The position numbers and the translations under genes were made by a program. From NCBI GenBank assembly GCA_020072765.1, contig JAIQGD010000024.1:1-47793 (forward strand): DNA of 47,793 nt, given 5' to 3'. This document shows positions 1 through 47,793 of this stretch, in pieces. The DNA comes from Terriglobia bacterium (lineage in GTDB: Bacteria > Acidobacteriota > Terriglobia > Acidiferrales > UBA7541). Each line of letters opens with the position of its first letter. Positions within the stretch are counted from its first letter, which is position 1. The notes beneath the pieces were generated by a model, which saw nothing but the letters and a program-made list of their open reading frames with translations, made no database searches and was not told where the DNA came from.

Positions 1-153
1 GTGAAAGAACCGGCTGATGTGGTAGTCCTCGTCGAACAGGCTGAAGACGCTCTCGATCTCTTCGGCCGAAAGGCCCAGCGACGATAGGGCCACGGTTCGG
101 CCATAGGCCCCCGCGGCCGCCAGATATTTTTCGACCACTTCGCGCAGGTTCAT
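1..153 (-). CDS. Hypothetical protein, N-terminal part (cut by window start)
   Basis: The reverse strand is open from an ATG at 153 to the window edge and gives 51 residues beginning MNLREVVEKYLAAAG and ending at DEDYHISRFFH. The peptide is mostly helical in character, with acidic stretches (AEEIESVF, LFDEDYH). There is no signal peptide or membrane segment. It is divergent from rimP, with about 250 bp between the two starts. I do not recognise the family. Codon use is ordinary for the window, so I treat it as a real gene whose C-terminal part lies outside. Confidence 0.55.
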   Translation of the reverse strand, partial: MNLREVVEKYLAAAGAYGRTVALSSLGLSAEEIESVFSLFDEDYHISRFFH

Positions 154-254
154 CGCCGTGTCCTAGGGGACCTCGCCGGTCCGGACCACCGGCATGGTAC
201 CAGAACGCGCCCCTGAGTGCCCCATTGGCGGGCACTGGAAACCGGGGCGCGGTC

Positions 255-284
255 TTGCCTTTCTGCCATAAAAGACTCTATACT
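255..284 (+). promoter_or_regulatory. Candidate sigma-70 promoter of the rimP-nusA-infB operon
   Basis: TTGCCT at 255-260 and TATACT at 279-284 are separated by 18 bp, a good match to a housekeeping promoter. The predicted start is near 291, about 25 nt before the terminator-like hairpin at 316 and 115 nt before the rimP ATG. This is a sequence match only. Confidence 0.5.
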
Positions 285-315
285 GAATCGCAACCAGAAT
301 GGGTCGCACGAACCA

Positions 316-337
316 GTGGGCGCGAGCCCACTTTTTT
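316..337 (+). terminator. Terminator-like leader hairpin before rimP (candidate attenuator)
   Basis: GTGGGC at 316-321 and GCCCAC at 326-331 form a 6-bp perfect stem with loop GCGA, followed at once by six T (332-337). This is an intrinsic terminator shape placed between the promoter and rimP, so it would end transcripts inside the leader. A second small hairpin, CTGGG/CCCAG, is at 365-381. NusA, encoded by the second gene of this operon, stimulates hairpin-dependent termination, so feedback attenuation is plausible but inferred. Confidence 0.6.
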
Positions 338-406
338 GTTGGCGGCCACACCTGGAGCGGGGCGCTGGGCATCCCTCCCAGGGATAAGCACCGCTGGGAC
401 TTGAGC

Positions 407-880
407 ATGGACCTGGGACGGATTCGAGAAGCGGCGGAGAGAGTGGCCCGATCCGAGGGCCTGGATATCTTCGACGTCGAGTGGAAGATCGGCAAGCAAC
501 GGCTGCTGCGGGTCTATTTGGACCGCTTGCCCGGCCCGGGAAACCCCGAGGGCCTGGGGGTCAGCCACAAGGACTGCGAGCGCGTCAGCCAGCAACTGAG
601 CGTGCTCCTGGATGTTGAGGATCTGGTGCCGGGGCCGGCCTATGTGCTGGAGGTAAGTTCGCCCGGTCTGGACCGTAAGCTGCTCAAGCCGGCCGATTAC
701 GAGCGCTTCGTCGGACGCCTGGCGCATATCTGGCTGAACGAGCCAGTCGGAAAGCAGCAATTTTTGGAAGGCCGCCTGGCGGGCTACGCGGAAGGGGTCG
801 TGAAGCTCGCCGTGAAGGGCGCGGAGATCGACGTGCCATACGCCGGGATTCGCAAAGCGAACCTGGTGGTGGAACTGTAG
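407..880 (+). CDS. rimP: Ribosome maturation factor RimP
   Basis: RimP helps 30S subunit maturation in the cytoplasm. The 157-residue product has the family hallmark EVSSPGLDR at residues 82-90, preceded by the N-terminal alpha/beta domain (IFDVEWKIGKQRLLRVYLD) and followed by the SH3-like C-terminal domain. The reading frame is open upstream to 299, but that stretch would translate the leader hairpin. The ATG at 407, opening MDLGRIREAAERVA, fits the usual family length. The gene is first in the operon with nusA and infB, its usual arrangement in bacteria, and the gap to nusA is 31 bp. Confidence 0.93.
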   Translation: MDLGRIREAAERVARSEGLDIFDVEWKIGKQRLLRVYLDRLPGPGNPEGLGVSHKDCERVSQQLSVLLDVEDLVPGPAYVLEVSSPGLDRKLLKPADYERFVGRLAHIWLNEPVGKQQFLEGRLAGYAEGVVKLAVKGAEIDVPYAGIRKANLVVEL

Positions 881-911
881 TCGAGCTGGAACGGGCCGAG
901 GGGGACGGGGA

Positions 912-2396
912 ATGGCGAGTCTGCTGTACCAGACAATTGAGCAGATCAGCCGGGAAAAGCACATCGAACCGGAGATCATCGTCGCGGCCATTGAAGACGC
1001 GATGGTGGTGGCTGCGCGGAAATACTACCGCACCGAGGAAGACCTCCGCTCGAAGTTCAATCCCGAGACGGGCCATGTGGACGTGTATTCGGTGCACACG
1101 GTCGTCGAGGAAGTGTCCGACCCGCTGCGGGAGATCTCTCTTTCCGAGGCTCGCAAGCAGAATCCGGCGATCGAGGTTGGCGGCGAGATCATTGAAGCGC
1201 GGCCGACCGAGGTGCTGGGACGCATTGCGGCCCAGACGGCCAAGCAGGTGATTTTGCAGAAGGTGCGCGAGGCCGAGCGCGACACCATCTACAACGAGTT
1301 TCACACGCGCGTCGGGGAATTGGTCAACGGCATCGTCAAGCGCATGGAAGGGCCGGACATCATCGTGGACATGGGCCGGACCGAAGCGCGCCTGCCCAAG
1401 CGCGAGCAATCGCGCCTGGAAACCTACAACGTGGGCGACCGCCTGCGCGTCACGATTCGCGCGGTCGAGCGGGCCGCCAAGGGGCCGCAAGTGGTGGTTT
1501 CGCGCGCCGACCCCGCCCTGGTGCAGCGCCTGTTCGAAATGGAAGTGCCGGAAATTTACGACGCCACGGTGCAGATCCGCGCCGTGGCGCGCGAAGCCGG
1601 CGAGCGCACCAAGATCGCCGTCGAAAGCCGCGACAAGGACGTCGACCCGGTGGGCGCCTGCGTGGGCATGAAGGGCATGCGCGTGCAGTCGATCATCCGC
1701 GAGCTGCGCGGCGAGAAAATCGACATCATTCCCTACAACGAAGACACGGTGACATTCGCGCAGAAGGCGCTGAGCCCGGCGAAAGTCACCCGCGTGCAGA
1801 TCGTGGACCCGGAAACGCGGAGCCTGGAAGTGATCGTCGAGGATACGCAGCTCTCCCTGGCCATAGGCAAAAAGGGACAAAACGTTCGCCTGGCCAGCAA
1901 GCTGATCGGCTGGAACATCGACATCAAGAGCGAAGAGGAAAAGCGGCGCGAGATCGAAGCGCAGATGGCCGCGCTCACCGCTCCCGGCACGGCTCTTTCC
2001 GTGCTCCAGGGCGTGGGGCCCAAAACCATCGAGAAGCTCGAAGCGGCCGGCGTCACCTCGGTCGAAAAACTGGCCGACATGACTCCCGAGCAGCTGATCG
2101 AGATTCCGGGCATCGGCGAGAAAATGGTCGAGAAGATTCACCAGGCGGTCGCGGCCTATTTCGAGGCGCTGGAAACGCTGGCCACCGCGGCGCCGGCCGA
2201 GAGCGAGCACGCACTAGAAGCGCCTGTCGAAGGCGAGCCTGCCGTAGAGGCCCCTGCCGAAGGCGCACCGGAAGCCCTGGCGGTGGCAGAGTCCGGCGAA
2301 ACCTCAGAGGCCGAACAAACACCCGAAACTCCCGAGACGGCGGAGACGCCCCAGTCCGGGGAAGCCGAAGATTCGGCGGAAAAAGCAGGGCAGTAA
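912..2396 (+). CDS. nusA: Transcription termination/antitermination factor NusA
   Basis: NusA binds RNA polymerase and modulates pausing, termination and antitermination. The 494-residue product shows the N-terminal polymerase-binding domain (residues 1 to about 125), an S1 domain (about 130-200, with GELVNGIVKRMEG), two KH domains (about 225-350, with the GMKGMRVQ and GKKGQNVRLA loops) and a helix-hairpin-helix region (about 355-415, with GVGPKTIEKL and IPGIGEKM). The last 75 residues are a low-complexity Glu/Pro/Ala tail, acidic overall and probably disordered. A purine-rich RBS (gggacgggga) precedes the ATG. NusA may control its own operon through the hairpin at 316-337. Confidence 0.97.
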   Translation: MASLLYQTIEQISREKHIEPEIIVAAIEDAMVVAARKYYRTEEDLRSKFNPETGHVDVYSVHTVVEEVSDPLREISLSEARKQNPAIEVGGEIIEARPTEVLGRIAAQTAKQVILQKVREAERDTIYNEFHTRVGELVNGIVKRMEGPDIIVDMGRTEARLPKREQSRLETYNVGDRLRVTIRAVERAAKGPQVVVSRADPALVQRLFEMEVPEIYDATVQIRAVAREAGERTKIAVESRDKDVDPVGACVGMKGMRVQSIIRELRGEKIDIIPYNEDTVTFAQKALSPAKVTRVQIVDPETRSLEVIVEDTQLSLAIGKKGQNVRLASKLIGWNIDIKSEEEKRREIEAQMAALTAPGTALSVLQGVGPKTIEKLEAAGVTSVEKLADMTPEQLIEIPGIGEKMVEKIHQAVAAYFEALETLATAAPAESEHALEAPVEGEPAVEAPAEGAPEALAVAESGETSEAEQTPETPETAETPQSGEAEDSAEKAGQ

Positions 2397-2408
2397 AAAC
2401 AGGAGCTC

Positions 2409-5240
2409 ATGTCCGAGATCAATCAAATTCGTATCAACGAGCTGGCGCGGGAACTCGAGATCAAGGCCAAGGTGCTGATCGATTACCTTCCCGAGATCGG
2501 CGTTCAGGAAAAGAAGACGCACTCGAGTTCCCTGGACATCGAGCACGCCGAACTGGCCCGGAAACACTTCCACGACCTCGCCGCCCAGGAAGCTGCGGCG
2601 GAAGAAGCAAAGAAATCGGCTGCCGCCAAGCCCAAAGCGGCCCCGCCGGCAGCGGCGAAGCCTGTGGCACCGCCTGCGCCGGGTGTGCCGGGAGCACCGG
2701 TCGTCGCAGCCGCGCCCGTGAAGGCTCCGGCAGGCCCTGGGGTTGCGCCAGGGGCAGCCGCTCCTCTGCGTCCGACGGTGGCTCCGGCTGCTGCACCCGC
2801 AGCTCATCCTGTGGCCGCGAAGCCCGCGGCACCGGCACCTGCGGCCCCAGGCGCCCCAGCAACTCCCAAGATTCCAGCACCTGTACGCCCGGCAGCTCCT
2901 GCGGCCGCGCCCGGAAGGCCGGGAGCGCCTGTGGCACCGCGTCCGGCGGGAGCCCCACCTTCAGCTGCTCCGACGGCACCTGCGCCGGGTGCGCCTAGGC
3001 CTCCTAGTGCTCCGCCGACAGGCCAAAGATTTCCCGTACGCCCCGGACAGCCAGCGCCGGGTCAGCGGCCGTATGCTCCCCAAGGGATGCGTCCCGCTGC
3101 CGCACCCGGCCAGATCCGGCCGGGAGGTCCGCCGCGTCCCGGTGCCCCTCCGTCGAGATTTCCACAGCGTCCCGGCGGGCCCCGGCCCGGCCAACCCATG
3201 GGCGGACCCAAGCCCGGAGGACCTGGCCTGGGCGGGATTCCCAAAGCGGAGCCCGGAAAGCCTCTGTATGCGCGCAAGCCTCCCACGGGTCGCGGGCGGC
3301 CACTCATTGAAAAGCGGTTTGCCGAAGGCGAACGCCGGCTTCATCCGGTGCGGACCCGCGCCGGCGCGGGACCCGGCCGCGCGGCCATGGCCGAGCCGGT
3401 GGCGCCGGTGGTGCGCGAGCCGCGCGATATCACCGTCACCGAAGGCATCACCGTTCGCGAACTCGCCGAGAAACTGGATATTCGCGCCAAGGATTTGCTG
3501 AAGACGCTTCTCGACCGCGGAATTTTCGCCAGCATCAACCAGGCGCTCGACGTGCCCACGGCCACAAGCCTGGCCGAGGCGTTCAACGGCGTCGTGCACG
3601 TGGCCACGTTCGAAGAACAGATCATCCAGGAAGAAAAGATCAAGGAAGAGCGGACCGGAAACCTCCAGCCGCGCGCGCCCGTGGTGACCGTCATGGGCCA
3701 CGTGGACCACGGAAAGACCAGCCTGCTCGACGCCATCCGCACCACCGAAGTGGCCGCGGGAGAGGCCGGCGGAATCACGCAGCACATCGGCGCGTACGAA
3801 GCGCATGTGAACCACCGCCGAATCGTCTTCATCGACACTCCCGGCCACGCGGCCTTCACGCGGATGCGCGCGCGCGGTGCCAAGGTCACCGACATCGTGG
3901 TCCTGGTCGTCGCCGCCGATGACGGCGTGATGCCGCAAACCGAGGAAGCCATCGCCCACGCCAAAGCGGCGGGCGTTCCCATCATCGTGGCCATCAACAA
4001 AATCGACAAGCCCGAGGCCCAGCCCGAGCGCGTGAAACGGCAATTGGCCGACCGCGAACTGATGCCCGAGGATTGGGGCGGCAAGACGGTCATGGTCGAG
4101 GTCTCGGCCAAGACGAAAAAGAATCTCGACCGGCTGCTCGAAATGATTCTGCTGGTCGGAGACATGGGCGACTTGAAGGCGGAGCTGAAGGCCGATCCGG
4201 ATGCGCCGGCCAGCGGCACCGTGCTGGAATCGCGCGTGGACCGAGGCCGCGGACCCGTGGCCACGATGCTGGTGCAAAACGGCACCCTGCGCATCGGCGA
4301 TGTCTTCGTCGTCGGCGCGGTGTACGGCAAGGTGCGCGCCATGTTCGACGACCGCGGCCAGCCCATCAAGCAGGCCGAGCCGTCCACACCAGTTGAAGTG
4401 CTGGGCTTGCAGGGCGTCCCGGAAGCGGGCGACCAGTTCCAGGTGGCGGACGAAGCCAAGGCCCGCCACATCGTCGAATACCGGCAGGGCAAGCAGCGCG
4501 AGGCCTCGCTGGCCAGGACCGCGGCGTCCGGCCGGCTCACGCTCGACCAATTGCACGAGCAGTTGCTCACCGGCGAAGTGAAGGAACTGCCGGTGGTGAT
4601 CAAAGCGGACGTCCAGGGCTCGGTCGAAGTGCTCAACGAGATGCTGCCGAAGGTTTCCACCGATCAGGTGAAGGTGAAAATCATCCAGGCCAGCGTGGGC
4701 GCGGTGTCGGAAACCGACGTGCTGCTGGCGTCGGCGTCCAACGCGATCATCGTGGCGTTCAACGTGCGGCCGGAGCGCAAGGCCTCCGATCTGGCGCAGC
4801 GCGAAGGCGTCGACATCCGCCAGCACACCATCATCTACGAACTGCTCGACGAACTGAAGAAGGCCGTCGCCGGATTGCTCGCGCCGGTGATCAAGGAAGT
4901 TTCCCTGGGCCGCGCGGAAGTCCGCAACACGTTCCGCGTCAAGGGCGCCGGCATGATCGCCGGATGCTCGGTGCAGGACGGCATCATGAAGCGCGACGCC
5001 GAGGTGCGCGTGCTGCGCGATAACGCAGTGGTCTATACGGGCCGGGTTATCTCCCTGCGGCGCTTCAAGGAAGACGTCAACGAGGTCCGCACGGGATTCG
5101 AGTGCGGCGTGGGCATCTCCAATTTCAACGACGTCAAGGTGGGCGACGTCCTGGAATGCTTCAAGATGGAAAAGTCGGCGCCCCTGGAGACGGTCGGGGC
5201 CGGGCGCGCGGCAAACGCCGAGGAAGCGCGGCGCAGCTGA
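2409..5240 (+). CDS. infB: Translation initiation factor IF-2
   Basis: IF-2 is the GTPase that places initiator tRNA on the ribosome. The 943-residue product begins with an IF2_N domain ([21 protein letters not shown], about residues 5-50). A very long Pro/Ala/Gly-rich linker follows (about 60-330), then a second IF2_N-like domain (about 340-390, [20 protein letters not shown]). The G domain has G1 GHVDHGKTS near 430, G3 DTPGH near 475 and G4 NKID near 528, and domains II to IV follow, including the C2 fMet-tRNA-binding region. The linker makes it longer than typical IF-2 but is common in GC-rich phyla. It starts 12 bp after nusA, behind the RBS caggagc. Confidence 0.97.
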
Positions 5241-5358
5241 CCGCGCGGCGGAAACTTTTTGGATGCTCATGCCGGGCGGAAACATCCGGCCCGGCCGGAC
5301 GGCACACGGAAACCAGGATTCGGTTCACCCGTTCCCGTTGAATCTGGATGGGGCGCTC

Positions 5359-5652
5359 ATGCCGATCGGCCTCCTCACGCTGGAAATTCACATCGCGGAT
5401 GCGCGTTCGCTCAAGGACAAGCGGCAAGTGCTCCGCAGCCTGAAGGACCGTCTGCGCGCCCACTACAACGTGGCCGTCGCGGAACTCGATCACCAGGAAC
5501 TGTGGCAGCGCGCGCGCGTCGGCGTGGTGAGCATTTCGGGCGACGGGAAGCACCTGGAGGAATCGCTCGACGCCATTGCCGCCGAATCGGAGCGGCTGCT
5601 GGGGCGGGACCTGGTCTCGCATACGATTGAATATTTCGAGGACGGCGAATGA
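5359..5652 (+). CDS. ylxP: YlxP-like DUF503 protein
   Basis: This small protein (97 residues from the chosen ATG) begins MPIGLLTLEIHIADARSLKDKR, the conserved start of the DUF503/YlxP family, and contains the typical segment DHQELWQRARVGVVSIS. The family sits between infB and rbfA in many bacteria and is thought to assist translation or ribosome assembly; its biochemistry is poorly known. The frame is open upstream to an ATG at 5263, but the added 32 residues do not look like the family, and gatgggg precedes the internal start. It overlaps rbfA by 4 bp (ATGA). Confidence 0.88.
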   Translation: MPIGLLTLEIHIADARSLKDKRQVLRSLKDRLRAHYNVAVAELDHQELWQRARVGVVSISGDGKHLEESLDAIAAESERLLGRDLVSHTIEYFEDGE

Positions 5653-6011
5653 CGGTCGCGGGACATCGCACGGAACGCATTGCGGAGGAGATCCGGAACG
5701 AGGTCGACCTGATGCTGGCGGGTGAATTGAAGGACCCGCGGCTGGCCTGCGTGCTCAACGTCACGGAAGTGCGCGTGCCTCCGGGCATGCGCACGGTGCG
5801 CGTGTTCGTGCAGCTGGAGGGTTCCAAGGAGGAACGCGCCGAGGCGCTCAAGGGATTGAAGGCCGCCGCGGGATACGTCCGCCACGAACTGGTCGAGCGG
5901 TTGCAATTGCGGCGCGCGCCCGAATTGCTGTTTCTGTCCGACGAATCCGAAGAGTACGGCCGGCACATCGACGAACTCCTGCGCAAAGTAAGCGGCCAGG
6001 AAAAACCGTAG
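5649..6011 (+). CDS. rbfA: Ribosome-binding factor A
   Basis: RbfA binds the 30S subunit and is needed for late 16S rRNA maturation. The 120-residue product has the single KH-like domain of the family: HRTERIAEEIRNEVDLMLAGELKDPRL at the N-terminus, VTEVRVPPGMRTVRVFVQ in the middle and RRAPELLFLSDES near the C-terminus. Its start overlaps the ylxP stop, which suggests translational coupling. The DHH phosphoesterase gene that often lies between rbfA and truB is absent; only about 105 bp separate them. Confidence 0.95.
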   Translation: MTVAGHRTERIAEEIRNEVDLMLAGELKDPRLACVLNVTEVRVPPGMRTVRVFVQLEGSKEERAEALKGLKAAAGYVRHELVERLQLRRAPELLFLSDESEEYGRHIDELLRKVSGQEKP

Positions 6012-6116
6012 CGCCCTGGCCGGCGGAAGAATTGCCGCGCCCGCTGCCGCGGGCATCTCGGAACCAGCTGAAAAATCGCAATCCACAAAAAGGATGAAAT
6101 AGCTTTCACTGACTTT

Positions 6117-7091
6117 ATGCCTCGCACACCACAACCTCCGCCGCTCGATGGAATTCTCGTCGTGGACAAACCGACGGGAAGAACTTCGCATGACGTGGTC
6201 GAAGCGGTGCGCCGGCTGGTCGGATTCCGGCAGATCGGCCACCTGGGCACGCTGGACCCACTGGCGACCGGCGTTCTGGTGCTGGCGCTGGGCCGTGCCA
6301 CACGCCTGGCGCGCTTCTACGTCGGCCGGCGCAAGCGCTATGCCTGCGCCTTCCGCTTCGGATTCGCCACCAACACCTACGACGCCGATGGCGAGGCGCT
6401 CGGCCCCGATACGGCGCCGGCGCTCGATGCCGCACAACTGCAGGCCATGGCCGCGGAATCTCTGGGAAAAATCCAGCAAACGCCTCCGCCCTTTTCCGCC
6501 AAGAAAATTCACGGCCGCCCGGCGCATGAACTCGCGCGAAAGAACAAGCCCGTGAACCTCGAACCAGTCGAGGTGGAAGTCTATGAATTCCGCCTGACCG
6601 GCATCGAAGGATCGGTGGCGCGGTTCGTCGTGGAGTGCGGCTCGGGCACCTACATCCGATCGCTGGCGCACGATATGGGAAAGCGGCACGGAGCCGGCGC
6701 GCACCTGGCCGAGATCGCGCGCACCGCCGTCGGCGAGTTTACGCTCGACCATGCCGTGCCCCTCGCCGACCTCGCCGAAGACGCCAAGACCGGCAAACTC
6801 GCGGCGCGCGTCATCCCCCTGGAAAACCTGCTGGGGGAATTGCCGCGCACCACGGTGTTGCCGATCGTGGAGAAGCGCGTGCTGCACGGCGCGAAATTCA
6901 ACGTGCCGCTGGCGCAGATTCAGCCCGGCCAAGTGATCGTGGCCCAGGGAGCGCCCGCCGAACTCGACTCGGGCGACTGGAAGCCGGCGCGCCTGCGCGT
7001 CTTCAATCAGCACGGGAAATTGATCGCCATCGCTGAAGCCGTGGTTCCCCGCACCTATCAGCCCATCGTGGTCCTCGACGCCACCGCGTAG
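6117..7091 (+). CDS. truB: tRNA pseudouridine(55) synthase TruB
   Basis: TruB makes pseudouridine 55 in the T-loop of tRNAs. The 324-residue product has motif I (GILVVDKPTGRTSHDVV, residues 12-28) and the catalytic motif GHLGTLDPLATG with catalytic Asp at residue 47. It also has YACAFRFGFATNTYDADG and the GTYIRSLAHDMG region. A C-terminal PUA-like extension (about 245-324) follows. The product begins with a short Pro-rich leader. It is the last gene of the rimP operon and is convergent with the permease gene that follows. Confidence 0.96.
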   Translation: MPRTPQPPPLDGILVVDKPTGRTSHDVVEAVRRLVGFRQIGHLGTLDPLATGVLVLALGRATRLARFYVGRRKRYACAFRFGFATNTYDADGEALGPDTAPALDAAQLQAMAAESLGKIQQTPPPFSAKKIHGRPAHELARKNKPVNLEPVEVEVYEFRLTGIEGSVARFVVECGSGTYIRSLAHDMGKRHGAGAHLAEIARTAVGEFTLDHAVPLADLAEDAKTGKLAARVIPLENLLGELPRTTVLPIVEKRVLHGAKFNVPLAQIQPGQVIVAQGAPAELDSGDWKPARLRVFNQHGKLIAIAEAVVPRTYQPIVVLDATA

Positions 7092-7120
7092 ACTTCCCTG
7101 CTTGCGGAAGGCAGCACGGT

Positions 7121-7137
7121 CCCGCGGATCACGCGGG
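7121..7137. terminator. Hairpin between truB and the convergent permease gene
   Basis: CCCGCG (7121-7126) and CGCGGG (7132-7137) form a 6-bp stem with a 5-nt loop, 30 bp after the truB stop. There is no T tract. It could help end either convergent transcript, but the evidence is weak. Confidence 0.25.
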
Positions 7138-7227
7138 ATGTCCCTACGGAACAAACAGCAAGAAACTGCATCCTGAATTAATCCGGGGCTGCTTGAACCT
7201 CGATTGAGTTCTGGCGAGAAGCGCGGG

Positions 7228-8088
7228 CTAGCGCGTCAACGACGTGACGATGAGGTAGGAGCGCAGGCGGGGGTCCATCCAATCGCGCAGCGCGTCGCCC
7301 AGGAGATTAAAGGCCAGGACGGCGGCCATCACGGCCAGCGCCGGAAAAATCACGATATGCGGCGCGTCGAACAGATGGCTGCGCGCGTCGTTGAGCATGG
7401 CGCCCCAGCTGGGCCTCGGCGCCAGAACGCCCACGCCGAGAAAGCTGAGCGTCGATTCGGCCAGAATCGCGCCGGCCATGCCGATGGTGGCCTGCACCAG
7501 CACGGGCTGCAAAATGTTCGGTAATAGATGCCGCAGGAGAATGCGCGCGGGCGACGCTCCCAGCGAGCGCGCCGCCAGAACGTATTCCATCTCCCGGGCC
7601 TGCAGGATTTGCGCGCGCGCCAGCCGCGCATAGCCCGCCCATCCGGTGACGACCAGCGCAAGAATCACTTTCCCGATGCCCGGCCCGAGAAACGCGGCGA
7701 AGGCGATGGCCAGAAGAATTCCCGGGAACGAGAGAAACGCGTTGATCAGCACGACGTTGACCACCCGGTCGAACCACCCGCCGCAATAGCCTGCCAGCGA
7801 ACCGATCGCCAGCCCGGCCAATCCCGCTCCGAAGACCACGCTGATCCCCACGAAGATGGAGACGCGCGCGCCGAACAATATGCGCGACAAAATGTCCCGC
7901 CCCAGCGCGTCGGTGCCCATCCAGTGCGCTCCGCTCGGCCCGGCCAGACGCGCCGCCAGATTTTGGGCGGTGGGATCGGCGGGAGCGAGCCACGGCGCGG
8001 CCAGTGCCAGCGCGAGCAGAACAACCGTCAGCGCGAGTCCCCAGCGCCCCGGTCCGCTCTGGCGGAAGAAGTCTCCTGCCCCGCTCAT
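7228..8088 (-). CDS. ABC transporter permease, DppC/OppC type
   Basis: This is an inner-membrane permease of the dipeptide/oligopeptide/nickel ABC importer family. The 286-residue product has about six membrane segments, the N-terminal OppC_N-like helix (GLALTVVLLALALAAPWLA) and the GTDALGRDILSRILFGARVS motif typical of DppC proteins. The EAA-loop region (YVLAARSLGASPARILLRHLLP) contacts the ATPase. Its start overlaps the end of the DppB-type gene by 4 bp, so the two subunits are coupled. No ATPase or substrate-binding protein gene is in the window, so the substrate is unknown and partners must be encoded elsewhere. Confidence 0.9.
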   Translation of the reverse strand: MSGAGDFFRQSGPGRWGLALTVVLLALALAAPWLAPADPTAQNLAARLAGPSGAHWMGTDALGRDILSRILFGARVSIFVGISVVFGAGLAGLAIGSLAGYCGGWFDRVVNVVLINAFLSFPGILLAIAFAAFLGPGIGKVILALVVTGWAGYARLARAQILQAREMEYVLAARSLGASPARILLRHLLPNILQPVLVQATIGMAGAILAESTLSFLGVGVLAPRPSWGAMLNDARSHLFDAPHIVIFPALAVMAAVLAFNLLGDALRDWMDPRLRSYLIVTSLTR

Positions 8089-9017
8089 TCCAGCCGCACC
8101 CGCGGATCGGCCAGGCCGCAGGCCAGATCCGTCAACAGATTGACCAGCACGTAGGAAACCGCAATCAGGAGAATGCAGCCCTGCAACAGCGGATAGTCCC
8201 GCGCGCCAATGGCCTGCACCGTCAGGCGCCCGATGCCCGGCCAGGAAAAGATCGTCTCGGTGACGATGGTGCCCGCCAGCAGCGTGCCGAACTGCAGGCC
8301 GAGGATGGTGAGAATCGGGATCAGCGCGTTGCGAAAGGCGTGGCGGAAGGCGTGGGGGAGCAACACGGCGCGCTCGGAAAGTCCCTTGGCGCGGGCCGTG
8401 CGGACGTAGTCGTTGGAAAGCTCCTCGATCACTGACGTGCGCACCATGCGCGTGAGGATGGCCGCCAGCGCCGCGCCCAGCGTGATCGCCGGCAACGCCA
8501 AATGCGCCAGCCCGCCGCGCCCCGAAACCGGGAGCCAGCCGAGAATCACCGAGAAGACGAGAATGAGCACGGGGCCGAGCGCGAAGTTGGGCACCGACAG
8601 CCCGAACAGGGTGAGCACGCCGATGGCGTGGTCGGTGGAGCTGCCGCGGCGCGAGGCCGCCAGCAGCCCCGCCGGGATGCCGATGGCCGCGCAGACCAGC
8701 AGCGCGACGATGGCCAGTTCCAGCGTCGCGGGATAGTGCGACAGGATCACGCGCGTGACCGGCTCGCGGAAGCGGAACGATTCGCCCAAATTGCCGCGCA
8801 GAATGTTTCCCAGGTAGCGGACGTATTGCGTGCCCACCGGCACGTCCAGCCCCAGCGCGTGCCGGAGCTGCTGCAAATCCTCGGCGCGCGCGCCTTCGCC
8901 CAGCATCTGCTGCACGGGATCGCCCGGGACAATGTGCGCCAGCAGGAAGACCATGGTGACAATCAGCCAGAGCGCCGGAAGCGCCAGCAGGCAGCGCACC
9001 GAAAGATAGCGAATCAT
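8085..9017 (-). CDS. ABC transporter permease, DppB/OppB type
   Basis: This is the partner permease of the DppC-like subunit. The 310-residue product starts MIRYLSVRCLLALPALWLIVTMVFLLAHIVPGDPV, the signature DppB N-terminus with the PGDP motif. It has about six membrane segments and the EAA loop DYVRTARAKGLSERAVLLPHAFRHA. The start overlaps the stop of the CBS-domain membrane protein gene by 4 bp (ATGA at 9014-9017), an unusual operon partner. Family membership is clear; peptide, nickel or another substrate cannot be distinguished from the permease alone. Confidence 0.92.
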   Translation of the reverse strand: MIRYLSVRCLLALPALWLIVTMVFLLAHIVPGDPVQQMLGEGARAEDLQQLRHALGLDVPVGTQYVRYLGNILRGNLGESFRFREPVTRVILSHYPATLELAIVALLVCAAIGIPAGLLAASRRGSSTDHAIGVLTLFGLSVPNFALGPVLILVFSVILGWLPVSGRGGLAHLALPAITLGAALAAILTRMVRTSVIEELSNDYVRTARAKGLSERAVLLPHAFRHAFRNALIPILTILGLQFGTLLAGTIVTETIFSWPGIGRLTVQAIGARDYPLLQGCILLIAVSYVLVNLLTDLACGLADPRVRLE

Positions 9018-10483
9018 TGGTGCGGCACCCGGTGGCGACGTCCCTTCGTAGTACCTGCAGCTGCTCGCGCCGCTGCGCCCGCTTCGGGGCCGGCGGGAGG
9101 CGCCTGCGCCGCGGGGGGTGCCGGAGCTTCCCCGGAAGTGACGGACGACCCAGGCGCCGCCTCGCGGAGCGGCTTGATCTTCACGCGGGAAACGCGCTTG
9201 CGGTCCATTTCCAGAACGGTGAAGCGGTAGCCCTCGGCTTCGCAGCTTTCGCCGCCGCGGGGGATGAAGCCCAGGCGGCTCAGGACAAATCCTCCCACGG
9301 TTTCATAGGAGGGGTCGTCGGGCAACAGGATGTTGTGTTGCGCCGCAAGGTCGCGGACGTTGATGGCGGCGTCAAACACCATGGAGCCGTCGGGAAGGAG
9401 TTGCGGGCGCTCGACCACGTCGAACTCGTCGTGAATCTCCCCCACCATCTGCTCGAGGATGTCTTCCAGCGTCACCAGGCCCAAAATGCTTCCGAACTCG
9501 TCCACCACCATGGCCAAGCCGGTGCGGCGCGCGCGGAATTCGAGGAGGAGTTCACTGGCCGGCTTGGTTTCGGGCACGATCAGCACGTCGCGCACGAGTG
9601 TTTTCAGTTGAAACGGAGGAACCGGCAGATGCTCGTCCACGCGGCGCGCGCGGTCGAGCAGAACCCAGATCAAGTCCTTGATGTGCACGAAGCCGAGAAT
9701 GTGGTCGACGGAACCCTCGTAGACGGGGATGCGCGAGCGCTGCGTGGTGGCGAACATCTTCATCGACTCATCGAGGTTGGCTTCGACGGGCAGCACGTGC
9801 ATATCCGGGCGCGGCACCATGATTTCGCGCACCTCCACCTTGCCCAGCTCCATCGCATTCTGCACGAAGCGCACCTCGGCGGCGGGCAGAAGCTCGCGTT
9901 CGAGCGCCTGCTGAATCATCACGTGCAACTCTTCGGCGGAACGCACCAGCGTGTGGCTGTGCGGCGCCACCACGCCGAGCGCGCCAACGATTTTTTCCGC
10001 GAAGCCATCGAGAAGATCGATCGTCCAGCTGAACGTGTTGAGGAACCAGTGGAACGGCCGAGCAACCAGCAAGGCGACGCGCTCGGCGCGGGCCAGGCTC
10101 AGGGTCTTCGGAACCAGTTCGCCGAAGACGACCTGCAGGAAGGTGAGGAATCCGAATACGAGGACGAGCGCGATTATGTGGGCGAGCACGCCCGCCCAGG
10201 GACGCGCCAGAATCAGAAGGAACGGCTGGAGAATCCCGGCCAGCGTGATCTGGCCCAGGTAGCCAAGCGAAAGGCTGGCGATGGTGATCCCCACCTGCAC
10301 GCCGGAGACGACGCGGCCGAGGTCGCCGAGAAGATGCTCGACAATCCGGGCGCGCGGGTCGCCCTTCTCGACCAGCTGGCGCACACGCGAAAGCCGGACC
10401 GCCACCAGCGAAAACTCCACCGCGGAGAAAAAGGCGTTCATGCCGATCAGGCACAGTATGCCGAAGATGTGCAGGGCGGTCAT
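9014..10483 (-). CDS. CNNM/CBS-domain membrane protein (HlyC/CorC family)
   Basis: The 489-residue product has a CNNM (DUF21) membrane domain with about four helices (residues 1 to about 200). A CBS-domain pair follows (about 215-345; MVPRPDMHVLPVEANLDESMKM and GFVHIKDLIWVLLD), then a CorC_HlyC domain (about 360-440; DGSMVFDAAINVRDLAAQHN). The last 45 residues are a low-complexity Ala/Pro/Gly tail ending in basic residues. Family members are linked to Mg2+/Co2+ efflux or resistance; the older name hemolysin is not supported by mechanism. It is the first gene of a coupled unit with two Dpp-type permeases. I see no strong RBS before the ATG. Confidence 0.9.
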   Translation of the reverse strand: MTALHIFGILCLIGMNAFFSAVEFSLVAVRLSRVRQLVEKGDPRARIVEHLLGDLGRVVSGVQVGITIASLSLGYLGQITLAGILQPFLLILARPWAGVLAHIIALVLVFGFLTFLQVVFGELVPKTLSLARAERVALLVARPFHWFLNTFSWTIDLLDGFAEKIVGALGVVAPHSHTLVRSAEELHVMIQQALERELLPAAEVRFVQNAMELGKVEVREIMVPRPDMHVLPVEANLDESMKMFATTQRSRIPVYEGSVDHILGFVHIKDLIWVLLDRARRVDEHLPVPPFQLKTLVRDVLIVPETKPASELLLEFRARRTGLAMVVDEFGSILGLVTLEDILEQMVGEIHDEFDVVERPQLLPDGSMVFDAAINVRDLAAQHNILLPDDPSYETVGGFVLSRLGFIPRGGESCEAEGYRFTVLEMDRKRVSRVKIKPLREAAPGSSVTSGEAPAPPAAQAPPAGPEAGAAARAAAGTTKGRRHRVPHQ

Positions 10484-10678
10484 CGGGCTGTGGCCCTCAC
10501 CGGAAAGCCGCCGGCGCAGCGCGCTTCCCTTTCGGAAGACGCAGCGGCCTGCCGGGCGGACAATACGTGCGCGGGACTCACCAAGGTTGCCATCCGGGGC
10601 GATTTTATCAGGAGCCGCGCCTTCGGGGGAGAAATCCGCAGGCGTATGCAGCCCATGTAGCTCACCGCAAAGGGAACG

Positions 10679-11233
10679 CTAACGCGGCCAAGGTGTGCCC
10701 GCGCCCGGCATGAGGCGGGCGTTATACTCGGCGGACTTCCCGCGCGGGATGCTCAAGGAAGCCCAGCGTTCGCCGGCAAAATACTTTGCCAAGTACACGA
10801 TCTGACCGACGTGGTAGGCATAGTGCGTGACTTGGCGATGAATGGCCTGCATCACCGAATGGGCTTCGTTGCGGATCCGCACTGTGCGGGCGAGGTCGGC
10901 GTCGGTGAGCGGCGCGAGGGCGTCAAAGACGCGCTTCCAGCCGGCCTCCCACATCTCCAGGATCTCGGCGCGGGTCTGCGGCGCGGCTTCGAATTCGGTG
11001 TCGCGGTTGCGATCCGGCTTTTCGCCGTCGGCGGTCAGGAAGTCTGTCCAGCGCGAACGCATGTTGCCAGCCAGGTGCTTGACGATAATGGCGATGGAGT
11101 TCGATTCCGCGTCCATGGTCGTGGTCAGGGCAGCGTCGGGCGCCTGTGCCATGGCTCGTTCGCCCAGTTTCTTGTAGCTATGCAGGAGATCGGTCGAGTC
11201 CTTGAGGCACGATGTCGTGAATTCGAAAGGCAC
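10679..11233 (-). CDS. DinB-like protein, DUF1572 family
   Basis: The product resembles DUF1572 proteins of the DinB/YfiT four-helix-bundle superfamily, many of which bind a metal with three His. Recognisable parts are ESNSIAIIVKHLAGNMRSRWTDFLT with the first conserved His, and HRQVTHYAYHVGQIVYLAKYF with the second and third. I chose the GTG at 11233 (FEFTTSCLKDSTDLLHSYKKL follows), about 184 residues. The frame stays open to an ATG at 11329, but the extra residues are Arg/Cys-rich and unlike the family. The molecular function is unknown; thiol-dependent transferase or stress roles are known for relatives. Confidence 0.8.
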   Translation of the reverse strand: MPFEFTTSCLKDSTDLLHSYKKLGERAMAQAPDAALTTTMDAESNSIAIIVKHLAGNMRSRWTDFLTADGEKPDRNRDTEFEAAPQTRAEILEMWEAGWKRVFDALAPLTDADLARTVRIRNEAHSVMQAIHRQVTHYAYHVGQIVYLAKYFAGERWASLSIPRGKSAEYNARLMPGAGTPWPR

Positions 11234-11433
11234 GAACTGATTGTGCAACTTCCGGCACGGACGCGCAAGGCGTCTCGTCGAACACGGAGCACAGCGAGCC
11301 CCGATTTCAGCAAACTGCGCCCCATGCACAAGGGCATTGTTGAGGTTCTCCCACGTGCGCTAGAATGCACTTTCGATCCGGCGCCCGGCGGTCACGATCC
11401 AAAACGGGGGCCGGACGCGTGGGACGAGGCGCT

Positions 11434-11703
11434 ATGAATTCAGCAGCGAGCAAACCAGCCGAACCCCAGCGCAAGGGCGATTTCGAAAAATCGCTCGTGC
11501 GACTGGAAGAGGTCGTAAAACGCCTTGAGAACACCGACCTTTCTCTGGACGAGGCCATGAAGCTGTTCGAGGAAGGCGTGAAGCTCTCGCGCGACTGCCA
11601 GAAGCAGCTCGAAGAGGCGGAAGGCCGCGTCGAAATTCTCCTAAAGAAAGCGGACGGCAAGATCGCGGCGCAGCCGTTCGAAGCCGAAGATGAATCCTCG
11701 TAG
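11434..11703 (+). CDS. xseB: Exodeoxyribonuclease VII small subunit
   Basis: XseB pairs with the large subunit XseA to degrade single-stranded DNA. The 89-residue product from the ATG at 11434 contains the family core FEKSLVRLEEVVKRLENTDLSLDEAM and FEEGVKLSRDCQKQLEEAE, two long helices of a coiled coil. A longer frame begins at 11365, but gacgagg precedes the internal ATG and the extra residues are basic and not conserved. xseA is not in the window. The isoprenyl synthase gene follows 54 bp downstream, a common order in bacteria. Confidence 0.93.
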   Translation: MNSAASKPAEPQRKGDFEKSLVRLEEVVKRLENTDLSLDEAMKLFEEGVKLSRDCQKQLEEAEGRVEILLKKADGKIAAQPFEAEDESS

Positions 11704-11757
11704 CCGCCGCGTCGTTTCCCATTCAATGGTTCGTCCGGCTGCGGCCCAGCCGCAGGC

Positions 11758-12639
11758 ATGAAGCTCCCCGATTTTTACGCCGCGGATCACGCCGCCATCG
11801 AGGCGGCGCTCGAACAGATCCTCCCCGCGGAGACCACGCCGCCGTCCTCGATCCATCGCGCCATGCGCTACAGCGTCTTTGCGGGCGGCAAGAGGGTCCG
11901 CCCCGTGCTGTGCTTGGAAGCGGCGCGGATGTTCACGGAAAATCTCGCCGCGGCGGTCCAAACGGGCTGCGCGCTCGAATTCATCCATACCTATTCGCTG
12001 ATCCACGACGATTTGCCCGCGCTCGACAACGACGACCTGCGCCGTGGCAAGCCCACCAATCACAAAGTCTTTGGCGAGGCCATGGCCATCCTGGCGGGCG
12101 ATGCCCTGCTGACGCTCGCGTTTCAGACCCTGGCGGGCGCCCCGCTCGATCCGGAGCGCCGCGTGCGCGTCATTTCCGAAATCGCCGCCGCCGCCGGCAC
12201 GGTCAACGGGATGGTGGGCGGCCAGGTGGCGGACGTCGAAGGCGAGGGCAAGCCCGTCAATGCCGCCACGCTGGAATACATCCACCGCTCGAAGACCGCC
12301 GCGCTGATTCGCGGCGCGATCGTGGGCGGAGCCATCGCCGGTGGCGCTGCCAGCGAGGACGTCGAACGACTGCGGCGATTCGGCGACACGATCGGCTGGG
12401 CCTTTCAGGTGGTGGATGACGTCCTGGACGTGGAGGAATCCTCCGCCGCGCTTGGAAAGACCGCCGGAAAAGATCAGGCCCAGCAGAAGGCCACCTACCC
12501 GGCGCTCTACGGCCTGGAAAAGTCGCGCGCCATTGCGGCGGAACTGGAAGCGCGGGCGCTCGCGGAGCTGGACGCCTTTGGCGAACGCGCCGCGCGGCTG
12601 CGGCAACTGGCGCAGTTTCTCGTCGCACGACGGTCTTAG
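11758..12639 (+). CDS. ispA: Polyprenyl synthetase (farnesyl/geranylgeranyl diphosphate synthase)
   Basis: This enzyme condenses isopentenyl diphosphate with allylic diphosphates for quinone, carotenoid and undecaprenyl precursors. The 293-residue product has the GGKRVRPVL substrate motif (residues 43-51), the first Asp-rich motif DDLPALDNDD (84-93), GDALLTLAF, and the second Asp-rich motif in FQVVDDVLDVEE (about 219-230). The first motif has two residues between the Asp pairs beyond the plain DDxxD form, as in bacterial type II FPP synthases. Chain length cannot be read reliably. The TAG stop (12637-12639) lies inside a MITE-like repeat end. Confidence 0.93.
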   Translation: MKLPDFYAADHAAIEAALEQILPAETTPPSSIHRAMRYSVFAGGKRVRPVLCLEAARMFTENLAAAVQTGCALEFIHTYSLIHDDLPALDNDDLRRGKPTNHKVFGEAMAILAGDALLTLAFQTLAGAPLDPERRVRVISEIAAAAGTVNGMVGGQVADVEGEGKPVNAATLEYIHRSKTAALIRGAIVGGAIAGGAASEDVERLRRFGDTIGWAFQVVDDVLDVEESSAALGKTAGKDQAQQKATYPALYGLEKSRAIAAELEARALAELDAFGERAARLRQLAQFLVARRS

Positions 12640-12655
12640 CAGCTTGTTGAAAAAC
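12636..12655 (+). repeat. Solo terminal repeat related to the 39.6/44.8 kb MITE-like element
   Basis: The 20 nt at 12636-12655 match the left end of the element at 44761-44780 at 17 of 20 positions by eye (TTAGCAG...GAAAAAC). It covers the ispA stop codon. No second end or internal hairpins follow, so it is a remnant or an end shared by another repeat family. Confidence 0.5.
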
Positions 12656-12666
12656 TCCTTGGGCTT

Positions 12667-12702
12667 GTCATTCCGAGGAGCGAAGCGACGAGGAATCTCT
12701 CC
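12667..12702 (+). repeat. GTCATTC(C/T)GAGGAG-type interspersed repeat, copy 1
   Basis: The segment begins gtcattccgaggagcgaa and continues with gcgacgaggaatctctcc. Related copies lie at 43905-43939 (same strand) and, inverted and more diverged, at 14472-14510. All three are intergenic or at gene edges. This kind of short repeat is common in several bacterial phyla, including acidobacteria; its function is unknown. Confidence 0.65.
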
Positions 12703-12797
12703 TTCTTTGTGCTTTGCCAAGAGGAGGGATCGCAACTTCGAGGTTTCCTTTGGTCCATCGCCCGACACATGCCGGACCCAACGCTTCGGGGCCGAAG

Positions 12798-13577
12798 TTG
12801 CAGAAACCGGCCAAGCCGGGCAAGACGCGGCTGGACGTGCTGCTTGTCGAGCGGGGCCTGGCGCCCTCGCGCGAGCGCGCGCAGGCACTCCTTCTGGCCG
12901 GGCAGGTGCGCGTCAATGGCGTGCGCGCCGATAAGGCCGGCACCCAGGTTGCCCGAGATGTCCGGCTGGAAATTGCCGGGGAAACGCTCCGCTACGCCAG
13001 CCGCGGAGGGCTGAAGCTCGAAGGCGCGCTGGAAGATTTCGGCGCTAACCCGCAGGGCAGGATTTGCCTGGACACCGGCAGCTCGACTGGCGGATTCACC
13101 GATTGCCTGCTGCAGCATGGTGCGAGCAAAGTGTACGCGGTGGACGTGACCATCGACCAGCTCGATTGGAAGCTGCGCCGCGACGAGCGCGTGGTCACCG
13201 TGGAACGCAATGCGCGCTATCTGCGCCCGGACGATCTCGCCGAGCCCGCCGAATTTGTGGCCATGGACGTGTCGTTCATTTCCGTGACCAAGGTGCTGCC
13301 CGCGGTGGTGGCCGTGACGGCGCCCGGCGCGGAGTTCCTGATTCTGATCAAGCCGCAATTCGAGCTGGAAAAGCGCGAGGTCGGCAAGGGCGGGATCGTC
13401 CGCGATGCCGCGCTGCATCAGAAGGCCATCGAGCGCGTCTCCGCGGCTGCGGCGGACGCGGGGCTGGAGATCCTGGGCGTGCGGCCCAGCCGGCTGCCCG
13501 GCACCCAAGGCAACCAGGAGTTTTTTCTGCACGCACGACGCCGCGAGTGGAATACAATGCTGCCTCCAACGATATGA
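12798..13577 (+). CDS. tlyA: TlyA-family rRNA (cytidine-2'-O)-methyltransferase
   Basis: TlyA proteins carry an S4 RNA-binding domain and an FtsJ-like methyltransferase domain; mycobacterial TlyA methylates ribosomal RNA. Here the S4 part is RLDVLLVERGLAPSRERAQALLLAGQVRVNG and the methyltransferase part is DTGSSTGGFTDCLLQHGA (SAM loop), VAMDVSFISVTKVLP and LIKPQFELEK. No in-frame ATG precedes the conserved region. The frame is open upstream to a TTG at 12714, but those codons lie next to a dispersed repeat, so I chose the TTG at 12798 (259 residues). The start is uncertain. The stop overlaps the nadK start by 4 bp. Confidence 0.88.
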   Translation: MQKPAKPGKTRLDVLLVERGLAPSRERAQALLLAGQVRVNGVRADKAGTQVARDVRLEIAGETLRYASRGGLKLEGALEDFGANPQGRICLDTGSSTGGFTDCLLQHGASKVYAVDVTIDQLDWKLRRDERVVTVERNARYLRPDDLAEPAEFVAMDVSFISVTKVLPAVVAVTAPGAEFLILIKPQFELEKREVGKGGIVRDAALHQKAIERVSAAAADAGLEILGVRPSRLPGTQGNQEFFLHARRREWNTMLPPTI

Positions 13578-14434
13578 TTCGCACCGCTGGCATCATCTGC
13601 AAGCCCGTCCGGGACATGGTGTCCTCCGTCGTGCCGCCGCTTATCGCGTGGCTGCGCGAGCGGAAGATCGACGTGTTGGTGGACAAGGAGACGCAGGAGT
13701 GTCTCGACCCGGCCCAGCCATCGGTGGCGCGCGACGCCCTGGCCGAAAAGGTGGACCTGCTGATCATGCTCGGGGGCGATGGGACGCTGCTCTCGGCGGC
13801 GCGGGCGCTTCATGGGCACAACGTGCCGATCCTGGCGGTCAATCTGGGCGGCCTGGGATTTCTGACCAGCGTGACGCTCGACGAGATGTATCCCTTGCTC
13901 GAACAGGTGATCGCCGGAAAGCACCGCACCAGCGAGCGCATGATGCTGGATGCGGAGATCCACCGCGCCGGACACGCCACTGAACACCAAACCGCGTTAA
14001 ACGACGCGGTGGCCAACAAAGCGACGCTGGCGCGCATGCTGGACTTCGACGTCTACGTGGATCGCAACCACGTGGGCCGCTACCGTGCCGACGGACTGAT
14101 TATCGCCACGCCCACCGGCTCGACGGCCTACTCGCTGGCGGCGGGCGGACCGATCATCGATCCCGAGCTGGACGCGTTCGTGATCACACCCATCTGCCCG
14201 CACATGCTGACGAACCGCCCGCTGGTGGTCCCCGACACGGCCCAGATCGAGGTGGATTTTGCGGCAGCGGAGGAGCCCGTGTACGTCACGCTGGATGGGC
14301 AAATCGGCTTTCAGCTCTACCCGCGCGACCGCATCCGCGTCGCGAAGTCGCCCCACCGGGTGATACTTGTCCGCCCGCCCAACAAGACCTACTTCGAAAT
14401 CCTGCGGAGCAAGCTCCGCTGGGGAGAACGCTAA
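13574..14434 (+). CDS. nadK: NAD kinase
   Basis: NAD kinase phosphorylates NAD to NADP. The 286-residue product has the GGDGT motif (residues 67-71), the NLGGLGFLT segment, the ALNDAV motif and the Gly-rich ATP/NAD-binding stretch ADGLIIATPTGSTAYSLAAGG. The start at 13574 overlaps the tlyA stop (ATGA), so the two are translationally coupled; tlyA-nadK neighbours are found in many bacteria. The length is normal for the family. Confidence 0.96.
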   Translation: MIRTAGIICKPVRDMVSSVVPPLIAWLRERKIDVLVDKETQECLDPAQPSVARDALAEKVDLLIMLGGDGTLLSAARALHGHNVPILAVNLGGLGFLTSVTLDEMYPLLEQVIAGKHRTSERMMLDAEIHRAGHATEHQTALNDAVANKATLARMLDFDVYVDRNHVGRYRADGLIIATPTGSTAYSLAAGGPIIDPELDAFVITPICPHMLTNRPLVVPDTAQIEVDFAAAEEPVYVTLDGQIGFQLYPRDRIRVAKSPHRVILVRPPNKTYFEILRSKLRWGER

Positions 14435-14471
14435 GCGCGCCTCGGGTTTGACCGGCCGGACACGCTAACAC

Positions 14472-14510
14472 AGGAGAGATCCTTCGCTCCCGTTGGTCGC
14501 TCAGGATGAC
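14472..14510 (-). repeat. Interspersed repeat, inverted diverged copy
   Basis: Read on the minus strand this is a GTCATCCTGAGCG...GCGAAGGATCTCTCC element, a relative of the copies at 12667 and 43905. It lies between nadK and the convergent SpoIIE-type phosphatase gene. Confidence 0.55.
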
Positions 14511-14526
14511 GATCCTCGGCGGACCG

Positions 14527-16278
14527 TCACTGCACCTTGAGCACGATCACCGCGCGGTCGTCGACGGGATGCAGTCCGCCGCAAAAGGCGTCCACCTCAT
14601 CGAGAATGCGGTCGGCGATACCGTTGGCCGGCAAACCGTGATGTTCGGTCACCATCCGCGCGATGCCTTCGTAGCCGAAGAACGCTCCGGACCGGTTCTG
14701 GGCGTCTCCAATCCCGTCGGAATAAAACACCACGATTTCGCCGGGCTCGAGAATAAAACTGCGCTCGTCATACGTCGCTTCCTCGAAAATCCCCAGGGGA
14801 AAACCAGTCAGCTGAATCTTCTCGCAGCGTCCTCCGTGGTAGAGCAGCGGCTGCTCCTGTCCGGCATTGGCAATGCGCAGCCGGTTCTGGCGGCGGCTCC
14901 AGGTGGCGAAGCAGAGGGTCATGAAGCGGCCCTCAATGAGCCGTTCCCCGAGGAATCCGTTGACCGCGCGGAGCATGTGCGCGGGCCGCGGCTTCAGCGA
15001 ACCCAGGCTGCGGAGCGTTCCGACGGCCACCGCGCCATAGAGCGCCGCCGCACTTCCCTTCCCGCTGACGTCGCCCAGGGCGATGCCGAGATCCTGCGGG
15101 CCGTAGCGCAAAAAGTCGTAGAGGTCGCCGCTCAGCTCGCGCGAAGAGACGACGCGCGCGGCGATGTCCAGGCCGAACTCCGAGCCCGGCAGCCGGGGCA
15201 GCAGCGCCCCTTGAATGCGCCGGGCGGCGCTTAGATCGCGCTCCATGCGGCCCTCTTCCCGCGCCAGTTGCTCGTAGAGCCGCGCGTTTTCGATGGAGAC
15301 GGCCAGATGTGCCGCCAGGATCGAGAGCACCTGGACGTGGTCAGGCGTGAAATAGTTCAACTGCGGGCTCTCAAGGTCCATCACGCCGACGACGCGCGTC
15401 TTGTACACCATGGGCACGGCCAGCTCGGAGCGCGTCTCCGGATTCACCATGAGGTAGCGCGGGTCCAGCGTGACGTCGGGAACCACCACCGCCCGGCGCA
15501 GTTTTGCCGCCGCGCCGACGATCCCTTCGCGCGCCGGCACGACGGACTTCTCCTGCACGCGCTGGCCGAATTTCACCGTGACGTGGTGGCGGAAGACGTC
15601 CGCCGCGTCGTCGTAGAGCAGAATGCTGAAGATCTGGTAGTCGATCAGGCGCTTGGCCAGTTCGGCGGCGCGGCGCAGCACCTCCTCGACTTGCAGCGTG
15701 GCGTTGGCTTCCCGGCCGATTTCATTCAGCAGGAGCAGCGTTTCGGCCTGCTTCTGCGTGTTTTCGAACAGCCGCGCGTTTTCCACCGCGGTCCCGATGC
15801 GGCTGGCGACGAGCGTCAGAATCGTCTGCTGGGCGGGCGTGAAGTAATCCGGCTCGCGGCTCTCGATGTCCATGACGCCGATCACCCGCCCGCCGACCAC
15901 CAGCGGCACGGCCAGTTCCGAGCGGACCTCGTCGGCCGCCGGCAGATAGCGCGGGTCCTTCAGCACGTCCCCGACGCGAATGGCCTGGCCCGTCTGCGCC
16001 GCCACGCCGATGATGCCGTCCCCCACGGGAATGCGCCAGTGCTCGACCACGTCGGGGCGATGGCCAATGGCGAAGCGCACGTAGAGATTGTTCGTGCCCG
16101 TCTCAATCAGCAGGACGGAGAAAATTTCATAATCAATCAGCCGCTTCACCTGCGCCGCGGCGGCGGTCAGGACGTGGTCCAGGTTGAGCGAAGAGTTGAT
16201 CTCGTGGCTGATCTCCGCGAGGACCGCCAGCGTCTCCGCAGGGATTTCCAGCGCCGGATTCGGTTTGATCGGATCCAT
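14527..16278 (-). CDS. GAF-GAF-SpoIIE (PP2C-type) serine phosphatase
   Basis: This looks like an RsbU-like signalling phosphatase that would act on an anti-sigma-factor antagonist. From the ATG at 16278 the product has 583 residues. GAF domain 1 spans about 15-170 and GAF domain 2 about 185-345; they repeat the same phrases (KRLIDYEIFSVLL/KRLIDYQIFSILL, RSELAVPLV/RSELAVPMV, GVMDIES/GVMDLES). A short coiled linker and the phosphatase domain follow (about 370-583; SGDLYDF, GDVSGKGSAA, FYSDGI, DDRAVIVL). The metal-binding Asp residues appear intact. The frame is open 33 codons further upstream, so the start is uncertain. No anti-sigma or STAS gene is adjacent. Confidence 0.9.
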   Translation of the reverse strand: MDPIKPNPALEIPAETLAVLAEISHEINSSLNLDHVLTAAAAQVKRLIDYEIFSVLLIETGTNNLYVRFAIGHRPDVVEHWRIPVGDGIIGVAAQTGQAIRVGDVLKDPRYLPAADEVRSELAVPLVVGGRVIGVMDIESREPDYFTPAQQTILTLVASRIGTAVENARLFENTQKQAETLLLLNEIGREANATLQVEEVLRRAAELAKRLIDYQIFSILLYDDAADVFRHHVTVKFGQRVQEKSVVPAREGIVGAAAKLRRAVVVPDVTLDPRYLMVNPETRSELAVPMVYKTRVVGVMDLESPQLNYFTPDHVQVLSILAAHLAVSIENARLYEQLAREEGRMERDLSAARRIQGALLPRLPGSEFGLDIAARVVSSRELSGDLYDFLRYGPQDLGIALGDVSGKGSAAALYGAVAVGTLRSLGSLKPRPAHMLRAVNGFLGERLIEGRFMTLCFATWSRRQNRLRIANAGQEQPLLYHGGRCEKIQLTGFPLGIFEEATYDERSFILEPGEIVVFYSDGIGDAQNRSGAFFGYEGIARMVTEHHGLPANGIADRILDEVDAFCGGLHPVDDRAVIVLKVQ

Positions 16279-16356
16279 TAGAATTTGGACGAGCGTCACC
16301 TCGCGCGGTTGCGTGTTCGGGGTCCCAAATCCCCAGGCGCGGGCGCGCGACGCCCC

Positions 16357-16362
16357 AGTATA
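16357..16362 (-). promoter_or_regulatory. Candidate -10 box upstream of the GAF-SpoIIE gene
   Basis: AGTATA on the plus strand reads TATACT on the minus strand, about 80 nt before the chosen start codon. No convincing -35 hexamer is at the usual distance, so confidence is low. Confidence 0.25.
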
Positions 16363-16442
16363 ACAGGCGCGCCTCACCTGCTCGGATCAGAGATTTCAAT
16401 TCGAGAGATGTTTTAACCGAACATTTACCGGATCGGGACTCG

Positions 16443-17162
16443 TTAAGAGATCGGGGGGACGGAATTGCCCGGCGCGAGGGCCACGCGCGCCTGCTCCAGA
16501 ATCGCCACGCTCGAGCTGGTTCCGATGCGGGAGGCGCCGGCCGCGACCATTTTCTGAAAATCATCCCAGGTGCGCACGCCGCCCGCCGCCTTGACTCCCA
16601 TCGCGCTGCCGACGGCCTCTCGAATCAGGCGGACATCTTCCACCGTGGCGCCCGCGAGACCGAAGCCGGTGGAGGTTTTCACGAAGTCCGCGCCGGCCCG
16701 CTGGGCGGCCAGCGCGGCGAGCACTTTTTCATCCTGCGTGAGAAGCGCGGTTTCGAGAATTACTTTCGTGATCGCGCCGCCGCGGCGGCTCGCTTCCACC
16801 ACGCCGCGCATGTCCAACTCGAACGCTTCGGCCTCGCCCGACTTCAGCGCGCCGATGTTGATCACCATGTCGATTTCGCTAGCGCCCAGCCGGATGGCCT
16901 CCTCCGCCTCGAAGCGCTTCACCTGGGGCAGCGTCGCTCCCAGCGGAAACCCCACCACCGCGCAGACGCGCACCGCGCTATCCCGCAACAGGCTCGCCGA
17001 CTCGGCCACATTCCACGGATTCACGCACACCGACGCAAAACCGCATTGCAGCGCCTCCCGGCACAGCCGTTGAATGTCCCGGCGGGACGCCTCGGGCTTC
17101 AGCAGCGTGTGATCGATCAGGCGGGCTACTTCCTCAAGCGATTTGGGCGCAGGAAAGCTCAT
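16443..17162 (-). CDS. deoC: Deoxyribose-phosphate aldolase
   Basis: DeoC splits 2-deoxyribose-5-phosphate into glyceraldehyde-3-phosphate and acetaldehyde in deoxynucleoside catabolism. From the ATG at 17162 ([25 protein letters not shown]) the product has 239 residues. Visible are the TIM-barrel motifs [25 protein letters not shown], the Schiff-base Lys162 in FVKTSTGF and the helper Lys191 in [10 protein letters not shown]. Its start overlaps the hpt stop by 4 bp, making a nucleoside salvage pair. The longer frame to 17216 lies inside hpt and is not needed. Confidence 0.95.
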
Positions 17163-17731
17163 GGTTCCGGAATGCGCTCGGCAAGCACGTCGGGTGGCGG
17201 AAGGCGCAGGATGCAAATGTCCTTCAGGTTGCGGTAGCGTTCGGCGTAATCCAGGCCGTAGCCGACGACAAATTCATTCGGGATGGTGAAGCCGACGTAG
17301 TCCGCCTTCACCTTCTTGACCCGCCGGGAAGGCTTGTCGAGCAGCGCGGCGACGCGGAGGCTCTTCGGCTTGCGCTGGCGCAAAATGCGCAGCAGGTAAC
17401 TCAGCGTGAGCCCGGTATCGAGGATGTCCTCGACCAGAACCACGTGCAGCCCGGCAATGCTGCTGTCGAGGTCCTTCAGCATGCGCACCTGGCCCGACGA
17501 TTCGTTGCCCGCTCCGTAGGTGGACACGGCGATGAAATCAATCGAGGTCTCCAGCCCGATCTCGCGCACTAGGTCGGAAAGAAAGATGCACGCGCCCTTG
17601 AGGACCCCGACCAGATGCACGCGCTGCCCCTTGAGGTCCGCGGTGATCTGGCGCGCCACGGCATGCACGCGCTTCTCAATCGCCGCGCGGCGAATCAGAA
17701 CGTCCAGTTTTTCGTGCCGGGCCGACGGCAT
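17159..17731 (-). CDS. hpt: Hypoxanthine phosphoribosyltransferase
   Basis: Hpt salvages hypoxanthine (and often guanine) to IMP/GMP using PRPP. The 190-residue product has the N-terminal [18 protein letters not shown] region, the PRPP-binding motif [13 protein letters not shown] and the C-terminal [27 protein letters not shown], all typical. The RBS aggagag precedes the ATG. It is upstream of and overlaps deoC. Confidence 0.95.
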
Positions 17732-17849
17732 GGCGCTCGCTCTCCTGCGCTAAAGGCGGCTACTCTATCCCACCGCTAGCGGCCTGACAAGCACGCTCCG
17801 CCACTCACCGCGCCACGACGTCGCGAATGTGATGCGTCCGGCGCCTTTC

Positions 17850-17910
17850 TCCGCCCTTCTCTTGCTTTCTCTGCGTCCTCTGCGCCTCTGCGGTGAGTCG
17901 CCTTTCTCCG
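17850..17910. repeat. CTCTGCG(C/T)CCTCTGCG-type low-complexity repeat
   Basis: A stretch rich in tctgcgtcctctgcgcctct units lies in the 240-bp gap between hpt and the divergent cyclodeaminase-like gene. A diverged relative, in opposite orientation (caccgcagagccgcagac), is near 44690-44725. Such units are scattered through many bacterial genomes and give spurious reading frames; the role is unknown. Confidence 0.45.
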
Positions 17911-17973
17911 CGACCATACGCTAAAAACACGCTGGGACTCCGCCGCGCCTTCGCGTAGTATTCGCAGAGACTC

Positions 17974-18660
17974 ATGGAGAAGAAATCCGCCATGGCAGAT
18001 TCCATTCGGGAATCGACTGTCGAGGAATTTCGCGGTGCGGTAGCCAGCGGCCAGCCGATGCCGGCGGGCGTCTCGGCATCGGCGGTCTCGGCCAGCTTCG
18101 CGCTCGGCCTGGCCGCCAAGGTCCTCGAAGTCAGCGGCAGCAGAAAAGATTTCGCGGGCGATCGCTCGAAACTCAGAGCACTCCTGGCAACCGCACAAAG
18201 TGAATCGCAACGCATGGTGCGATTTGCCGAGGACGATATCGCCGCCTTCCATGCTTACATCGCTGCTGTCCGCCTGCCGCACGCCACCGTCAGCGAACAG
18301 CAGGAACGCGCGCGCGCCATCGCTTCCGCCGTGCGCGTGGCGATCGACGTCCCCCTGGGCGCCGCACAAGCTGCGGCTGCGGGCATCGCTCTCTGCGCGG
18401 ATGCGGCGGGAATGGCTCACCCGGGAGTCGCCGCCGATCTCGGTGCGGCGGCCGCGCTGCTCGCCAGCGCGCTGCGCGTCTTTCTTCTGTGCGCCGACTC
18501 CAATGTCCAGCAACTGCCGTCTGGGTCGGCGCTGGATGAGGCGGCCGGCAGCGGGCGGCGTGCATGGGAAACGAAAGCTTTTCGGCAGGCTGACTCAGTC
18601 CTGCAGCAGGTGGAAGCCGCGATCCATGCGAAGCGGAAAACGGAAACTTCCAAATCGTGA
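17974..18660 (+). CDS. Cyclodeaminase/cyclohydrolase family protein (FTCD C-terminal-like)
   Basis: The 228-residue helical protein resembles the stand-alone cyclodeaminase domain of formiminotransferase-cyclodeaminase and the FchA-type methenyl-THF cyclohydrolases. Supporting segments are GQPMPAGVSASAVSASFALGLAAKVLEVS and RMVRFAEDDIAAFHAYIAAVRLP, followed by long helices (VAIDVPLGAAQAAAAG, LGAAAALLASALRVFLL). It would act on 5,10-methenyl- or formimino-THF in the cytoplasm. The formate-THF ligase gene lies 300 bp away in convergent orientation, which supports a one-carbon role. An alternative ATG is at 17992. Which of the two reactions it performs is not decidable here. Confidence 0.8.
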   Translation: MEKKSAMADSIRESTVEEFRGAVASGQPMPAGVSASAVSASFALGLAAKVLEVSGSRKDFAGDRSKLRALLATAQSESQRMVRFAEDDIAAFHAYIAAVRLPHATVSEQQERARAIASAVRVAIDVPLGAAQAAAAGIALCADAAGMAHPGVAADLGAAAALLASALRVFLLCADSNVQQLPSGSALDEAAGSGRRAWETKAFRQADSVLQQVEAAIHAKRKTETSKS

Positions 18661-18694
18661 GTGTACTTGAGGCCCGGCCCAAGAGGACAAACCA

Positions 18695-18916
18695 ATGAGC
18701 CGGCTAACGCTGTTCGGACTCTTCGCCGTGACGGCGATGCTGGTATGCTACGCGCTGGAGAAGCGCAGCCGGTGGTACGTCTTGTTGTTCGCGGTTTCGT
18801 GCGCGCTCGGATCGGTTTACGGCTTCCTGCAAGGGGCATGGCCGTTCGGGCTGGTCGAAGTGGTGTGGGCGGTGGTGGCGCTGCAGCGCTGGTGGACCGC
18901 CACCAGCACCCACTAG
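18695..18916 (+). CDS. Small membrane protein of unknown function
   Basis: The product has 73 residues: two hydrophobic segments (LFGLFAVTAMLVCYAL and YVLLFAVSCALGSVYGFL), a basic KRSR turn between them, and a third amphipathic helix (LVEVVWAVVALQRWW). An RBS-like aagagga precedes the ATG. It starts 34 bp after the cyclodeaminase-like gene on the same strand and may be cotranscribed with it. Hydrophobic pattern, RBS and spacing make it likely real. I do not recognise a named domain. Confidence 0.7.
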   Translation: MSRLTLFGLFAVTAMLVCYALEKRSRWYVLLFAVSCALGSVYGFLQGAWPFGLVEVVWAVVALQRWWTATSTH

Positions 18917-18947
18917 GCCGCAGCGCCGCTAATACTTCCCGCCTACC

Positions 18948-20846
<1,899 letters not shown>

Positions 20847-21048
20847 TCGTTTTTCCTCCCCGAAGGAACAGTCTATGTAGATTGACGATCAGAACTCGCG
20901 CCGGCCGCAGCGCCGTGCGCTCGTACGGTCTTCCTGAAGCCCGCTATGCAAACAGATACCGTATATGCAGCGTCGCGGGGTTGTCAAGGCTCCTCTTGCG
21001 CATATCAACCGCTTGGCGTCAATTCGCGCCTCTACCCCGTGCCCGGTG
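20847..21048. other. Left part of the fhs/porin intergenic region
   Basis: This is the first 200 bp of a 780-bp divergent gap and contains the fhs RBS and its probable promoter. I cannot place a confident -35/-10 pair. A reading frame running across the gap (20882-21388) reads through the structured repeat and is not a gene. Confidence 0.4.
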
Positions 21049-21081
21049 CTACCGACGGCGGCCCCTCCAACCGTTCGGTAG
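21049..21081. repeat. Imperfect hairpin, first of three related hairpins around the porin genes
   Basis: CTACCGACGG (21049-21058) pairs with CCGTTCGGTAG (21071-21081), with one bulged T. It resembles the hairpins after porin 1 (22440-22469) and porin 2 (23363-23392), but no porin gene precedes it here. Confidence 0.55.
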
Positions 21082-21115
21082 CCTCCCAGGCGGCCCTGCC
21101 TACTCCACCACCAAG

Positions 21116-21340
21116 TGCCCTCCGATCGTAAGAACTGCCCTCTTGGGCGTTTTGCCGGCCCCGGAGTCAGACAAGCCCCGTGCAACCACAAGCCGCCTAT
21201 GGAGTGCGGCGGCTTGCCGCCCCTTTTCCCAGTCGTGCCCTCCGCCTCGCGGGTGCCACGGCGAAGCAAGCTTCGCCGGGCAGAAGCACAGCCAAACGGT
21301 GCCGCGCCAAAGCGGGGGCCAGCTCCCGCACTCCAAAGAG
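21116..21340 (+). repeat. Multibranched structured repeat, copy A
   Basis: A closing stem GGAGTGCGG (21201-21209)/CCGCACTCC (21326-21334) encloses hairpins GGCGG/CCGCC (21208-21221), GGCGAAGC/GCTTCGCC (21260-21277) and a 7-bp hairpin at 21312-21329. A leader with atcgtaagaact (21125-21136) is shared with copy B at 23441-23655. No protein is encoded. The pattern is that of a folded, mobile-looking intergenic element. Confidence 0.7.
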
Positions 21341-21480
21341 CCCCCCGAATACACCCGTAGTTTTCAGCGCGCCTCTGGAGGACCCTAAAAGTGATGCTCG
21401 CTTAAACAAGCTATGTGCCCATGAAATCAATTAGTTAGCTGCCATGTTGTTGCCATGGAAACAAGTACCAGTACCATCCT

Positions 21481-21508
21481 TTGACTCTGCTACCTATACC
21501 CGGATAAT
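21481..21508 (+). promoter_or_regulatory. Candidate promoter of the tandem beta-barrel genes
   Basis: TTGACT (21481-21486) and GATAAT (21503-21508) are separated by 16 bp. The predicted start near 21515 gives a leader of about 115 nt before the first ATG. This is the best sigma-70-like match in the region. Confidence 0.5.
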
Positions 21509-21628
21509 CAGCCTTACCGCCAGAGCCATTCCGAAGAGCAGCGACGGCAGCAGGACCCCAAGACGCACCGCCTCACTGCTCTGACGACTGCCTCGCCGGG
21601 GACTTTAAATACTGACAAGGAGAATTGA

Positions 21629-22423
21629 ATGAATCGGCTCACACTGAAGATCGGCGCGGTGGCACTGGCCCTGACAGCGGGCCTGTTTGCCCTCGCTCCC
21701 GCAGGCTTGGCGCAGGATAAAGACTGGAAGGGCTTCTACGTCGGCGGCAACGTCGGCGGCGCGTTCGGCAGTTCCGACCCGCGAACCTCCGTCTCGGACC
21801 CAACGTTGAGCTACTACCCTGATTTGATCACGCAAGGCCAGGTAACCACCGCCGGCATCCAGCATCTGGGCCCCAACGGCGTTACCGGTGGCGGCCAGAT
21901 CGGCTACGACTTCCAGCACGGTCATTTCCTCCTGGGAGGCGAGTTCGATTTCGGCGGCATGAGCTTGAACAGTTCCAAGGCCGCTGGCGCTACCTTTACC
22001 GGCTACGCGTTTACGTTCACAGTCACCCAAAGCATGAAGACGAGCTGGCTGATGACCGCACGGCCCCGCGTCGGCTATGCAGGTAAGCGCGTCCTGGTGT
22101 ACGGCACTGGCGGTCTAGCAGCGACCAACCTCAACTACCAGGAAGCCTATGTCGACACCGCTGGACCAGGAGGTGGCGCAACCGAAAACGGTGGCATCAA
22201 GAAGACGCAGACCGGCTTCGCCGCTGGCGGCGGTATCGAGTACAAGATGGGATCGCACTGGTCGCTGAAGGGCGAATACCTCTACGCCAGCTTTGGCAAC
22301 GTCAAGACCACCAGCACGAACCTTACGGGCATCTCACTCGCCACTTTCCCCCTGGCCGTCTTCACTCACGGAGCCAACCTGCACGCCAACATCGCGCGCG
22401 CAGGCATCAACTTCCGCTTCTAA
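21629..22423 (+). CDS. Outer-membrane beta-barrel protein, copy 1
   Basis: The 264-residue product has a clear signal peptide (MNRLTLKIGAVALALTAGLF, then ALAPAGLAQ with cleavage near residue 29). A small OmpA/Omp25-like beta-barrel follows: WKGFYVGGNVGGAFG as strand 1, GGGQIGYDFQHGHFLLGGEFDF, RPRVGYAGKRVLVYGTGGLA, GGGIEYKMGSHWSLKGEYLY, and a final strand ending in Phe (ARAGINFRF). Such barrels act as small porins or surface proteins. A strong RBS (aaggag) precedes the ATG. It is a tandem paralogue of the next gene: membrane strands are nearly identical while loops at about 48-70 and 110-120 differ. Confidence 0.88.
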   Translation: MNRLTLKIGAVALALTAGLFALAPAGLAQDKDWKGFYVGGNVGGAFGSSDPRTSVSDPTLSYYPDLITQGQVTTAGIQHLGPNGVTGGGQIGYDFQHGHFLLGGEFDFGGMSLNSSKAAGATFTGYAFTFTVTQSMKTSWLMTARPRVGYAGKRVLVYGTGGLAATNLNYQEAYVDTAGPGGGATENGGIKKTQTGFAAGGGIEYKMGSHWSLKGEYLYASFGNVKTTSTNLTGISLATFPLAVFTHGANLHANIARAGINFRF

Positions 22424-22439
22424 CCCTTAACCTTGGGCG

Positions 22440-22469
22440 CTATCGGGCGGCCAGACAGCCGCCCGGTAG
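22440..22469 (+). terminator. Hairpin after porin copy 1
   Basis: CTATCGGGCGGC (22440-22451) pairs with GCCGCCCGGTAG (22458-22469), 12 bp with one G-T pair and a 6-nt loop, 16 bp after the stop. No T tract follows, so it may be an mRNA 3'-end stabiliser or processing site rather than a simple terminator. Confidence 0.55.
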
Positions 22470-22551
22470 CCTCTCGGCCATCCCTTAATTGCGTTTCACT
22501 GATCGGACGACTGCATAACTGGCAAGTCTAAATACCTAAAAGGAGAAAGTA

Positions 22552-23346
22552 ATGAATCGACTCATGCTGAAAATCGGCGCGGTGGCCTTGGCCCTGACGG
22601 CAGGCCTGTTTGCCCTCGCTCCGGCAGGCTTGGCGCAAGATAATGACTGGAAGGGCTTTTACGTTGGCGGCAACGTGGGCGGCGCGTTCGGCAGTTCCGA
22701 TGCGATGACCACCATCTCCGACCCGACGAGCATTTATGTGCCAGGCGTAGTCAGTCAAGTGAACAGCTTGGCCCCGCTGCATCCGGACTCCAACGGCATC
22801 ACCGGCGGCGGCCAGATCGGCTACAACTTCCAGCATGGTCATTTCCTGCTTGGCGGTGAGTTTGATTTCGGGAGCTTGAGCCTGAACAAGACCGTCAGCT
22901 CCACGAACATTTGGAACTGCTGCGCCCCCAGCACCTTCGTGCTCACGCAGTCGATGAAGACCAGCTGGCTCGTCACTCTGCGGCCGCGCGTCGGTTATGC
23001 CACCAAACGCGTTCTCGTGTACGGCACCGTCGGCCTGGCCATGACCAACGTGAACTACCAGGCCACTTTTACCGACAACTCCAACGCCTATCCGGAGGTC
23101 GAGAACGGCGGCGTCAACAAGACCCAGAGCGGCTATGCCGCCGGCGGCGGGATCGAGTATAAAATCAGCTCCCGTTGGTCGCTGAAGGGCGAATACCTCT
23201 ATGGCGGGTTTGGCAGCGTCAAGGCCACCAGCAACAATCTCGCCATGCTCCCCCCGGGAGCCGCCACTTTACCCGGCATCACCTTCATCCACATGGCCAA
23301 CCTGCATGCCAACGTCGCGCGCGCAGGCGTCAACTTCCGCTTCTAA
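22552..23346 (+). CDS. Outer-membrane beta-barrel protein, copy 2
   Basis: This 264-residue paralogue of the preceding gene has an almost identical signal peptide and the same barrel strands (WKGFYVGGNVGGAFGSSD, GGGQIGYNFQHGHFLLGGEF, SMKTSWLVTLRPRVGY, GGGIEYKISSRWSLKGEYLY, ARAGVNFRF). The predicted surface loops are quite different; one contains an adjacent Cys pair (NIWNCCAPS) absent from copy 1. The RBS aaaggaga precedes the ATG. Similarity also extends into about 50 bp of upstream DNA, so the duplication included the leader. It may be read from the copy 1 promoter or its own. Confidence 0.88.
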   Translation: MNRLMLKIGAVALALTAGLFALAPAGLAQDNDWKGFYVGGNVGGAFGSSDAMTTISDPTSIYVPGVVSQVNSLAPLHPDSNGITGGGQIGYNFQHGHFLLGGEFDFGSLSLNKTVSSTNIWNCCAPSTFVLTQSMKTSWLVTLRPRVGYATKRVLVYGTVGLAMTNVNYQATFTDNSNAYPEVENGGVNKTQSGYAAGGGIEYKISSRWSLKGEYLYGGFGSVKATSNNLAMLPPGAATLPGITFIHMANLHANVARAGVNFRF

Positions 23347-23362
23347 CTCGTAGCGCCCGGCG

Positions 23363-23392
23363 CTATCGGACGGCCCCAGGGCCGTCCGATAG
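23363..23392 (+). terminator. Perfect 14-bp hairpin after porin copy 2
   Basis: CTATCGGACGGCCC (23363-23376) and GGGCCGTCCGATAG (23379-23392) are perfect inverted repeats with only CA between them. It lies 16 bp after the stop codon, like the hairpin after copy 1. No T tract is present; it may work in both directions or stabilise the 3' end. Confidence 0.6.
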
Positions 23393-23440
23393 TCTCCGAG
23401 CGCCTCTTACCCTTCGCGCACCCCACACCACCCCTAGGCG

Positions 23441-23655
23441 CCCTCCCATCGTCAAGAACTTCCCTGTTTCGGCACGTTGAGTCAGAAGCCTCCGTGCGAG
23501 TGCAAGGTGCGTATGGAGTGCGGCGGCTTGCCGCCGCTTTACCCCCCTCGTGGCAGCCTCCTCGCGGGTGTCCCGGCGAAGCAAGCTTCGCCGGGCGGAG
23601 ACGGAAGAAAATTGTGTCTCATGAAAGCGGGAGCAATCTCCCGCACTCCAAAGAT
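23441..23655 (+). repeat. Multibranched structured repeat, copy B
   Basis: The closing stem GGAGTGCGG (23515-23523)/CCGCACTCC (23641-23649) is identical to copy A. The central hairpin is extended to 11 bp (23572-23582/23585-23595, CCCGGCGAAGC with GCTTCGCCGGG). The third hairpin is GCGGGAG/CTCCCGC (23627-23644). Stem sequences are kept while single-stranded parts differ from copy A, which argues for selection on the fold or a recent common source. Confidence 0.7.
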
Positions 23656-23936
23656 TCTGCGGCATCCGATTCCCGCGCCGGTCTGCGCGTTTGATTCGCT
23701 ACGGCTGAACAAACGATGGAAGGTGGGGACGAAGGAGTTGCCTGGGGCGGTGGGTGGCCTGCTCGTGCCTGCGACTGGTCAAGCGCAATGCCGCGCAGCG
23801 CGAAACAAGCGGTGAAGGAATCGGAAGCGGCGACTCCTGCGCGGACACTGTGCCATCGCGGAGCCGAGCGGCGGGCTCCGGTTGGCCGGAATCCCGCTGC
23901 CCTGCCCCTGAACTTTCCCCGCCGCCCTAGGAGTGG
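23656..23936. other. Intergenic stretch with nothing recognised
   Basis: These 280 bp lie between structured repeat B and the convergent end of aceA. Reading frames here have no RBS and no family resemblance. I see no repeat or strong terminator. Confidence 0.4.
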
Positions 23937-25268
<1,332 letters not shown>

Positions 25269-25405
25269 GACTGGTGCCTCCTATCAGGCCATAGTGAAGG
25301 TATACGCGCACGAACTCTGTTCGGGCCCGCCAAATCTAAGACTTCCCATCACTCGAACTGGGGTAACGCGAGACGTCGCGTTCGGTTCCCGGACTGGCGC
25401 CGCAC

Positions 25406-25738
25406 TCAAGCGGCCGGAAGCCCTCTCAACGTCAAATCCTCGATCAGATCATCGAGGGCTGCACGGCTCCGTGCGGAAATCGAGGTGAAGCAAATGCCCA
25501 CGCCGTGCCCGTGCGGCTCGCGGCTGCGAATCTCGCCTTGGGCCTCAAAGACGCGCTGGCCCAGGATGCGAACCCGCACCGCAGCGCCCAGCGGCAGATC
25601 TCCGCGGCTGATAAACAGCCCGCTGGGACTCAGGTTGTTGGCGGGATTCTTGCTGTGAATCGTATCCTTGCCAATGCGCAGCTCGATGGGCTTGTCCAAC
25701 GCCGTCCGGGGGTAGGAACGTGTATTCACGCCTTCCAT
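25406..25738 (-). CDS. PilZ-domain protein
   Basis: The 110-residue product is a single PilZ domain, a typical receptor for cyclic di-GMP. The N-terminal YPRTALDKPIEL corresponds to the RxxxR region, with Lys in place of the second Arg, and NLSPSGLFIS corresponds to the (D/N)xSxxG motif. GEIRSREPHGHGVGICFTSIS completes the barrel. A strong RBS (ggaggc) precedes the ATG. It is upstream of aceA on the same strand with a 137-bp gap, so it may be separately transcribed. Whether it still binds c-di-GMP with the Arg-to-Lys change is uncertain. Confidence 0.82.
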   Translation of the reverse strand: MEGVNTRSYPRTALDKPIELRIGKDTIHSKNPANNLSPSGLFISRGDLPLGAAVRVRILGQRVFEAQGEIRSREPHGHGVGICFTSISARSRAALDDLIEDLTLRGLPAA

Positions 25739-25863
25739 GGCTGCCTCCTGCCTGCTGGATCGGCCCAGCGAGCCTGCTCAACCTAGTGTCGCGCCGGACC
25801 ACTTCGGTGCGACACTGTGGGCCATTTTGGCGGCCTAGAACTAGTAAGTCAAACTGATTGTCG

Positions 25864-25891
25864 TTATCGCCGTGATAAGCTTGTGTTATCA
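25864..25891 (+). promoter_or_regulatory. Overlapping TTATC/GATAA dyads upstream of the LysR gene
   Basis: TTATC at 25864-25868, TGATAA at 25873-25878 and TTATCA at 25886-25891 make two overlapping palindromes, TTATC-N5-GATAA and TGATAA-N7-TTATCA. They lie 50-78 bp before the LysR start and about 130 bp before the divergent PilZ start. Their layout fits a LysR-type autoregulatory operator. Confidence 0.5.
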
Positions 25892-25941
25892 TCTAACCAG
25901 CATCGAATTCGGCTCACTATTGAGCAAAGCACGAGGTGCGG

Positions 25942-26877
25942 ATGGAAATTGATCAAGTCGAAACTTTTCTGGCCGTGGTCACCTATGGCGGATTTCACCG
26001 CGCGGCCGAGATGCTGCACGTTAGCCAACCGGCGGTGAGCGGACGCATCCGGGCGCTGGAAGAATCGCTCGGGGTCAGCCTCTTCACGCGGGGCCGGGCG
26101 ACGCCCACGCTCTCCCCTGCCGGAAAAGCGTTGCGGCCGCATGCGGAACAGATCCTGCGGACGGTAGCGATGGCGCGCCAGGCCGTACACGAACTGCAGC
26201 CTTTGACCGCCGGAGCGCTGCGCATCGCGGCGTCGCTTTCGGTCTGCACCTACCTGATGCCGGAGGTCATGGAAAGCTACAAGGCCGCCAATCCGAAGGT
26301 GATGGTTCATCTGCGGTCGGGCAATTCCATGCAGGTGCTGAAAATGGTGCTCGACGGCGAGGCCGACATCGGCGTGGCGCGCTCGCTGAACCATCCCGAG
26401 GTCGAGACCATGACGCTGCGCGACGACCCCCTCATTCTGGTGGGAGATCCCGCGCATCCCATGGCGGGCAATCGGCACGCACATCTTGAAGAGGTCGAAG
26501 CATGGCCCCTGATTTTCTACGATCGCGGATCAAGCGACTGGACTCTGACGCAGGGCCTGTTCCGCCGCGCCGGTCTATTGCCAAATGTCGTTCTCGAAGT
26601 GGAGACCATTGAGGCGGCCAAGCGCATGGTCGAGCGGAAGCTGGGCTTCAGCTTTCTTCCCCAGATCGCGCTCACGCAGGAACTGCGGCAGGGCAAGCTG
26701 GTGTCGATCGAGATTCTCGATGCCGAGCCGCTCAGCCGCAATCTGGACGTGATCCATCCGCGCCACCGCGCGCTGGCCAAGGAAGCGCAGGACCTTCTGA
26801 ACCTGTTGCGCACCGCGGCCGCGACGGCGTTGGCGCAGGGAAAATCTCCCGCGCAGCACCCGAGCGAAACAGCTTAA
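25942..26877 (+). CDS. LysR-family transcriptional regulator
   Basis: The 311-residue product has the LysR winged-helix DNA-binding domain at residues 1-60 (DQVETFLAVVTYGGFHRAAEML, SQPAVSGRIRALEESLGVSLFTR). A linker helix and a periplasmic-binding-protein-like effector domain follow (about 90-295; LRIAASLSVCTYLMPEVM, GEADIGVARS, IFYDRGSSDW, ERKLGFSFLPQIAL). A GTG six bases upstream is an alternative start. It is divergent from the PilZ gene, and aceA lies beyond, so either could be a target. The effector is unknown. Confidence 0.92.
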   Translation: MEIDQVETFLAVVTYGGFHRAAEMLHVSQPAVSGRIRALEESLGVSLFTRGRATPTLSPAGKALRPHAEQILRTVAMARQAVHELQPLTAGALRIAASLSVCTYLMPEVMESYKAANPKVMVHLRSGNSMQVLKMVLDGEADIGVARSLNHPEVETMTLRDDPLILVGDPAHPMAGNRHAHLEEVEAWPLIFYDRGSSDWTLTQGLFRRAGLLPNVVLEVETIEAAKRMVERKLGFSFLPQIALTQELRQGKLVSIEILDAEPLSRNLDVIHPRHRALAKEAQDLLNLLRTAAATALAQGKSPAQHPSETA

Positions 26878-26929
26878 TCTCGCGCGGCGACGTGAGCTTG
26901 AGCGGACCGCGGACACGCACGGCCCTTTG

Positions 26930-27544
26930 CTATTCGACCCGGCAAAAGCAATAGAGGAACTGCTGGGTTGCGCCGGATGGCGTGTGGTGCAGCTCGCCTA
27001 AGCTCTCGACCAGCCGGAAGTGCGCGCCAAACTCATGGTGCAGCGATTCGGCGTCATACCGGACCACATCGAGCCCGCTGCACCGGTTGGGCCCTTCCGG
27101 CCCGAACGCACCAACGATGACGTGGCCGCCGGGTTTTACGGCGCGGGCGACCTGGCGCACGTAGGCGACGCGCTGTTCCGGCGCAGTGAGAAAATGGAAT
27201 ACCGCGCGGTCGTGCCACACGTCGTACGCGCACGGCTCGAGCGCGGCTGCCGTGACATCCGCGGTGAGCCAATGCACCTGCTCCGCCAGCGCCCCCAGCC
27301 GTTTTTTCGTTGTGTCGATGGCGACCTGAGAGATATCGAGGATGGTGATGTTCCGGTATCCGCGCGCCAGAAGGTCATCGACGAGCGTCGATTCCCCGCC
27401 TCCGACGTCGATGATCGAGGCGGACTTTTCCCGCGCCGCCCGCTCGATCAAGCTGAGCGATGTTTCCAGATGCGGGCGGTACCAGCTCAGCGTCTCCGGG
27501 GCCTTGCTGCTATAAATCTTCTCCCAATGCGTTTTCGTGTCCAT
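26930..27544 (-). CDS. Class I SAM-dependent methyltransferase
   Basis: From the ATG at 27544 the product has 204 residues and begins MDTKTHWEKIYSSKAPETLSW, typical of small tellurite-resistance/thiopurine-like methyltransferases. Motif I is IIDVGGGESTLVDDLLARGY, motif II ITILDISQVAI, and DVWHDRAVFHFLTAPEQR and VKPGGHVIVGAFGPEGP follow. The C-terminus SGATQQFLYCFCRVE is a beta strand of the fold. The substrate is unknown. It is convergent with the LysR gene and upstream of the small secreted Cys protein on the same strand. Confidence 0.88.
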   Translation of the reverse strand: MDTKTHWEKIYSSKAPETLSWYRPHLETSLSLIERAAREKSASIIDVGGGESTLVDDLLARGYRNITILDISQVAIDTTKKRLGALAEQVHWLTADVTAAALEPCAYDVWHDRAVFHFLTAPEQRVAYVRQVARAVKPGGHVIVGAFGPEGPNRCSGLDVVRYDAESLHHEFGAHFRLVESLGELHHTPSGATQQFLYCFCRVE

Positions 27545-27615
27545 GCGGTTTTCGCGCTGCAGCCGGGCGAATGCGAACACTCGCCCGGCTACCTTTGTTT
27601 CATTATCGCACGGCG

Positions 27616-27963
27616 CTACTTGGCCGGCGTGACGGACTCGACCGTCACGGTGCTGCCGGTGACCGTGCCCTTCACCGTCACTTTCTGCGCGGCGTACTTA
27701 TACATCTCCGCTTCGTGGCCCTGCAGCGTATAAACCTTCTTGTCCACCACGAGGGCGTATTTCTCGCCGCCCTTCACGCAGCCGCGCGTGCACTCCGCGG
27801 CGCTTTTGTCCTTGGCCATGTGCTGGGCGCCGCACATGGCATCGCTGACCACGCCGGTGAGCGTCGTCGCCGCGCCCGCCGCCTGCACCTGCATGGCGAC
27901 GGCCCAGAATAGAACCGCCACCGCCAACATCCCAATGACCTTTCCCGAGAATGTCTTCGCCAT
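27616..27963 (-). CDS. Small secreted Cys-containing protein, paralogue 1
   Basis: From the ATG at 27963, preceded by the strong RBS aaggagga, the product has 115 residues: a signal peptide (residues 1-28, ending VQAAGA) and a compact domain of about 85 residues. Key features are VSDAMCGAQHM and a CTRGC motif followed by VKGGEKYALVVDKKVYTL and YAAQKVTVKGTV. A paralogue at 38131-38517 shares the SDxxC, CxxxCVK and YAAQKV parts. Last in the CusCBA strand run, it could bind or chaperone metal in the periplasm; that is inference. I do not recognise a named domain. Confidence 0.75.
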   Translation of the reverse strand: MAKTFSGKVIGMLAVAVLFWAVAMQVQAAGAATTLTGVVSDAMCGAQHMAKDKSAAECTRGCVKGGEKYALVVDKKVYTLQGHEAEMYKYAAQKVTVKGTVTGSTVTVESVTPAK

Positions 27964-28037
27964 CGTCCTCTTCCTCCTTCGCCGTTTGAGATGACTTCTG
28001 CTTGCTCTACTTTCCGCCAAAGAAACAACTGCATGGC

Positions 28038-31000
28038 CTATGTTTCCGAGTCTCCCGAACTGGGCCGCAACGTGCCGCGGCGCAGCGCGCGCTCCTTCAT
28101 CAGAGCAAAGAAAACAGGGACGAGGATGAGCACGTGAATCGTGGAGGTGATCATCCCGCCGACGACCGGGGCGGCGATGGGCTTCATCACGTCGGCGCCC
28201 ACGCCCGTCTCCCACAGGATGGGCACCAGGCTCGCCAGGACAACACAGACGGTCATGAGCTTGGGCCGGAGGCGTTGCACCGCGCCCTCAATCACCGCGG
28301 CCTCGATATCTTCGTGCCGCAGCGGCGCGCCGCTCGCCAGCCGGCGGTCCAGGGCTTCGTGCAGATACACGACCATCACGACGCCCGTCTCGACGGCGAT
28401 CCCGAACAGCGCGATGTAGCCCACCCACACGGCCACGCTGAAGTTGTAGCCCAGCAATCGCTGCAGGATGAGCCCTCCGGTGAGGGCGTAAATCGTCGGG
28501 AAGATCAGGACGGTGGCCTCCGCCACCGAGTGAAACACCACGTCCAGCCGCAGGAAGATGCCAAAAAACACGACCGGCAAAATCAGCTGGAGGCGCTCCT
28601 TGGCGCGCAGCTCGAATTCATACTCGCCGGACCATTTGTACGTATAGCCGGGCGGCAAGGCCACCTTCTCGCGAAGGGCCTGGCTGGCGCGCTGCACGAA
28701 CCCGCCGTAGTCCTTCGTGTTCAGGTCGATGTAGACGTATCCGGTGAGCGCTCCGTCCTCATCCCGCAGCATGGAAGGCCCGCGGGAGAAGGAAATGGTG
28801 GCGACCTCCTTGATGGGAATCTGCGCGCCGGTGGGGGTGGCAATCAGCACGCGTCCCAGGTCCTCGACGCTGTCGCGAAAATCGCGGTTGTAGCGGACGT
28901 TGACCGGGTATCGCTCGCGCCCTTCGACATTTTCGGTCACCATTTCACCGCCAATCCCCGAACGCACGGATTGCTGCACATCGGCCACGGTGAGGCCGTA
29001 CCGCGCGGCCTCCGCCCGATTGACCTCGATGTTGATGTAGAAGCCCTGCGAGACGCGTTCGGCGAAGATCGAGCGTGTGTCCGGCAGCGAGGAAAGCACC
29101 TGCTGAATCTGGGCGCCGAGATGCTGGATGCCGTCGAGCGCCGGGCCTTGAATCTTCATCCCCAGCGGGGTCTTGATGCCCGTCATTTCCATGTCCAGGC
29201 GGTTTTGAACGGGCATTGTCCAGGTATTCGAGAGGCCCGGAAACTGGAGTTTGGCGTCCATCTCCTGAATCAGTTTTTCGTAGGTCAGGCCCGCGCGCCA
29301 CTGGTCGCGCGGCTTGAGCATGATGGTGGTGTCGAACATGTCCAGGGGCGCGTTGTCCGTGGGACTGTCGGAGCGCCCCACCGTGCCGAAGACGGTTTCG
29401 ACTTCGGGAAACGTGCGGATGATGCGGTCCTGCTCCTGCATCAGTTGCGACGCCTGGCGGATAGAAATGCCGGGCATGGCCGTGGGCATGTACAGAGCCG
29501 AGCCTTCGTACAGCGGCGGCATGAACTGGCTGCCGATCTTCAGCGCCAGCGGCAGGGTCACCACGAGAAACAGCAGATTCACCGCGAGCGTGATCTTGCG
29601 ATACCGCAGGCAGAGGCGCAAGACAGGCAAATAGATCGCCTGTGTCACGATGGAAAGCGGGTGGCGCGCCTCCGGCCGGAGCCGCCCGCGAATGAAGAGC
29701 ACCATGAGCACGGGAACCAGCGTGATCGCCAGCACCGACGAAAAGCCCACGGCCAGCGTCTTCGTCCAGGCCAGCGGATGAAACATTCGCCCCTCTTGCG
29801 CCTCGAGCATGAAGACGGGGAGAAACGACAGCACGATAATCAGCAACGAATAGAAGATCGCCGGGCCCACCTGCTTCGCCGCCTCGATCAGGATGCGGCG
29901 CCTTTCGCGCTCGGAAATCTCCTGCGTGCTGGTGGCTTGCCGCTCCGACAGATGGCGGTAGCCGTTTTCGACCATCACAATGGCGGCGTCCACCAGCACT
30001 CCAATGGCCAGCGCCAGCCCCCCGAGCGACATGATGTTGGAACTGACGTGGAGGTAGTACATCGGCAGGAACGACGCCACCACGGCGATCGGCAGGCTTA
30101 GGATGGGAATGAACGCCGAGCGGAAGTGGAACAGAAACACGATAATGACCACGCTGACGATGATCGCTTCCTCGATCAAATCCCTCTCCAGCGTGTCGAT
30201 CGAAGCCTGGATCAGGCCCGAGCGGTCGTAACCGGAGACCACTTCGATTCCGGGAGGCAAAGCCGGCTTGATCTCCGCGAGCTTTTGTTTTACGCCATTG
30301 ATCACCGTCAGGGCGTTCATGCCGTACCGCATGACGATAATGCCGCCCACGGTTTCCCCTTCGCCTTGCCAGTCTGCGGCTCCCTCCCGGATGTCGGGCC
30401 CAAAGGCCACCGTGCCCAGGTCGCGGATCAGCACCGGAGTGCCGTTCTTGGCCGCCACCGGCACCGTCTCCAGATCCGAGAGCGAGCGCAGATAACCCAG
30501 CCCGCGAATCATGTACTCCGCGCCGCCGATTTCGAGCACGCGTCCGCCGGTCTCGTTGGTGCTGTCGCGGACTTTCTGGATCACGGTCGAAAGCGAAATC
30601 CCGTAGGCGCGTAGCTTGTCCGGGTCCAGATTCACTTGATACTGGCGCACGAAGCCGCCGATGGTTGCCACCTCCGCCACGCCCTGCACGGTTTCGAGCT
30701 GATAGCGCAGATACCAGTCCTGAATGCTGCGCATCTCGGCCAAGCTGTGCTGGTGATTGTGGTCGACCACGACGTACTCATAAACCCAGCCCGCGCCGGT
30801 GGCGTCCGGCCCGAGCATGGGCTGAGCGCCGGCGGGCAGCCGCCCCTGAATCGATTGCATGTATTCGAGGACGCGCGAACGCGCCCAGTAGATGTCCGTG
30901 CCGTCCTCAAACACGACGAATATATAGGCGTCGCCGAACATCGTCTGCGCCCGGACGGACTTCACGTGCGGCGCGGCCAGAAGCGTGGTCACGATGGGAT

Positions 31001-31199
31001 AGGTGACCTGGTCCTCGATCAGGCTAGGCGGCTGGCCCGCCCACGGCACGTGGACGATCACCTGCACGTCGGAAATATCCGGCAGCGCGTCGAGTGGAAT
31101 GCGGCGCATCGCCCAGATTCCGGCGAGAACGAGCAGGAAGGTCGCGGTGAATACCAGAAAGCGGTTGCGCGCGCACCAGTCAATCCATCGGGCGATCAC
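28038..31199 (-). CDS. cusA: CusA-like heavy-metal efflux RND pump (Cu/Ag type)
   Basis: This inner-membrane RND pump exports monovalent metal across both membranes with CusB and CusC. The 1053-residue product has 12 expected membrane segments and two large periplasmic regions. Met571 (LYMPTAMPG), Met621 (APLDMFDTT) and Met670 (QNRLDMEM) align with the three-Met Cu/Ag site of E. coli CusA (573, 623, 672). Asp404 in VLVDAAIVMVEN matches the proton-relay Asp. It starts with GTG behind the RBS ggaggg, just after the cusB stop (2-bp spacing). The residues favour Cu/Ag over Zn/Co/Cd. Confidence 0.95.
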   Translation of the reverse strand: MIARWIDWCARNRFLVFTATFLLVLAGIWAMRRIPLDALPDISDVQVIVHVPWAGQPPSLIEDQVTYPIVTTLLAAPHVKSVRAQTMFGDAYIFVVFEDGTDIYWARSRVLEYMQSIQGRLPAGAQPMLGPDATGAGWVYEYVVVDHNHQHSLAEMRSIQDWYLRYQLETVQGVAEVATIGGFVRQYQVNLDPDKLRAYGISLSTVIQKVRDSTNETGGRVLEIGGAEYMIRGLGYLRSLSDLETVPVAAKNGTPVLIRDLGTVAFGPDIREGAADWQGEGETVGGIIVMRYGMNALTVINGVKQKLAEIKPALPPGIEVVSGYDRSGLIQASIDTLERDLIEEAIIVSVVIIVFLFHFRSAFIPILSLPIAVVASFLPMYYLHVSSNIMSLGGLALAIGVLVDAAIVMVENGYRHLSERQATSTQEISERERRRILIEAAKQVGPAIFYSLLIIVLSFLPVFMLEAQEGRMFHPLAWTKTLAVGFSSVLAITLVPVLMVLFIRGRLRPEARHPLSIVTQAIYLPVLRLCLRYRKITLAVNLLFLVVTLPLALKIGSQFMPPLYEGSALYMPTAMPGISIRQASQLMQEQDRIIRTFPEVETVFGTVGRSDSPTDNAPLDMFDTTIMLKPRDQWRAGLTYEKLIQEMDAKLQFPGLSNTWTMPVQNRLDMEMTGIKTPLGMKIQGPALDGIQHLGAQIQQVLSSLPDTRSIFAERVSQGFYINIEVNRAEAARYGLTVADVQQSVRSGIGGEMVTENVEGRERYPVNVRYNRDFRDSVEDLGRVLIATPTGAQIPIKEVATISFSRGPSMLRDEDGALTGYVYIDLNTKDYGGFVQRASQALREKVALPPGYTYKWSGEYEFELRAKERLQLILPVVFFGIFLRLDVVFHSVAEATVLIFPTIYALTGGLILQRLLGYNFSVAVWVGYIALFGIAVETGVVMVVYLHEALDRRLASGAPLRHEDIEAAVIEGAVQRLRPKLMTVCVVLASLVPILWETGVGADVMKPIAAPVVGGMITSTIHVLILVPVFFALMKERALRRGTLRPSSGDSET

Positions 31200-31200
31200 G

Positions 31201-32190
31201 TTACATCCCTCCTGCGGCGGTCACGGAAAGCTGCTTGCTGGCGACGGTCTGGCCGTTCTTGCGCGCCACGATCGTGACCTGCCACGTTCCGCCGCTCTCC
31301 AGCCGGCCGGAGCCCTCGTACGTCCCGCTCCCCTTTTCCACCAGATTGATCTGCGTGCGCATGGAGGCCATGCCCATGGCGGGCATGGCGGGCATGAAGA
31401 ACGTCACCGTGACATCGGCGCTGGAGACCGGCGCGCCATTCGCATCGGTGAGCTTGACGCGCACGGTGAGCGCGCCCTTCTGCGGCGGGTCCGGGTCCGT
31501 AGTCAGTTCCACATTCGCATGAGGAAGATTCACGGCCGAGGCCGCTCCCGCGCCGGGCGGCGGTGGCGCGAACGCTCCCAGCGCCGCTTGCAGTTCGCTT
31601 TCGGAGTCGATCAGGAAGTTCGCGGAGGTGACGATCGTATCGCCTTCCTGCAGGCCTTTCAGAACGATCAGGTCGTCGCCCGCGCGCGAGCCCACCTGCA
31701 CCTCGCGCGGCTCAAAGTAGCCGTCGCCGCGGCTCACAAAGGCAATCTGCCGGGTGCCCGAATGCAGGATGGCGCTGGCGGGCACGACGAGTTGCCGGCC
31801 CAGCGGCTGCTTCAGCGAAACGTTCACGAACATTCCCGGCTTGAGTTCCAGCCGGGGGTTGGGAAGCACCAGGCGCACTTTGGCTGTTCGCGTATCTTGA
31901 TCCATCTGCGGGTAGATGAAGTCCACGCGGCCCGTAAACGTGCGCCCCGGAAAAGTGTCCACGGTCAGCGCGGCGCTATCGCCGGTGTGGATTCGCCCCA
32001 GATCGTTTTGAAACACCTGCGCCTGCACCCACACGGTCGAGAGTAGAGGCGCATTTCCGGCTGGACGGCGACGCTCGGCAGTGCGTTGCGCTCGGTGATG
32101 TAGCCGGAGACCGGCGAATCGACTTCGAGCTCCTGCTGCACCTGCCCGCTCGCTTCCAGCCGGGCGAGTTCCTGCGGCGGGACGCCCCAC
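31201..32190 (-). CDS. CusB-like RND adaptor, C-terminal half (after frameshift)
   Basis: From about 32046 downward this frame encodes the second half of a membrane-fusion adaptor: VWVQAQVFQNDLGRIHTGD, the beta-barrel domain (GRTFTGRVDFIYPQMDQDTRTAKVRLVLPN) and membrane-proximal strands (GMFVNVSLKQPLG). An extra C-terminal domain with a Met-rich turn (FFMPAMPAMGMASM) follows and resembles YtkA/FixH-like Ig-type domains. Residues encoded before 32046 in this frame are Arg/Ala/Gly-rich nonsense. The first half is in another frame (31965-32729). Either the gene is broken or the sequence has an indel. It abuts cusA. Confidence 0.75.
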   Translation of the reverse strand: MGRPAAGTRPAGSERAGAAGARSRFAGLRLHHRAQRTAERRRPAGNAPLLSTVWVQAQVFQNDLGRIHTGDSAALTVDTFPGRTFTGRVDFIYPQMDQDTRTAKVRLVLPNPRLELKPGMFVNVSLKQPLGRQLVVPASAILHSGTRQIAFVSRGDGYFEPREVQVGSRAGDDLIVLKGLQEGDTIVTSANFLIDSESELQAALGAFAPPPPGAGAASAVNLPHANVELTTDPDPPQKGALTVRVKLTDANGAPVSSADVTVTFFMPAMPAMGMASMRTQINLVEKGSGTYEGSGRLESGGTWQVTIVARKNGQTVASKQLSVTAAGGM

Positions 32191-32729
32191 TGCTTCAGGC
32201 GCTCAGTAGCGGCGGTGAGCAGCGCCGCGGCCCCGGAGCGCACGCCGGCGACCGTGCTCTGCGCCACTTGCTCCTGATGTTGTCTGGCGGCCAGATATTC
32301 CCTTTCCGTCGTCACCAGATCGGGACTGTAAATGGTGAACAGGGGCTGGCCCTTGCGCACGTACTGATAGGTGGCGTCGGCGAACACCTTCTGGATATAG
32401 CCGGAGAAGCGCGTCTGCACGTACGCCAGGCGCGTCTCGTCCACCGCGACGTTGCCCGCGGCGCGAATCTCATCCACGACGTTCTTCCGCTCCACCGCGC
32501 CGGTCTTCACGCCGATGCTTTGCATTCGCTGCGGCGAGATCTGTACCGGCACCAGAGGAGCCTGGGACGGCGCCGGCGGCGCTTCCGGCGCGGTGGGGCC
32601 GCCCGGAGCCAGGGGCACCTGACCGGTCGTCTTCGTGGAGGTGACGTGCCACCAAATACCCGCCAGAAGGGCGGCCAGCACCAGATTGCCGATCACGGCG
32701 AGCACGAAACCGGTGCGATAGTTTCTCAT
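31965..32729 (-). CDS. cusB: CusB-like RND adaptor, N-terminal half (before frameshift)
   Basis: From the ATG at 32729 this frame encodes a membrane anchor (TGFVLAVIGNLVLAALLAGIWW), a Pro/Ala linker, IGVKTGAVERKNVVDEIRAAGNV, the barrel-sandwich hybrid (YVQTRFSGYIQKVF, VRKGQPLFTIYSPDLV), a helical hairpin, and SPVSGYITERNALPSVAVQPEMRLYS. After LYS the frame runs into Cys/Arg-rich nonsense (RPCGCRRRC) to a stop at 31965. CusB relatives normally continue TIADLSxVWV here; the sequence resumes in the other frame at VWVQAQVFQ, so a few codons are missing as well. Its start overlaps the cusC stop by 4 bp. Confidence 0.8.
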   Translation of the reverse strand: MRNYRTGFVLAVIGNLVLAALLAGIWWHVTSTKTTGQVPLAPGGPTAPEAPPAPSQAPLVPVQISPQRMQSIGVKTGAVERKNVVDEIRAAGNVAVDETRLAYVQTRFSGYIQKVFADATYQYVRKGQPLFTIYSPDLVTTEREYLAARQHQEQVAQSTVAGVRSGAAALLTAATERLKQWGVPPQELARLEASGQVQQELEVDSPVSGYITERNALPSVAVQPEMRLYSRPCGCRRRCFKTIWGESTPAIAPR

Positions 32730-34084
32730 TGTCGGGCTCCTTCCGCGCGCAGTGACAATCCCGTCAGTTCCTCGACCCGCGCCAGGGCCGTCTCGTATTC
32801 CGCGGCGCTCTGCCAGTAACCCTCGTCCAATTGCAGCACGTCGAGGAACGAAGCCAGCAGCGCCTGAAAATCCCGGCGGTTGCTCTGGTAGGCGGCCACG
32901 CCCGCCTGAAATTCCGCGCGGGCTTGCGGCAGCAGGCCCTCGCGGTAGATTTTCAGCAGCTCGGCAGTCTTCTGCGCCGTGTCGAATTCGGTGCGCAGTT
33001 CCAGCGCCACTTGCTGCGATTCGGCCTCGTGCTGGCTGCGCGAGCGGCTGAGTTCCGCTTCCGCCTGCGCCAGTTCCGGCCGCTGCTTGCGGCCGCGGTA
33101 GATGGGAATGCGCACGCCGACGCTGACGGTGTAACGCGCGCGGTATTGCGTGGGATCGGGCCGCTCCCACATGTACTGCACATTGAAGTCGGGATAAAAA
33201 TCCTTGCGCGCGAGATCCACCTGCAACTTCTGGCGCGCGACCATCGTTTCCGCGGCCGCGATGGCCGGGTTCTGAGTTCTGGCGGCGGAAAGAATCTCGT
33301 CGTAGGTATAGGGAAACGGCGTGTCCGGCAGACTGGCCGGCTCAATATCCGGCGCGGATTGCGAGCGACCCAGAAGCTGCTTGAGCCGCGCCTGCGACCG
33401 GGCGACATCGAGGTGGTGCATGGCGATTTCGCGAAGCAGTTTCGTCCGCTCGAGCTGCGCTTGCAGCAGGTCTTGCTGGCTCCCCATGCCGGAGCGGTAG
33501 CGCGCGTCGGCGGCCCGCTCGACCTGATCGAGCAGCACGCCATCGCTCTCGAGAATGGCCATGGTTTTCGACAAATAGGCGAGCTGGAAGTATTCGGTCT
33601 TCACACCGGACAGGATCGACCGGCGCAGCGACTCGTACTGGTGTTGCACGGCCTCGGCGTCGCGCTTGGCGACCTCGCCCCGCAGGCGCAGTTTGCCGGG
33701 ATAGGGAATCTCCTGCGAGACGCCCAGGGCCACGTACGCCATCTCGCTGTTTGTGTACCCGGCGAAGGGGCGCGGGCTTCCCAGGCTCATGTGCTGCACC
33801 ATGAACTCGGGATCGGGCAGCGTGGACACTTGCGTGGGGACTTCCTGCGCGGCCTTCCATTCCTGGCGCGCGGCCTGCAGCTGGGGGCTATTCTGCTCCG
33901 CCTCCTGCAACAATTCGGCCAGCGGAGTCGCGGGCGGCTTGGGCTCGGGGGGGACTGCGATGCCGGGCGGCTGCGCCAGGGACACGCCGGACAAAATGAG
34001 CCAGCAGATCAGAGCCCCCAGACTCGCTCCGGCGAACCGAAGCACGAGCCTCGTAGTTCCCTTCGTTCGCAGTATCAACGACAT
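32726..34084 (-). CDS. cusC: CusC/TolC-like outer-membrane efflux protein
   Basis: This is the outer-membrane channel of the tripartite efflux system. From the ATG at 34084 (RBS gaggagag) the product has 452 residues. It has a signal peptide (VLRFAGASLGALICWLILSG, cleaved near AQPPG) and two OEP repeats of long coiled-coil helices (LLQEAEQNSPQLQAARQEWKA; ILSAARTQNPAIAAAETMVAR). Conserved beta-barrel pieces are YVALGVSQEIPYPGKLRLRGE and VSVGVRIPIYRGRKQRPEL. The longer frame to 34201 is not supported by an RBS. It overlaps cusB by 4 bp and follows the small Cys/His-rich gene by 151 bp. Confidence 0.93.
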   Translation of the reverse strand: MSLILRTKGTTRLVLRFAGASLGALICWLILSGVSLAQPPGIAVPPEPKPPATPLAELLQEAEQNSPQLQAARQEWKAAQEVPTQVSTLPDPEFMVQHMSLGSPRPFAGYTNSEMAYVALGVSQEIPYPGKLRLRGEVAKRDAEAVQHQYESLRRSILSGVKTEYFQLAYLSKTMAILESDGVLLDQVERAADARYRSGMGSQQDLLQAQLERTKLLREIAMHHLDVARSQARLKQLLGRSQSAPDIEPASLPDTPFPYTYDEILSAARTQNPAIAAAETMVARQKLQVDLARKDFYPDFNVQYMWERPDPTQYRARYTVSVGVRIPIYRGRKQRPELAQAEAELSRSRSQHEAESQQVALELRTEFDTAQKTAELLKIYREGLLPQARAEFQAGVAAYQSNRRDFQALLASFLDVLQLDEGYWQSAAEYETALARVEELTGLSLRAEGARQ

Positions 34085-34235
34085 TTTAACTCTCCTCGGA
34101 ATGCGCACCTGATGGGCCAGCCTGCGCGGCGCGATGAATGAAAGTCGCACCCCATCAGGGCCTGGCGGTTGGTCACAACAAACTAGGACGCAGAAAGACA
34201 CGCGGCGGCGCGCAACGGCGCCGTGGAAGGGAGCT

Positions 34236-34589
34236 TTAGATCAGGAAAGAGGCGTGGAGCGTGTAAAGGTCAGGAGGCGAATGCTGCATGGCGCCGAGCC
34301 CGGAGCCATATACTCCCGCCCGCGCTGTGACCACGGGCAATGCCAGATGAGCCGCGACGCCGGGCGCGGGTACGCGCAAGGCTGCGGACTCTTGAGGCAC
34401 ACCGATCTGGGGATGCGATGTGGATTCCGCCGCACAACACTGGTGCGCATGCTGACCCGGCAGGCACTTCATCGAGTGGCAGCACGCCATCGCCTGGCGA
34501 TCCGCCGGGGCCGGGACAAAGCAGTCCGCCCCTTGCAGCGCCAGAAGCGCCGTCGCGACCAAGGCCAGAAATGCGGCTCGGCGAATCAT
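34236..34589 (-). CDS. Small secreted Cys/His-rich protein heading the cus operon
   Basis: From the ATG at 34589 (gagacgaag upstream) the 117-residue product has a hydrophobic signal segment (AAFLALVATALLALQGADC) and a Cys/His-rich stretch, MACCHSMKC then HAHQCCAAE. A spacer and a conserved-looking end SPPDLYTLHASFLI follow. CC and HxH pairs suggest soft-metal binding in the periplasm. It sits directly upstream of cusCBA on the same strand. I do not recognise a named family; a metal-sequestering or sensing role is inferred from composition and position. Confidence 0.7.
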   Translation of the reverse strand: MIRRAAFLALVATALLALQGADCFVPAPADRQAMACCHSMKCLPGQHAHQCCAAESTSHPQIGVPQESAALRVPAPGVAAHLALPVVTARAGVYGSGLGAMQHSPPDLYTLHASFLI

Positions 34590-34678
34590 CTTCGTCTCCG
34601 ACTCTACTGGTATTGGGACGCGGCCGTCAAGCAAATGGGTACGGGGGTATAGGCGGATTCATCACAGGTGACCGGTTG

Positions 34679-36316
34679 CTATACCGAGAATTTCTGAGCA
34701 ATCGGGAAGCGGCGGCCCACACTGAAGGCCTTGGAGGTCACCTTTAACCCCGGGGGCGCCTGCTTGCGCTTGTACTCGTTCCGGTCCACCTGGCGGGCCA
34801 CGGATTGGACCAGGTCGAGCGGAAAGCCCGTGTCCTGGGCGATTTGTTCGGCAGTGCGCAGGTCCTCGACGTAGGCCTTCAGGATGCGGTCCAGAACGTC
34901 GTAGGGAGGCAACGAATCCTGGTCCGTCTGGTTGGGCCGAAGTTCAGCGGATGGGGCTTTGGTGAAGACTTCGCGCGGGATGCGCTCCCCGGCGCAATTG
35001 GCAAAGTGGGCCAGCTCGTAGACCATCCCCTTCGGAACGTCGGAAATAATGGCCAGGCCGCCCGCCATGTCGCCGTAGAGCGTGCAGTAGCCCACGGCAA
35101 TCTCGGACTTGTTCCCCGTGCTCAGCACCAGCGACCCGAATTTGTTCGACAGCGCCATCAGGAGGTTTCCGCGGATGCGCGCCTGCAGGTTCTCTTCGGT
35201 GGTATCCTCGGCCAGGCCGGCGAACACCGCTGCCAGCGTCTGGCGGTAACTGCGGAAGGTCTCCATGATCGGCAGGACCATCAGCTCGATCCCCAGATTT
35301 TTGGCGAGCCGCTGGGCATCGCCCAGGGCGGCGTCGGAGGAGTAGGGCCCGGGCATGGCCACGCCCAACACATTGGCTGGACCCAGAGCGTCGACCGCCA
35401 GTGCCGCCACCAGCGAGGAATCGATGCCCCCGCTCAGTCCGATGACCACCTTGCGGAAGCCGCATTTTCGGACGTAATCGCGTGTGCCCAGCACCACCGC
35501 CCGGTAGACGCTTTCGATTTCGTCGCCGCTCTGGCGGTGGACATCGCCCGTGCCCGTCGCGGTATCAAAGTACACCAGATCTTCCTCGAACGATTTCGCC
35601 TGCGCGGCAATCCGGCCGTCGGGAAGAATCGCCATGCTGGAACCGTCGAAAATCAGGCTGTCGTTGCCGCCCACCTGGTTCACGTAAACGACGGGCAGGC
35701 CGTGGCGGCGGGCGATGGCGCGGAGCATGTCCTGGCGCAGCGCGCGCTTGTCCTGCGTGTAGGGCGAAGACGAGATGTTCAGAAGCAGCGTGGTTCCCTG
35801 CGACACCAGCTCGGCCACCGGATCGCGTTCGTACAGCCGCTGCTTCCAGAAAATCTTGTCGTTCCAGCAATCCTCGCAAATCGTGATTCCCAGCTGCTCC
35901 GCCGCCAGGGGAAAAATGTGCTGGGTGCTGGCGGGCCGGAAGTAGCGGGTTTCATCGAAGACGTCGTAGGTGGGCAGGAGCATCTTGTGCTGCTCGAACA
36001 GGACCTTTGCCGAGGCGATCAGTGCGGCGGAATTCGCCACGGGCTTGCCGGTATCATCAGGCGCCTTGCCGACATAACCGATGATAGACGGCAGCGGAAT
36101 CTCCCGTGCCAGCCCAGCCAGCTCTGTTTGATTGCGCTGGGCAAAGGCCGGCCGCTCGATCAGGTCCTGGGGCGGATAGCCGCACAGACACAGCTCGGAA
36201 AAAACAGCCAGGTCGGCGCCGCCGGCTTTCGCCGCGTGCGCCAGCTCCAGAATCCGGGCTCGATTGCCCTGGAAGTCACCGACCGTCGGATTGAACTGTG
36301 CCAGGGCGATCTTCAT
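34679..36316 (-). CDS. nadE: Glutamine-dependent NAD+ synthase
   Basis: NadE amidates nicotinate adenine dinucleotide to NAD+, with ammonia made from glutamine by its own N-terminal domain. The 545-residue product has a nitrilase-fold glutaminase (about 1-250). Its triad residues are Glu in VFSELCLCGYPPQDL, Lys in QHKMLLPTYDVFDE and Cys in ICEDCWND. The synthetase domain (about 270-545) carries the P-loop VIGLSGGIDSSLVAALAV, STGNKSEIAVGY and NKFGSL. Two-domain architecture and length are standard. It is transcribed away from the cus operon end and follows the erpA-like gene on the same strand. Confidence 0.96.
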   Translation of the reverse strand: MKIALAQFNPTVGDFQGNRARILELAHAAKAGGADLAVFSELCLCGYPPQDLIERPAFAQRNQTELAGLAREIPLPSIIGYVGKAPDDTGKPVANSAALIASAKVLFEQHKMLLPTYDVFDETRYFRPASTQHIFPLAAEQLGITICEDCWNDKIFWKQRLYERDPVAELVSQGTTLLLNISSSPYTQDKRALRQDMLRAIARRHGLPVVYVNQVGGNDSLIFDGSSMAILPDGRIAAQAKSFEEDLVYFDTATGTGDVHRQSGDEIESVYRAVVLGTRDYVRKCGFRKVVIGLSGGIDSSLVAALAVDALGPANVLGVAMPGPYSSDAALGDAQRLAKNLGIELMVLPIMETFRSYRQTLAAVFAGLAEDTTEENLQARIRGNLLMALSNKFGSLVLSTGNKSEIAVGYCTLYGDMAGGLAIISDVPKGMVYELAHFANCAGERIPREVFTKAPSAELRPNQTDQDSLPPYDVLDRILKAYVEDLRTAEQIAQDTGFPLDLVQSVARQVDRNEYKRKQAPPGLKVTSKAFSVGRRFPIAQKFSV

Positions 36317-36487
36317 CGGGGGTTTTCGGATTGCGGGATGCCGCCAGGCTCCCGAAGGAAAAGCAAAGGCTCCCGGAGGCTTACTGCCCCGGGAGCCCGG
36401 AAAATGGACGCGTTGGTCAACTTACACCGGCGCCGGTATCGAAGTCGCTCATGGCGTCGTCGAGGGAAGGGCTGGAGGCCCCACGCC

Positions 36488-36814
36488 CTAGACGGTGAAC
36501 GAACTCCCGCAGCCGCAGGTGCTCTTGACGTTGGGATTGTTGAACTTGAAGCCCGAGCCTTCCAGCGTCTCGATGTAGTCGATCGAAACCCCCTCGAGGT
36601 ACATCTCGCTCATCTGGTCCACCATTACCTTGAGGCCGTCGAATTCATAAATGTTGTCGGCCCCTTCGTTCACGGCGTTCTCAAAGGCCATGTGATAGCT
36701 GAAACCCGAGCAGCCGCCGCCGACCACGGCGACGCGCAAGCCCGTCGGCGCGGGAGTCTGCTGCGCTAGGATCTCCTTCACTTTGGTTACGGCTACCGGC
36801 GTCAGTTGAACCAT
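36488..36814 (-). CDS. erpA: A-type iron-sulfur cluster insertion protein (ErpA/IscA family)
   Basis: These proteins carry Fe-S clusters to target enzymes. The 108-residue product contains the three conserved Cys: Cys35 in GGGCSGFSYHMAF, and Cys100 and Cys102 in STCGCGSSF. It also has the family segment GLKVMVDQMSEMYLEGVSIDY. The length is standard. A perfect TATAAT box (36905-36910, minus strand) lies about 90 bp upstream. No isc or suf genes are adjacent. ErpA is the likeliest name, but IscA or SufA cannot be excluded. Confidence 0.92.
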   Translation of the reverse strand: MVQLTPVAVTKVKEILAQQTPAPTGLRVAVVGGGCSGFSYHMAFENAVNEGADNIYEFDGLKVMVDQMSEMYLEGVSIDYIETLEGSGFKFNNPNVKSTCGCGSSFTV

Positions 36815-36904
36815 TCTCTCCCCCTTCAGCGGGATTTTCGCACGGCGGGCCTCGCATGACGTCCCAGGGACCTGCGGAGACTCCGCACCACCTTTTCGAA
36901 ATTA

Positions 36905-36910
36905 ATTATA
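36905..36910 (-). promoter_or_regulatory. Candidate -10 box of the erpA-like gene
   Basis: ATTATA on the plus strand reads TATAAT, a perfect -10 hexamer, in an AT-rich island within GC-rich DNA. The -35 region is weak (no TTGACA-like match at 16-18 bp). The predicted leader is about 85 nt. Confidence 0.4.
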
Positions 36911-37087
36911 CCAGATTTGGCGTTTGGCCGGACCAGGAAACCGCGGCCGGAGCGCCCCTGTGCCCGGCAAGTCCAAGCACGTCGTCCCCGGTGACGCCGC
37001 TGTGCGCAGCCGGGTTGCAGCAAAGAAACCAAAGGTAACGCCACGGGTGTACAACTCGACGCCAACCCCCTAAACTAGTAGAACCCT

Positions 37088-38098
37088 ATGAAACATACCA
37101 TCACATTGATTCCCGGAGACGGGATTGGACCAGAAGTGGCTGTGGCCGTTAAGAAAATCATCGCCGCGGCGGGCGTGGAGATCACCTGGGAAGAGATGTC
37201 CGCGCGGGGCGACATTGACCGCCGCGGCGACGAGCTCGCGCAGTCGGCCGTAGTGGCATCCATCCGCAAAAACGGCGTGGCGCTGAAGGGGCCGCTGGCG
37301 ACAGCGGTGGCCATGGGCCCGCCCAGCATCAACGTGGGCTTGCGCAAGGCGCTCGATCTCTACGCCAACGTGCGTCCCGTCAAGAACCTGAAAGGTGTGT
37401 CCTCGCGCTACTACGATGTGGACATGGTGCTGATCCGGGAGAACACCGAAGACCTGTACGCCGGACTGGAGCACGAGGTGGTGCCGGGCGTGGTCGAAAG
37501 CCTGAAGATCATCACCGAAAGAGCCTCGACGCGCATCGCCCGGTTCGCCTTCGAGTACGCCCGCAAGTGGAACCGCAAGAAGATTCACGGCATCCACAAA
37601 GCCAACATCATGAAGATGTCCGACGGCCTGTTCCTCACCTCCATCCGCAAGGTGGCCGCCCAATACCCGGACATCGAATACATCGAGATGATCATCGACA
37701 ACGCGTGCATGCAGATGGTGCTCAACCCGCACCAGTTCGACATGCTGCTGCTCACCAATCTCTACGGCGACATCATGAGCGACCTGGCCGCGGGACTGGT
37801 CGGCGGGCTCGGCGTGGTTCCCAGCGGGAACATCGGCGAAAACGTGGCCATCTTCGAGGCTGTGCACGGCACCGCCCCGGACATCGCGGGCAAGGGCATC
37901 GCCAATCCCACCGCCCTGCTCATGAGCGCCATCATGATGCTCGAATACCTGGATGAAGTGGCGGCCTCGCAGCAAATCGAAGCCGCTCTGCACCAGGTCT
38001 ACCGCGAAGGCAAGTCGCTCACGCGCGACGTGGGCGGCGCCGCCACCACCGCGGAGTTCACCGACGCGGTCATGGGAGCGCTCGCCGCCAAGGTGTAG
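37088..38098 (+). CDS. NAD-type isocitrate dehydrogenase (isocitrate/isopropylmalate dehydrogenase family)
   Basis: This enzyme probably oxidises isocitrate to 2-oxoglutarate in the TCA cycle. The 336-residue product has [13 protein letters not shown], the substrate loop [20 protein letters not shown] (Ser-Asn as in isocitrate rather than isopropylmalate enzymes), [29 protein letters not shown], the metal-binding [13 protein letters not shown] and [17 protein letters not shown]. That last loop lacks the Lys-Tyr pair of NADP enzymes, favouring NAD. Homoisocitrate or tartrate dehydrogenase are less likely alternatives. It is divergent from the erpA-like gene and competes with aceA for isocitrate. 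Confidence 0.9.
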
Positions 38099-38130
38099 AA
38101 ACGTCCGGCTCGCACGCCGCACGCCAACCG

Positions 38131-38517
38131 TTACGGAGCGACCGCCTCGATGGAATGGACCGCGATCGTGTTCGTTTCCTCATTCAGGACGCCGGTCACC
38201 TTCACTTTTTGCGCGGCGTATTTGTCCGCCAGCTTGGAGTCGTCCAGCTTGTAGGCCTTGTCCTTCACCACCAACACGTAGGAGCCACCGAAGTTTTTCA
38301 CGCACTTGCGCACGCAGTCGGCGGCCGAGGCGCCCATCGTCCCGCTCTTCAGCATCTCGGCGTGGGAATGCGTGGACGAATGAACGTTCAATGCGCACTG
38401 CGAATCGGAAATCTCTCCCTTGAACACTTCCTCGCGCCCGCCCGCGGCAAACGCGACCAGCCCGGCCGAAATCACGGCAATCGCAGACCACAAGATCGAA
38501 CGGCGTGTACGCATCAT
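38131..38517 (-). CDS. Small secreted Cys-containing protein, paralogue 2
   Basis: The 128-residue product has an N-terminal hydrophobic signal segment (ILWSAIAVISAGLVAFAAG). Its mature domain is related to the protein at 27616-27963: ISDSQCALNVHS, a His-containing insert (THSHAEMLKSG), CVRKCVKNFGGSYVLVVKDKAYKL and KYAAQKVKVTGVLNEETNTI. The conserved parts are SDxxC, CxxxCVK and YAAQKV. It lies convergent with the isocitrate dehydrogenase gene and away from metal genes. Function unknown; probably periplasmic. Confidence 0.75.
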   Translation of the reverse strand: MMRTRRSILWSAIAVISAGLVAFAAGGREEVFKGEISDSQCALNVHSSTHSHAEMLKSGTMGASAADCVRKCVKNFGGSYVLVVKDKAYKLDDSKLADKYAAQKVKVTGVLNEETNTIAVHSIEAVAP

Positions 38518-38805
38518 CAGTCTCCTTGAATGACGCCGCCGGGCACCCGGAAGGCTGGATGTGGCTCGCTCGCCTGGCGCGAACCCAGCGGCGGCGTGGT
38601 GGCTACTCTGAAGCTTGGGCCCACGGTAAATCAGGACCTTGTGGTCGTCAATTCAACCCCAGTACTGGTGTGCCGTGCTGATTATTGCCTTCGGCCAGTC
38701 TGGGCGGGTTGGCCCACAGCCAGTGGCGTATTGGCGACGCCCGGCGCGCCGCGCCCGGGACGCTTCCCCGCCCTTTGCTAGACTCGGCCCAGAAGGAGGC
38801 CTTCC
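38518..38805. other. Intergenic stretch with nothing recognised
   Basis: This 288-bp divergent gap lies between the small secreted Cys gene and the membrane-anchored unknown. It should hold both promoters. Only the strong aaggagg RBS just before 38806 is clear. Confidence 0.35.
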
Positions 38806-39492
38806 ATGCCGGACGTGCCGTGGTCGAAAATTCTCTATCGCGTCCTGAGTTGGGGCACGCTCGCGGCGCTAGTGGTGACGCTCCTGCTCATCCTGCGCAA
38901 GTCACCGCCTCCCGAGGTCCCCAACGACCCCGCCGCCGCCGCGCGCATCGAGCAAAAATTCATTGCCGCGGAACAGGCCCGCGCCGCTGGGCAACCTGCG
39001 GAAGTGCATCTGGATCGCACCGAGCTGAATTCTTACCTGGCGCAGAATCTGGAGCTCGAGGGCTCCGCGCCGGCAAATACCGCCGCCGCTTCCGGCGCCG
39101 CAAATCCGGACCCCGCCGCGGGTGCGCCGGCGGGCGGCGCGGCCCCGGGCCGGCCAGCGGGCAATCAGCCGACCGTGGAAGAAGTGCGCTCGACGGTGAA
39201 GGACGTGAAGATCGGCTTGGAGGGCGATTTGGTGAAGGCCTACGTCGTCTTCGACTTTCACGGCAAGGATTTGTCGCTGGAACTCGACGGGCGCCTCGGC
39301 TCGCAGGACGGCTACCTCAAGTTCCAGCCCGTCGCGGGAAGATTCGGGTCGCTTCCGCTGCCCCAATCCGCGCTGGATTCGGCCGTGCAGCAGTTGATGG
39401 CCTCGCCCGAAAACCGGGAAAAACTCCGCCTGCCGCCCGACATTAGCCGCATCCAGATTGTGAATGGCGAGCTGGTGATCTCGTATCAGTGA
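38806..39492 (+). CDS. Membrane-anchored protein of unknown function
   Basis: The 228-residue product has one N-terminal membrane segment (VLSWGTLAALVVTLLLILRK). A mostly helical region follows (RIEQKFIAAEQARAAGQPAEVHLDRTELNSYLAQNLEL), then an Ala/Gly/Pro-rich spacer (about 85-125) and a C-terminal beta-rich domain (VKDVKIGLEGDLVKAYVVFDFHGKDLSLEL, RLPPDISRIQIVNGELVISYQ). The strong RBS aaggagg precedes the ATG. The layout suggests a periplasmic domain tethered to the inner membrane. I do not recognise the family. It is monocistronic and followed by a MITE-like repeat. Confidence 0.75.
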   Translation: MPDVPWSKILYRVLSWGTLAALVVTLLLILRKSPPPEVPNDPAAAARIEQKFIAAEQARAAGQPAEVHLDRTELNSYLAQNLELEGSAPANTAAASGAANPDPAAGAPAGGAAPGRPAGNQPTVEEVRSTVKDVKIGLEGDLVKAYVVFDFHGKDLSLELDGRLGSQDGYLKFQPVAGRFGSLPLPQSALDSAVQQLMASPENREKLRLPPDISRIQIVNGELVISYQ

Positions 39493-39572
39493 CGATCCGC
39501 GAGGTTTGCGTCCCGGATGCTTTTGCGGGACGGCAAGGATCATCGTCCTCAGAAAGGCGTTTCGGCTTCCTT

Positions 39573-39703
39573 TGCAGGATGCTGAAAGACCCGGCCGGAA
39601 AGCTTTGTGGGTCGCGGCTTCAGCCGCGACATAGGCGCCGTAGAATCAAGGGGGCTTTAGCCCCTGAAGTTCCCTGGAAAGTATTTTTCAGCACCCTATT
39701 AGA
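39573..39703 (+). repeat. MITE-like element with terminal inverted repeats, copy 1
   Basis: The left end GCAGGATGCTGAAAG and the right end TTTTTCAGCACCCTATT are near-inverted repeats. Inside are two perfect hairpins: GTCGCGGC/GCCGCGAC (39611-39630) and GGGGC/GCCCC (39651-39664). Copy 2 at 44760-44888 has the same parts in the same order. No protein is encoded. Confidence 0.7.
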
Positions 39704-39723
39704 CGGGATCGACTCCCCGCGCT

Positions 39724-41328
39724 TCAAGCCTTCGGGAGGGCGTCGCCCGGCACCCACCACCCGTGCACTTGGCTGTAAATGCGGTACGGCAACCGCACCG
39801 TGGCCACCGGCCCGTCTTCCATGTGCAGCGCATCCACGATCACCAGGTCCGAGCGCCCGCCTTCCAGCAGACGGTTGGCCACACCCACGAGGTACCCATC
39901 GCCTTCCGGCGCATTCTTGCTGCGCGGAATGAAGCAGCACTCCTGCAGGCTGGAATCGTCGCCGATGAAGAATTCCGACGTGGCGCGCGTGGCGTGGTCG
40001 AATCGCGTGTAGGAATTCGTCGGCCGGAACGCCAGGTTGCCCAGCTTCGGATTCAGCGGCTTGGTGGGGTCGGTCGTGGGCATGAAACCGATGCGATACG
40101 GCAGCGTCTGGTACCGGTCGTCCTGCCGCGGCAGCACACCGGCCTGGGGATAGAGCCGCTCCATGCTGTATTCCGAAATATCCTTCTTCGACAGATCCAC
40201 CGACAGGCGCGTGACGTAACCCACCGCGGACTTCGGATCGAACGGCTCGCCGTGCAGATTGGGAAAGAACGGGAACTGATTCTTCAGCGCCATGTCCATG
40301 TCGACGTACATCTTGTTGCCGTCAGAGAACGCGCCCATCACGTGCGTGGCGCAGCGTTCCGGCCCCTTGAACCAGCGCACGTCTTTGCCGTCGCCTCCGC
40401 GCTCCATCACGCCGAACCATGTGGGCAGCGTCGAATCCCACGCGTAGTGGACCTGCCCCTGCTTCATCCGCTCGACGTTGGTGGCCATCGGAATCACCAG
40501 GAACGCCACGTACTTCTGCGACACCGCGAAGTCGTGCACCATGCCGACGTAGGGCGCCTTGATCCACGCCTGCCAGGTGATGTGGCCCTTGGCGTCCGCC
40601 GAGAAGACGCAGACGTCGTCGGTGGCGAAGCCCTTGGCTTCGTAGCCGAACGAAATCATTTCTCCCGTGGTGTAGTCGAACTTCGGATGCGCGGTGTGCG
40701 TCAGGCTCTTCAATTCCCCGTGGTAGGTGTAGTAATCGTCCACCGTTTCGAGCGTCAGCGGATTCATCGCCACGGGCGGGCTATCCTCCTTGAGCGCGAA
40801 CAGGTGCCCGTGATGGAACACGACGTGCGTGTTGGCCGTGCCGCGGCTCACCTGGGCGACGCTGGGATCGTCGGTGAAGTGGTTGCGGTACATCCCGAAC
40901 AGCCTCTTGCGCGCCGCCGCCTGCGCCTTGAACCGCTGCGTGCGGGCGTAGCGCGACTTGAAATCCACGTGCCCGTTGGCGATGCGGAACATGCTGACGT
41001 GCCCTTCCCCGTCAAACGGGATGTTGCCGGTCATCGGGGGATATTGCCAGTCCGGCCCCACGCGATAGAACGCGCCGTTGATGCTCGCGGGAATCTCGCC
41101 CTCGACGTCGCAGTCCTGGATGTCGCATTCGCTGCGGAACGGGCCCGCGCCTCCCAAATAGGAAGCGGTCGGAAAATGCACGGTCTCCGCATGCGCCGAA
41201 GGCGCAAAGGACGACGCGCCCAGCACCGCGCCCGTCCCCGCCGCCGTCGCCAGCGTGCCCATAAAACTGCGGCGATCCATGCCCTTGCCGCTGCCGGTCT
41301 TCTTCGGCTGCTTGGATTTTCTGCTCAT
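39724..41328 (-). CDS. Carotenoid cleavage oxygenase with Tat signal
   Basis: This non-heme iron enzyme of the carotenoid/stilbene oxygenase family cleaves polyene or stilbene double bonds. From the ATG at 41328 (RBS ggaggt) the product has 534 residues. The N-terminus carries a twin-arginine signal (MDRRSFMGTLATAAG, residues 17-31; cleavage near AHAETV). The four iron-binding His are probably H214 (HTAHPKFDY), H265 (MVHDFA), H329 (ERCATHVMG) and H522 (QVHGWWVPG). An exported member is less usual, since many family enzymes are cytoplasmic. It lies last on the strand behind ctaA, ctaB and DUF420. The substrate is unknown. Confidence 0.9.
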   Translation of the reverse strand: MSRKSKQPKKTGSGKGMDRRSFMGTLATAAGTGAVLGASSFAPSAHAETVHFPTASYLGGAGPFRSECDIQDCDVEGEIPASINGAFYRVGPDWQYPPMTGNIPFDGEGHVSMFRIANGHVDFKSRYARTQRFKAQAAARKRLFGMYRNHFTDDPSVAQVSRGTANTHVVFHHGHLFALKEDSPPVAMNPLTLETVDDYYTYHGELKSLTHTAHPKFDYTTGEMISFGYEAKGFATDDVCVFSADAKGHITWQAWIKAPYVGMVHDFAVSQKYVAFLVIPMATNVERMKQGQVHYAWDSTLPTWFGVMERGGDGKDVRWFKGPERCATHVMGAFSDGNKMYVDMDMALKNQFPFFPNLHGEPFDPKSAVGYVTRLSVDLSKKDISEYSMERLYPQAGVLPRQDDRYQTLPYRIGFMPTTDPTKPLNPKLGNLAFRPTNSYTRFDHATRATSEFFIGDDSSLQECCFIPRSKNAPEGDGYLVGVANRLLEGGRSDLVIVDALHMEDGPVATVRLPYRIYSQVHGWWVPGDALPKA

Positions 41329-41396
41329 CGGACCTCCGGACTTCTGTCTTCGTGGCACAGCCACCCTTGGCTGTGCTCTTACCTTGGGCCGACATC

Positions 41397-41849
41397 CTAC
41401 ACGCCCGGCGGCACGCCCACCGGCGGGTAGGCGCGATACAGCAGCCAGTAAATCACCACGCCGGTGACCGACACGTACAGCCAAAGCGGAAGCGTCCAGC
41501 GGGCAATGGCTCGGTGCCGGGCGATCTGCTCCCGCAGCGCGCGCGTGAGCGTGATCAGCACGAGCGGCACAATTGCGGCGGCCAGAATCGTGTGCGAAAT
41601 CAGCAGCGTGAAATAGGCCGGGCGAATCCATCCATGCCCGCCGAACCGCACCACGCCCGCGTGCGCGTGAAAATAGAGGTAAAAGACGAGGAAAAGTACC
41701 GAAGATAGAAATGCCGCGACCATGCAGAAGCGGTGCAGAAGAACCCGGCCCCGCCGGATGAAAGCGTATCCGCAAAGCAGCAGCGCCGTGGAAGCCGCAT
41801 TGAGCCACGCGTTGAGCAACGGTAGGGACCACAGAGCGGGAAATTTCAT
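41397..41849 (-). CDS. DUF420 membrane protein (CtaM-like)
   Basis: The 150-residue product has about four membrane segments (LNAASTALLLCGYAFI, VAAFLSSVLFLVFYLYFH, AYFTLLISHTILAAAIVPLVLITL, LPLWLYVSVTGVVIYWLLY). Conserved His (LLHRFCMVAAF, FHAHAG, LLISHTILA, IARHRAIARWT) are typical of DUF420. Firmicute members (CtaM) are needed for heme-copper oxidase activity. It sits 37 bp after ctaB, which supports a role in oxidase assembly, possibly heme or copper handling. Its exact job here is inferred. Confidence 0.87.
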   Translation of the reverse strand: MKFPALWSLPLLNAWLNAASTALLLCGYAFIRRGRVLLHRFCMVAAFLSSVLFLVFYLYFHAHAGVVRFGGHGWIRPAYFTLLISHTILAAAIVPLVLITLTRALREQIARHRAIARWTLPLWLYVSVTGVVIYWLLYRAYPPVGVPPGV

Positions 41850-41886
41850 CAGAAACGCGCGCTCGCGGGCCGCGCCAGGACGACAC

Positions 41887-42783
41887 TCATCGCATCGCCA
41901 GCTTGTCGAGAATCATCCACAGCAGCAGCAGCGGAATATGGGCCACGGTGGCGTGCATCAGCCATTTGGCGCGCGCGTTGGTCCGCGAGCGGTTGGCCCA
42001 CAGCCCCACCTGCAGCAGAACCATCCCCAGCGCCAGCGACCCGAAAAAGTAAGCAATGCCCGCCATGCCGACGACCGACGGCAGCGCGCTCACCCACACC
42101 AGAATCGCCGACGTGCAAATGATCTGGCGGAACGTGGCGTCGCCCTTGGGGTCCACCGTGGGAAGCATGCGGATGCCCGCGCGGGCGTAGTCTTCGCGGT
42201 AGATCCACGCAATGGCCATGAAATGCGGGAATTGCCAGAAGAACAAAATGCCGAACAGCACCCATCCGCCCAAAGAAAGCGAGCCGTGAGCGGCAGCCCA
42301 TCCGATCACCGGGGGCAGCGCTCCGGGAATCGCGCCCACCGCCGTCGAAAGCGTCGTGCGCGTCTTGAGCGGCGTGTAAAGCCCCAGATACAGCGCGGAG
42401 GTAGCCAGGGCCACCAGACACGCGAGTCCGCTGACGCCCAGAGCCAGCCACGCCGCGCCGAGGATCGTCGCGCCCACGCCAAACCGCAGCACCTCGCGCG
42501 GCAGCAACAGCCCCGAAGGCAGCGGCCGGGCCGCCGTCCGCCGCATGCGCGCATCCATCTCCCGCTCAATGTATTGATTGAGCGACGCCGCTCCGCCCGC
42601 CACCAGCATCGTGCCGAACACCGTGTGCAGCAACCGCGCCCACTCCAGCCGTCCCGTCGAGCCGAGGTAGAAACCCGCGATGGTGGTGATCACCACCAGG
42701 AACGTCACGTCGGGCTTCATCAGCACGACGTACGCCCACGGCTTGTCGAACGTCGAGACGCTTTCGGCGCGCAGCTCGTTCAT
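41887..42783 (-). CDS. ctaB: Protoheme IX farnesyltransferase (heme O synthase)
   Basis: CtaB/CyoE attaches a farnesyl group to heme B, making heme O. The 298-residue membrane protein has about eight to nine helices and the prenyl-diphosphate-binding motif NQYIEREMDARMRRTAARPLP, preceded by VLMKPDVTFLVVITTIAGFYLG. The second Asp-rich loop region (IYREDYARAGIRMLPTVDP) is also clear. It starts 9 bp after ctaA, so the two steps heme B to O to A are in one operon. Its farnesyl diphosphate could come from the ispA product at 11.8 kb. Confidence 0.95.
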   Translation of the reverse strand: MNELRAESVSTFDKPWAYVVLMKPDVTFLVVITTIAGFYLGSTGRLEWARLLHTVFGTMLVAGGAASLNQYIEREMDARMRRTAARPLPSGLLLPREVLRFGVGATILGAAWLALGVSGLACLVALATSALYLGLYTPLKTRTTLSTAVGAIPGALPPVIGWAAAHGSLSLGGWVLFGILFFWQFPHFMAIAWIYREDYARAGIRMLPTVDPKGDATFRQIICTSAILVWVSALPSVVGMAGIAYFFGSLALGMVLLQVGLWANRSRTNARAKWLMHATVAHIPLLLLWMILDKLAMR

Positions 42784-42792
42784 GAATCTTCC

Positions 42793-43725
42793 CTACGCTC
42801 CCGTGCCACTGGACGAACCTGCCGGAGCCGAGGCCGCGACCGCCGCGGGCCCGGTCAGCCGGAAACACGCCATCATCAGCACCACCGACGAAGCCAGCGT
42901 CAGCGCGCCGCCCAACACATGCGCCACCAACAGCGTCACCAGAAACGTCACCGGCTCCACAAAATGCGGCGCGGAGGTCATGGCCCACCACGCCGCCAGA
43001 CCCAGCAGAAATTGAATCCCAAAAAAGGAGTGCAGCAGCGCCACTCCGACGCGCAGTTCCCGCACCCCGCGAAAACGCTTTTTCACCGCGCGGCCCGCCC
43101 AGAAAACCATCACCGTGACGACGCAGGCGCCCACCACGTGCGGCGTCAGGTCCAGCGCCCCGTGGCGCAGCGCGGCGCCCAGCAGGATTTGCACCACGAT
43201 GGCGATCGTCGTCCAGAAGGTGAGCGTGCGCGCGCTCGGAGATCCGGCGTCGGCCAGATGCGGAAGGTCGCGCTGCCACCAGGGGCTCAGATACAGTGTG
43301 AGCCCCACGATGGTGAGAAGAAACAATTGCGCCAGTGTGGCATGCACCGTCGCCGAGAGCCCCGGATTGCCCATCAGCACGCGAATCCCGCCCAGCACCG
43401 CCTGCGCGATCACCAGCGCCAGCGCGTTCCACCCCAGCCGCCGCGCCAGGGGCCGGCGGTCGGCGCGCGCGATCCAGATGGCCAGCACCAGCGTGAGAAT
43501 CGCGACGATGCCCGCGATCACGCGGTGGCTGTACTCGAAGCGCGTCCCGCCCACCATCGGCGGTATCAGCCGGCCGTAGGCCAGCGGCCAGTCGGGAACC
43601 GAGTCTCCCGCTTCGTTGTTGGTCACCAGCGCCCCGGCCAGAAGAAGCAGAACGGTGAAAAACGACGTGACGAAGGCAAAACGGTACAGGCCGAGCGAAG
43701 GCTGCGTTTGATCGGACGATGTCAT
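42793..43725 (-). CDS. ctaA: Heme A synthase (CtaA/COX15)
   Basis: CtaA oxidises the C8 methyl of heme O to formyl, giving heme A for aa3/caa3 oxidases. The 310-residue product has about eight helices: LVTNNEAGDSVPDWPLAYGRLIPP is the typical first loop, and RFEYSHRVIAGIVAIL and SATVHATLAQLFLL carry heme-ligand His in the first half. HGALDLTPHVVGACVV and VAHVLGGALTL carry those in the second. It is the first gene of the ctaA-ctaB-DUF420-carotenoid oxygenase strand run. The oxidase subunits are not in the window. Confidence 0.93.
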   Translation of the reverse strand: MTSSDQTQPSLGLYRFAFVTSFFTVLLLLAGALVTNNEAGDSVPDWPLAYGRLIPPMVGGTRFEYSHRVIAGIVAILTLVLAIWIARADRRPLARRLGWNALALVIAQAVLGGIRVLMGNPGLSATVHATLAQLFLLTIVGLTLYLSPWWQRDLPHLADAGSPSARTLTFWTTIAIVVQILLGAALRHGALDLTPHVVGACVVTVMVFWAGRAVKKRFRGVRELRVGVALLHSFFGIQFLLGLAAWWAMTSAPHFVEPVTFLVTLLVAHVLGGALTLASSVVLMMACFRLTGPAAVAASAPAGSSSGTGA

Positions 43726-43904
43726 GGCTGCAAAAGTCTCCCTATTTTATGAAGGCTGCAAGGAAAAGGCAAAGGCATAAATCCGCAGAGATGACCCTAA
43801 CAATTCACGCCCGCCGATTCAAGGAAATGTTGCTCTAAGCGAGCCGGAGGCGAGCCCGATTCCCTCCTGACGGGCGCGGCGCTGCGCCACCGCTTGCCTG
43901 AGCC

Positions 43905-43939
43905 GTCATTCTGAGGAGTGCAGCGACGAAGAATCTCCC
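43905..43939 (+). repeat. GTCATTC(C/T)GAGGAG-type interspersed repeat, copy 2
   Basis: It begins gtcattctgaggagtgca and ends near gaagaatctccc. It differs from the copy at 12667 at only a few positions by eye. Confidence 0.65.
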
Positions 43940-44008
43940 TTCGATGTGCGCGGTCGCCTCGGCGGCCGCCGAAGAGAGCTCCCTCGTCCGCCGCGGTGGG
44001 CGAAAACA

Positions 44009-44025
44009 GCCGGCGAGACGCCGGC
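44009..44025 (+). repeat. GCCGGCG hairpin repeat
   Basis: GCCGGCG (44009-44015), AGA, CGCCGGC (44019-44025): a perfect 7-bp stem followed by gctac, about 30 bp beyond the end of the NTF2-like gene. Similar units are common intergenic repeats in GC-rich genomes. It could also act as a terminator for the minus-strand gene. Confidence 0.45.
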
Positions 44026-44052
44026 GCTACCGAAGCAAACACCCGGCACGAA

Positions 44053-44562
44053 TCACTTGGCGGGCGCCGGCTCCGGCAGAGGCGTTCCCTGCTGCAGGAT
44101 CAACTGCCATCCTTTCGAGGTGGCCACCCACACGGACGCAATGCGCATGTGAACGGTCAGCGGCGCCATCCCTGTCACTCCGGGGCGCGGAACCATGCCC
44201 ACTTCGGCCAGAGCCGTAACCACCGCACCGCCGTCAAACAGAGTCGCCTTGAGGTCCTTGCTTTCGAACTTGTTGAGGTCGTAGGGACCCTTTCCGAGCA
44301 TGTCCAGGAACTCGGCCTTGTTCTGCAGGATCGCGTTGCCGTGAATGAAGGTTGCGTTATCGGCCATCATCCGCCCAATCGCGGCAGCATCCCCGGTGGC
44401 GGTGGCGTGCAGGAATTGCTTCTGCAGGTCTAGCGCCTGCGCTTCGGTCAACTGTTTTCCGGCACCCTGCGCCCGGGCCGCCCGCGGCGCGGCGGCACAT
44501 GCGATTCCCAGCGCCAGGACCATAATCCCACTCATTGAGAACGCAGTCATTCCACGCATCAT
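44053..44562 (-). CDS. Secreted NTF2-like protein (DUF4440/SnoaL type)
   Basis: The 169-residue product has a signal peptide (SMSGIMVLALGIACAAA, cleavage near ARAQG) and one NTF2-like cone domain. ALDLQKQFLHATATGDAAAIGRMMADNATFIHGNA is the DUF4440 signature, followed by NKAEFLDML, VTALAEVGMV and RIASVWVATSKGWQLILQQGTPL. Such domains bind small molecules or act as enzymes; the function is not predictable here. It is monocistronic. Confidence 0.83.
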   Translation of the reverse strand: MMRGMTAFSMSGIMVLALGIACAAAPRAARAQGAGKQLTEAQALDLQKQFLHATATGDAAAIGRMMADNATFIHGNAILQNKAEFLDMLGKGPYDLNKFESKDLKATLFDGGAVVTALAEVGMVPRPGVTGMAPLTVHMRIASVWVATSKGWQLILQQGTPLPEPAPAK

Positions 44563-44759
44563 CGAGTTGCCTCCTCGGCGGCTTGCATTGATTCCGGCGC
44601 GCGGATTCTATCAGGAGCCATGCAAAAGTGAAACATAGAGACGATGAGGAAGCAAAGCAGGCCGAGGAGGCACAGGAATCTCAGGAACGGCATTCACCGC
44701 AGAGCCGCAGACAACGCCGAGAGAACCAGTGCAGGCGACAGGACCGTGCAACCCAGCCC
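44563..44759. other. Intergenic region upstream of the NTF2-like gene
   Basis: It contains the promoter region of the minus-strand NTF2-like gene and, at about 44690-44725, a caccgcagagccgcagac-type low-complexity repeat related in inverted form to 17850-17910. No coding sequence is supported. Confidence 0.4.
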
Positions 44760-44888
44760 TTTAGCAGGATGCTGAAAAACTTTGAGAGCTTTGTGGGTCG
44801 CGGCTCCAGCCGCGACATGAGCGCCGTAAAATCAATGGGGCTTTAGCCCCTGAAGTTCCCTGGGGCGTATTTTTCAGCACCCTGTTAG
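44760..44888 (+). repeat. MITE-like element with terminal inverted repeats, copy 2
   Basis: The left end AGCAGGATGCTGAAAAA (44763-44779) and the right end TTTTTCAGCACCCTGTT (44870-44886) are inverted repeats with 15 of 17 positions matching. Internal hairpins lie at 44797-44816 (GTCGCGGC/GCCGCGAC) and 44837-44850 (GGGGC/GCCCC). Flanks ttta/ttaga are AT-rich, but a clear target-site duplication is not seen. It lies just beyond the end of ltaE. Confidence 0.75.
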
Positions 44889-44922
44889 ATCGCCGCTCCT
44901 GCCCGGCGCACGCCGCTCCGCG

Positions 44923-46002
44923 TCACGATTTCGGGCCCCCCAGCAGGCTCGCCATTTCGGAGATGGCGCGCTCGACGCCGGCGCAGTCCACGTCGTAGTG
45001 CGTGACCATGCGCACTTGCTGCTTGCCCATGGCCCCGCACAATACATTGCGCCGCGCCAGTTCGGCGCACACTTCCTGGGCCGTGCGCCCCTCGGCGCGG
45101 ATTTCGAAGATCACGATATTGGTAACCACCTTCCGCGGATCCAGGACAATCCCGGGAATTTGCGCCAACCCCTCGGCGAGGAACCGCGCGTTTTCATGAT
45201 CGCGATGCAGCGTCTTGGGGCTTTCCTCCAGCGCGACTAGCCCCGCCGCGGCCAGCACGCCCGCCTGCCGCATGCCGCCACCCAACATCTTGCGGCCCAC
45301 GCGGGCCTGGTCGATGAAGTCGCGCGATCCCACCAGCATCGAACCCACCGGCGCGCCCAGCCCTTTCGACAGGCAGAACATCACCGAATCGAACATGCGC
45401 GTCAATTCGGCGACGCCGCGCCCCAGCGCGACCCCGGCGTTGAAGATGCGCGCGCCGTCCAGATGCACGCGCAACCCGGCGGTGTGCGCGCGATCGCAGA
45501 TCTCGTCCACGACCGCTGGCGGATAGACGGCTCCGCCGTGCAGGTTGTGCGTGTTTTCGAGTTCGATCAGGCCGGTGGGCGCGTAGTAGTAGCCCTTGGG
45601 CCGGATCAGAGGCTCGATCGTGGCCCACGTCAGAATCCCGTCCGCCGCCGCCACGGTGCACGGCATGCACCCCGCAACGGCCGACATCGAGGCCAACTCG
45701 TAATTGACGATGTGCGAGCGCTGCTCGCAAATCACCTCCATGCCGGGACGCGCCCAGGTCTTGATGGCCAGGAGATTCCCCATCGAACCCGAGGGGACGA
45801 ACAGCGCGGCTTCGCGCTCGAAGATTTCCGCCGCGCGCGCTTGCAGCCGGTTGACCGTGGGGTCTTCGCCGTAGACGTCGTCGCCCACTTCCGCTTCGGC
45901 CATGGCCCGGCGCATGGCCGGCGTGGGGCGCGTCACTGTGTCGCTGCGCAGGTCAATCGGGAAAGACGAGGGCGAGGTAGAGGCCGGCATGGCGCTAATC
46001 AT
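44923..46002 (-). CDS. ltaE: Low-specificity L-threonine aldolase
   Basis: This PLP enzyme splits threonine/allo-threonine to glycine and acetaldehyde. The product of about 359 residues has the family start IDLRSDTVTRPTPAMRRAM and VGDDVYGEDPTVNRLQ. It also has ELENTHNLHGGAVYP, VHLDGARIFNA (Asp binding PLP), and the Schiff-base Lys in MFCLSKGLGAPVGSML. GRKMLGGGMRQAG and a C-terminal domain follow. An alternative ATG is at 45990. A longer frame runs upstream through the methyltransferase gene and is an artefact. The 65-bp gap to menG suggests possible cotranscription with menG and aroB. Confidence 0.94.
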   Translation of the reverse strand: MISAMPASTSPSSFPIDLRSDTVTRPTPAMRRAMAEAEVGDDVYGEDPTVNRLQARAAEIFEREAALFVPSGSMGNLLAIKTWARPGMEVICEQRSHIVNYELASMSAVAGCMPCTVAAADGILTWATIEPLIRPKGYYYAPTGLIELENTHNLHGGAVYPPAVVDEICDRAHTAGLRVHLDGARIFNAGVALGRGVAELTRMFDSVMFCLSKGLGAPVGSMLVGSRDFIDQARVGRKMLGGGMRQAGVLAAAGLVALEESPKTLHRDHENARFLAEGLAQIPGIVLDPRKVVTNIVIFEIRAEGRTAQEVCAELARRNVLCGAMGKQQVRMVTHYDVDCAGVERAISEMASLLGGPKS

Positions 46003-46067
46003 AACCCCAGTGGCGCGCCGGGAGTCAACCATTGATCGCCGCGAGCACGCCGCGCGATCGCGGATGC

Positions 46068-46868
46068 CTACGCGCGTCGCGCGGAGTGCAGAATCACGCT
46101 GCCGAAATTCCACGAGGCCACGCGCACCTCGGCATATCCGGTCTTCTCCAGCAGCGCCGCCAGACCCGCCGGCGAAGGAAACTTCGCCACCGAGCCGGGA
46201 AGGTACGCATACGCCTGGCGGTCGCCGGAAATCGCCCCGCCGATGCGCGGCAAAATCCGCCGGAAGTAGAAACGGAACAGCGCTCCCATCACGCCCGAGC
46301 CCGGCTCGGAAAATTCCAGAATACCCACTTCCCCGCCCGGCTTCAGCACACGCGCGATCTCGCGCAGCCCTTGCTCGTAGTTGGCCAGATTGCGAAAGCC
46401 AAACGCGGAAGTGACCAGATCGAAGCTCGCGTCCTGAAAGGGAAGGTGCAGCGCGTCGGCGGCCGAGAACACCACGGCGCGCTGCGCGACACGCGCTTTC
46501 TCGCGCGCCCGCACCAGCATCGGCTCCACAAAATCGCTGCCGATCACCGGCCGCCGCGCCTCGCGCGACGCACTCGGCGCCGCCGACCCCGAGCGCACCC
46601 GGTCCAGCGCAAACGCCAGGTCGCCCGTGCCGCAGCACAGGTCCAGCACGCGCGCGCGCGGCCGCATGAGGATTGTGCGGAAGCGTCGCGCCGTGCGCCA
46701 CCGCCAGACGTGATCGAGCGAAAACGAGAGCAGATGATTGAGAAAGTCGTAGCGCGGCGCGATGCGCGTGAACATCTCCCGCACCTGCGCGGCGGCTTCG
46801 CGTTCGTCGCGCGAGCCTTCCGGCCGCGTGCCGTCCAGCTGCGCCTTCGAAGAAGCCGCCAGCGTCAT
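46068..46868 (-). CDS. menG: Demethylmenaquinone methyltransferase (UbiE/MenG)
   Basis: This enzyme methylates demethylmenaquinone to menaquinone with SAM. From the ATG at 46868 the product has 266 residues. VREMFTRIAPRYDFLNHLLSFSLDHVWR is the UbiE N-terminus, VLDLCCGTGDLAFAL is motif I, and DALHLPFQDASFDLVTSAFGFRNLANY, VLKPGGEVGILEFSEP and YAYLPGSVAKFPSP are the other family motifs. A Ser/Ala/Arg-rich insert (GSAAPSASREARR) splits the fold after motif I. The start overlaps the aroB stop by 4 bp. UbiE and MenG are not separable by sequence alone; menaquinone is assumed. Confidence 0.94.
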   Translation of the reverse strand: MTLAASSKAQLDGTRPEGSRDEREAAAQVREMFTRIAPRYDFLNHLLSFSLDHVWRWRTARRFRTILMRPRARVLDLCCGTGDLAFALDRVRSGSAAPSASREARRPVIGSDFVEPMLVRAREKARVAQRAVVFSAADALHLPFQDASFDLVTSAFGFRNLANYEQGLREIARVLKPGGEVGILEFSEPGSGVMGALFRFYFRRILPRIGGAISGDRQAYAYLPGSVAKFPSPAGLAALLEKTGYAEVRVASWNFGSVILHSARRA

Positions 46869-47793
46869 CCGCGGCGCACCTTGCCGGGCATCGCCGCGCC
46901 GATCGAGGTCTCGTGTACCACCTGCGGCAGCGCGCGCACCACCTTGGTGACCAGCGGCCACGGAATCTCGACGCCCCACTCGGTCTTTCCGATGCGCCGC
47001 GGCAACACCCACAGCACGCGTCCGCCCCGCGTTTTCTTGTCGCCCGCGAAGATAACGCGCAGCCGCGCCAAGTCGATCTCGGGCAGCGCCGGCAGCGGCC
47101 CCACCGACGCGACCAGCCGCAGAATCCGCGCTGCGTCGGACGCGTCCAGGCGGTCCATCGCCACCGCGAGCAGCGTCGCCGCATGCATGCCCCAGCCCAC
47201 CGCCTCGCCGTGCAGAAACCGCCGGTAGCCCGTGGCCGCTTCCAGCGCGTGGCCAAACGTGTGGCCGAAGTTCAGGATCTGGCGCAGGCCGCCCTCGCGT
47301 TCGTCCGCGCTGGCCACGCGTGCCTTGATGGCGATCGACCGCGGGATGATCCAATCCAGCGCCTCGGCGTCGCGCCGGAGGACGGCGGACATCCGCCGCT
47401 CGAGAAATTCAAAAAGTTGTTCATCGGCGATCACGCCGTACTTCACCACTTCGTACAGCCCCGAGCGGTATTCCCGGTGCGGCAGCGTGCGCAATATCTC
47501 CGGGTCGGCGATCACTAGCTTCGGCGGATAGAACGCGCCGACCAGATTCTTCCCTTCCGGCAGATCCACGCCCGTCTTGCCGCCCAACGAGCTATCCACT
47601 TGCGCCACGACCGTCGTGGGAATGTGGACCAGGCGGACGCCGCGCAAGTAGGTCGCCGCGGCGAAACCGGCCACGTCGCCTACCACCCCGCCGCCCACCG
47701 CCACGATGATCGCCCGCCGGTCGGCGCCCGCGCGGACCAGCTCGCGCGCAATTTCCTCCACAGTCGCCAGGCGCTTGGCGGACTCGCGATCGT
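46865..47793 (-). CDS. aroB: 3-dehydroquinate synthase, partial (start beyond window)
   Basis: AroB makes 3-dehydroquinate in the shikimate pathway. The frame is open to the window end, so the N-terminal part (roughly the first 60-80 residues) is missing. Visible are ESAKRLATVEEIARELV, the NAD-binding AVGGGVVGDVAGFAAATYLRGV, PTTVVAQVDSSLGGKTGVD, the metal-binding Glu/His region (EVVKYGVI), NFGHTFGHALE and HGEAVGWGMH. All catalytic motifs present in this part are intact. It is the first gene of the aroB-menG-ltaE strand run. Confidence 0.96.
   Translation of the reverse strand, partial: DRESAKRLATVEEIARELVRAGADRRAIIVAVGGGVVGDVAGFAAATYLRGVRLVHIPTTVVAQVDSSLGGKTGVDLPEGKNLVGAFYPPKLVIADPEILRTLPHREYRSGLYEVVKYGVIADEQLFEFLERRMSAVLRRDAEALDWIIPRSIAIKARVASADEREGGLRQILNFGHTFGHALEAATGYRRFLHGEAVGWGMHAATLLAVAMDRLDASDAARILRLVASVGPLPALPEIDLARLRVIFAGDKKTRGGRVLWVLPRRIGKTEWGVEIPWPLVTKVVRALPQVVHETSIGAAMPGKVRRG

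Follow-up and report, generated by a model that had tools for sequence, protein, structure and literature searches.

An apparent REPIN family with GGANT-tagged ends in a Terriglobia genome, and the RAYT clade linked to its REP unit

Two intergenic repeats, copies A and B, lie in the 47,793-nucleotide stretch of Terriglobia DNA that was analysed as a whole (the window). We conclude with considerable confidence that they are non-autonomous REPINs, and that the RAYT encoded at C49:2711-3235 of the same genome is the enzyme most likely to mobilise them in trans. REPINs and RAYTs are themselves well known; the REP class to which this REPIN belongs is apparently undescribed. The hairpins of the element are probably conserved as recognition sites of the transposase.

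Anatomy of the repeats and their copies in the genome

The first-pass annotation had placed one copy at 21201-21334 and had described a second. Both are present, copy B at 23515-23649. In copy A, GGAGTGCGG occupies 21201-21209 and CCGCACTCC 21326-21334. The full element consists of two 26-nt modules, inverted with their heads outward, around a central palindrome (CGGCGAAGC-AA-GCTTCGCCG), and each module comprises GGAGT, an 8-bp hairpin (GCGGCGGC-TT-GCCGCCGC or GCGGGAGC-AA-GCTCCCGC) and TTT. The features are as follows, including two neighbouring genes outside the element.

21201..21334, + strand: REPIN copy A, whole element, an inverted REP pair with heads outward (134 bp)
21201..21226, + strand: copy A REP-1, GGAGT head, hairpin GCGGCGGC-TT-GCCGCCCC (one mismatch), TTT
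21259..21278, unstranded: copy A central palindrome CGGCGAAGC-AA-GCTTCGCCG, 9 bp
21309..21334, - strand: copy A REP-2, GGAGT head, hairpin GCGGGAGC-TG-GCCCCCGC (one mismatched pair), TTT
21629..22423, + strand: outer-membrane beta-barrel gene OMP1, neighbour, outside the element
22552..23346, + strand: outer-membrane beta-barrel gene OMP2, tandem duplicate of OMP1, outside the element
23515..23649, + strand: REPIN copy B, whole element
23515..23540, + strand: copy B REP-1, unit identical to the consensus
23572..23595, unstranded: copy B central palindrome, 11 bp
23624..23649, - strand: copy B REP-2, in which one pair at the apex is lost

For the central hairpin, the earlier lengths were 8 bp (A, 21260-21277) and 11 bp (B, 23572-23595). 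The value for B stands, and that for A becomes 9 bp (21259-21278); the extra length in B stems from one A/C difference, which recurs among other copies. A 9-bp closing stem had also been described. Its ends, GGAGTGCGG/CCGCACTCC, are indeed present, but they are the outer part of the two inverted modules, and since GCGG/CCGC belongs to the closing stem as well as to the terminal hairpins, these structures are alternatives and not a single multibranch fold. The interior of the element, including the central palindrome, is restricted to the window's genome, and other genera of the family share the 26-bp module only. The REP model leaves the central palindrome without explanation.

When the window's genome (3.78 Mb, 152 contigs) was searched with copy A, about 40 dispersed element sites were found, and the exact REP-unit pattern occurred 46 times, compared to 0 for a reversed control pattern. 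Copy A is 78% identical to copy B and 75-88% identical to its nearest other copies. The family takes several forms: beside full elements (132-135 bp) there are shortened ones (~108 bp), half elements (85-92 bp), lone units of 26 bp and a single compound of 186 bp. Units are spaced by 81-83 bp in seven listed pairs and by 56 bp in one short form, with heads outward in all. Based on rough ORF calls, 33 of the 40 sites are intergenic, lying between convergent (16), co-directional (11) or divergent (6) genes. The lean towards convergent pairs is weak (16 versus 6 divergent, P = 0.05), and a similar lean has been reported for REPs (PMC3733652). Chance ORFs run over the REPs at window positions 20889-21269 (-), 23363-23665 (-) and 23477-23815 (+), with translations such as MECGGLPPL and GGKPPHS, and gene callers may report such ORFs as proteins.

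The RAYT and its link to GGANT units

One option raised by the first-pass annotation was a transposable non-coding element served by a RAYT/TnpA_REP transposase. A search for such an enzyme found one, and this option is now strongly supported, both by the position of the gene and by a clade-wide linkage between unit and RAYT. The genome has two Y1 genes. One of them, P0001 (C49:2711-3235, 174 aa), starts 88 bp past a full copy of the element on the same contig and is the sole match in the genome to NCBIfam NF047646 (REP-associated tyrosine transposase) or REP_Tyr_transpos. Its NF047646 score is 75.9 bits (E 2.9e-21) against a cut-off of 80; a member of the same clade in G026, a sister genus, scores 98.5 bits. 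P0001 carries the motifs NHYHF (HuH) and YVHDNAV (catalytic Y), and its sequence matches that of the E. coli TnpA_REP structure 4er8. This structure, in which a RAYT binds a REP hairpin, is also the best PDB match of the AlphaFold model of P0001 (E 2.3e-9; mean pLDDT 88.8). The second Y1 gene (C65) was rejected as a RAYT: it is IS200-like, scores 19 bits as a RAYT and lies 6 kb from the nearest copy.

The linkage between this REP class and one RAYT clade is exclusive. Scanning the named genomes with three RAYTs yielded 80 loci; the scan relied on two conserved peptides and favours typical members, and a few of the 75 clade rows are near-identical pairs. A head plus stem occurs within 700 bp of 66 of the 75 clade RAYTs, where shuffled flanks lead one to expect 0.14, and of none of 25 other RAYTs of the same acidobacterial family. 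GTAG/GTGG palindromes, by contrast, are found at 10 of these 25, and GTAG-like palindromes near only three of the 75 clade members. Exact GGAGTGCG has a density of 2.58/kb within 500 bp of a RAYT versus 0.14/kb beyond 1 kb (19x). Similarly, a perfect stem (6 bp or longer) comes directly after GGAGT in 134 of 290 cases near a RAYT, compared to 13 of 268 far away. There are 37 different stem sequences after GGAGT near RAYTs, indicating that the palindrome is conserved rather than its sequence. Among stems with one mismatch, G-T outnumbers A-C by 11 to 1 (P = 0.006), implying that the head-carrying strand must fold, either as single-stranded DNA or as RNA.

The unit consensus is sharply bounded (TTT, GGA[G/C/T]T, stem, TTT), with no conservation outside it; in the present REPIN, each TTT-GGANT-hairpin-TTT unit has a hairpin of 8 bp with a loop of 2-3 nt. 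The fourth base of GGANT is G in 76%, C in 16% and T in 7% of units (n = 124), and the flank consensus is TTTGGANT. In a tree that includes the E. coli RAYT as a long branch, 74 clade members fall on one branch (support 98/98), separate from the GTAG RAYTs that the same genomes also carry. By record title the clade spans ~18 phyla; most of its genomes are metagenome bins, so individual phylum assignments may be wrong. Within the acidobacterial family, RAYTs with GTAG or GTGG palindromes on their flanks were seen in G003 (L073), G035 (L184 and L195), G026 (L190) and G045 (L194), and hence two REP classes coexist in one family.

In two sister genera (G055 and G026), RAYT homologues 57-59% identical to P0001 are bounded by inverted GGAGTGCGG...CCGCACTCC ends; in a sister species (G060), the RAYT is disrupted and adjoins units of the GGAGTGCGG/CCGCACTCC type. 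In this sister species, all 12 listed REP pairs have heads inward at a spacing of exactly 25 bp; such pairs lie on C16, C19, C31, C52, C149, C164, C221, C344 and C347 (in part at L067 and L072). Given heads outward at 81-83 bp in the window's genome, the dimer architecture is species-specific and the unit common. Some members of the RAYT clade have a damaged HuH motif. The RAYT at L070 in G055 (1498-2025, -) reads NHYP in place of NHYH, and the units flanking it look intact. Three further genomes (G051, G056 and G045) hold 15-37 units each with no clade RAYT detected, so the linkage is not universal. Genomes of this kind suggest that REP units outlive their transposase, and we assume that the RAYT was lost in these three, as reported for E. 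coli.

RNA folding and the fhs-aceA interval

The first-pass annotation had read A and B as one multibranched, RNA-like fold maintained by compensated change, and had considered a small RNA or an mRNA-end processing module. On that reading, the multibranch fold of a structured small RNA, or of an mRNA-end element acting in cis, would be transcribed and selected as RNA for processing, stabilisation or termination. The folds do beat dinucleotide shuffles on both strands, with z values of -3.0 (A) and -5.9 (B) on the + strand and -3.1 (A) and -4.7 (B) on the - strand, and both the convergent lean of the intergenic sites and the tolerance of G-T mismatches are in line with such a role. However, an alignment of 16 full-length genomic copies revealed no covariation in the closing stem. 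The stem varies at three pairs, each change is pair-breaking, and RNAalifold returns a covariation term of +1.09. The third hairpin, held to change sequence yet keep pairing, lies in a stretch for which RNAalifold predicts almost no pairs. Only two diverged copies (C49, C133) show compensated changes, all of them inside the terminal and central palindromes. Rfam gave no match at gathering scores and nothing credible at permissive thresholds. The covariation term and the Rfam gathering scores thus do not support membership in a structured ncRNA family. Several other observations argue against selection as RNA: the interior is found in one genome only while the ends are shared, the sister species has the same units in the opposite orientation and at another spacing, and copy A separates two divergent genes, with the only promoter-like sites preceding OMP1 located downstream of it. 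An RNA function would also leave the link to the RAYT unexplained, and we consider it unlikely.

In the window, the fhs-aceA gap measures 3 kb and holds copy A, two tandem outer-membrane genes, copy B and the remnant of a DinB-like gene, versus 94 bp to ~1.5 kb in sister species. The remnant (window 23675-23788, +) begins 26 bp past B and is 47% identical to residues 115-152 of a 167-aa sister protein. An intact DinB-like gene lies between fhs and aceA in G003 and G033, with no element there, and the gap in G039 is a bare 94 bp. Sister genomes with both neighbours hold no alignable element between them, and the three intervals that were read directly contain none. For A and B, neither an exact empty site nor an excision product could be seen, as sister species differ too much in their intergenic DNA for it to be aligned.

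The stretches upstream of A and of B match each other (78.7% over 47 bp, 74% over 54 bp), as do the terminator (downstream hairpin) regions of OMP1 and OMP2. Across window positions 21050-23400, the similar downstream hairpins of the genes and the similar upstream stretches of A and B suggest repeated duplication of a unit, perhaps with loss of a third gene. In light of the upstream similarity, A and B may have arrived here partly via duplication of an outer-membrane unit. That they are a mere by-product of the tandem gene duplication, not mobile themselves, is less probable still than an RNA function, given that ~38 further sites lie beside unrelated genes and that the copies on C147, C96 and C123 resemble copy A more closely than copy B does. 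Segmental duplication may explain why A and B lie together, not the family. Least probable of all is a MITE of a conventional DDE transposon with GGAGTGCGG as its terminal inverted repeat: inverted ends, dispersed copies and short and compound derivatives would suit it, but the ends are hairpins with variable stems and no fixed sequence, single units exist, inverted arrangements occur in either orientation, and the ends belong to a clade of Y1 transposases.

Relation to known REP systems and a proposed mechanism

Studies of REPs and RAYTs have dealt mostly with GTAG-tagged elements of Proteobacteria. The REPINs of Pseudomonas fluorescens SBW25 (Bertels & Rainey 2011, PMC3116915) resemble the present element in that they consist of two inverted REPs with conserved ends and a free spacer, have singlets as remnants, are intergenic and are tied to a RAYT. 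Here, however, the tag is GGANT rather than GTAG, the spacing is ~82 bp and a central palindrome fills the spacer; a further point of difference is that excision was not observed for the present element. Elements of the GTAG REP super-family, or REPtrons (PMC3733652, PMC6006769, PMC8266576), likewise have a tag 5' of a short hairpin, a RAYT gene whose flanks carry its own type of REP, and dimers in different orientations. Yet the tag here is TTT-GGANT and the tail TTT, and as the palindrome is preceded by GGANT and not by GTAG/GT[AG]G, we rejected membership in that super-family. The CGTC super-family, defined by a CGTC tag and the lack of a dedicated transposase, was rejected as well: the tag here is not CGTC, and the GGANT units are tied to a RAYT clade.

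The motifs of this clade (NHYHF, W[FH][QN]YW[DE] and YVHxN[PA]V) correspond to none of the rows in the published table of subclasses. The nearest, subclass 2.8 (NHYH, W[YH], YIHYNP), comprises eight sequences from Cyanobacteria with GT[AG]G REPs. The TIRYTs of Acidobacteria are also Y1 transposases between inverted repeats, and one of them forms a repeated family in Koribacter (PMC3733652), but their TIR motif GGGGWSAS is absent here, where the flanks have the consensus TTTGGANT. Most TIRYTs belong to subclass 2.1, with a median of 238 aa (PMC3733652), compared to 174 aa for P0001. The Koribacter family may nevertheless be identical to the present one. Class 3 TnpAY1 of Planctomycetes and Acidobacteria (PMC6006769) resemble our system in the high copy number of atypical secondary structures in Acidobacteria (~600 in Solibacter), and differ in having the foot CnGA and the Y motif YV[VI]xEQ in place of GGANT and YVHxN[PA]V. 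The open-access literature searched contained no description of the TTT-GGANT-hairpin-TTT tag, and a search for the motif as letters returned only unrelated papers. We lean, by a modest degree, towards regarding the GGANT REPs and their RAYT clade as an undescribed third REP class beside GTAG and CGTC. This class would occur in ~18 phyla, use TTT-GGANT-hairpin-TTT for guide and cleavage signals of its own, and differ between species in its dimer architecture.

Known RAYTs bind and cut single-stranded REP hairpins via a tag 5' of the hairpin (PMC8266576), and REPINs are regarded as the mobile unit (PMC3116915). By analogy with TnpA_REP and IS200/IS605, we infer that the present REPIN is mobile and acted on in trans. 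Its GGANT-bearing strand would fold when the DNA becomes single-stranded, for example on the lagging strand. P0001 would then bind the hairpin and the GGANT guide and cut near the flanking TTT, and the excised single strand of the REPIN would be joined at another site.

The REPIN reading accounts for a recurrent repeat of many uncultured genomes, one that causes chance ORFs in automatic gene calls. The RAYT clade covers phyla with little or no REP work, and, with a different and sharply bounded tag and matched elements, it is a natural test case for the way in which the guide chooses the cleavage site.
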